Source of the DNA: Xestospongia bergquistia
Lineage: Eukaryota; Porifera; Demospongiae; Haplosclerida; Petrosiidae
Direction of reading: 5' to 3'
Assembly (NCBI GenBank): GCA_963965975.1
Contig: OZ014416.1
Span: forward strand, 1 to 64,000
DNA: 64,000 nucleotides
Shown: piece after piece, positions 1-64,000 of the stretch
How positions within the stretch are numbered: the first letter of the stretch is position 1
Layout: every line of letters begins with the position of its first letter
The notes under the pieces: generated by a model
What the model was told of the DNA's origin: nothing
The model's input: only the letters and a program-made list of their open reading frames with translations
The model's database searches: none
Position numbers and translations under genes: made by a program

Positions 1-2417
1 TGCATTGCAGAACGCTGGCCCACAACACACTGGCAATCACAACTGTTTCAGTTTCTTTATATATGTACTGAAGATTGTCTTCATGCTCTTGTGGGGCACC
101 TATGAATCTCATTAACGATAACTGACCAGCAATGGTCAACTAAATTGGCTGTTTAAATAATTAAAACTATAAGAAACTATATTTTTTTTTAAGGGACAAG
201 AATAAACTTATCCAATTTAAGGAGGAACTGGGCCCCACAAATACACCAGCCTCATCTCCCTTAAAGAGAGACTACCAGCCCTATTCTCTAGTCGGCCTTT
301 GGGATACTCCAAAGAGTAGGCTGGTAACCATCTCAGAGGTCTGATGCATTGCAGAACACTGGCCCACAACACACTGGCAATCACAACTGTTTCAGTTTCT
401 TTATATATGTACTGAAGATTGTCTTCATGCTCTTGTGGGGCACCTATGAATCTCATGAACGATAACTGACCAGCAATGGTCAACTAAATTGGCTGTTTAA
501 ATAATTAAAACTATAAGAAACTATATTTTTTTTAAGGGACAAGAATAAACATATCCAATTTAAGGAGGAACTGGGCCCCACAAATACACCAGCCTCATCT
601 CTCTTAAAGAGAGACTACCAGCCCTATTCTCTTGTCAGCCTTTGGGATACTCCAAAGAGTAAGTAGGCTGGTAACCATCTCAGAGGTCTGATGCATTGCA
701 GAACGCTGGCCCACAACACACTGGCAATCACAACTGTTTCAGTTTCTTTATATATGTACTAAAGATTGTCTTCATGCTCATGTGGGGCACCTATAAATCT
801 CATTAATGATAACTGACCAGCAATGGTCAACTAAATTGGCTGTTTAAATAATTAAAACTATAAGAAAATATATCTTTTTAAGGGACAAGACTAAACTTAT
901 CCTATTTAAGGAGGAACTGGGTCCCACAAATACACCAGCCTCATCTCCCTTAAAGAGAGACTACCAGCCCTATTCTCTAGTCGGCCTTTGGGATACTTCA
1001 AAGAGTAGGCTGGTAACCATCTCAGAGGTCTGATGCATTGCAGAACGCTGGCCCACAACACACTGGCAATCACAACTGTTTCAGTTTCTTTCTATATGTA
1101 CTGAAGATTGTCTTCATGCCCTTGTGGGGCACCTATGAATCTCTTTAACAATAACTGACCAGCAATGGTCAACTAAATTGGCTGTTTAAATAATTAAAAC
1201 TATAAGAAACTATATTTTTTTTAAGGGACAAGAATAAACATATCCAATTTAAGGAGGAACTGGGCCCCACAAATACACCAGCCTCATCTCTCTTAAAGAG
1301 AGACTACCAGCCCTATTCTCTTGTCAGCCTTTGGGATACTCCAAAGAGTAAGTAGGCTGGTAACCATCTCAGAGGTCTGATGCATTGCAGAACGCTGGCC
1401 CACAACACACTGGCAATCACAACTGTTTCAGTTTCTTTATATATGTACTAAAGATTGTCTTCATGCTCATGTGGGGCACCTATAAATCTCATTAATGATA
1501 ACTGACCAGCAATGGTCAACTAAATTGGCTGTTTAAATAATTAAAACTATAAGAAACTATATCTTTTTAAGGGACAAGACTAAACTTATCCTATTTAAGG
1601 AGGAACTGGGTCCCACAAATACACCAGCCTCATCTCCCTTAAAGAGAGACTACCAGCCCTATTCTCTAGTCGGCCTTTGGGATACTTCAAAGAGTAGGCT
1701 GGTAACCATCTCAGAGGTCTGATGCATTGCAGAACGCTGGCCCACAAAACACTGGCAATCACAACTGTTTCAGTTTCTTTATATATGTACTGAAGATTGT
1801 CTTCATGCTCTTTTGGGGCACCTATGAATCTCATTAACGATAACTGACCAGCAATGGTCAACTAAATTGGCTGTTTAAATAATTAAAACTATAAGAAACT
1901 ATATATTTTTTTAGGTACAAGAATAAACTTATCCAATTTAAGGAGGAACTAGGCCCCACAAATACACCAGCCTCATCTCCCTTAAAGAGAGACTACCAGC
2001 CCTATTCTCTTGTCAGCCTTTGGGATACTCCAAAGAGTAAGTAGGCTGGTAACCATCTCAGAGGTCTGATGCATTGCAGAACGCTGGCCCACAACACACT
2101 GGCAATCACAACTGTTTCAGTTTCTTTATATATGTACTGAAGATTGTCTTCATGCTCTTGTGGGGCACCTATGAATCTCATTAACGATAACTGACCAGCA
2201 ATGGTCAACTAAATTGGCTGTTTAAATAATTAAAACTATAAGAAACTATATTTTTTTTTAAGGGACAAGAATAAACTTATCCAATTTAAGGAGGAACTGG
2301 GCCCCACAAATACACCAGCCTCATCTCCCTTAAAGAGAGACTACCAGCCCTATTCTCTTGTCAGCCTTTGGGATACTCCAAAGAGTAAGTAGGCTGGTAA
2401 CCATCTCAGAGGTCTGA

Positions 2418-5147
2418 TGCATTGCAGAACGCTGGCCCACAACACACTGGCAATCACAACTGTTTCAGTTTCTTTATATATGTACTGAAGATTGTCTTCA
2501 TGCTCTTGTGGGGCACCTATGAATCTCATTAACGATAACTGACCAGCAATGGTCAACTAAATTGGCTGTTTAAATAATTAAAACTATAAGAAACTATATT
2601 TTTTTTAAGGGACAAGAATAAACTTATCCAATTTAAGGAGGAACTGGGCCCCACAAATACACCAGCCTCATCTCTCTTAAAGAGAGACTACCAGCCCTAT
2701 TCTCTTGTCAGCCTTTGGGATACTGCAAAGAGTAAGTAGGCTGGTAACCATCTCAGAGGTCTGATGCATTGCAGAACGCTGGCCCACAAAACACTGGCAA
2801 TCACAACTGTTTCAGTTTCTTTATATATGTACTAAAGATTGTCTTCATGCTCATGTGGGGCACCTATAAATCTCATTAACGATAACTGACCAGCAATGGT
2901 CAACTAAATTGGCTGTTTAAATAATTAAAACTATAAGAAACTATATCTTTTTAAGGGACAAGAATAAGGAGGAACTGGGCCCCACAAATACACCAGCCTC
3001 ATCTCCCTTAAAGAGAGACTACCAGCCCTATTCTCTAGTCGGCCTTTGGGATACTCCAAAGAGTAGGCTGGTAACCATCTCAGTGGTCTGATGCATTGCA
3101 GAACACTGGCCCACAACACACTGGCAATCACAACTGTTTCAGTTTCTTTATATATGTACTGAAGATTGTCTTCATGCTCTTGTGGGGCACCTATGAATCT
3201 CATTAACGATAACTGACCAGCAATGGTCAACTAAATTGGCTGTTTAAATAATTAAAACTATAAGAAACTATATTTTTTTTTAAGGGACAAGAATAAACTT
3301 ATCCAATTTAAGGAGGAACTGGGCCCCACAAATACACCAGCCTCATCTCCCTTAAAGAGAGACTACCAGCCCTATTCTCTTGTCAGCCTTTGGGATACTC
3401 CAAAGAGTAAGTAGGCTGGTAACCATCTCAGAGGTCTGATGCATTGCAGAACGCTGGCCCACAACACACTGGCAATCACAACTGTTTCAGTTTCTTTATA
3501 TATGTACTGAAGATTGTCTTCATGCTCTTGTGGGGCACCTATGAATCTCATTAACGATAACTGACCAGCAATGGTCAACTAAATTGGCTGTTTAAATAAT
3601 TAAAACTATAAGAAACTATATTTTTTTTAAGGGACAAGAATAAACTTATCCAATTTAAGGAGGAACTGGGCCCCACAAATACACAAGCCTCATCTCCCTT
3701 AAAGAGAGACTACCAGCCCTATTCTCTAGTCGGCCTTTGGGATACTCCAAAGAGTAGGCTGGTAACCATCTCAGTGGTCTGATGCATTGCAGAACGCTGG
3801 CCCACAACACACTGGCAATCACAACTGTTTCAGTTTCTTTATATATGTACTGAAGATTGTCTTCATGCTCTTGTGGGGCACCTATGAATCTCATTAACGA
3901 TAACTGACCAGCAATGGTCAACTAAATTGGCTGTTTAAATAATTAAAACTATAAGAAACTATATTTTTTTTAAGGGACAAGAATAAACTTATCCAATTTA
4001 AGGAGGAACTGGGCCCCACAAATACACCAGCCTCATCTCTCTTAAAGAGAGACTACCAGCCCTATTCTCTTGTCAGCCTTTGGGATACTGCAAAGAGTAA
4101 GTAGGCTGGTAACCATCTCAGAGGTCTGATGCATTGCAGAACGCTGGCCCACAAAACACTGGCAATCACAACTGTTTCAGTTTCTTTATATATGTACTAA
4201 AGATTGTCTTCATGCTCATGTGGGGCACCTATAAATCTCATTAACGATAACTGACCAGCAATGGTCAACTAAATTGGCTGTTTAAATAATTAAAACTATA
4301 AGAAACTATATCTTTTTAAGGGACAAGAATAAGGAGGAACTGGGCCCTACAAATACACCAGCCTCATCTCCCTTAAAGAGAGACTACCAGCCCTATTCTC
4401 TAGTCGGCCTTTGGGATACTCCAAAGAGTAGGCTGGTAACCATCTCAGTGGTCTGATGCATTGCAGAACACTGGCCCACAACACACTGGCAATCACAACT
4501 GTTTCAGTTTCTTTATATATGTACTGAAGATTGTCTTCATGCTCTTGTGGGGCACCTATGAATCTCATTAACGATAACTGACCAGCAATGGTCAACTAAA
4601 TTGGCTGTTTAAATAATTAAAACTATAAGAAACTATATTTTTTTTTAAGGGACAAGAATAAACTTATCCAATTTAAGGAGGAACTGGGCCCCACAAATAC
4701 ACCAGCCTCATCTCCCTTAAAGAGAGACTACCAGCCCTATTCTCTTGTCAGCCTTTGGGATACTCCAAAGAGTAAGTAGGCTGGTAACCATCTCAGAGGT
4801 CTGATGCATTGCAGAACGCTGGCCCACAACACACTGGCAATCACAACTGTTTCAGTTTCTTTATATATGTACTGAAGATTGTCTTCATGCTCTTGTGGGG
4901 CACCTATGAATCTCATTAACGATAACTGACCAGCAATGGTCAACTAAATTGGCTGTTTAAATAATTAAAACTATAAGAAACTATATTTTTTTTAAGGGAC
5001 AAGAATAAACTTATCCAATTTAAGGAGGAACTGGGCCCCACAAATACACAAGCCTCATCTCCCTTAAAGAGAGACTACCAGCCCTATTCTCTAGTCGGCC
5101 TTTGGGATACTCCAAAGAGTAGGCTGGTAACCATCTCAGTGGTCTGA
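2418..5147. repeat. Higher-order repeat: two copies of a 1365-bp tetramer
   Basis: Monomer lengths run 347, 327, 348, 343 from 2418 to 3782 and repeat in the same order from 3783 to 5147. The same variant bases recur at the 1365-bp offset, for example cagtggtctg in place of cagaggtctg and tactgcaaag in place of tactccaaag. Block duplication of four monomers is the simplest explanation. Confidence 0.85.
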
Positions 5148-7913
5148 TGCATTGCAGAACGCTGGCCCACAAAACACTGGCAATCACAACTGTTTCAGTT
5201 TCTTTATATATGTACTGAAGATTGTCTTCATGCTCTTGTGGGGCACCTATGAATCTCATTAACGATAACTGACCAGCAATGGTCAACTAAATTGGCTGTT
5301 TAAATAATTAAAACTATAAGAAACTATATTTTTTTTTAAGGGACAAGAATAAACTTATCCAATTTAAGGAGGAACTGGGCCCCACAAATACACCAGCCTC
5401 ATCTCCCTTAAAGAGAGACTACCAGCCCTATTCTCTTGTCAGCCTTTGGGATACTCCAAAGAGTAAGTAGGCTGGTAACCATCTCAGAGGTCTGATGCAT
5501 TGCAGAACGCTGGCCCACAAAACACTGGCAATCACAACTGTTTCAGTTTCTTTATATATGTACTGAAGATTGTCTTCATGCTCTTGTGGGGCACCTATGA
5601 ATCTCATTAACGATAACTGACCAGCAATGGTCAACTAAATTGGCTGTTTAAATAATTAAAACTATAAGAAACTACATTTTTTTTAAGGGACAAGAATAAA
5701 CTTATCCAATTTAAGGAGGAACTGGGCCCTACAAATACACCAGCCTCATCTCCCTTAAAGAGAAACTACCAGCCCTATTCTCTAGTCGGCCTTTGGGATA
5801 CTCCAAAGAGTAGGCTGGTAACCATCTCAGAGGTCTGATGCATTGCAGAACACTGGCCCACAACACACTGGCAATCACAACTGTTTCAGTTTCTTTATAT
5901 ATGTACTGAAGATTGTCTTCATGCTCTTGTGGGGCACCTATGAATCTCATTAACGATAACTGACCAGCAATGGTCAACTAAATTGGCTGTTTAAATAATT
6001 AAAACTATAAGAAACTATATTTTTTTTAAGGGACAAGAATAAACTTATCCAATTTAAGGAGGAACTGGGCCCCACAAATACACCAGCCTCATCTCTCTTA
6101 AAGAGAGACTACCAGCCCTATTCTCTTGTCAGCCTTTGGGATACTCCAAAGAGTAAGTAGGCTGGTAACCATCTCAGAGGTCTGATGCATTGCAGAACGC
6201 TGGCCCACAACACACTGGCAATCACAACTGTTTCAGTTTCTTTATATATGTACTAAAGATTGTCTTCATGCTCATGTGGGGCACCTATAAATCTCATTAA
6301 TGATAACTGACCAGCAATGGTCAACTAAATTGGCTGTTTAAATAATTAAAACTATAAGAAAATATATCTTTTTAAGGGACAAGACTAAACTTATCCAATT
6401 TAAGGAGGAACTGGGTCCCACAAATACACCAGCCTCATCTCCCTTAAAGAGAGACTACCAGCCCTATTCTCTAGTCGGCCTTTGGGATACTTCAAAGAGT
6501 AGGCTGGTAACCATCTCAGAGGTCTGATGCATTGCAGAACGCTGGCCCACAAAACACTGGCAATCACAACTGTTTCAGTTTCTTTATATATGTACTGAAG
6601 ATTGTCTTCATGCTCTTGTGGGGCACCTATGAATCTCATTAACGATAACTGACCAGCAATGGTCAACTAAATTGGCTGTTTAAATAATTAAAACTATAAG
6701 AAACTATATATTTTTTTAGGGACAAGAATAAACTTATCCAATTTAAGGAGGAACTAGGCCCCACAAATACACCAGCCTCATCTCCCTTAAAGAGAGACTA
6801 CCAGCCCTATTCTCTTGTCAGCCTTTGGGATACTCCAAAGAGTAAGTAGGCTGGTAACCATCTCAGAGGTCTGATGCTTTGCAGAACGCAGGCCCACAAC
6901 ACACTGGCAATCACAACTGTTTCAGTTTCTTTATATATGTACTGAAGATTGTCTTCATGCTCTTGTGGGGCACCTATGAATCTCATTAACGATAACTGAC
7001 CAGCAATGGTCAACTAAATTGGCTGTTTAAATAATTAAAACTATAAGAAACTATATTTTTTTTTAAGGGACAAGAATAAACTTATCCAATTTAAGGAGGA
7101 ACTGGGCCCCACAAATACACCAGCCTCATCTCCCTTAAAGAGAGACTACCAGCCCTATTCTCTTGTCAGCCTTTGGGATACTCCAAAGAGTAAGTAGGCT
7201 GGTAACCATCTCAGAGGTCTGATGCATTGCAGAACGCAGGCCCACAACACACTGGCAATCACAACTGTTTCAGTTTCTTTATATATGTACTGAAGATTGT
7301 CTTCATGCTCTTGTGGGGCACCTATGAATCTCATTAACGATAACTGACCAGCAATGGTCAACTAAATTGGCTGTTTAAATAATTAAAACTATAAGAAACT
7401 ATATTTTTTTTTAAGGGACAAGAATAAACTTATCCAATTTAAGGAGGAACTGGGCCCCACAAATACACCAGCCTCATCTCCCTTAAAGAGAGACTACCAG
7501 CCCTATTCTCTTGTCAGCCTTTGGGATACTCCAAAGAGTAAGTAGGCTGGTAACCATCTCAGAGGTCTGATGCATTGCAGAACGCTGGCCCACAACACAC
7601 TGGCAATCACAACTTTTTCAGTTTCTTTATATATGTACTGAAGATTGTCTTCATGCTCTTGTGGGGCACCTATGAATCTCATTAACGATAACTGACCAGC
7701 AATGGTCAACTAAATTGGCTGTTTAAATAATTAAAACTATAAGAAACTATATTTTTTTTAAGGGACAAGAATAAACTTATCCAATTTAAGGAGGAACTGG
7801 GCCCTACAAATACACCAGCCTCATCTCCCTTAAAGAGAGACTACCAGCCCTAATCTCTAGTCGGCCTTTGGGATACTCCAAAGAGTAGGCTGGTAACCAT
7901 CTCAGAGGTCTGA

Positions 7914-10900
7914 TGCATTGCAGAACACTGGCCCACAACACACTGGCAATCACAACTGTTTCAGTTTCTTTATATATGTACTGAAGATTGTCTTCATGCT
8001 CTTGTGGGGCACCTATGAATCTCATTAACGATAACTGACCAGCAATGGTCAACTAAATTGGCTGTTTAAATAATTAAAACTATAAGAAACTATATTTTTT
8101 TAAAGGGACAAGAATAAACTTATCCAATTTAAGGAGGAACTGGGCCCCACAAATACACCAGCCTCATCTCTCTTAAAGAGAGACTACCAGCCCTATTCTC
8201 TTGTCAGCCTTTGGGATACTCCAAAGAGTAAGTAGGCTGGTAACCATCTCAGAGGTCTGATGCATTGCAGAACGCTGGCCCACAAAACACTGGCAATCAC
8301 AACTGTTTCAGTTTCTTTATATATGTACTAAAGATTGTCTTCATGCTCATGTGGGGCACCTATAAATCTCATTAACGATAACTGACCAGCAATGGTCAAC
8401 TAAATTGGCTGTTTAAATAATTAAAACTATAAGAAACTATATCTTTTTAAGGGACAAGAATAAGGAGGAACTGGGCCCCACAAATACACCAGCCTCATCT
8501 CCCTTAAAGAGAGACTACCAGCCCTATTCTCTAGTCGGCCTTTGGGATACTCCAAAGAGTAGGCTGGTAACCATCTCAGTGGTCTGATGCATTGCAGAAC
8601 GCTGGCCCACAACACACTGGCAATCACAACTGTTTCAGTTTCTTTATATATGTACTGAAGATTGTCTTCATGCTCTTGTGGGGCTCCTATGAATCTCATT
8701 AACGATAACTGACCAGCAATGGTCAACTAAATTGGCTGTTTAAATAATTAAAACTATAAGAAACTATATTTTTTTTTAAGGGACAAGAATAAACTTATCC
8801 AATTTAAGGAGGAACTGGGCCCCACAAATACACCAGCCTCATCTCCCTTAAAGAGAGACTACCAGCCCTATTCTCTTGTCAGCCTTTGGGATACTCCAAA
8901 GAGTAAGTAGGCTGGTAACCATCTCAGAGGTCTGATGCATTGCAGAACGCTGGCCCACAACACACTGGCAATCACAACTGTTTCAGTTTCTTTATATATG
9001 TACTGAAGATTGTCTTCATGCTCTTGTGGGGCACCTATGAATCTCATTAACGATAACTGACCAGCAATGGTCAACTAAATTGGCTGTTTAAATAATTAAA
9101 ACTATAAGAAACTATATTTTTTTTAAGGGACAAGAATAAACTTATCCAATTTAAGGAGGAACTGGGCCCTACAAATACACCAGCCTCATCTCCCTTAAAG
9201 AGAGACTACCAGCCCTATTCTCTAGTCGGCCTTTGGGATACTCCAAAGAGTAGGCTGGTAACCATCTCAGAGGTCTGATGCATTGCAGAACACTGGCCCA
9301 CAACACACTGGCAATCACAACTGTTTCAGTTTCTTTATATATGTACTGAAGATTGTCTTCATGCTCTTGTGGGGCACCTATGAATCTCATTAACGATAAC
9401 TGACCAGCAATGGTCAACTAAATTGGCTGTTTAAATAATTAAAACTATAAGAAACTATATTTTTTTTAAGGGACAAGAATAAACTTATCCAATTTAAGGA
9501 GGAACTGGGCCCCACAAATACACCAGCCTCATCTCTCTTAAAGAGAGACTACCAGCCCTATTCTCTTGTCAGCCTTTGGGATACTCCAAAGAGTAAGTAG
9601 GCTGGTAACCATCTCAGAGGTCTGATGCATTGCAGAACGCTGGCCCACAACACACTGGCAATCACAACTGTTTCAGTTTCTTTATATATGTACTAAAGAT
9701 TGTCTTCATGCTCATGTGGGGCACCTATAAATCTCATTAATGATAACTGACCAGCAATGGTCAACTAAATTGGCTGTTTAAATAATTAAAACTATAAGAA
9801 AATATATCTTTTTAAGGGACAAGACTAAACTTATCCTATTTAAGGAGGAACTGGGTCCCACAAATACACCAGCCTCATCTCCCTTAAAGAGAGACTACCA
9901 GCCCTATTCTCTAGTCGGCCTTTGGGATACTCCAAAGAGTAAGTAGGCTGGTAACCATCTCAGAGGTCTGATGCATTGCAGAACGCAGGCCCACAACACA
10001 CTGGCAATCACAACTGTTTCAGTTTCTTTATATATGTACTGAAGATTGTCTTCATGCTCTTGTGGGGCACCTATGAATCTCATTAACGATAACTGACCAG
10101 CAATGGTCAACTAAATTGGCTGTTTAAATAATTAAAACTATAAGAAACTATATATTTTTTTAGGGACAAGAATAAACTTATCCAATTTAAGGAGGAACTA
10201 GGCCCCACAAATACACCAGCCTCATCTCCCTTAAAGAGAGACTACCAGCCCTATTCTCTTGTCAGCCTTTGGGATACTCCAAAGAGTAAGTAGGCTGGTA
10301 ACCATCTCAGAGGTCAGATGCTTTGCAGAACGCAGGCCCACAACACACTGGCAATCACAACTGTTTCAGTTTCTTTATATATGTACTGAAGATTGTCTTC
10401 ATGCTCTTGTGGGGCACCTATGAATCTCATTAACGATAACTGACCAGCAATGGTCAACTAAATTGGCTGTTTAAATAATTAAAACTATAAGAAACTATAT
10501 TTTTTTTTAAGGGACAAGAATAAACTTATCCAATTTAAGGAGGAACCGGGCCCCACAAATACACCAGCCTCATCTCCCTTAAAGAGAGACTACCAGCCCT
10601 ATTCTCTTGTCAGCCTTTGGGATACTCCAAAGAGTAAGTAGGCTGGTAACCATCTCAGAGGTCTGATGCATTGCAGAACGCAGGCCCACAACACACTGGC
10701 AATCACAACTGTTTCAGTTTCTTTATATATGTACTGAAGATTGTCTTCATGCTCTTGTGGGGCACCTATGAATCTCATTAACGATAACTGACCAGCAATG
10801 GTCAACTAAATTGGCTGTTTAAATAATTAAAACTATAAGAAACTATATTTTTTTTTAAGGGACAAGAATAAACTTATCCAATTTAAGGAGGAACTGGGCC

Positions 10901-13900
10901 CCACAAATACACCAGCCTCATCTCCCTTAAAGAGAGACTACCAGCCCTATTCTCTTGTCAGCCTTTGGGATACTCCAAAGAGTAAGTAGGCTGGTAACCA
11001 TCTCAGAGGTCTGATGCATTGCAGAACGCTGGCCCACAACACACTGGCAATCACAACTGTTTCAGTTTCTTTATATATGTACTGAAGATTGTCTTCATGC
11101 TCTTGTGGGGCACCTATGAATGTCATTAACGATAACTGACCAGCAATGGTCAACTAAATTGGCTGTTTAAATAATTAAAACTATAAGAAACTATATTTTT
11201 TTTAAGGGACAAGAATAAACTTATCCAATTTAAGGAGGAACTGGGCCCTACAAATACACCAGCCTCATCTCCCTTAAAGAGAGACTACCAGCCCTAATCT
11301 CTAGTCGGCCTTTGGGATACTCCAAAGAGTAGGCTGGTAACCATCTCAGAGGTCTGATGCATTGCAGAACACTGGCCCACAACACACTGGCAATCACAAC
11401 TGTTTCAGTTTCTTTATATATGTACTGAAGATTGTCTTCATGCTCTTGTGGGGCACCTATGAATCTCATTAACGATAACTGACCAGCAATGGTCAACTAA
11501 ATTGGCTGTTTAAATAATTAAAACTATAAGAAACTATATTTTTTTAAAGGGACAAGAATAAACTTATCCAATTTAAGGAGGAACTGGGCCCCACAAATAC
11601 ACCAGCCTCATCTCTCTTAAAGAGAGACTACCAGCCCTATTCTCTTGTCAGCCTTTGGGATACTCCAAAGAGTAAGTAGGCTGGTAACCATCTCAGAGGT
11701 CTGATGCATTGCAGAACGCTGGCCCACAAAACACTGGCAATCACAACTGTTTCAGTTTCTTTATATATGTACTAAAGATTGTCTTCATGCTCATGTGGGG
11801 CACCTATAAATCTCATTAACGATAACTGACCAGCAATGGTCAACTAAATTGGCTGTTTAAATAATTAAAACTATAAGAAACTATATCTTTTTAAGGGACA
11901 AGAATAAGGAGGAACTGGGCCCCACAAATACACCAGCCTCATCTCCCTTAAAGAGAGACTACCAGCCCTATTCTCTAGTCGGCCTTTGGGATACTCCAAA
12001 GAGTAGGCTGGTAACCATCTCAGTGGTCTGATGCATTGCAGAACGCTGGCCCACAACACACTGGCAATCACAACTGTTTCAGTTTCTTTATATATGTACT
12101 GAAGATTGTCTTCATGCTCTTGTGGGGCTCCTATGAATCTCATTAACGATAACTGACCAGCAATGGTCAACTAAATTGGCTGTTTAAATAATTAAAACTA
12201 TAAGAAACTATATTTTTTTTTAAGGGACAAGAATAAACTTATCCAATTTAAGGAGGAACTGGGCCCCACAAATACACCAGCCTCATCTCCCTTAAAGAGA
12301 GACTACCAGCCCTATTCTCTTGTCAGCCTTTGGGATACTCCAAAGAGTAAGTAGGCTGGTAACCATCTCAGAGGTCTGATGCATTGCAGAACGCTGGCCC
12401 ACAACACACTGGCAATCACAACTGTTTCAGTTTCTTTATATATGTACTGAAGATTGTCTTCATGCTCTTGTGGGGCACCTATGAATCTCATTAACGATAA
12501 CTGACCAGCAATGGTCAACTAAATTGGCTGTTTAAATAATTAAAACTATAAGAAACTATATTTTTTTTAAGGGACAAGAATAAACTTATCCAATTTAAGG
12601 AGGAACTGGGCCCTACAAATACACCAGCCTCATCTCCCTTAAAGAGAGACTACCAGCCCTATTCTCTAGTCGGCCTTTGGGATACTCCAAAGAGTAGGCT
12701 GGTAACCATCTCAGAGGTCTGATGCATTGCAGAACGCAGGCCCACAACACACTGGCAATCACAACTGTTTCAGTTTCTTTATATATGTACTGAAGATTGT
12801 CTTCATGCTCTTGTGGGGCACCTATGAATCTCATTAACGATAACTGACCAGCAATGGTCAACTAAATTGGCTGTTCAAATAATTAAAACTATAAGAAACT
12901 ATATTTTTTTTTAAGGGACAAGAATAAACTTATCCAATTTAAGGAGGAACTGGGCCCCACAAATACACCAGCCTCATCTCCCTTAAAGAGAGACTACCAG
13001 CCCTATTCTCTTGTCAGCCTTTGGGATACTCCAAAGAGTAAGTAGGCTGGTAACCATCTCAGAGGTCTGATGCATTGCAGAACGCTGGCCCACAACACAC
13101 TGGCAATCACAACTGTTTCAGTTTCTTTATATATGTACTGAAGATTGTCTTCATGCTCTTGTGGGGCACCTATGAATGTCATTAACGATAACTGACCAGC
13201 AATGGTCAACTAAATTGGCTGTTTAAATAATTAAAACTATAAGAAACTATATTTTTTTTAAGGGACAAGAATAAACTTATCCAATTTAAGGAGGAACTGG
13301 GCCCTACAAATACACCAGCCTCATCTCCCTTAAAGAGAGACTACCAGCCCTAATCTCTAGTCGGCCTTTGGGATACTCCAAAGAGTAGGCTGGTAACCAT
13401 CTCAGAGGTCTGATGCATTGCAGAACACTGGCCCACAACACACTGGCAATCACAACTGTTTCAGTTTCTTTATATATGTACTGAAGATTGTCTTCATGCT
13501 CTTGTGGGGCACCTATGAATCTCATTAACGATAACTGACCAGCAATGGTCAACTAAATTGGCTGTTTAAATAATTAAAACTATAAGAAACTATATTTTTT
13601 TAAAGGGACAAGAATAAACTTATCCAATTTAAGGAGGAACTGGGCCCCACAAATACACCAGCCTCATCTCTCTTAAAGAGAGACTACCAGCCCTATTCTC
13701 TTGTCAGCCTTTGGGATACTCCAAAGAGTAAGTAGGCTGGTAACCATCTCAGAGGTCTGATGCATTGCAGAACGCTGGCCCACAAAACACTGGCAATCAC
13801 AACTGTTTCAGTTTCTTTATATATGTACTAAAGATTGTCTTCATGCTCATGTGGGGCACCTATAAATCTCATTAACGATAACTGACCAGCAATGGTCAAC

Positions 13901-14778
13901 TAAATTGGCTGTTTAAATAATTAAAACTATAAGAAACTATATCTTTTTAAGGGACAAGAATAAGGAGGAACTGGGCCCCACAAATACACCAGCCTCATCT
14001 CCCTTAAAGAGAGACTACCAGCCCTATTCTCTAGTCGGCCTTTGGGATACTCCAAAGAGTAGGCTGGTAACCATCTCAGTGGTCTGATGCATTGCAGAAC
14101 GCTGGCCCACAACACACTGGCAATCACAACTGTTTCAGTTTCTTTATATATGTACTGAAGATTGTCTTCATGCTCTTGTGGGGCTCCTATGAATCTCATT
14201 AACGATAACTGACCAGCAATGGTCAACTAAATTGGCTGTTTAAATAATTAAAACTATAAGAAACTATATTTTTTTTTAAGGGACAAGAATAAACTTATCC
14301 AATTTAAGGAGGAACTGGGCCCCACAAATACACCAGCCTCATCTCCCTTAAAGAGAGACTACCAGCCCTATTCTCTTGTCAGCCTTTGGGATACTCCAAA
14401 GAGTAAGTAGGCTGGTAACCATCTCAGAGGTCTGATGCATTGCAGAACGCTGGCCCACAACACACTGGCAATCACAACTGTTTCAGTTTCTTTATATATG
14501 TACTGAAGATTGTCTTCATGCTCTTGTGGGGCACCTATGAATCTCATTAACGATAACTGACCAGCAATGGTCAACTAAATTGGCTGTTTAAATAATTAAA
14601 ACTATAAGAAACTATATTTTTTTTAAGGGACAAGAATAAACTTATCCAATTTAAGGAGGAACTGGGCCCTACAAATACACCAGCCTCATCTCCCTTAAAG
14701 AGAGACTACCAGCCCTATTCTCTAGTCGGCCTTTGGGATACTCCAAAGAGTAGGCTGGTAACCATCTCAGAGGTCTGA
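7914..14778. repeat. Nested higher-order repeats at 3444 and 2056 bp
   Basis: Rare variants act as block markers. A gggctcctat variant occurs at 8681, 12125 and 14181, so the spacings are 3444 bp (ten monomers) and 2056 bp (six monomers). The ccctaatctc variant shows the same spacings. The length order 347, 327, 348, 343 begins at 7914, 11358 and 13414. Blocks of different monomer number therefore share a common four-monomer core, as expected from repeated out-of-register exchange. Confidence 0.85.
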
Positions 14779-17500
14779 TGCATTGCAGAACACTGGCCCA
14801 CAACACACTGGCAATCACAACTGTTTCAGTTTCTTTATATATGTACTGAAGATTGTCTTCATGCTCTTGTGGGGCACCTATGAATCTCATTAACGATAAC
14901 TGACCAGCAATGGTCAACTAAATTGGCTGTTTAAATAATTAAAACTATAAGAAACTATATTTTTTTTAAGGGACAAGAATAAACTTATCCAATTTAAGGA
15001 GGAACTGGGCCCCACAAATACACCAGCCTCATCTCTCTTAAAGAGAGACTACCAGCCCTATTCTCTTGTCAGCCTTTGGGATACTCCAAAGAGTAAGTAG
15101 GCTGGTAACCATCTCAGAGGTCTGATGCATTGCAGAACGCTGGCCCACAACACACTGGCAATCACAACTGTTTCAGTTTCTTTATATATGTACTAAAGAT
15201 TGTCTTCATGCTCATGTGGGGCACCTATAAATCTCATTAATGATAACTGACCAGCAATGGTCAACTAAATTGGCTGTTTAAATAATTAAAACTATAAGAA
15301 ACTATATCTTTCTAAGGGACAAGACTAAACTTATCCTATTTAAGGAGGAACTGGGTCCCACAAATACACCAGCCTCATCTCCCTTAAAGAGAGACTACCA
15401 GCCCTATTCTCTAGTCGGCCTTTGGGATACTCCAAAGAGTAAGTAGGCTGGTAACCATCTCAGAGGTCTGATGCATTGCAGAACGCAGGCCCACAACACA
15501 CTGGCAATCACAACTGTTTCAGTTTCTTTATATATGTACTAAAGATTGTCTTCATGCTCATGTGGGGCACCTATAAATCTCATTAACGATAACTGACCAG
15601 CAATGGTCAACTAAATTGGCTGTTTAAATAATTAAAACTATAAGAAACTATATCTTTTTAAGGGACAAGAATAAGGAGGAACTGGGCCCCACAAATACAC
15701 CAGCCTCATCTCCCTTAAAGAGAAACTACCAGCCCTATTCTCTAGTCGGCCTTTGGGATACTCCAAAGAGTAGGCTGGTAACCATCTCAGTGGTCTGATG
15801 CATTGCAGAACGCTGGCCCACAACACACTGGCAATCACAACTGTTTCAGTTTCTTTATATATGTACTAAAGATTGTCTTCATGCTCATGTGGGGCACCTA
15901 TAAATCTCATTAACGATAACTGACCAGCAATGGTCAACTAAATTGGCTGTTTAAATAATTAAAACTATAAGAAACTATATTTTTTTTAAGGGACAAGAAT
16001 AAACTTATCCAATTTAAGGAGGAACTGGGCCCTACAAATACACCAGCCTCATCTCCCTTAAAGAGAGACTACCAGCCCTATTCTCTAGTCGGCCTTTGGG
16101 ATACTCCAAAGAGTAGGCTGGTAACCATCTCAGAGGTCTGATGCATTGCAGAACACTGGCCCACAACACACTGGCAATCACAACTGTTTCAGTTTCTTTA
16201 TATATGTACTGAAGATTGTCTTCATGCTCTTGTGGGGCACCTATGAATCTCATTAACGATAACTGACCAGCAATGGTCAACTAAATTGGCTGTTTAAATA
16301 ATTAAAACTATAAGAAACTATATTTTTTTTAAGGGACAAGAATAAACTTATCCAATTTAAGGAGGAACTGGGCCCCACAAATACACCAGCCTCATCTCTC
16401 TTAAAGAGAGACTACCAGCCCTATTCTCTTGTCAGCCTTTGGGATACTCCAAAGAGTAAGTAGGCTGGTAACCATCTCAGAGGTCTGATGCATTGCAGAA
16501 CGCTGGCCCACAACACACTGGCAATCACAACTGTTTCAGTTTCTTTATATATGTACTAAAGATTGTCTTCATGCTCATGTGGGGCACCTATAAATCTCAT
16601 TAATGATAACTGACCAGCAATGGTCAACTAAATTGGCTGTTTAAATAATTAAAACTATAAGAAACTATATCTTTTTAAGGGACAAGACTAAACTTATCCT
16701 ATTTAAGGAGGAACTGGGTCCCACAAATACACCAGCCTCATCTCCCTTAAAGAGAGACTACCAGCCCTATTCTCTAGTCGGCCTTTGGGATACTCCAAAG
16801 AGTAAGTAGGCTGGTAACCATCTCAGAGGTCTGATGCATTGCAGAACGCAGGCCCACAACACACTGGCAATCACAACTGTTTCAGTTTCTTTATATATGT
16901 ACTAAAGATTGTCTTCATGCTCATGTGGGGCACCTATAAATCTCATTAACGATAACTGACCAGCAATGGTCAACTAAATTGGCTGTTTAAATAATTAAAA
17001 CTATAAGAAACTATATCTTTTTAAGGGACAAGAATAAGGAGGAACTGGGCCCCACAAATACACCAGCCTCATCTCCCTTAAAGAGAAACTACCAGCCCTA
17101 TTCTCTAGTCGGCCTTTGGGATACTCCAAAGAGTAGGCTGGTAACCATCTCAGTGGTCTGATGCATTGCAGAACGCTGGCCCACAACACACTGGCAATCA
17201 CAACTGTTTCAGTTTCTTTATATATGTACTAAAGATTGTCTTCATGCTCATGTGGGGCACCTATAAATCTCATTAACGATAACTGACCATCAATGGTCAA
17301 CTAAATTGGCTGTTTAAATAATTAAAACTATAAGAAACTATATCTTTTTAAGGGACAAGAATAAGGAGGAACTGGGCCTCACAAATACACCAGCCTCATC
17401 TCCCTTAAAGAGAGACTACCAGCCCTATTCTCTAGTCGGCCTTTGGGATACTCCAAAGAGTAGGCTGGTAACCATCTCAGTGGTCTGATGCATTGCAGAA
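14779..17500. repeat. Higher-order repeat with 1363-bp period
   Basis: Monomers from 14779 carry lengths 347, 346, 327 and 343, followed from 16142 by 347, 346, 327 and 327. Shared variants, such as the agagaaact stretch and the minus-strand frame starting ATGATT, recur at a 1363-bp offset. The second copy differs in its fourth monomer. Confidence 0.75.
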
Positions 17501-18874
17501 CGCTGGCCCACAACACACTGGCAATCACAACTGTTTCAGTTTCTTTATATATGTACTAAAGATTGTCTTCATGCTCATGTGGGGCACCTATAAATGTCAT
17601 TAACGATAACTGACCAGCAATGGTCAACTAAATTGGCTGTTTAAATAATTAAAACTATAAGAAACTATATCTTTTTAAGGGACAAGACTAAACTTATCCT
17701 ATTTAAGGAGGAACTAGGCCCCACAAATACACCAGCCTCATCTCCCTTAAAGAGAGACTTCCAGCCCTATCCTCTTGTCAGCCTTTGGGATACTCCAAAG
17801 AGTAAGTAGGCTGGTAACCATCTCAGAGGTCTGATGCATTGCAGAACGCTGGCCCACAAAACACTGGCAATCACAACTGTTTCAGTTTCTTTATATATGT
17901 ACTGAAGATTGTCTTCATGCTCTTGTGGGGCACCTATGAATCTCATTAACGATAACTGACCAGCAATGGTCAACTAAATTGGCTGTTTAAATAATTAAAA
18001 CTATAAGAAACTATATATTTTTTAAGGGACAAGAATAAACTTATCCAATTTAAGGAGGAACTAGGCCCCACAAATACACCAGCCTCATCTCCCTTAAAGA
18101 GAGACTACCAGCCCTATTCTCTTGTCAGCCTTTGGGATACTCCAAAGAGTAAGTAGGCTGGTAACCATCTCAGAGGTCTGATGCATTGCAGAACGCTGGC
18201 CCACAACACACTGGCAATCACAACTGTTTCAGTTTCTTTATATATGTACTGAAGATTGTCTTCATGCTCTTGTGGGGCACCTATGAATCTCATTAACGAT
18301 AACTGACCAGCAATGGTCAACTAAATTGGCTGTTTAAATAATTAAAACTATAAGAAACTATATTTTTTTTAAGGGACAAGAATAAACTTATCCAATTTAA
18401 GGAGGAACTGGGCCCCACAAATACACCAGCCTCATCTCCCTTAAAGAGAGACTACCAGCCCTATTCTCTTGTCAGCCTTTGGGATACTCCAAAGAGTAAG
18501 TAGGCTGGTAACCATCTCAGAGGTCTGATGCATTGCAGAACGCTGGCCCACAACACACTGGAATCACAACTGTTTCAGTTTCTTTATATATGTACTGAAG
18601 ATTGTCTTCATGCTCTTGTGGGGCACCTATGAATCTCATTAACGATAACTGACCAGCAATGGTCAACTAAATTGGCTGTTTAAATAATTAAAACTATAAG
18701 AAACTATATTTTTTTTAAGGGACAAGAATAAACTTATCCAATTTAAGGAGGAACTGGGCCCCACAAATACACCAGCCTCATCTCCCTTAAAGAGAGACTA
18801 CCAGCCCTATTCTCTTGTCAGCCTTTGGGATACTCCAAAGAGTAAGTAGGCTGGTAACCATCTCAGAGGTCTGA

Positions 18875-20936
18875 TGCATTGCAGAACGCTGGCCCACAAC
18901 ACACTGGAAATCACAACTGTTTCAGTTTCTTTATATATGTACTGAAGATTGTCTTAATGCTCTTGTGGGGCACCTATGAATCTCATTAACGATAACTGAC
19001 CAGCAATGGCCAACTAAATTGGCTGTTTAGATAATTAAAAATATAAGAATCTATTTTTTTTTAAGGGACAAGAATAAACTTATCCTATTTAAGGAGGAAC
19101 TGGGCCCCACAAATACACCAGCCTCATCTCCCTTAAAGAGAGACTACCAGCCCTATTCTCTAGTCGGCCTTTGGGATACTCCAAAGAGTAGGCTGGTAAC
19201 CATCTCAGAGGTCTGATGCATTGCAGAACGCAGGCCCACAACACACTGGCAATCACAACTGTTTCAGTTTCTTTATATATGTACTAAAGATTGTCTTAAT
19301 GCTTTTGTGGGGCACCTATGAATCTCATTAACGATAACTGACCAGCAATGGCCAACTAAAGTGGCTGTTTAAATAATTAAAACTATAAGAAACTATATTT
19401 TTTTTAAGGGACAAGAATAAACTTATCCAATTTAAGGAGGAACTGGGCCCCACAAATACACCAGCCTCATCTCCCTTAAAGAGAGACTACCAGCCCTATT
19501 CTCTTGTCAGCCTTTGGGATACTCCAAAGAGTAAGTAGGCTGGTAACCATCTCAGAGGTCTGATGCATTGCAGAACGCTGGCCCACAACACACTGGAAAT
19601 CACAACTGTTTCAGTTTCTTTATATATGTACTGAAGATTGTCTTAATGCTCTTGTGGGGCACCTATGAATCTCATTAACGATAACTGACCAGCAATGGCC
19701 AACTAAATTGGCTGTTTAGATAATTAAAAATATAAGAATCTATTTTTTTTTAAGGGACAAGAATAAACTTATCCTATTTAAGGAGGAACTGGGCCCCACA
19801 AATACACCAGCCTCATCTCCCTTAAAGAGAGACTACCAGCCCTATTCTCTAGTCGGCCTTTGGGATACTCCAAAGAGTAGGCTGGTAACCATCTCAGAGG
19901 TCTGATGCATTGCAGAACGCAGGCCCACAACACACTGGCAATCACAACTGTTTCAGTTTCTTTATATATGTACTAAAGATTGTCTTAATGCTTTTGTGGG
20001 GCACCTATGAATCTCATTAACGATAACTGACCAGCAATGGCCAACTAAAGTGGCTGTTTAAATAATTAAAACTATAAGAAACTATATTTTTTTTAAGGGA
20101 CAAGAATAAACTTATCCAATTTAAGGAGGAACTGGGCCCCACAAATACACCAGCCTCATCTCCCTTAAAGAGAGACTACCAGCCCTATTCTCTTGTCAGC
20201 CTTTGGGATACTCCAAAGAGTAAGTAGGCTGGTAACCATCTCAGAGGTCTGATGCATTGCAGAACGCTGGCCCACAACACACTGGAAATCACAACTGTTT
20301 CAGTTTCTTTATATATGTACTGAAGATTGTCTTAATGCTCTTGTGGGGCACCTATGAATCTCATTAACGATAACTGACCAGCAATGGCCAACTAAATTGG
20401 CTGTTTAGATAATTAAAAATATAAGAATCTATTTTTTTTTAAGGGACAAGAATAAACTTATCCTATTTAAGGAGGAACTGGGCCCCACAAATACACCAGC
20501 CTCATCTCCCTTAAAGAGAGACTACCAGCCCTATTCTCTAGTCGGCCTTTGGGATACTCCAAAGAGTAGGCTGGTAACCATCTCAGAGGTCTGATGCATT
20601 GCAGAACGCAGGCCCACAACACACTGGCAATCACAACTGTTTCAGTTTCTTTATATATGTACTAAAGATTGTCTTAATGCTTTTGTGGGGCACCTATGAA
20701 TCTCATTAACGATAACTGACCAGCAATGGCCAACTAAAGTGGCTGTTTAAATAATTAAAAATATAAGAAACTATATTTTTTTAAGGGACAAGAATAAACT
20801 TATCCTATTTAAGGAGGAACTGGGCCCCACAAATACACCAGCCTCATCTCCCTTAAAGAGAGACTACCAGCCCTATTCTCTAGTCGGCCTTTGGGATACT
20901 CCAAAGAGTAGGCTGGTAACCATCTCAGAGGTCTGA
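18875..20936. repeat. Dimeric higher-order repeat, three copies of about 689 bp
   Basis: Monomer lengths alternate 342 and 347. The variant actggaaatcac occurs at about 18903, 19592 and 20281, exactly 689 bp apart. Variants such as gtcttaatgc and gctgtttaga mark the same dimers. These edge monomers differ from the array core and form their own local family. Confidence 0.85.
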
Positions 20937-21269
20937 TGCATTGCAGAACGCTGGCAATAACAACTGTTTCAGGTTCTTTATATATGTACTGAAGATTGTC
21001 TTCATGCTCTTGTGGGGCACCTATGAATCTCATTAACGATAACTGATTATATAAACAATCACTACAGTTATACTTACAGCTGAAAATGCATGATGAATTA
21101 ATTGTTCTGAATATTCTATTGCTCGAGGAAAGACAGTTTGAACATCCTAGCAATACAAAATATTATACCAAGTATTGTGTGCACTAACTTGAACTAGTGA
21201 ATCAACACCTTTTTCAATGAAATTGTTAAACATGGAGTTGATATCAGACAACAGATCATCAATACCATT
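20921..21269 (-). other. Candidate spliced exons leading into the satellite
   Basis: Three consecutive segments on the minus strand look like exons of one gene. Segment a is 21269-21189 (81 bp, 27 open codons, preceded by an AG). A 42-bp GT...AG gap follows. Segment b is 21146-21078 (69 bp, 23 open codons, begins DVQTVFPRAIEY). Then a 35-bp gap opening GTAAGT and ending ATCAG. Segment c starts at 21042, where satellite homology begins, and reads LSLMRFIGAPQEHEDN in the same frame as the open frame of every monomer. Both unique segments are multiples of three and phase is kept across all junctions. The product is not recognised. An alternative reading without the 35-bp intron gives a hydrophobic stretch (AVSITVVIVYII) and a stop just inside the repeat. 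No start codon or upstream donor is visible; repeats lie immediately upstream. Confidence 0.45.
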
Positions 21270-21297
21270 CTAATCAATCATATTAGGTATAATTTAT

Positions 21298-21592
21298 AAG
21301 ATTTTTGGGGCCAAAATTTTTTAAAATTTAACCCTTTCCTTTTTGGCGCCAAAAATACGCGTATTTTAACCGCTTAGTCACCCCAAAGTCTTCGGAAAAT
21401 TTCAGTCTTAATTTCAAAGATTTTTGGCGCCAAAATTTTTTTTAAATTTAACCCTTTATTTTCTTCGTTTTTTGGCGCCACAAATACGCGTATTTTAACC
21501 ACTTAGTCACTCCAAATGCTTTGTAAAATTTAAGTTATAATTTCTAAGATTTTTGGCGAGAAAAATTTTTTGTATTTAACCCTTTATTTATT
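21298..21592. repeat. 120-bp tandem repeat with GGCGCC and ACGCGT palindromes
   Basis: Two full copies (from about 21298 and 21418) and a partial third (from about 21546) begin with aagatttttgg and run through aaccctttatt. Copy one contains a 16-bp perfect palindrome centred on GGCGCC at 21340-21355 and a 14-bp palindrome centred on ACGCGT at 21353-21366. The GGCGCC unit resembles an E2F-type site, but in this gene-poor setting that is probably incidental. Confidence 0.8.
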
Positions 21593-22490
21593 AACTACAG
21601 TAGTATAGTACTTTTACTTATGTCTATATGATTAAATTATTATCGTTAGAATGAATTTCTGACTATACTGGTTTCTCTCTTCAAATGGCAGCCATTTTAT
21701 TGATTAAAGAAATTCACGAGATCACATTCCTCATGGTCAATGGCATCTCCTATACTTTACTTATGGAAAGTACAACGAATCTTGTTCTTGTGAGTCTGAT
21801 CATATAAAAAATTATGTCAAAAGAACTGGATGATTTGTCAGAAAACCACTTCGCTTTGAAATTTTGAAATCTGACGAGTAATAAGGAAGTTACAGCAAAA
21901 AAATGAAGTGCCAGGTGAATGCAAATGGACTTTAGACCTAAGAAGACAATGGCAATTAGAAATACACTTTAACCATGCTCCATTAGTAAAGCAAGACCAA
22001 GAAGTGTAAGTCTAACTTCTACCACAATAACCCACCAATCAGACTTCATCTGCCACACCCACTGACTATTTTAATTGTGGCTTACTTTGACCACACCTCA
22101 TATTTCAATTATTCCTAGGTCAGCCTAGAATATAAGCCTGACTACACACACAAATATTACAGCTGACACACCTACCAACAATTGGGTGTGGCATATTCTG
22201 ACCACACCTCATATTTCAATTAATCCTTAGGTCAGCACCACGCATAATTATAGTAGACACACCTACCAACTATTGGGTGTGGCTTATTTGGACCACACCT
22301 CATATTTTTATTAATGCTCTAGGTCAGCCCAGAATAGCCTTGGCGTGTTTGGCGGTGGAAACAAGACAACTAATTTGTTGCTTGTGACTTCCTCAGCCTT
22401 CTCCTGGATTATATACTCACCATTTCCCTTACTCTAGAAGGTATAATTGTATTGTACTTTAATTAAAAATACACACTACCAAATCTATGA
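21593..22490. other. Gene-free stretch with short dispersed repeats
   Basis: No convincing coding frame is seen. Between about 22080 and 22330 the phrase gaccacacctcatattt followed by a taggtcagcc-like phrase occurs three times (about 22089, 22200, 22291), each near ggtgtggctta or a related word. These look like decayed copies of one short repetitive element. Confidence 0.55.
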
Positions 22491-23111
22491 CTGTCAAATG
22501 TACCACTCTCAAATGATATACTACCAACAACTACACTTTATGACCTTGTGTAAAATACTAGTAAACTTACACCCTCAGTGGGAAGATAGAAGTGTGTCTT
22601 GAGACAGCAACCCCCAACCTAAAAATCTGTAGAAAAAAAGTTGAAAAAAGAAGAAAAAATATGAAATAATATATAATAAAAATTATAAAATAAAGCATAC
22701 ATTATTGTTACCTCCAACTTACAACCACACCTAGATCCTGGACTCCAACGATGCTATAAAAAGATACAGAAATAAGAAATAATATTACGCTATAACCTAC
22801 TAAGTCAACATAATACACATCACTAACTTACACCCTGAGATGGAGAGATGTGTTTTGGGCAGCAACCCCCAACCTAAAGATCTGTAGAAAAGAATTAAAA
22901 AAAGAAGAAAAAATATGAAATAATATATAATAAAAATTATAAAATAAAGCATACATTATTGTTACCTCCAACTTACTACCACCACACCTAGATTCAGGAC
23001 TCCAACGATGCTACATAAAGAAAGAAGAATAAACAGTAATTATGTAATACAGGCTAACATTACATTACAATATATTGACAGTATATCATTTGAGAGTGGT
23101 ACATTTGACAG
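22491..23111. mobile_element. Non-autonomous element with 31-bp inverted ends
   Basis: The 31-base stretch at 22491-22521 is the exact reverse complement of 23081-23111, and similarity extends more weakly outwards (accaaatc-type sequence left, atttggcagt right). The interior holds no transposase frame. Instead it contains two copies of a unit of about 261 bp starting near 22566 and 22827, each with caacccccaacct and an A-rich tract. Perfect inverted ends around a non-coding interior of about 620 bp fit a non-autonomous DNA transposon. Target-site duplication was not clear by eye, so the superfamily is left open. Confidence 0.7.
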
Positions 23112-24145
23112 TTGTACATTTGGCAGTATCACAAAATAAAAGTTACTGAAGTACTCTTAACAGTTTTACTAACAAATAAGAAACTTACACTTTATAAAGT
23201 CTTTAACCTGTGTGTGTGTGACTCAAACATAAAAAGTTACAATGTTCTGTTATACAGTGTTATGACTTTACTAACAGAATAAACTAAATGTACCTTTAGT
23301 AATCATTAATAACAAACTCTCCAGATTGTTTCACTAGTACATAACATAGACACAACGTAAACTGCCTACAGAATAAAAAATTATATCATCAATAACTATA
23401 ATTGTGTAATTGTGTATGTTACTACATTATGTTACCATGTTATATATGCTAGCAGCATCCATAATACCAAAGACTCCCGAAGTGATCTGGTGTCTACAAT
23501 ATCATATAAAGCAGTTTATAACTAATTAATATTTGGTAACTTTTCATTGCTATTCACGAGATAGGACTAGCATATAATCCTATGAAGAAAGGATATGAAA
23601 ATAGTGATCTGACAAAAGGCTTACTTGAGAAATATTTCTTGTTTTTACCCAAAGTTGTTCTTGCTATCAATAGCACTCAAACATATTATGATTAATATAC
23701 AAATTAATACACAATTTATATGTGTACCTCATATTATGGTGATAGGAGACATTGACATTAAAGAAAATACTGCAATAAACCATGAGCCTATTCTTACAGA
23801 CAAATAAACAGTAAACATGATAATTGACTAACCTCCTTATCAGTAGTCTTACTGCAGTCTGAAAATATACATTGACAAAAATGTGAACAAAATTAAATAG
23901 AATGGATTCTTACAAATATATTTAGACATCAGGCTGTTCCTATAGCCACACACATTTTGCTACCGAGTTTTATAAACTCATTATAAGCCTGTGATAAAGA
24001 GTGAGAGAACACACAATTAATTATACTACAGTCTTACATATTCCTTATTATCCAGAAGTTAGTATACAAATCTGACAATTTATTCAACTCCATGAACACT
24101 TATGAATTAGAAACATATCAATATTGCAATGTAGAATGACAGACC

Positions 24146-24369
24146 TTCAATTCTTCTTTGATTCTTGCTGTAGCAATGTTTGTTTATTGCGCCAAATTCT
24201 GCACAATCACGTGATTTGTAGTATACTGACGTAGTGCACGTATTCAGTATATTATAACTATGACCTGTAGTATACTAAGTCAGTACACTATAAGTTATGT
24301 GAACATATACAATTTTCGGCTATAGTACTATACTGACATTGATGCAGCAAGAATTGAAGAAGGATTGAA
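24146..24369. mobile_element. MITE-like element of about 224 bp
   Basis: The stretch 24146-24170 (ttcaattcttctttgattct and onward) is an imperfect reverse complement of 24345-24369 (cagcaagaattgaagaagga and onward). The interior holds further short palindromic words around gtagtatactgac and aatcacgtgatt. It has no coding capacity. Size and inverted ends suggest a miniature inverted-repeat element. Confidence 0.6.
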
Positions 24370-25612
24370 CTCACAGTTGTTAATAGAGTAGAATATATGT
24401 GACCTAATTTGCGACCACTTCTGTCAAATAAAAAATCTCAGTGTGGACAGAAAAAGTGATTTTTTTTCAAGATTTTGGGGAATTTGAGTTAAACCAAAAA
24501 ACACAATAGTACCTGACAATCATTTTAAAGCGTCTACAAAGCCAAAGTTCATTCTAGAGTAGCACGTAGAAGCATTCGCGTTCCCATATATTAGTGTACG
24601 GTATGCGGGGGTGGAAAATTGAATTCCACTTTCTTCAAAATTAATTTTTGGTAGTAGCCACTGTATATCTTGTTTCTTTAGCAACACATACATTTATCCA
24701 AGGTATCAAACAATTCAGCATTATCTATACTTTAAAATGGTATGAAAATATGAAAATGACAGAAATGACTCAAGTGGTCCCTTTTTGCATATCCAGTCAC
24801 ATATAGTCATACTTACGTTTTAATTCCTGGATAATGAAGAACATGCAAGACTTTGTTATGTAATGTTGTTGTGTTATGTCTCTGAGTGTCATTGATATTT
24901 ACTAACTTGACTATCACCTTGTTTCATAGCTATTGTTTGTAAAGACAGCCTTAATTGATTATCTGTTAAATTTATATCGGATAATTCCACACTACAATGA
25001 TACAATAGACCTATTTCCATAGCAACCAATGGATGATGATAACCTTCATCCAAAAATTCATTGTAAGGTGAAGATGCTCTCTCTCCTTCAACTCCTAATA
25101 AACTACAAGTATCATGCTCCTAAACCCTATCATATAACATCTAATTAAATTAATAATATTATAATTGTCTCCACCTTGTTTGTGGTTGTAACCTCTTAAC
25201 CTTCCAGTTTGGTCCCATTAAAATTGTTTTTCTCACCAATAATCCTTAATTGACTTTTTATAGTAGTATATCTATGCATTGGCTGGTGTAATTAAATTCA
25301 TCCTTTAATTCCTACATTAATTCATTCATCATTAATTTCTCCTTTATTCCTCCTTTAATTTCTGCTTTAAATCATCCTCCTTTGATTATTCCTATATTAA
25401 TTCATCATCTATTAATTCCAGGTTTAGTTTCTCCTCCATTAATTCCTGCTTTAATCCATCCTCATTTAATTTGTAATATTTTAATTCCTCGTCCATTAAT
25501 TCCTGCTTTAATTCCTCCAGTTTTAGTTCATTCTCCTTTAATTTCTGGCTTGTCTAGCTAATAAATAATTCATGAATTAAAAGAGTTAAAAATCACACAC
25601 GTGCATGAAATA
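24370..25612. other. Gene-free stretch with degenerate T-rich repeats upstream of LPCAT3
   Basis: Nothing coding is supported. From about 25290 to 25560 a phrase close to ttaattcctcctttaattca recurs many times with small changes, a degenerate minisatellite of about 20-25 bp. The sequence then reaches the LPCAT3 start codon without an obvious TATA box. Confidence 0.5.
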
Positions 25613-27646
25613 ATGTCGTTAGAGGAGAGTTTGTCTCTTCTATTAGGTATCCCTGAACCAGCAGCTCGCTTTCTGATTGGACTTCTTTTTGGTGAGTACT
25701 TTTGACATTCTGTATTTATTTTATACTTGTATTTAGCCTATGTACTGTCTTTCCTCTATCGTCCATTGATATCTGTACAATCTGTATGGATTCAGGTTTT
25801 GTTAACATTTCGTAATTTGTTTATATTATTACTACACTATATTTCAGACCATTTTTTCTAGTATAAGTGGAATTGGATTAATGTACTATGTTTTTGGTAA
25901 GTTCATAAATTGTTGTGTTTATTGTATTTGGTTATTGTGAAGGTATCACTATATGGCACTCAGTAGTAGACATTGTCACTGTTTATAGTCTCCTCTCTTT
26001 TTTTGGTGGTACCAAGTTATCTTTACTTCTAACATGGATTGTCACAATGGTATGAGTCATATAATAATCTGTATTATATAAAAATAGAGTCACATGGTAT
26101 TAGGATATACATATATTACTATGTCTGGTCAAGTCCATCCTATAACATGGACTATTCCCCATTGTGTCTTAGTGTTAAAACTAATAGGCAAGTTATCATT
26201 CTATGATAAACCTATTTATATAACTGATATAGGATTGGCATACAACTTCTATGATGGTAATAAGAAAGAAGTAAGACAGATCATTACAATACAACAAGTT
26301 ATAACATTTTTCTTTAGTCTCTTCTTAGCAAAGAAGAAAGAGACACTTGTCTCTCTACTTTACCTTCATTTCTTGAGGTAAGATTGTCTTTGTTAACTAA
26401 TTTTACATGTTGCTAAAGGTACTAAGTTACTGCTATTTCTTTGGAGCAGTGTTAGCTGGACCACAAGTATAATGACTTTTTAAGTAATTACTATTGTTTT
26501 TTGCAGATTAGTTTTAAACGATATCATCAATTTGTCTCAAGGTCATTATATGATGAAAATAAAGCTGGTAGTAGGTAAGGTCAGCATTCTATTCTATTCT
26601 ATTATCTTGTTAGTGTTATACCAGGACTATTACGTCTTTCATTGGCATTAGTATTAACAGTTCTATATGCTCTACTCAATCAATATTATCCATTAAAGCA
26701 TATTTTGAGTGAAGATTATGCAGTACGTATATAAAATTGATTGATTTATAATAATTATGTTACAGGAAAGTTCTTTTGTCAATAAACTTGTTGTGATGAT
26801 AATAATAGGAAAACTAGCAATGTGGAGATATATGACTGTTTGGCTAATAGCAGTAAGTAGTTAGATATAGCACTTGTATTCACATTATAATATAGGAAGG
26901 TGCTTGTGTTATAACAGGCATATCCTATAAACACATAAGACCTGATGGTTCAACTGATTGGACAGCTGTTCATAATGTACACTTTGCTTTATGTGAACAA
27001 AGTATCACTCTTCAGGTTAGTATTGTTAATTTGTTATGATCAAAATAATTAAAATGTTGTTTTAGGGAACCATTGACTCTTTTAACGTACAAACTAACAA
27101 ATGGGTGGCCATGTAAGTGAAGTCATTATGACATTTCATGTCCATAACAATAACTATTCCAGGTATGTCTACAAACGCTGCAAGTGGTTGGGTAGTCAAA
27201 AACTATCTCATCTTTTATCAATGATATTTCTGATATTATGGCATGGCATTTGGCTAGGTTATTTTATCTGCTTTTCATTTGAGTTTTTTATGATTATAGC
27301 AGAAAGACAGGTAAAGTTAATTATAACATACCAATATTTATATTTATATAGTTCATAGCTGTTGCTAAACAATGGATTAATATGAAGGAGCTCTCCTGGC
27401 TTTTTTTTATACCAGTATGGACATCAATGTACTTATTAAAGAACATAATGTTGATGTATCCACTAATGTGCTTCATGTTACTCTCTTGGGAAGACTGCAG
27501 GAAGGTACTATCGATTTTATTTTGTCTAAATGTTGATATTCTTTTCTTAGTTTATGAGTTCAGTACATTGGATAGGTCATGTTATTGCAATCCTGTGGTT
27601 TAGTCTCTACTGGTTAATAATTCGAAATAATAAAAATAATAGTTAA
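25613..27646 (+). CDS. LPCAT3: Lysophospholipid acyltransferase 5-like (MBOAT family)
   Basis: Fifteen exons give 470 residues (human about 487): 25613-25691, 25737-25795, 25848-25896, 25943-26049, 26088-26270, 26318-26377, 26419-26466, 26507-26574, 26614-26722, 26766-26852, 26896-27015, 27066-27112, 27163-27310, 27352-27504, 27551-27646. Introns are 37-52 bp and phases agree throughout. Recognition rests on collinear family motifs: WTIPHCVLVLKLIG, YCYFFGAVLAGPQ, FNVQTNKWVA, KRCKWLGSQ and ILWHGIWLGYF. The last holds the MBOAT catalytic histidine and the FNVQTN segment the conserved asparagine. The protein has many hydrophobic segments, as expected for an ER membrane enzyme that re-acylates lysophospholipids in the Lands cycle. 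The C-terminus (RNNKNNS) lacks the dilysine ER signal of vertebrate LPCAT3. An AATAAA lies within the last codons (27629-27634). Only 40 bp separate its stop from the next ATG on the same strand. Confidence 0.93.
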
Positions 27647-27686
27647 TTAAAGCAATGTGTATCCTTAGTTAATAATTTTGTTAATA

Positions 27687-30600
27687 ATGAAGACACGCCC
27701 ATTCAATGACAGCAGTGCAAGTATGGCGACTTTTGACTTGTTCTCTGCTGTTAAAGATGGAGATACAGACTCTGTACGAACTTTATTAACTTCCAGACGT
27801 TGTCGATCTCACCTTAATGATAGAAATGAATGGGGGGACACAGTACTCCACTTGGCATCTGAAGCAGGTAACTCTGAGGTCTGTCAAATGTTGATAGCAG
27901 GCGGAGCTTCAGTAACAGTAAGGAATAACAGAGGAGAAACTTGTTTACATCGTGCTGCTGTTGGTGGTCACACTGACTGTGTTACTGCTATTGTTGGTAA
28001 GTCTTTAGTATGTGATATGTATATATCTTTACATATATGTATTAGAACGTGACAATGATCCAGAAGCAGTTAATTCACAAAATGATGCAGGCTATACAGC
28101 TTTACATCATGCTGCAAAACATGGTACCATAGATCTCATTCAGGTCCTCTTGCGTTATGGCGCTGATAGAATGTTAGAGAATAATGCTGGTGAAACACCA
28201 TATATGGTCGCTCATAAGTACCAACAATTTGAAGCTGAACGTCTGTTATTGAATATAGAACAACAACATGGTAAGTAAAGAGTTATCCTGTGAATTTATT
28301 GTCACTTGCTTTGTAGCTGATAAAGCGATTCAAGAAATGAACACCAAACCCAAAAAAATAATTGCTGCATATTCAAAAGCTCTTAAAAATGCTCATAAGC
28401 CAGAGTCTCGAATCAGATTAATTTTGGCAGGTGATTCACAGACTGGTAAGTACTCTTTTGTCTTGTTTTTTGCCTAGCGTACTACACATGCTAGACAGTC
28501 CTAAGATTATTTGGGCTACATGTATAATTTGACAGTTTATTCTATTGTTGTGTGTATCTTGTAAAAGCAATGACTCCATAGCTTTTCTCTAGTTTTAAAA
28601 ATAAGAACATTCCAGCCTGTTACAGCAACAATGGTAACATTAAAATAATCTTAGGATGACGTTTGAAATTTAATCTTGTCATAATAATTGTTATTATTTT
28701 ACAGGTAAAACTAGCTTAAAGAAAACACTTTTTGGTGAGCCTTTTGATCCAGAAGAGGAACCTACTAGATGTATTCATGCAGAACCATCAATAGCTCGCA
28801 TTCAATTTCGACAGTACAGGGAATGGGTTATTCAGCCTTCCTCTAAAGCTGATGCTCATCGGCTTAATCTTGAATATACAGATGCTATTATTGATTATAT
28901 TCTCAATGAAATTAGAAAACCTGGAGTATCAGATGAAGTGGTTGACCTGAAAAAATTAGGGCTGCGCAAACAGACAAAAAATGTTAATTTTGAGTCTACT
29001 CCGTCAATAATTCCAATGTTGTCTTTATCTACAGAGGTGTTTGATGTGGCTAATGGTGAGAGCCCATACTCTTCAGCAAAATATTCATCAGATGAGAGCA
29101 ATGAAACAACACCCAAAAATGGGACCACAGAAGAGACTCCACACACTAGCAGAGTTACTGAAAGTATCGAGGGAGTTTCTACCCCTTCAAGAGGTCGTCA
29201 AGGAACTATTGTTGGTCAACAAAAACCTCAAGAGGACGACAAAGAGCCTCTTGTTCAGCCTACTTCCAAGTCCAAATTAACAGTATTTGAAAGTACACTA
29301 GAAATGTCCAAGTCTTTGCTGGAACATATTCCTTTGGAAGTGCTAAAGAGATTGGTTATGCGATGGCCAGTTAATGGAGAAGACTCTCTAAGAGATCAAG
29401 AATCATTGAGTCGTCGACGACTTTTAATTCATGTGTGGGATTGTTCTGGAGATCCTATGCAATTGTCTGTAGTACCTTTATTCTTCAACTCTCGTTCCAT
29501 CTTCCTTGTCTCATACAACCTCACCAATGACCTGCATCAACCTGCACAAAGCTTTTTGTCTCACAAGCTGACCAACCTTCAAGGTTCATGTCCCACTAAT
29601 GCAGAGGTGTTAGGAGAATGGTTGGGTAGTATATCTGCCCAAACTAGTCACTTACCTACTGGTCCAATTCACCCATCACCTCAATCATCTCCACAACTAC
29701 CACCTATTATTTTTGTAACACCTCATGGAGATAAGCCAAATCATATGCCTTTTAGCAATTTTTTTGCTAGTCCATCTTACAATGGCTACAAGCATCATTT
29801 GTTAGAGGCTAATTATATCTCTGTTAGTAATCAATATGCAAGTGAGTTATCAGATGATTACACTGGTCATCACTTTTTACATCGTGAAATTGATCATTTA
29901 GCTCGTCAAATGCCATACATTTATGACATGGTACCAGTTCAGTGGGTAAAATTTGAACAACTCCTTCATTCTCTTTTGGAGCAAAAGAAAGTCATCATAC
30001 AGCTCAGAGATTTAGAGCGCTACATTGCTGAGCGTTGTGACATTGTAGGTCCACTTCAAGTTCAACCAGTGCTTTCATATTTTAACGACATTGGAGTTAT
30101 TATACATTTTCATCGTCATCCTGCATTAGCTCCATTAATTGTCATCAAACCACAATGGTTGCTTGATTCTCTTGCTTCTGTTTTTGCTTCATCATCAACT
30201 AATTGGATTACCACAGAAGTTCGCCTTGCATTTCAAAAACTCCTCTCAGAAGGAAGTATCCGACGTGAAGTTCTTCTATTAGCTTATCGATGTGCACGTC
30301 AGCCTCAACGATATTGGAATGAAACCTTATATTTTATGAATTATATGGATTTAATAGCCTGTCATGGCTCCCTTCATGAAAGTACATCTATTTATGTACC
30401 AGGTATGGTTAACCAGGCACCACCAGCGTTTTCATTCGGTCCAACAGGGAATGATCCAGCTACCTTGTTCTTTTCATGTGGTGTTAATACAATGCCATTA
30501 GCACTTTTTAATCAACTAGTAGTACGATGTATTCGTTCATGTAGATTCCCTCCAACTCTTTATCATGATATTGTCCATTTTCGACTAAACCAAAGTCATC

Positions 30601-31031
30601 ATTTAATTCTGCGTCGTGAAGGCACATGTATAAGAGTGTTAGTACAGTCTGATACTGAACAGTTTTGCTGTCATTGCCGTAGTGCTCATACTAGTTATCC
30701 TGTCACAGCTGAATGTAGTCATCTGACACATATTATTGACCATGAAAAGGATATCACACCAGGAGAACATTTAGAAGAGTATCAGTTGTTTATTAGTCAA
30801 CTTCCACAAAATACTCTTGATATATCAGACAGTCTTGTAACACTCCAGAAAATATGTCCTAAAGTTTTATGCTTCTTGCAAGAAACACTAAATTTTCTTA
30901 CTAGTTGCTGGTATCCAGGCCTTTTGTTAGAGTTAACCACCGATTATGGCCTGAAACTTGATCGAAAATGGAGACGTCAAGTTTTGGACAAAGGATCAGC
31001 TTCTGAGAAATTAACTGTTTGGTTTTCATAG
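27687..31031 (+). CDS. Ankyrin-repeat ROCO protein (Roc-COR GTPase)
   Basis: Four exons (27687-27996, 28046-28270, 28317-28445, 28705-31031) encode 996 residues. A second in-frame ATG at 27723 has better context. Residues about 34-170 are ankyrin repeats (GDTVLHLASEAGN, GETCLHRAAVGGH, GYTALHHAAKHG, GETPYMVAHK). A P-loop GDSQTGKTS falls at about 214-222, interrupted by an unusually long 259-bp intron. A Walker-B-like HVWDCSGDP follows at about 460, a PIIFVTPHGDKP segment after that, and then a COR-like region (NDIGVIIHFHRHPALAPLIV, then IKPQWLLDSLASVF) near 690-710. ROCO proteins pair a Ras-like Roc domain with a COR dimerisation domain, often with ankyrin or leucine-rich repeats. No kinase domain is visible. 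About 240 residues separate P-loop and Walker B, far more than in a standard Roc domain; the extra part is Ser/Thr/Glu-rich. Cellular role unknown. Confidence 0.85.
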
Positions 31032-31076
31032 TTAATTTTTAAAAATTTTAATTGTGTGTTGAAAAAACGTTTCATC

Positions 31077-33886
31077 TTAAAATTTGTCAAGTGGATTCAA
31101 GCGAATCATTATTCCATAGAGCATGGTAGCTTTTCTTCTATTAGTAGACCACTCTAATTCTCCATTTTGAAAATGTTTATCCAAATATTTGCTAGTATCA
31201 ACTACCACAGTCTGTGGGAAAACTGTGTATGACGATGGCTCTATTTTGAGTTTAAAGAGAACTTGAGCCACATAGTTTTTGCCAGTTACTTTGTCATAAT
31301 ATCTAACATAAAGTATTTTAAGTTAATGAAATATTTCATGATTACTTACTGGTCTCGTTTAGCATACACATTACCCACTGAGCAATATTTTATTGATGGA
31401 GTCATAAAAATTTGATTGACATCAAAGTTAGGAGGGCACTGTAAGCTGGTATAGTGACCTTCTACACTAGTAATTTTTGTGTCACCAAGTGTTAAATCAC
31501 CTATGTGTAAATACATCATTATGTTCTATTAAATAATTTCATTACCTGGTATTAAGAGTTCACCACAATCTAATATACCCTTCACTTTTGATGGTGATGT
31601 TCCATGATATGCAACATGCCATTTATTAAACACATCATGGACAAAAGCTTGAGGAGGAACCCTATAAATAAATCAATTATACAATCAGACATTTCAACTC
31701 TCAACTTTAATGCTATCTTCATCCAATTTTTATCAATAGTGTACTTTTTGCCACAACTTTCCTTAACAGGATGTAAATTAGGATAGCAATACTCACAGTA
31801 ACATTTATGATATTGTTCATCAAAACAATGTCTATATCTTTCAAAATCTGTTTCAGTAGTGATAATAATAGTATCATTATAAATACATCAAACCTAATGC
31901 TAATAGACTCTCAAGATAACGTTGACACAACTGACGATATTCACATGAGAGTATAGCAAGTCTCACACCTTTAGTTTGTCCATAGACATCAATAACTGCA
32001 TATAACAAACTCTAATAAATTATATACAATAATACATAAGTCAATTGTAATTTTACTTTGGCTGGTAAATGAGCTGCAGGACCTAAATCCTTACCATTAA
32101 CCCAAATATTTAATGTTTGTCCATTGCAATATTGGACGCCAACTCTATCTCTTAACTGCAATAATTATAAATAATTATGTATAATTATAGAGATACTCCC
32201 TCTCACCTTGTATGGTTTACCATTACCAAACTGTTCCCTCAGTATTTGTCCATTATAAAAGACAGTTGATCCACTTACTATCCATGTCTGTTGTGGAAGA
32301 TGTGGAGATAAAGATGGCAGTGGATGAGTAGGAACAAAATTAGTTACACCAACTCGGAGTTGACCAGACCATTTATCATCAATATTTATTATTTCTACCT
32401 GACAGTAGTTATAATATTATAGTTACTATTCTCTATTAAAAATGATATAGACCTCAAATATGTCATCCACATTTAATGGAAATGCACTAAAGGCAATTCC
32501 ATTATCATAATAACTATTATCACGTTCAGCAGTCTGTCTGGTAGAGCTTAGAGTTAAATGGTTACCATGGCAAAAATGAAAAGCTACATATAATTACATT
32601 AACTAATGTACTACTATATTATTTAGTTACCTTGTGAATTTATTGGAGAAAAATGTTTAATTTTTACCTAATACATTAATATAAATACAATATTATGATA
32701 AATAATGTTTGTACTGACTTGAGTACATTGTCCATATAAATCTGCTACAGCATATACTCGTCTTCCTATATCAACATTAACAGTTAACAATATAACTATT
32801 CTTACCTGCTGGTATTGTTGTCGTAATACCAACATCTCTACCATTTACTGCAAGATGAAGAACATATTGATCATCTACCATTATAGCAACAATTGAACCT
32901 TGATGTAACTCATCAAGATTAATTGTCTCTTCTAAACTGTTATCTTTATACAAAACTTGAGGTCCAGAAATAACCCATACATTTTGAAGACCCCTCATAT
33001 CTTCAAGATGTGATTTAGGCTGTTCACTAGTTACTCCTGGAATATATCATTGAAATAACTAATAATTAATCTATACCTAATTGTAGGGAGCCTTTCCAAG
33101 GAGTACCACCTACAGATACCAGCTCAAGAGCAAACCATTCATTGTGATTCAAAGGTCGACTGCTAAAGACAGTACTGAACCTAAAGTCATCATTACTATG
33201 TTGTCTTTGAGCTGACAATTGATCTTGTGATAGGGTAATATTTTTACCACACACACAATGGAATTTGAGTGATTCTACTAATCTAACTTCCACACATTCT
33301 CCATATAAATCAACAACACCATACAAGAGCTGTTCACTTGGAAAATTTGGTAGGACAACATCAAATTCTTTATTGTTAATAATAAGAGTTATTGTACAGA
33401 CTTTTTTTATTGCTATACCAACTCTATCATGAACCTATTTATATGGTATGACATAATGTAAATAAACTTACTGACCTTACCTTAACATGTTCTAAACTAG
33501 CTTCTTGTGGCATTTCAGAAAAAAGTTTACCATTTATTAAACATTGTTTTCCTCTAAATATTACAGTATATCCTCCATTAGATAAATTGGCCATTGTTGA
33601 TGGATACTCTAGTATCTCTGGATTGTGTGTAGTCAGACCAACTTCCAATGATCCAGCCCATTTCTTTTCAATTGTTTTAAGAACTTCAATTTGAAAGTGA
33701 TCTCCAATCAATATTGGTTTCATCGAAAGGACAACTCCATGATTAAAAACCTTTGTAGGACTACCAACAGATTATTAATATTGCTGCAACAACCATTTCC
33801 ACTTACTTGATTCTTTTAGCTTGCATTCCTCCATGAATTATCTCTACATGCTTACCACAACGAGAATGAAATGTAGGACACGACAT
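31077..33886 (-). CDS. Neuralized-like protein with three NHR domains (NEURL4-like)
   Basis: Fourteen exons give 735 residues: 33886-33807, 33760-33481, 33434-33077, 33036-32806, 32765-32719, 32667-32631, 32583-32453, 32398-32207, 32155-32057, 32011-31894, 31847-31706, 31661-31546, 31500-31350, 31302-31077. Three neuralized repeats begin with FHSRCGKHVEI, FHCVCGKNITLS and FHFCHGNHLTLS, each followed by a VFNHGVVLSMKP- or VFSSRPL-like motif and ending in YGVVDLYGECVEV, YAVADLYGQCTQV or YAVIDVYGQTKGV. The C-terminal part has a Cys-rich segment (CYCEYCYP) and a KWHVAYHGTS domain as in NEURL4. Vertebrate NEURL4, a centriolar partner of HERC2 and CP110, has six NHRs and is about twice as long, so this is a short form or relative. 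One donor (31705, GTTGAG) is weak. It starts 140 bp from OGA on the opposite strand. Confidence 0.88.
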
Positions 33887-34026
33887 CTTGTCTATTTTTA
33901 GAATGGGGGCGTGGTTTAACGAGTGTAGGAGTATTCGGATCAAACCAGTTTCTTGACAGTGTGTGTGGTGTAAAGTAACTCGTCTTTTGGAGTTTAATGA
34001 TTAGTAGGTCTAGTAGCTAAAAGAGA
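33887..34026. promoter_or_regulatory. Bidirectional intergenic region NEURL4-like / OGA
   Basis: Only 140 bp separate the two divergent start codons, so promoters and both 5' leaders must overlap here. A GC-box or KLF-like GGGGGCGTGG lies at 33905-33914, unusual in this AT-rich sequence. No TATA box is seen at a sensible distance from either ATG. Confidence 0.6.
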
Positions 34027-37000
34027 ATGGCAACAAATAATACGACAAAATCCTTCCTCTGTGGAGTAGTAGAAGGTAAATGACACTCTTCATTACTCAT
34101 ATTACTCGTTTAATAGGATTCTATGGTCGACCATGGACGACAGAACAACGAATTGACTTGTTTAATAGGTAAATATTGAATTATTAGTGTCTAAGTTCTC
34201 TTTAGTATGTCAAGATGGACGTTAAATTGTTATGTGTATGCACCAAAAGATGATGATAAACATCGTGCTACATGGAGAGAGCTGTACACGTTAGAAGAAG
34301 CAGGTATGTTATTTTCTTTCTTTTGTGTGTATCCATTCATCTAATGGATTAGATCATCTTGCTATGTTAGTTCGTGAAACTCATAATAGAGGAGTCGAGT
34401 TTGTATATGCTATAGCTCCTGGTCTAGATATAACCTTTTCTGATGAGAAGGATGTGTTAGCATTAAAAAGAAAACTTGAGCAGGTTTGTATCATTAATAA
34501 TATTGAAGTATGTTTGATGATGTGATTCCAGTTGTCTTCACTTGGATGTACATCATTTGCAATATTATTTGATGATATTGATCCTGAATTATCACTTATT
34601 GATAGTAAAGTTTTTACATCTGCAGCAGATGCACAAGCTAGTCTTACTAACGACCTCTATTCCTATTTAGGAGAGCCACAAATATTTCTGTTTTGTCCAA
34701 CTGGTTTGTAATTTTATTATGTAGTAATTAATTTTATTGTCTTATTATTAGAATATTGTGGTAACCGAGCTTCACCTAATGTTCATGAATCTCCTTACTT
34801 ACGTCATCTTGGTGAAACACTTAAACCAGCTATTGATATATTATGGACTGGTAATATTATTATATGATTTGGTACTTGTTATAATATTGTCATGACTAGG
34901 TCCCAAAGTTATATCTAAGAGTATTTCTGTTGCTTCTATAAAAGAGCTTACTCAAGTATTACAACGTGCTCCTGTAATTTGGGATAATTTACATGCTAAT
35001 GACTATGATCAACGTCGTTTATTTCTTGGTCCTTATCAAGGTCGTTCAACAAGTTTGTATGAACATCTTAATGGTGTTTTAACTAATCCTAATTGTGAAT
35101 ATGGAGCAAATTATGTAGCTATACATACATTAGCACAATGGAAGAAATGTGGACAATCGATACACAAAAGAACTGACGAGGGAGACAGCAGTGGAGAAGA
35201 AGGTATGGATGGTGATCCTATCTTACCTGAACTCTCATTCTACAATCCTTCTGAGGCACTAAATTTAGCCTTGTTGGAATGGCTTGATGAGTTCCACACA
35301 GCTAAAAGAAAACCAGAAGACTATCTACCTCCAAAGGACATGAAATCTGTTGCTAGGGCAACAGAAATGGAGCACAGTGGTAGTGATAAGACAATGTTAG
35401 AAGATGATGTGGGAAAAGATCGTTCCTCATCTGCTGGAAGTTCAGATATGGATACCACAACATCTGGAGTTGAATTAACTGCTAATGTTGGCTACAAAGC
35501 TGATCGCTTTGCTCTTCAAGATCTTCGTGTTTTAGTAGATTTATTTTATCTTCCTCATGCACATGGTGACAGAGGGCAATTATTGCTTGAAGAATTTAGC
35601 TGGCTGAAACAAAATGCTCCTGATTATCAATTATTAAAGAAAGTTGTGGGGACTGACAGTAGTAGCGATGAAGAGGAAGTTTGTAAGAAAATTGAAAAGA
35701 TAAAATCAACAGGACACAGTGATGGTGAAGACGATGATGAAGAAACACTATCAACAAATGATGAAATGGCGGAGGTAACAATTACTTTATTAAGATTATT
35801 AAATTATAATATTGATAGGTTGTTGTCTGGTTAGACAAAGCATCTCGTTTTCACACATGCTGTGAAGATGTAAATCGTTGTTTTGAACGCTTGACAGCCA
35901 TTCCTAATCGACCACTACTGTATGATTTGTATCATTACATGTCTGATGTAAGAGAGACAACAATGTTACTAGATTCTTACATTGCTTGGTTAGGTAAGGA
36001 ATCTCTTTCATAACATTATGTCATATAATTTGTAGAAGCTGGTGGTATTAAGGCTCATCCTAAACATCAACCACATGCTAAAATGGGAGGAATTGTTGCT
36101 GAAATGTTGGTAAGACTAATTACATACTTTAGTTGATGCTCATTAAATGTTATGTGCTTTAATTTTAATGAGCAACAACTCAATGCCTAAATGAGTTAGG
36201 TCATCATAATTACGGTCACCTCCTTTTTTTCTCTCTCTCCCCCTCCCCCATTGTGTGGCCCTGTCCATTAATCAATTACAGCATGTACATACCTATTTTT
36301 GTCAGTGCTTCCCTAATTATAATAAGGACACTTTATTTTAATTAATGGGGTTTCCTGAGGAGGATGGGTTTAGGGCAATTTGAATATAATTAGGTAAAAT
36401 GGCAGCAGTTGAACAAGACAACTACAACAGCAGAACTAATGAAGTATCATATGATTCTCATGTGACTTGCTCACTAATTTACATTAATCACGTTGTATAT
36501 ATTTGTATGATGTTATTATTAATCATCCTTATTGTTTTGTAAACGAATGAATAAAATAAAGTCTTATTGTCATCTTGTCAATATTAAAATGTTATGACCA
36601 AATATGGTATGTATTTATGTCACATAGGTACCAAGTATTGTACATATTTTGTGTCAATAGTTACTACACTTATCTACCATATATAGATGTGTTTATGTCA
36701 ATTAGGTACCATATGTATTTGCATCACTAGTTACCACATATGGTATGTATTTGTATCTATTGTTACCATATATGGTATGTACTTATCATATGTCATTAGT
36801 TTGGTATATGATAGTGGTGACCATTTTGTAGAAGCTGCTCCCTCAGGTAGAGGAGAAAACAGGTATTCCGTCTTATAAGAAATGTCATACTTACGTCATA
36901 CGACCATATAGAACAGATGATAAGGTAACTATTTTAATGATGTCATAATGATGTCATCTCTATATAGGATCTCCTCTATCAAACCTGTCTTGAAACAGGT

Positions 37001-37702
37001 GATCATGGTGAAGATGCAACATATTTATTTCCTAATTATCCAGACTTATTGGGGGACAGGTATATCCAATAGTTACCCTAGCAACCATACTTTAGTCTAT
37101 ATAGATATGTAGGTCCATATCTTCATTTGAGCAGTGGACTATGTTATATTTTAGGAGATGATGATGGTGTCTGTGGGTACATTTTGGGTGTACTAGACTC
37201 TCAACAATTTTATGACCAATTTAAAGAGGTGTGGTTACCACAACTCTTGTCCAAATATCCACCACAATCTTCCACAAAGACCACATCCTTAACACTAGAA
37301 AAGGTAAACAGTCAATAAATATTGTGGTTTAATCACACACACTCTATTACAGAGTCTCGTCAGCAATATTCATAATTTAAAGTTTTTCTTACCTGATGCT
37401 CTTCAGCAAATGTATCCCTCACATCTCCATATTGATTTAATGAAAAGGGCACAAGTAAGATTGCCATGGTAACAGGTTATTTGTCATCCTATTTTGCATA
37501 GCATCAAGGCAATGGACATCACATGATGAGGACAATGTTATCATTATTATCACAACAAGGTTCACATGGAGTGCATTTAGAAATGAGTGCAAGAAATAAA
37601 CGTGCTCTCAAATTTTATATGAATTTAGGTTTTGAAATTCTGGATTATTCTAGTTACCCTGACTATGATCATGATGTTTTAATTTTGGGTAGGAAGTTGT
37701 GA
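34027..37702 (+). CDS. OGA: Protein O-GlcNAcase (GH84 plus pseudo-acetyltransferase)
   Basis: Fourteen exons give 803 residues (human about 916): 34027-34075, 34117-34168, 34206-34303, 34353-34483, 34532-34703, 34752-34850, 34900-35774, 35819-35993, 36036-36109, 36832-36924, 36968-37059, 37105-37303, 37353-37454, 37502-37702. The GH84 domain starts at [16 protein letters not shown] and includes [22 protein letters not shown] and LFDDID. The DD pair (about residues 124-125) matches the catalytic aspartates. [16 protein letters not shown] and [20 protein letters not shown] follow. The end ([12 protein letters not shown] to [13 protein letters not shown]) is the GNAT-like pseudo-HAT domain. An acidic low-complexity linker lies between. 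The enzyme removes O-GlcNAc from nuclear and cytosolic proteins. The intron at 36110-36831 (722 bp) is exceptionally long for this locus. Confidence 0.95.
36110..36831 (+). other. Long OGA intron with ATATGGTATG minisatellite
   Basis: This intron is more than ten times the local norm. Between about 36595 and 36790 the phrase taccatatatggtatgtatt occurs several times with variants, giving a degenerate minisatellite with internal palindromes (ccatatatgg). A CT/C-rich patch lies near 36226-36250. No gene is seen inside. Confidence 0.65.
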
Positions 37703-37777
37703 ACTTATTTTTTATGAATTATCAATTTAAAAAAAATGAGCAGTTTTAATTTAGTGCAGCAATTTAAATGTTCAACC

Positions 37778-39416
<1,639 letters not shown>

Positions 39417-39467
39417 CTTGCAAGCAATTTAGCCACACCTACTGGACTCTTGCAAAGTATCAATAAA
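39417..39467. promoter_or_regulatory. 51-bp divergent gap AGXT / JAGN1
   Basis: Two divergent start codons lie 51 bp apart. This is too little for two separate core promoters with leaders, so either transcription starts overlap or one leader runs through the other gene's first exon. The gap contains agccacacctact but no TATA motif. Confidence 0.55.
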
Positions 39468-39953
39468 ATGGCGTCCAGATCAGGACAACGAGCAGGAGGT
39501 ACTGATGGTACAGACTACACTCACAGAGAAAAAGTTGCTACTCATTATCAACGTAGTGTCTATTTAAAGAAGTCACTAAAGACTGTAATGATGATACAGG
39601 TCTTGTGTGCTATTTATACACTTGTAATAGTTATCATAGCAGGAGATTTACCAAGTCTGTTAGTTGTAATTGGATATACTATTGGTTTACCCTCTTGCTG
39701 GCAGTCTTTACAGAGAAATAACATTCATTTAATTAATATATATGGTGTCTGCTGTTCTCTGTTAGGAATATTTCCAATGGCATACATTCTCTATAGTTTT
39801 CTATGGACACATGGAATTACATCTCATCATTGGCTTAGATTCATTGAAGCAGTTGTTGTCATAACAACTAATGGAATAGCTTCCTATTTTGCAAAAGAAT
39901 TGATGACACTTTGGTCATCATCATCATCAAAGAGACCAAAAACTAAACATTGA
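39468..39953 (+). CDS. JAGN1: Protein jagunal homolog
   Basis: A single uninterrupted exon of 161 codons, rare here. The N-terminus MASRSGQRAGGTDGTDYTHR, followed by KVATHYQRSV and LKKSLK, matches the conserved jagunal start. Four hydrophobic segments follow, around residues 43-63, 66-84, 97-118 and 126-146, ending in a basic tail (KRPKTKH). Jagunal is an ER multipass protein involved in ER organisation and secretory traffic. The frame is open upstream to 39261, but that part overlaps AGXT exon 1 on the other strand and the family start is MASR, so 39468 is chosen. An AATAAA at 39986-39991 lies 15 bp before the TRAF stop. Confidence 0.93.
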   Translation: MASRSGQRAGGTDGTDYTHREKVATHYQRSVYLKKSLKTVMMIQVLCAIYTLVIVIIAGDLPSLLVVIGYTIGLPSCWQSLQRNNIHLINIYGVCCSLLGIFPMAYILYSFLWTHGITSHHWLRFIEAVVVITTNGIASYFAKELMTLWSSSSSKRPKTKH

Positions 39954-40005
39954 TTTCTCAATATTAATTATTAATTTTTCATAATAATAAAAACACTAAA
40001 CAAGT

Positions 40006-41949
40006 CTATATGTTAACTGGTTTAGGGATACCATTAATATCAACTACTATACCCAAAAACAAACAGTCATCTTTAACGTAACCATCTTTGAGTGAATCTA
40101 GACGACAAAACAAGGGACAACCTGAAGCGATGTTCATTTCTCTATTGAAAGGTTGTTGGAAGGAACTACTTTGAGGGTCAGGACGGAATTGATCAACAAC
40201 ATTCTTTTTGCCAAACTGATTGATTAGCAATAATGTTACTTTTTGTTGAAAAGGCCATGGGAGAAGTGCATCATTAGGTCCTTTCATGATGACAAAGAAG
40301 AGACTCAAATGAGTGCCTTTTCCCATGCCATCACCATTTAAATAGACACGAGCACACATTTTGTAACCTTGTTTACTTGTATAGAATGGAGTAGAATATA
40401 ATGAAAGAGTAGTACTATCAATAGCTTCTCTTCGTCTTTGCTCAAAGTTGTCGATTTTCCACAATAAAATTCCATCATAAGTAGCTCTTTCTACAAGTTG
40501 CAGACGAATATCAAAGTCCATGTTATGATTAAGACATCGACTTAGAGCATGATCAAGTTCAGATACTTTAGTTGTCAAGTATTCAACACGTTGAGTCATT
40601 GTACTGGACGGTAATGAAGGATGACCACCAAGTGAAGTAAATGAAAATGATTGTTTCTGTAGTAGTTGGTCTAATCTATGTTGTGTTTTGCCAACTTGTT
40701 CTTCAAGAAGTGTAATTTTAGTATTAAGTCTATAACAAAGTCATATATTAACATATTATTTCACTTTATTACTTACTTCTCTAGACTTTGTTTCCTTGTC
40801 TCATCTTCAATTTGAACTTTTTGCTCTAAAGAAGTCTGTTTCCTTTCTATTGATGTCGTTTTAATTTCAATAGCAGACACTCTATTAAGGATGTCTTCTT
40901 CTTGTACTTTATGTCCATGAGATTCCTTTTGTATTTCAACTACACTATCAACTATTAACTGAGTATGATATATAATCTTATCATGTAAATGGTCTCTCAT
41001 CCTCTCTCGTTGACACTAGAAACAAGATAAATAATTTGGATAATTACTACAGATCTTTCCTAATGATATCATAAATTAGTGGGCTGGTTTAAAGGTTAAA
41101 CATGACATCATTATTTGTAACCCACATTGTTAATTAAACTTACTTCATAATGACAGTTTAGCTTTTGGTAAGGACAAGAGATTATAGCCAGAGGGCACTC
41201 TTCAGAGAGATGATATTGTAACTATATCAATAATAATACGTGTCATAGTCAAAAATATAACTTACTTCAGCTTGTCGAAACGTTCTAGTATCATCACAAT
41301 TATTAGGACATTTATGTAAATACTGAGGACATACTCTTAATAGATGAGCCTAGATTGCTTAATGAAATAGTACTGATCACATGATATATCATACCTTCAT
41401 TTGTTCAATGGGTACTTTATGTCCACAGTGTTCACAGATAGATGGTCTCATTGGACATTCATGACGTTGGTGATGTTCAAATTGTGTGCATGCTACAAAC
41501 TTACCACATTGTGTACATTGCATTTCTCTATATCGACATACTTCTAAATGAGACTAACAAAGAACATCAGATAATTAGTAATTATAATAATTTAGGAATT
41601 ACCTCTAATTTAAAAAGTTCACCCAACCAGTCACAACCTGATTGGTGATACTTACAATAAACTGGTAAATGGAGTATTTCCCTCCTACATGCATTATCTG
41701 GGAATGTCTAGTATAAACAACAAATATAACCAGATAATGATAGGATAATTCCCTTACTCCTTCCTTTGATATTGGCTCTTGATCAACAGGACAAAGTGGG
41801 CGTCGACTTTTTAATATGGGTTCTAAACAGTCCTTACAAAATAGATGACCACACTCAGTTTGTAGAGGTTGTCGCAGAGCTAGTTCACAGATTGGACACT
41901 CATGACGTTTTTGTAGATCACTCACAAAATGGGCATCAAAACCAGACAT
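40006..41949 (-). CDS. TRAF-family adaptor (RING, TRAF zinc fingers, coiled coil, MATH)
   Basis: Seven exons give 526 residues: 41949-41758, 41707-41603, 41553-41395, 41349-41266, 41221-41144, 41015-40777, 40729-40006. A RING finger starts at CPICELALRQPLQTECGHLF and closes with CPVDQ (about residues 18-58). Cys/His-rich TRAF-type fingers follow, with phrases such as CKYHQSGCDWLG, CRYREMQCTQCG and CPNNCDD. A heptad-like region (about 230-350) precedes a MATH domain beginning GILLWKIDNFEQRRREA and ending FLGIVVDINGIPKPVNI. This is full TRAF architecture, typical of adaptors downstream of TNF-receptor and Toll/IL-1 receptors with RING E3 activity. Which vertebrate TRAF is closest cannot be settled by eye. 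It converges on JAGN1 (52 bp) and diverges from the RhoGEF gene. Confidence 0.92.
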
Positions 41950-42339
41950 ATTTGGGTATACTATAAAGCTAATACACTAATTTACTGTGTAGTTAAGGAA
42001 ATTATTTAAAATTGAATACTCAGTTAATTATATTAGTTGTAGTTATCCACTGTAGAGATATCTTCCTGTACAAAGAAAAGATGGATACCATATTAATATA
42101 TTCACTGACTTACCACAGTAGTAGTACTTGTATTGTTCGACTAGGGTAATCCTAGTCGAACAATGTAGCCATGTGTTGTTATATATGAGGGAAAAAAAGC
42201 AGAAAAAACAGGATGAGAGTCTTAAGTTTAGTTCAAAGTGCTTCCTCACAACAAAAAAAATGCTAAGCAAGCATTCGATCATCGATCACGTCACGTGACT
42301 ATAAAGCTAGGTGTATCTCGATTCTCAAGTCTTCTTACA
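41950..42339. promoter_or_regulatory. Divergent region TRAF / ARHGEF10 with perfect hairpin and E-box
   Basis: This 390-bp region separates two divergent genes. It holds a perfect 14-bp inverted repeat, attgttcgactagg at 42132-42145 and its complement at 42151-42164, with a 5-base loop. Nearer the RhoGEF start, gtcacgtgac at 42290-42299 is a 10-bp palindrome containing the E-box CACGTG. Either could regulate one or both genes, but position is the only evidence. Confidence 0.55.
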
Positions 42340-45300
42340 ATGGCTACTGCTGAGCAAACTCCTGCATCAGAACAAGATTATGAAAATGTAACTAATGCTG
42401 AGCGAGATTATGAAACGTTGACTCGAGAAAATACTGACTATGCTAGACTCAGTGATCTTAAATTACTAGATAGTGGATCATTTGAAAATCCTGAAGTTCT
42501 TGATAAACATCCATGGCAACATGACAGGTATTATCCATCTGCATTGATCATAATCTGTATATTCTGTTTAGACCTAAGATGAGACTGCCATTAAATGAGA
42601 TGCAAGATACTCCAGAGCTAGTAGTAACACCAGTCAATAGTTGGTATGACTTGTGATCATATAATGTAAAAATGCATTGTATTTTCTAGTGAGGGTCATC
42701 CATTAAAATCTGAAGACATTGATGAAGTTGTGAGATTTCAAAGAAAACTCACTCCTCCCACGATAATGCCATATTCTGAGTCGGAATCTGAAGATGAAGA
42801 TGTTTATACTGATCCCATAGAACAGGACAGGAAAAGAACTGAATCAGATACTATAAATGTCTTAGGATCATTGTGTTTACAAGGTGTAATGCAGGGTCTA
42901 GTAGAAAAAGATAATGAGAGAAGAATATTACCAGACTCTATTAGAATGACAGTTAATTTAGAGGAACATTGTGAAGCATTAGATCAACTCTCTGTTATGG
43001 TGACCAAAAATCTTGAAATTGTTCCTGAGACACCTTTTGATCCTAACGTTAGACAAAGAAAACCCTCACCATCACATTCAAGTATGTAATTAACACTTCA
43101 TTGATATGTAATGTTTAATACTGTTCTACTCTTTTAGCTCCTTTTAAAAGATTTCTTGCAAAAACACAGCTGTCAGAGCAACCACATTCTGTTGCTGCAA
43201 GTAAAATAGATGTACATCTTACAAATGTGACGTATGTTGACTACATTGTACGTCCACAACCTCTTCCTCCACTCTCAGATAAACTGCCACTTACTGAGGT
43301 ATGTTATAGTTTATACAATACCATTTTATCTGTCTCCCTTGAGGCATAATATATAAATGTGTTTTTATTTTATAGAGAAAGCGCTATAAAGTTGTGGAAA
43401 GTTTACTTGAGTCAGAAGCTGCATTTCTTACTTCCCTCAATATTGCAATAGAGGTATTGGGATCCTATTTTGTTAACATATTATATTTTATATGAAACAG
43501 TTGTACAGGAAACCACTGAAAGAGACTGCCAATACAGAGTTAACTAATGATCAAATAAAATATCTTTTTGGTCCAATTGTTTCAATATTGGAACATCATG
43601 AGCTGTTTTTTTCTGCTTTAAGTGAGCAGACCAAAGATTGGTCACCAGTTAAACAAATTGGTAACAGTTTCTTGGCTTCAGTAAGTACATTTTGCAATTC
43701 TCTTATAACTTTTTTGTAGTTTAATAGAAAAGATGTCTTGAAACATTACAGCAAATATGTCAACAACTTTACTAAAGCAATGTCTATTTTGGAAAAGGGT
43801 ATCAAAAAGAAACACAAGTTTTATGACTTTTTGAAACAACAAATGTCTGTTGCTGCTACACCTTTGAGTTTACAAGCTCTCCTCCTTAAACCAATTCAAC
43901 GATTTCCTCAGTACATTCTATTTCTAAAAGTAAACTTTGATACATTAATATTGTCTTGATGTTCTCCAATATATTAGGATCTTATCAAGTACACATCATC
44001 TTCTCATCCTGATAGTATGCTTCTTCAAATGGCCTATGCTCATATTGAAGGGATAGCTAATTCATTGAATGAAGCTAAACATCGTTCAGAACAGCTAACA
44101 ATTGTCGGCTATCTTAATTCCAAAATTGAGAAACTTCCAGTCAATTTAGTAAAAACTAACCAAACATTAGTTAGACAAGATATTATACAATGGACGGTAT
44201 GTTAAGACAAACATTGTTGTAATAGAATATATCATTTTATTTATAGCATTGTAAGGATGGCAAGTGGATTTCCAAAGAACGACAATTGTTTTTATTTAGT
44301 AAAATCTTAGTATGTTGTGCTATTCATCAAAACAAGAAAGCAAGGAATGATCCAGAACGACGAACTTCAAGAATTGAAGCTGAACAAGTGATTGGGTAAG
44401 TGTGTATTTATATTATATTATAATTATATTTATTATATATATAGTGGAGATACATCATCTACTCCTTCACTGGTTTGTAAATGGTATTGTCCCATTGAGT
44501 CACTGGAAATGACAGATCCAGATTACATTAAAGATAATACTCCTCTTATTACTGTTGGATCAGAAGGTATCTTGTCACAGAACATGCTATAAATGGGTTT
44601 GTTAGGTGTAGATTCAGAAATACAAACAAAGTTTGAAGAGTTACAAGAAGAGATGAAGAAATTAGATAGTGATTTTCAGTTACTCTCCAAAATTGGAGCT
44701 CTAGTTGCATCACTCCATGATACATATGAGGTAATAATGACAACTTATGATGTCATTATGATGTCATTATGAAATAGTCACTGTCAGTTCAAAGTATTCA
44801 AAATTACTGTCGTATATTACAAAGAAAATTAGAGGGAGGCCATGAATTAATGAGAAGCTGTGAACCATGTCGTGTTGATATCACTATTCCTGGAAAGTAT
44901 ATATATATATATTATATATTATTATATAATAAATACTATTTTGATAGAGGAAATAATACATCATCTCGATATCATCATGTGATATTGTTTGAATCAGAAG
45001 AAGTTCGTCAAAATTGGGTTGGAGATATTCAAATGACTAAACTCAGACAAAGTCAGTCACACATAATATATTATAATATATCTAAATACATACAGATGAA
45101 ACTAATCAACAACCATGGATCAGTAATGAAGATAATAATGATGATATTGATGATGATGAAGATGATCTTGAAGAGAAGGGAACACTTGATAAATACATTT
45201 TTTCTGATAATTTGCCTCTTGTCATTGATTACATGAAGTTATGTCATAATTCTGAAGTTTCTAGTGTAAGTAGTATATCAGTCATAATTATAGTACTATT

Positions 45301-47265
45301 ATAATAACAGGTGGAGAGTGCTACTAGTGTTGGGAGTAATATAGTATGGTTTGCTACAGGAAATGCTACAATTTCTTATATTTCTATTGTTTGTTGTTTT
45401 TTACCAACGCCAATATTAGTAGAAACATTCCCTGTATCTTCCAATAAAATCCTTTGTATGAAGGTCAGTCTAACTTAGTTTCTTTCGTCTATTTAATTTC
45501 ATAATGTAGGCAATACCTACTACTGATGGTGTATTGACTGTGTGGATAGGTTCTCAATGTGGCAAGTGAGGCAGTTTACTCTTATAGCCATTATTTCACT
45601 CGACTAGGTTAATGCTGTACGATGCTACTACAAAGAAATGTCTACAAGCAGTACAATTACCTGACTCTATTCTTTGTATTGAGTAAGATGTTCCTCAAAT
45701 ATAATGTTATATTAATAACTGATTTTATTCAGAAATTACAAGAATAGAGTATTTATTGGAACAGCAAGTGGTCAACTTTTTGTATATAATCGAACTAAAG
45801 GTACAAATGATAGAATTATGTAGTTTTTTATTTCAATATGTAGGATCACAGTGGAACTTGAAACAGTGTAATCATCAAATTTCTGTAGCAAGTAGTGCAA
45901 TACAATGTTTTTGTATTGTTGATGAGTTTTTATGGATGGGTATACAAAAGTCTTGTGTATTAATGAACATGAGTACTTTACAACTTGAGGTAATCAAATT
46001 AGTTATCATATTTACTGTTTTATTTCTCTATACAGTATGGTGTTAAAGTCACAAATGATGATAGCATGTATGTCAAACGATTAGAAAAGTCAGGAGCTGG
46101 AGTCTGGGTAGCATTAAGTCGAGGTGCCACTTTATATTTGTATCATAAAGATACTAGAAAACCAATACAAGAAATTGATATCCGAGGATCATTAGCTAAC
46201 ATTATTGGCTGTAAGTATCTCATGACTTAACTCAGTATCACATGACTTACCTCATGATTGTTTTGTTCATTAGATGCAAATATTGAAAGCAAGTTTGATT
46301 CCTTACCTAGTCTCCATATTACAGCATTGGTAGCTGCAGCTGGATATTTGTGGGTAGGTTCATCGGTAGGAGCTACTCTCGTTTATCGTATACCCCACAT
46401 GCATGGACTCCCTCTCTTAAATGGACAACCATTTCTAGCAAGTGATGGACACAAAGGAACAGTTCGAGTTTTAACAGCAGTTCAAACAAGAGTTGATGTC
46501 TCTTCCGTTCGTTTTGACCAATTTGTGTCAGATGAGAAAGAGAGAATGATTGGCTCTTTTACTATCAAATCCTCACAACCTTTAAAAGTGTCTACTGGTG
46601 AGACAACTTTGATACAATCTACTGCAGTAGATGAGAGATCACTGCCACGAGTATCACAAGTTATTAAGAAATTAGAGTTGGGAAAACAATTACTCAAATC
46701 TTCTGTCCATGATCGATCATCACTTGAAGCTCAAGATACGTCTTCCCTGCCCAAACCGGTTATCAAGACAGCAGTGTTATCTAAACCTGTCCCAAAACCA
46801 CGAACTAAGAAACCAAAGAAAAAAGTTGTTCCAAATATCACACCAGCTGATTATGAGACACCACAAAATCTCATTGATAGTTTAACTCAAGATGATCCAG
46901 AAAATGTCTATGATGAAGTCCCATTTGAATATGATCAGTCAGATGAAGAGGAAACTATTGAAAACTCTTCCTCTGAATCTGAACTTGCTATTGATCGTTC
47001 TCGATATGAAGGTAACACTATTCAACTCGGTGATAGTCTATATGAACACATTGGGTTAAATACTATTACAATGACAATCCCTGGCCATCAAGTCAATCAA
47101 GAACAAAGTACAATGTTTGTTTTCACTGGAGGAACAGGTCTTGTTAATTACCGTCATGGAGAACCCTCGTCATCACAACAAAAGAGTCAATTAATTATGT
47201 TGTTAAATGACTCATCTCATCTTAATGAGGTTCCATGTGTTATTACATATCAAGTACCAAAATAA
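42340..47265 (+). CDS. ARHGEF10: RhoGEF with DH domain and C-terminal beta-propeller-like region
   Basis: Twenty-one exons give 1317 residues: 42340-42527, 42572-42643, 42690-43081, 43138-43298, 43376-43453, 43501-43680, 43720-43929, 43978-44196, 44247-44395, 44445-44566, 44606-44730, 44778-44896, 44948-45051, 45096-45265, 45311-45463, 45510-45565, 45608-45682, 45733-45800, 45844-45989, 46036-46210, 46274-47265. The DH domain spans about 271-465 (RKRYKVVESLLESEAAFLTS to LQALLLKPIQRFPQYILFLK). A PH-like part follows with KERQLFLFSKILVCC. From about 763 on, segments such as VWFATGNATISYI, FIGTASGQLFVYNR and YLWVGSSVGATLVYRIP suggest a WD40-like propeller, as in ARHGEF10/17. The end (FVFTGGTGLVNYR) resembles ARHGEF10. 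Function: GDP-GTP exchange on Rho. An acidic run (DDIDDDEDD) lies near 735. Orthology is by recall, not alignment. Confidence 0.88.
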
Positions 47266-47351
47266 TAACAATAACAATGTGTGGGCGGTGTGTGTGTGTG
47301 TAAAAGTCACTAAATTATATAAACACTCATGTATTTTATAGCTGATTTTTT

Positions 47352-52894
<5,543 letters not shown>

Positions 52895-53150
52895 GGCGTC
52901 CACTACGAGAAGACACTGTAGTTATACCAGCTGAGACAGGATAGGTTTCTCTCGTATTGCTTCCCTTGTCTACTGACTAGCTATAAAAAGTAGGACTATT
53001 AGCACAGGTAGTTTGTGGTCCAGTGCAGTGTTAATACCGACCCCCGCCCCCGTGTAATTTTAATTAAATTAAATTTGAATATACAGTAGATATACGGAGA
53101 GGAATCAAAGATAATAATAATTATTATAGTACAGACAATAATAAGAAAGG
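52895..53150. other. ACAP 5' / WDR33 3' intergenic region
   Basis: These 256 bp hold the ACAP 5' leader and promoter and the WDR33 3' end, both minus strand. A C-rich patch at about 53039-53052 (cgacccccgccccc) is the strongest GC-box-like element nearby and lies about 150 bp upstream of the ACAP start. Confidence 0.5.
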
Positions 53151-56100
53151 TTATTTCTTTTTAGAGTGACCACGTGAGGATGAGCGGCTTGATTTATCAT
53201 CAATATCTCGTTTTGATCGTTTAGCTGATGATCCATTATCATCAGAAGAACTTCTACGACGGCTTGGCGAAGATTGTCGGGGGACATCTTCTTTCTTTCC
53301 TTTACCACGCCCACTTGTATCTCGACGTCTATCTCTATCATCATGTTCTTCTCGACGTCGTTCACGATCATTTTCACGATCACGCCAATTATTATTAGGC
53401 CATGCCCCTCTTCTTTCAAAGCGAGGATCTCTTGAAGATGGACCATCTGGTTTCCCTAATCCTTGTGATGGATGTGACTCATTATTATGATGACCAGGCT
53501 CATGTTGAAATGGTCTAGAACCATCACGTGATGAATAAGGAGACTGATAGTGAGTATAATTAGAAACAGGTTGACGTTCAGTTTGTAGAGGAAATGGGTC
53601 AACATGGCCACTGCTACCACGTTGACGAGGGTCTGAAGGATGTGAAAAGTCATGTGCTTGACGAGGGTCTTGAGGTCGGAAATCTTCTTCATTATCTTGC
53701 CATTGTTTAGATGGTGGAGGTTGACGAGGGTCCTGTGGATGAAAGGGAGGCATTCTCTTCTCTTCATGCAGAGGATGCCATGGTTCTGAAGGTGTGCGTT
53801 CTTGTGGTGGACCTCCTAAGGGTCTGTCTCTATCTCCTGAAGGAGGTTGGCCACCATAAGGTCTGTCTCTATCTCCTGGAGGTGGTAGACCACCATATGG
53901 TCTATCTCCTGGAGGTGGTAGACCTCCATATGGTCTTTCTCTGTCTCCTGAAGGAAATGGACCACCATAGGGTCTGTCTCCTGAAGGAGGTGGACCGCCA
54001 TAAGGTCTATCTCTATCTCCTGAAGGAGGTAGACCACCATAAGGTCTATCTCTATCTCCTGAAGGATGTGAAGCACCATAAGATCTTTCTCTGTCTCCTG
54101 GGCCACCATAAGGTCTGTCTCCTGAAGGAGATGGACCACCATATGGTCTCTCTCTATCTCCAGAGGGTGGTGGACCACTGTAAGGTCTTTCTCCTGAAAG
54201 AGGTGGACCACCATAAGGTCTCTCTCTATCTCCAGAGGGTGGTGGACCACCGTAAGGTCTCTCTACTGGAGGAGGTAAACTGCCATATGGTCTGTCTCTA
54301 TCTCCTGAAGAAGGTGGACCACCATAAGGTCTTTCTCCTAGAGGAGGACCACCATAAGCTCTCTCTCCTGAAGGAGGAGGACCACCATAAGCTCTTTCTC
54401 GTTCTCCCAAAAGAGGAGGAGGACCTCCAAACTGCCTCTCTCTATCCCCTGGTGGAGGTGGATAGTCCCGTCTTCCCATAAACTGTTCCTCTGAAGGTGG
54501 ATGATATCCAAAATCCCCACTTGGTCGCCTTGGAGGCCCCATTGGTTCATTATATGGACCAGGGGGAGGTCTTCTTGGCTCAGTAAAGTCATTAGGACGT
54601 GGGCGGTAAACATAGGGATTATGATTCCATCTAGAGAGTAATTTATACATAAATAACTAGTGCTATAAATAACTATCAACTTACCTTTCTTCATCTAGTG
54701 AAGGTCGACGAGGATAATCTGGATTATGCCAGCTATAACGGTTACCAAACTCCTCTGGAGGTCGGTTATTATAAGATCCTAACAATAACAAATAAACAAG
54801 TAAAGACAACTTAACATATTTGTATAATAACTACCAGGTCTCCTCCACTCTCCATCCATTTCCTTTTGATCACCACGGTAACCTCCAGGAGGCATCATAT
54901 CACCTAAAAGAGGGCGTATACCACCAGGGTGAGTTGGGGGATGACCTAATATAATATCAAACTTAAACAGCAATAATTTTCAAACATTACCATGAAACTC
55001 ATTCTTAATTTCAATGGGTCCATTTTGATGAAAAGGGGGTCCTGATTTATCTAAAAGGAGACATTCCAACATTGAAAAGTTAATATTTGACTTTACCAGC
55101 AAATGTTTCTGCAATGATATCAGCTCCTAATACTGGTACATCGTGAGGTGGAGGTGGTGGAAGTTGGGAAGATGGAGCGAGAGGACCACTATGTAAAAAA
55201 TAATCATACAGTCTACTTATATAAATTACCTATCAGGTGGCATATTCCTGGATTTCCAGGCATCACCAGATGATGGTGGTGGTAAAGTGACAGCACCAGT
55301 TACAGGTTGAGGTAGCCCAGTATCGTTAACCACACCCATTCCAGGAAGATTGTATGATGCCATTGTATCTATTGCATCAACAAAAATGTAATAATTATAT
55401 CATATAACATACCCATTTCATCTCCAAGATAATAAGGATTGTGAAAACTGTTATATTTATCTTTTAACTCTTCACCTGGTCTATTCCGACACCAAAATTT
55501 ACTAACATGATACAAAAATGATCACAATGATGTAGTAAATAAATCACTTACCATGTATGATCATTAGCACCAGAACACAGTAAATGACCTAATGGATGCC
55601 ATGATAATGACCACACAAATCCTTCATGAGCAGATTCCATACCACCCACCTCACGATCATTGCTAAAGCAAACTATAAAACCAATGTTGCCATGGAAACA
55701 CACACTAACCCCACCAACCAGAATAGAACTGCACCATCTGACCCACCACTAGCAAATAACTTTTCATGTACAGGATGCCATGACAATGCTGTATTATTAA
55801 AAAGTATAATATATATACATTATAACATCTACTAACTGTTGACATCTTTCTTGTGTCCCTTGAGTATAGCCAGTTCTTTCATTGTTCTTATATCATATAA
55901 TTTAATAAGATAATCTCGTGATGCTGTTGCTAACCAGTTACCATTTTGATTCCATTTTAAATCCATTACAGTAGCTTTATGTGCATGTCTGTACAACAAT
56001 ACAACATTATACTATATACAATGTACTACTAACATTGTACAAACACTATGGCCAGACTTAGGATCCCATAACTTCACTGGTTGTTGATTATCTTTACTAC

Positions 56101-57165
56101 CAGATGCTAAAAGACTTTTACGAGGATGCCAATCAAGAGATTTAACATCAGCACCATGACCTACGTTGGACACAAGTCAGGGAAGGGTCGACAGTACCAT
56201 ACCTCGCAGAATATGCTCCTCAGTGCAGCATAAGAAATCAAAGATTCTAACAGTACCATCATCTGAACAAGTAGCTAACTTAGCATCAGTTGGTGAAAAG
56301 CTATCAGGAAAAAAGGTGTTGTATTATCACACCAATTTTACTACAAGTTGGCATAGCAACCGCTTTTACTAACTACTATTAATGTTTTATAATTAAATTG
56401 TATGGTGTACAAGTCATTACATGCACAAAATACAGTCACATGACTATCACATGACCTAGTATAATCCCACCTGCTACTGCGTATAGGTTCACTATGTGCT
56501 TGAAATGTATGCACATTGTTAAAATTGATTTGCCAGTACTTAACAAAGCCTCGGTCATCAGTAGTCACCATCCACTTGCCATTATGACTCCATTTCATGC
56601 TTCGTACTGAGCAATCATGAGCCTATAAACACGTAATAATATTAATATATTTATTTGATCACACCTACTTGTATAATAGATTCAAAATTAAAGTTGATAC
56701 CATTCCATAATGTGAACTCACCACTGGCAGCACCAGTAATGAGACGACGCCCATCTGGAACCCACTAATGGTGTATATATAACGTTACCATAGCAACATC
56801 TTTAATTACTTACAGCTGTACTAAATATAGGAGAACGTGCTTTGTTTGTACAGGCTTTAACAAATTTTGTTGTTACTGCATTAACTGGGATATCTATCAT
56901 GCCATGTGGTGTAGAAACTTCATTATAGTAGGTGGAGTCTGGTTGAATAAGTGGAACATCTCGTTTATCTCTTTGCCATAGCCGATTCTATAATAAAGTA
57001 ACATAATAGAATCACGTGATCTATACTTACTTCTAAGTAGTGTAAAGTTGAGGCGTGATAATCTACTGTTTTTCTCATTAATAAACGACGACCAAGAACT
57101 GCTGCTCCACCACTAATTCCTACAGGAGTAGGAAACGTGGGAGACATCAACAGAGGCTCATTCAT
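53151..57165 (-). CDS. WDR33: pre-mRNA 3'-end processing protein WDR33 (CPSF subunit)
   Basis: Sixteen exons give 927 residues: 57165-57031, 56987-56814, 56764-56669, 56622-56471, 56300-56203, 56160-56034, 55988-55837, 55788-55710, 55662-55552, 55501-55413, 55368-55230, 55188-55097, 55050-54991, 54945-54835, 54778-54685, 54630-53151. Family motifs are continuous: [118 protein letters not shown]33 is the CPSF subunit that, with CPSF30, reads the AAUAAA signal. Seven WD repeats cover about 90-405. The rest is Pro/Gly/Arg-rich, with a tandem [13 protein letters not shown]-type repeat and a basic RS-like tail (KRSKRDIDD to [12 protein letters not shown]). Its start is 218 bp from SSU72, on the opposite strand. 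Confidence 0.96.
53811..54470 (-). repeat. Coding minisatellite in WDR33 ([11 protein letters not shown] units)
   Basis: Within the last WDR33 exon about twenty imperfect units encode GDR(E/D)RPYGGPPPS or a shorter GERPYGGPP form. Unit lengths of 11-15 codons keep the frame. The unit count is probably unstable. All three minus frames and one plus frame are open here, which produces long spurious frames. Confidence 0.9.
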
Positions 57166-57383
57166 GACTGAACCTGCCTCTTAAATTGACAAAAATTCAC
57201 GAGGTTGAATCACGTGAGTATTACCACTCTTATTAATGCCCTGTGGTGTCAACAGAAGGTCCTTCCTCTACTCTGACAGTCATCTCTCTCTCTCTTTTTC
57301 TCTCTCGGTGGCACCATTACAAGTTTCTACTGTTTTTAAAAGAGTGACTGATTCCAGTTGTAATAGAGTATAAATTAATATTT
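57166..57383. promoter_or_regulatory. Bidirectional intergenic region WDR33 / SSU72
   Basis: Divergent start codons are 218 bp apart. The gap contains a tcacgtga palindrome (57210-57217) with the E-box CACGTG and a CT-rich tract at about 57284-57307. A tataaatta near 57370 is too close to the SSU72 ATG to act as a normal TATA box. Shared control of two 3'-end-processing factors is plausible. Confidence 0.6.
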
Positions 57384-58434
57384 ATGATCATGTCATTAAA
57401 AATAGCTGTAGTATGTTCAAGTAATCAAAATAGAAGTATGGAAACACATCATTTATTAAGGTAGTTATTCCCAGTGTCCAATCAGTACTGTTACAATATG
57501 TTTACAGTAAAAAGGGTTTCAATGTGAAGTCGTATGGTACAGGATCTGTTGTTAAATTACCAGGGGCATCAGCTAATGAACCTATTGTATATCCGTTTGG
57601 CACAACTTATGAGCAAATGTATGAAGACTTATATCTTAAAGATCCTCATCTGTATCCATAGCAACCAAGAGTCACTTGAACACATTTTATTTATTTTTGT
57701 AATTCAGTTTTGTAATATCAAACATAATGCATTGTTTTCTAGTTCATCGTTGCCATGACAACTTATTATTGCTATTGAAGTAAGTTATATATTTAAATAA
57801 CACACACTATTTCTTTTATTGTTTAGGACCTGACTTATGAATATCATTATTGCTGGTAAACTTATGTATAAATTATTTACTGATCAAGAAAGGGTTTGAT
57901 ATTTGCATATGTTATACACAATATAAGATTATTAAATGACAGAACTTAAGTTCCTTAATTGTTACATTATTAGATATACACAGAATGGTATATTACGGAT
58001 GTTAGATCGAAACAGACGTATTAAGCCAAGCCCCGAACGATTTCAAGATATCAATGATGATATATTTGATGTTGTATTTACTGTTGAAGAACGCATATTT
58101 GATGTTGTTATTGAGGGTAATAGAATTAACAATACCAGAACAATACTGATATTTTTCTGTGTAGAACTTGAGTCTCGTGGTCCATCTCATTATCATCCTG
58201 TCCATGTCATTAATATTGACATACAAGATAATCATGATGAAGCTACATTTGGTTCATTTCTGTTCTATGAAATGTGTGAAATGGTAAATATCATTATATC
58301 AGTTACTATGGTAACTCTCATCCCCTCAGATGAGTAAGGCAGATGATCTCGAGAATGAAATGGAATTCATTTTGCAAGAATTTGAAGCTAAACATAGTTC
58401 AAGAACTATATTACATTCAGTTATCTTTTGTTGA
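57384..58434 (+). CDS. SSU72: RNA polymerase II CTD phosphatase SSU72
   Basis: Five exons give 195 residues (human 194): 57384-57460, 57508-57651, 57974-58116, 58165-58283, 58330-58434. An in-frame ATG at 57390 would give 193. The active-site loop CSSNQNRS, the C(X)5R signature, starts at residue 11. Other family phrases are SYGTGSVVKLPG, YTQNGILRMLDRNRRIKPSP, ERIFDVVIE and INIDIQDNHDEATFGSFL. SSU72 removes phosphate from Ser5 and Ser7 of the Pol II tail and works within the cleavage and polyadenylation machinery. The second intron (57652-57973, 322 bp) is long for the locus. The stop codon directly abuts the PTCD1 stop on the other strand, and the first AATAAA downstream (58527-58532) lies inside PTCD1. 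Confidence 0.96.
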
Positions 58435-60151
58435 TCATTTTAATTCATTGTTTGTTGTCCATTGTCTTTTCCAAAGTGTAAAATAGCCTTTGAATCCATT
58501 ATAATTATGAACTAGCCATTGTTTCTAATAAAGTCACATGACTTAAGTTATTGTATCACATGACTACACATACTTTAGGAGGACAACTACTAGCCAATTC
58601 TAACTGTTTCATTAAAATATCTGAAGGCATAACTTCATTAAATTTCATATCCTACATCAAAAACATAATATAATGATAATTTAACATATAATTTGTACCT
58701 TGAGGATTTTAATAACACATTCATAATCATTATATTTCATTCTATTGTTAATGAGAACTTCATATAATGATATATTAGCAACATCACCATTTTCCTACAA
58801 AACACTCTACAATGTCATAATGACATCATATTAATTACCTTGATTTCCTTCAATAGATTCATAGCATCTTCTTTAGATTGACAGCTGCGTCCTTTTTCCA
58901 AGTAATAGTTGTCTTCCATCATAATACCAAAGTCATGAGTAATGTCCAATAAATCCTACAAATAATAAAAGTCTCTCTGCCTCTCTCTCTCTCTCTCTCT
59001 CTCTCACTTTAGCTCCTTCTTGGTCTCCAAGTTGTCTTCTTCTAGTAATTGCAGCTTTAACAAATGTTTTATCTAACTCAACTGGTTTAGAGTTAGTCAG
59101 ACAGTTCATATCAACAGCTAATGATACCAGCATTGTGTATGTTCGAATATCAGGAGAAATTTTATTTGCTCTCATATGATACAATATACTATTGATATCT
59201 TGTGATGTTAACCATCGAATGCCTTTGGATGAAATATATAAAGTTATTGTAAAAGGCTTTGTCTCTCCTTGGAATGATAACGCAACTTCTTTCTTAGCTC
59301 TCAGATATTTCTGATTGCTAGGTATGACAGTCACATGACTACTCGGATTGGTCATGTGATCAGGTAAAGTACAATCTCTTAGACATAGTAGTAATGTGTT
59401 ATAACAATATAGTTGAGGTGCGAGTCCACTGTCATAAATAGCTGACCATATCTCACTAACTTTATCAAGATTATGGCCTTTAGCACAACCTAGTAGTAAC
59501 ACACCAAATGTTTCAATAGTTGGATCTGTCATATTAAGATATTCCTCAAACACTTCATTGGCACGACCACAGTGTACTAATGCAGATAACATTGCATTAT
59601 ACGATGTACTGTTAAGTGACACCTGATGACGATCAATTTCTGCTAATACTTTATTTAATACAGCTCCTCCTTTAACAGGTCCAGCTTTAGCACATACACT
59701 AAATAAACTAGAATATGTTCGATCAGATGGTATTAAACCTCTCTTCTTTAACTATAAAACAACCAATATACACTTATAATATTAACCCTTTGACAACATA
59801 CGTTGTTAAAACATTGAAATGCTTTACGAACATCTCCCTGCACTACATATCCAGATAATAATGTGTTATATGATACAGTGTCAGGACGAACACCTCGATC
59901 TAACATGTTGTGAAATATCTTCTCAGCTGACTCCACCTCAGGTAAATAATAAAATGATATTACATATAAATGTAATACTGACTTACTTTTCCTTGCTTTA
60001 TTAACCCCAACATGTTATAGAGGTATCTATTTTTACGGACTGCCCATATATGACGGGTCTTGTTGCTCCCTTGACCAGATGACAACCTGGTATATCTTAC
60101 TAGCCATTTTGATGAGGTCCATAAACACCCTCTATACAAACTTAATGCCAT
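58435..60151 (-). CDS. PTCD1: Pentatricopeptide repeat protein, PTCD1-like
   Basis: Seven exons give 474 residues: 60151-59987, 59936-59802, 59751-59008, 58955-58839, 58794-58699, 58651-58574, 58524-58435. The basic N-terminus (MALSLYRGCLWTSSKWLVRY) fits a mitochondrial presequence. PPR units include VRPDTVSYNTLLSGYVVQGD, KRGLIPSDRTYSSLFSVCAK, NSTSYNAMLSALVHCGRAN and SPDIRTYTMLVSL. Collinear phrases with vertebrate PTCD1 are RRQLGDQEGAKDLL, CVIKILKDMKFNEVMPSD, MKQLELASSCPP and NGFKGYFTLWKRQW. PTCD1 acts in mitochondrial tRNA and 16S rRNA maturation. It is shorter than the human protein (about 700). The donor of the intron 59007-58956 sits in a (GA)n run. Its final exon lies entirely within the expected SSU72 3' UTR. 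Confidence 0.88.
58975..59005. repeat. (CT)n microsatellite at a PTCD1 splice donor
   Basis: A nearly pure CT run of about 26 bases sits on the plus strand. Read on the minus strand it forms the first bases of a PTCD1 intron, GTGAGAGAGAG and on. The length of this short intron is therefore set largely by a mutable dinucleotide repeat. Confidence 0.9.
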
Positions 60152-60338
60152 GTGCAATTAAGATTTTTAACCCTTTGTGTATTTCAAAAATATTATAAAA
60201 TATCTTAACAATATAAAGTAAAAATGCAATAGCAATAAATAATAACTTAATATTAGTCATTGTTAGATAGAGGAACAAAATAATTTAATATAATATTATT
60301 CTCTACAAATAAGTTTCATGTGTTCTAAACTCTACTCG
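60152..60338. other. PTCD1 5' / MTHFR 3' gap
   Basis: 187 bp of AT-rich sequence lies between the PTCD1 start and the MTHFR stop, both minus strand. No feature beyond expected leader and trailer sequence was recognised. Confidence 0.5.
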
Positions 60339-63250
60339 CTAATTTGATGTGTCCTGAACAACTTTAGCTGGATCAAATCTCTCTGTTATTTTACCCATTT
60401 TAATTAGGACATCATCAATAAGGGACCAGAGGGAATTACCCTTGACATAATCATTGTCAACTAAGTTAACAAGAAAATATGTATTATGTATAAATCTGAT
60501 AACTCCATTAGATGGTGAATCATCTGGATACAGAGTAGCCCAATGAGTCTGCCATAATGTAAAGGCTTCATCCTATAGTTAATAATAATCTTAATTAAAG
60601 GGGCAACAAACAGAGAACAACAATTAATTAACTATAATACCTTCCAGTACATAAATGCATCAGGGTCTACTACAGTAGGCTGTAGTATTTCTTTACCAGG
60701 GAACACACCCCACGTAACAGCAATAGGAGATTGAGGATGACAATTAGTCAAATCATGTGTACCCTATACAAACAACACATACATGTATACATATATACAT
60801 GTACATATATACATGTATATATATACATGTACATATATACATGTGCACATATACATGTACATATATACATGTACATATATACATGTACATATATACATGT
60901 ACATATATACACGTGCACATATTCTTGTACATATATACATGTACATATGTACATGTACATATATACACGTGCACATATTCTTGTACATATATACATGTAC
61001 ATGTACATATATACACGTGCACATATTCTTGTACATATATACATGTACATATATACATGTACATATATACATGTACATATATACACGTGCACATATTCTT
61101 GTACATATATACATGTACACATGTACATGTATAATATTTACTTCTTTGTTGACAATATGATAATTTATTAGAGGATATGTAGGAAGGACTTCTAATAGTG
61201 TGTCTACAAACTGTTGACTAGCAAAGAACTCAAGATATGCCTACAAACATAATAATAATAATTACATGTCTTGTTAAACAGATAACACCTTCTGATATAC
61301 ATAGCCACCAGGAGTACCCCATCCATGAACTGGATCGGTAGAAGGTTTTCCATTAACTGATGGCTGACTGTTAATAGTCAGGACACCATTTCTGTTAACA
61401 TGAGCTAATTGTTCTATAATCAATGTTGTCTCAATAGCTAATTCATCATCATTCCAAGGAAGAGATGTAACCTACATAATATATTATATAATTATATATT
61501 TATCAACAAGGAATCATATACCTTGACACCATTCTTGTTTTTCTTTCCAGTAATGTAACATTCAAAAATATGATGTACATCTTCACAGTTCTCCAGTTCT
61601 TCCCCCCACATTGCACGACGAGTCTCTGGCTTAGTACGACGACAAAGATAGAACAGGTAATAATCCTAAAATACATTGACATAATGATATTCTTCATGAC
61701 TAATAACTCCACCCACTTTTAATTCACCAAAAGCAGGACTAGCTGATGATCCCCATCGTCCATTCGGAAAGTCATCCCACTCTTGCGTACGATGGATGTA
61801 ACTTTTAGGACGAGTAGCCCAAAATATTGGCCTGGTAGTGGGTGTGGTCAATATATATAATCCATTATGACAATATTACCTGACATCTTCTGCGAAACGT
61901 CTTTTGAGATTAGCTGACTGTTTCCATGGCAATGCCTTGTGAGCAAGAGGGTCTTCACACCAAAGTCCCAATTGTCTTAAAATGTCACTGACAGCAACTT
62001 CTCTGTTTAAAGTATAGAAATGAAGTCCATTGACCTACAACAATGTTACAGAGAGTTATTAAAAATTCCTTCATTATATATATATACATAATGTGTCCAT
62101 TTTATAACTCACTATTCCACTATCAAATAATTCTTTACACATTTTAACAGCAAGATCAACTCCATAATTTCTAACAGCAACATCATTATCTTTAATAGGT
62201 AATATAACATCACGTATTGCTTGAGGCACTTCAAGTTTGGACAACTTTGTAAGATGACGCAATGACTCATAGCCTTGTATAGGCAGAATACCCGGTATTA
62301 TAGGGACAGTAATACCCACCTCACGACAATCACGATAAAATTTAAGATATGTTGACGTTTCAAAGAAGAGTTGTGTAATAATAAAATCAGCACCTGCATC
62401 AACTTTTTCCTTAAGATGAATAATATCACTGTAATAGTCTGGACACTCAGGGTGTCCATGAGGATATCCTATATCGTTAGAAATAATAAATAATACTGAT
62501 CCATAACTTTACCAGCAACACATATAGTAAAATAGTCTCCAAATTCTGCTCTGATATGTTTCACAAGATCAATAGCATAATTAAACCCATCTTTATTAGG
62601 GGTCCACTCATTAGATTCTGGTGGATCTAAAACAAGTTATTATAATATATTCAATTTTTAGAATTACTTACCTCCTCTTAATGCTAGTATATTCTTTATA
62701 CCAAGTAACTTGGCCTTCGTCAAATATTGAGTGATCTCATCTTTAGTAGAACTAGCACAAGTTAAATGTAACATTGTATCAAGTCCACAAAATGTCAATG
62801 CTGTACTAGCTATCCTCATTGAACTTGTCTCCTGATCTCCACCTTTAACAACATCAAAACTATCAATATCTATTGACTCTTACCTGGATTTCCAGCTGCG
62901 TGCCATGTGACATCACAAAAAAGAGGACCTCCTGAGAACATGCGATCAAAACGAGCAATTAAATTACTAGCTCCAGCTGGAGTACGTGGAGGGAAAAACT
63001 CCAAAGAAAAGAATCGATCTCCCCCATCAATGTGACTTTGTATCTTATCAATAAGATTAGTTGATGCATTGAAAGGAGATGAAGAACGTGGGATATTATC
63101 AGTACTACCACTACGAGAGGAACCAGCTGAGGATGGTACACCACTACTGCTACTACTTGGATAGGGCCATCCCCTCTCTGACTGAGTTAGAGGACCAAAT
63201 GTGGGAGCAGATTGAACCCTTTGAAAAGCATACTCACTCCCATCAGCCAT
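60339..63250 (-). CDS. MTHFR: Methylenetetrahydrofolate reductase
   Basis: Eleven exons give 686 residues (human 656): 63250-62884, 62842-62672, 62626-62513, 62468-62113, 62034-61880, 61831-61717, 61665-61522, 61471-61289, 61240-61142, 60763-60641, 60572-60339. The start is the first ATG ([12 protein letters not shown]); upstream codons in the frame offer no other ATG. A Ser-rich N-terminus ([13 protein letters not shown]) corresponds to the phosphorylated regulatory tail of animal MTHFR. The catalytic barrel holds [52 protein letters not shown] and [12 protein letters not shown]. The C-terminal SAM-binding half includes [30 protein letters not shown] and [19 protein letters not shown]. The enzyme makes 5-methyl-THF with FAD and NADPH and is inhibited by SAM. 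Nine introns are 41-78 bp; the one at 61141-60764 is 378 bp and filled by a microsatellite. Confidence 0.96.
60769..61135. repeat. Alternating purine-pyrimidine TACATGTACATATA repeat in MTHFR intron
   Basis: About 360 bp consist of variants of a 14-bp unit (acatgtacatatat) with interspersed cacgtgcacatattcttg blocks that recur four times near 60911, 60967, 61015 and 61087. Apart from the ttcttg steps, purines and pyrimidines alternate strictly and every unit is palindromic. Both strands stay open in several frames, giving spurious 117-146 codon ORFs. Such tracts can extrude cruciforms or adopt Z-form DNA. Confidence 0.93.
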
Positions 63251-64000
63251 TTCTAATCTAGAAACTCGTTCGACCTTCACATGTGTTCACCACGCCTTAC
63301 TAGCGATCGTTATAAAAATATTTTACAAGTTATATAATTAATATAATAATATTAATATTCATAGCTTTCACTAATCAAACGTGGACACATACCACATCAT
63401 ATGCTTTCATTATTTTGTTAGTTAATTAGACAAAGCAACCAAGCTACAAACCAATAATAGAATTACAACTACCCACATTATATGTGAGGTACACTGATCC
63501 TTTAGGACAACCATAGCAGTACTACAAGTTATATAATTAACAGATGGTAATAATTAAGATGTTATAACATTTTTGGTATAAGTGACATAATTAACAGTAG
63601 AACAAATATATGTGGGTTCCAATTCTCAGAATTACAATTATTATATAATATATTAGGAATGTGAACTATATTGATCTGCTGTTGTTGTTTGTATCAGATG
63701 ATCCTGTTCTCACACACTCTGTATGACAAGTGCATGAATATCATTAGATATCAATGTGACTCCTCCAGCTAACAAAGTACATGACACCTTCCTCATGTTA
63801 CAAAAGGCCCACACATCATTAATCAATATATTAATACATTATTAATCAAAACTTATAACAGTAACCACTTTATAGTAGTCAAGCCTAAGAACTGTAGGTC
63901 TGTTCTTTCAAGTTGGTCAGCACTTATTTCCCAAGTTTTTTAGTACAAAGCATATTTGATTTAGCAGGTAGTGTGTCCTCCTAACCATACAATTCATTGA
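63251..64000. other. Upstream of MTHFR, no gene seen
   Basis: AT-rich sequence with the MTHFR promoter side at its left edge. A short phrase acaagttatataattaa occurs at about 63327 and 63523. No supported coding frame, RNA gene or mobile element was found. Confidence 0.5.

Follow-up and report, generated by a model that had tools for sequence, protein, structure and literature searches.

Head-to-head genes are frequent in the sponge Amphimedon queenslandica, whose genome has an AT content of 64.2% and a median intergenic distance of 587 bp (PMC4773876). According to the same account, 18,054 genes (45%) are arranged head to head, with start sites lying within 1 kb of each other in 11,379 of 40,122. 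A G-box-like E-box was reported to be four times commoner in the bidirectional promoters of this sponge, and a poly-CT motif to occur in many of its promoters (PMC4773876).

Published work on the function of head-to-head neighbours is divided. Neighbouring human genes were described as often co-expressed and rarely functionally related, and pairs less than 50 kb apart as somewhat enriched in similar functions; bidirectional pairs of yeast and human were stated not to code for two subunits of one complex (PMC5572396). Other reports characterize head-to-head pairs as prone to co-express and co-function (PMC4089025, PMC3024869), and the pairs that tend to share function were identified as the conserved divergent ones (PMC2871058).

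Here we describe a divergent pair formed by the WDR33 and SSU72 genes of the sponge Xestospongia bergquistia. The analysed stretch of DNA (64 kb, hereafter the window) is the beginning of contig C6 in a genome of 146.46 Mb distributed over 21 contigs. It is AT-rich (GC 36%) and gene-dense, and its introns are short. The locus resembles those described for A. queenslandica in its head-to-head genes, a gap of less than 1 kb (measured here from start codons), the presence of a G-box together with a poly-CT tract, and an AT-rich compact genome (PMC4773876).

Gene models of WDR33 and SSU72

A preliminary description of this DNA had named the two genes WDR33 and SSU72, and both names were confirmed by matches to the human proteins. 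The WDR33 model encodes 1062 aa without an internal stop, and 15 of its 15 introns are of the GT..AG type. Its reading frame has an in-frame stop, followed by five codons and then by the ATG. When residues 1-392 (the WD40 part) were used as the query, human WDR33 (8e3i_B) was matched with E=3.6e-181 and 605.8 bits, whereas, among the best 60 of 712 matches, yeast Pfs2 reached 264.9 bits and the next WD40 chain 217.4 bits. By these scores, assignment of the gene to some other WD40 protein was ruled out.

The SSU72 gene consists of the exons 57384-57460, 57508-57651, 57974-58116, 58165-58283, and 58330-58434, separated by four GT..AG introns. Its product of 195 aa has no internal stop and matched the human SSU72 chain 3o2s_B over residues 4-194 (E=1.1e-75). 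A search of the whole genome with PF04722 yielded three matches, each of them an exon of this same gene. We saw no sign that SSU72 is broken or duplicated: its frame is open, and it was the sole gene recovered by the genome-wide PF04722 search. When prokaryote and viral contig collections were scanned with SSU72, no relative was confirmed. Start codons and splice sites of both models were picked by eye. The coordinates are collected in Table 1.

Table 1. Features of the WDR33/SSU72 locus and the other divergent gene pairs with measured gaps
Feature	Position	Strand	Size of gap or basis
WDR33 (CPSF subunit WDR33 / yeast Pfs2 orthologue)	53151..57165	-	16 coding exons, match to human WDR33
SSU72 RNA polymerase II CTD phosphatase	57384..58434	+	5 coding exons, human SSU72 match, PF04722
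Gap between start codons, probable bidirectional promoter	57166..57383	.	218 bp
Palindromic G-box / E-box TCACGTGA	57210..57217	.	motif scan
Poly-CT (pyrimidine) tract	57283..57306	+ (SSU72 sense strand)	sequence
Aminotransferase-like gene / Jagunal gene	window, starts 39416 and 39468	- / +	51 bp, tightest of the seven
Neuralized-domain gene / OGA-type NAGidase gene	window	divergent	140 bp
TRAF gene / GEF-like gene with WD40_2 domain	window	divergent	390 bp
CPSF100 / HHH_8-match gene (below Pfam cut-off)	outside window	divergent	137 bp
DDB1-like / RASSF-like gene (latter below Pfam cut-off)	outside window	divergent	288 bp
CstF77 / TIR gene	outside window	divergent	360 bp

The gap between the start codons

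The two genes are adjacent, lie on opposite strands, and have their 5' ends facing each other, i.e., they are arranged head to head. The start codons at 57165 (WDR33, minus strand) and 57384 (SSU72, plus strand) leave exactly 218 bp between them, and the opposite orientation and the distance given in the preliminary description were thus reproduced. The 1-kb limit refers to start sites and the 218 bp to start codons; the distance between the start sites would be different if a 5'-UTR contained a long intron.

Two motifs known from Amphimedon promoters were present in the gap, a G-box at 57210 and a poly-CT tract at 57283-57306. Simple patterns for a GC-box and NRF1 gave no match in it. The four divergent gaps of the window add up to 799 bp and hold two of the five TCACGTGA sites of the window (binomial P 0.0015, a count made once the sites had been seen); the two remaining gaps of these four contained no CACGTG. 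Among the three divergent gaps outside the window, two copies of CACGTG were found in the CstF77/TIR gap and none in the other two. We can fairly infer that the WDR33/SSU72 gap probably acts as a shared bidirectional promoter.

We also considered whether SSU72 might be driven by a TATA element, the TATAAAT that closely precedes its ATG. This reading was not adopted, since transcription beginning 25-30 bases further downstream would probably start inside the SSU72 coding sequence.

Other divergent pairs

The ATG-to-ATG gaps of seven divergent pairs, with start codons chosen by eye from open frames, were 51, 137, 140, 218, 288, 360, and 390 bp, which puts the WDR33/SSU72 gap (218 bp) at the median. 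An eighth divergent pair, of AdoHcyase-domain and actin-like genes (region L009), lies outside this set. The labels aminotransferase, GEF, and MUS81-like (the last for the HHH_8 gene) are our own reading; no Pfam match was obtained for the aminotransferase-like fragment. Partners in the three other divergent pairs of the window are without evident functional relation.

Neighbours of other 3'-end factor genes

Clustering of 3'-end factor genes was checked by eight Pfam searches for other factors, and 14 regions were fetched. Nine of these regions contained accepted 3'-end or Integrator factors: CPSF160, CPSF100, CPSF73, INTS11, FIP1, symplekin, poly(A) polymerase, CstF77, and CFIm25. This set leaves out CPSF30, CstF64, CstF50, PCF11, CFIm68, RBBP6, and WDR82. 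The symplekin call is based on one Pfam exon match, and a further open frame was assigned to symplekin without a Pfam match. Regions L009 and L011 were dropped from the set as containing SF3B3-like and DDB1-like genes (the names are our reading). Region L012 was dropped as well; it holds a Beta-Casp fragment that shares the strand of CPSF73, lies 17 kb away from it, and may belong to the CPSF73 gene. Regions L016 and L017 had CLP1_P matches without a clear CLP1 gene and were likewise removed, and the CLP1_P search of the genome revealed no clear CLP1 gene.

No two of the nine factors were located within 300 kb of each other, and none was on contig C6; the shortest distance, 312 kb, separated CPSF100 from poly(A) polymerase. 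The upstream neighbour on the opposite strand could be named for six of the nine, and no 3'-end factor was among these six; in four of the six cases a small gene may lie in between. The six were a TIR protein, a MyTH4 myosin, a gene with a weak HHH_8 match (below the Pfam cut-off), NDUFA9, a BET bromodomain protein, and a dual-specificity phosphatase. The NDUFA9 and BET bromodomain fragments were named by PDB search alone and had no Pfam match. The upstream neighbours of FIP1, symplekin, and CPSF73 are without a name; no Pfam match was obtained for the ORFs upstream of FIP1 and of symplekin or for two ORFs near CPSF73.

In the INTS11 region (L015, G000:C11:5148000-5157500), the BET bromodomain gene lies upstream on the opposite strand, perhaps not as the immediate neighbour. 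INTS11 and this gene are themselves loosely connected, through transcription by RNA polymerase II. Themes are therefore easily found among neighbours.

Repeats and motifs of the window

The word TCACATGA was strongly over-represented, with 76 copies on both strands of 196 kb of the genome; among 300 words of equal composition sampled for comparison, the median was 6 copies and the maximum 74. Successive TCACRTGA sites within 60 bp formed 21 pairs, 10 of them spaced 11 bp and five spaced 21-22 bp. Both spacings are close to the DNA helical repeat. Sites of the TCACATGA type were located in the window at 47692-47710, 51234-51272, 52294-52322, 56436-56454 (a WDR33 intron), 58534-58563, and 59331-59359 (an open frame with PPR repeats); one at 53524 falls in a WDR33 exon, and others were seen in regions L008-L011.

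Four identical minus-strand open frames of 99 aa (2931-3230, 8427-8726, 11871-12170, and 13927-14226) and a fifth, longer variant (20809-21162) make up a long-period repeat in the first 21 kb of C6, at the contig end. A dense palindromic ATATACATGTAC-like satellite occupies 60790-61130, by eye in an apparent MTHFR intron (PF02219 at 62074-62508).

Interpretation of the pairing

Very probably, the gap is an ordinary bidirectional promoter of a compact genome. Two genes of general cell upkeep, which by chance both serve one broad process (3'-end formation of mRNA and dephosphorylation of the RNA polymerase II CTD), stand head to head across 218 bp. One open region with the G-box and the poly-CT tract is probably common to both genes, and polymerase may start from it in both directions. 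Since closely spaced head-to-head genes abound in sponge genomes of this kind, the pairing most likely reflects chance in a crowded genome and no designed partnership. A different arrangement would be one with no common promoter, in which separate core promoters lie within the 218 bp or beyond it (e.g., by way of a 5'-UTR intron) and the two genes are regulated independently or even in opposite ways. Such an arrangement would fit the positions of the G-box, nearer WDR33, and of the poly-CT tract, just past the midpoint of the gap towards SSU72, as expected for two abutting core promoters, and also the second G-box at 57012, inside the first WDR33 intron. Nevertheless, 218 bp is about the size of one open promoter region, which speaks against two promoters. 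Both types of motif are, moreover, known from Amphimedon promoters, the G-box mostly from bidirectional ones (PMC4773876), and we regard separate promoters as improbable.

The preliminary description had further proposed that the two genes share a divergent promoter for the co-regulation of partners in one machinery. The gene identities, the orientation, the 218 bp, and a probable bidirectional promoter are upheld; the purpose ascribed to the pairing is not. Were the pair a selected functional unit, its bidirectional promoter would coordinate WDR33, which reads AAUAAA, with the CTD phosphatase SSU72. The Ssu72 review lists both Pfs2 and Ssu72 as components of yeast CPF, and pairing within a pathway is unlikely when taken alone: 0.002-0.03 head-to-head pairs within the set would be expected by chance genome-wide for one pathway, for sets of 20-60 genes in a genome of 20,000-40,000 genes, of which one third are assumed to be paired bidirectionally. 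A coincidence would therefore be uncommon for one process fixed in advance. Here, the process was not fixed in advance, and thousands of pairs and many processes could have prompted a like remark, which is our judgement and not a computed value. The dispersal of the nine other 3'-end and Integrator factors over distances of more than 300 kb also counts against a selected unit. To our knowledge, WDR33 and SSU72 are not neighbours in human, fly, yeast, or Arabidopsis either, which points in the same direction. Pairing for co-regulation is likewise not supported, given the 45% of head-to-head genes in Amphimedon, the partners without evident relation in the three other divergent pairs of the window, and the six named neighbours of 3'-end and Integrator factors. 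Selection for joining the two products is not supported, and we consider a selected unit very improbable. We give as little credence to the broader idea of a co-regulation unit selected in sponges, with the amounts of CTD phosphatase and poly(A)-signal reader set jointly by a single G-box promoter.

Comparison with known gene pairs

No report on a WDR33-SSU72 pair was found in the literature searched (supplementary gene lists were outside the search), and the single passage on WDR33 in the Ssu72 review does not mention the gene pair. If it has been selected, the pair would represent a rare example, in an early-branching animal, of two components of one machinery being joined by a bidirectional promoter. 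At present, it mainly illustrates how readily a very gene-dense genome yields meaningful-looking pairs.

The human NELF-E/SKIV2L pair is similar in that two genes of RNA metabolism are placed head to head over a short region (PMC6769589). Its linkage was also described in shark, zebrafish, and coelacanth, and a 176-bp fragment of its bidirectional promoter was tested (PMC6769589), which sets that pair apart from WDR33/SSU72 with its putative promoter. While WDR33/SSU72 is known here from one genome, HSPD1/HSPE1 is common to different species, and the two pairs are alike in combining divergent orientation with related function (PMC2871058).
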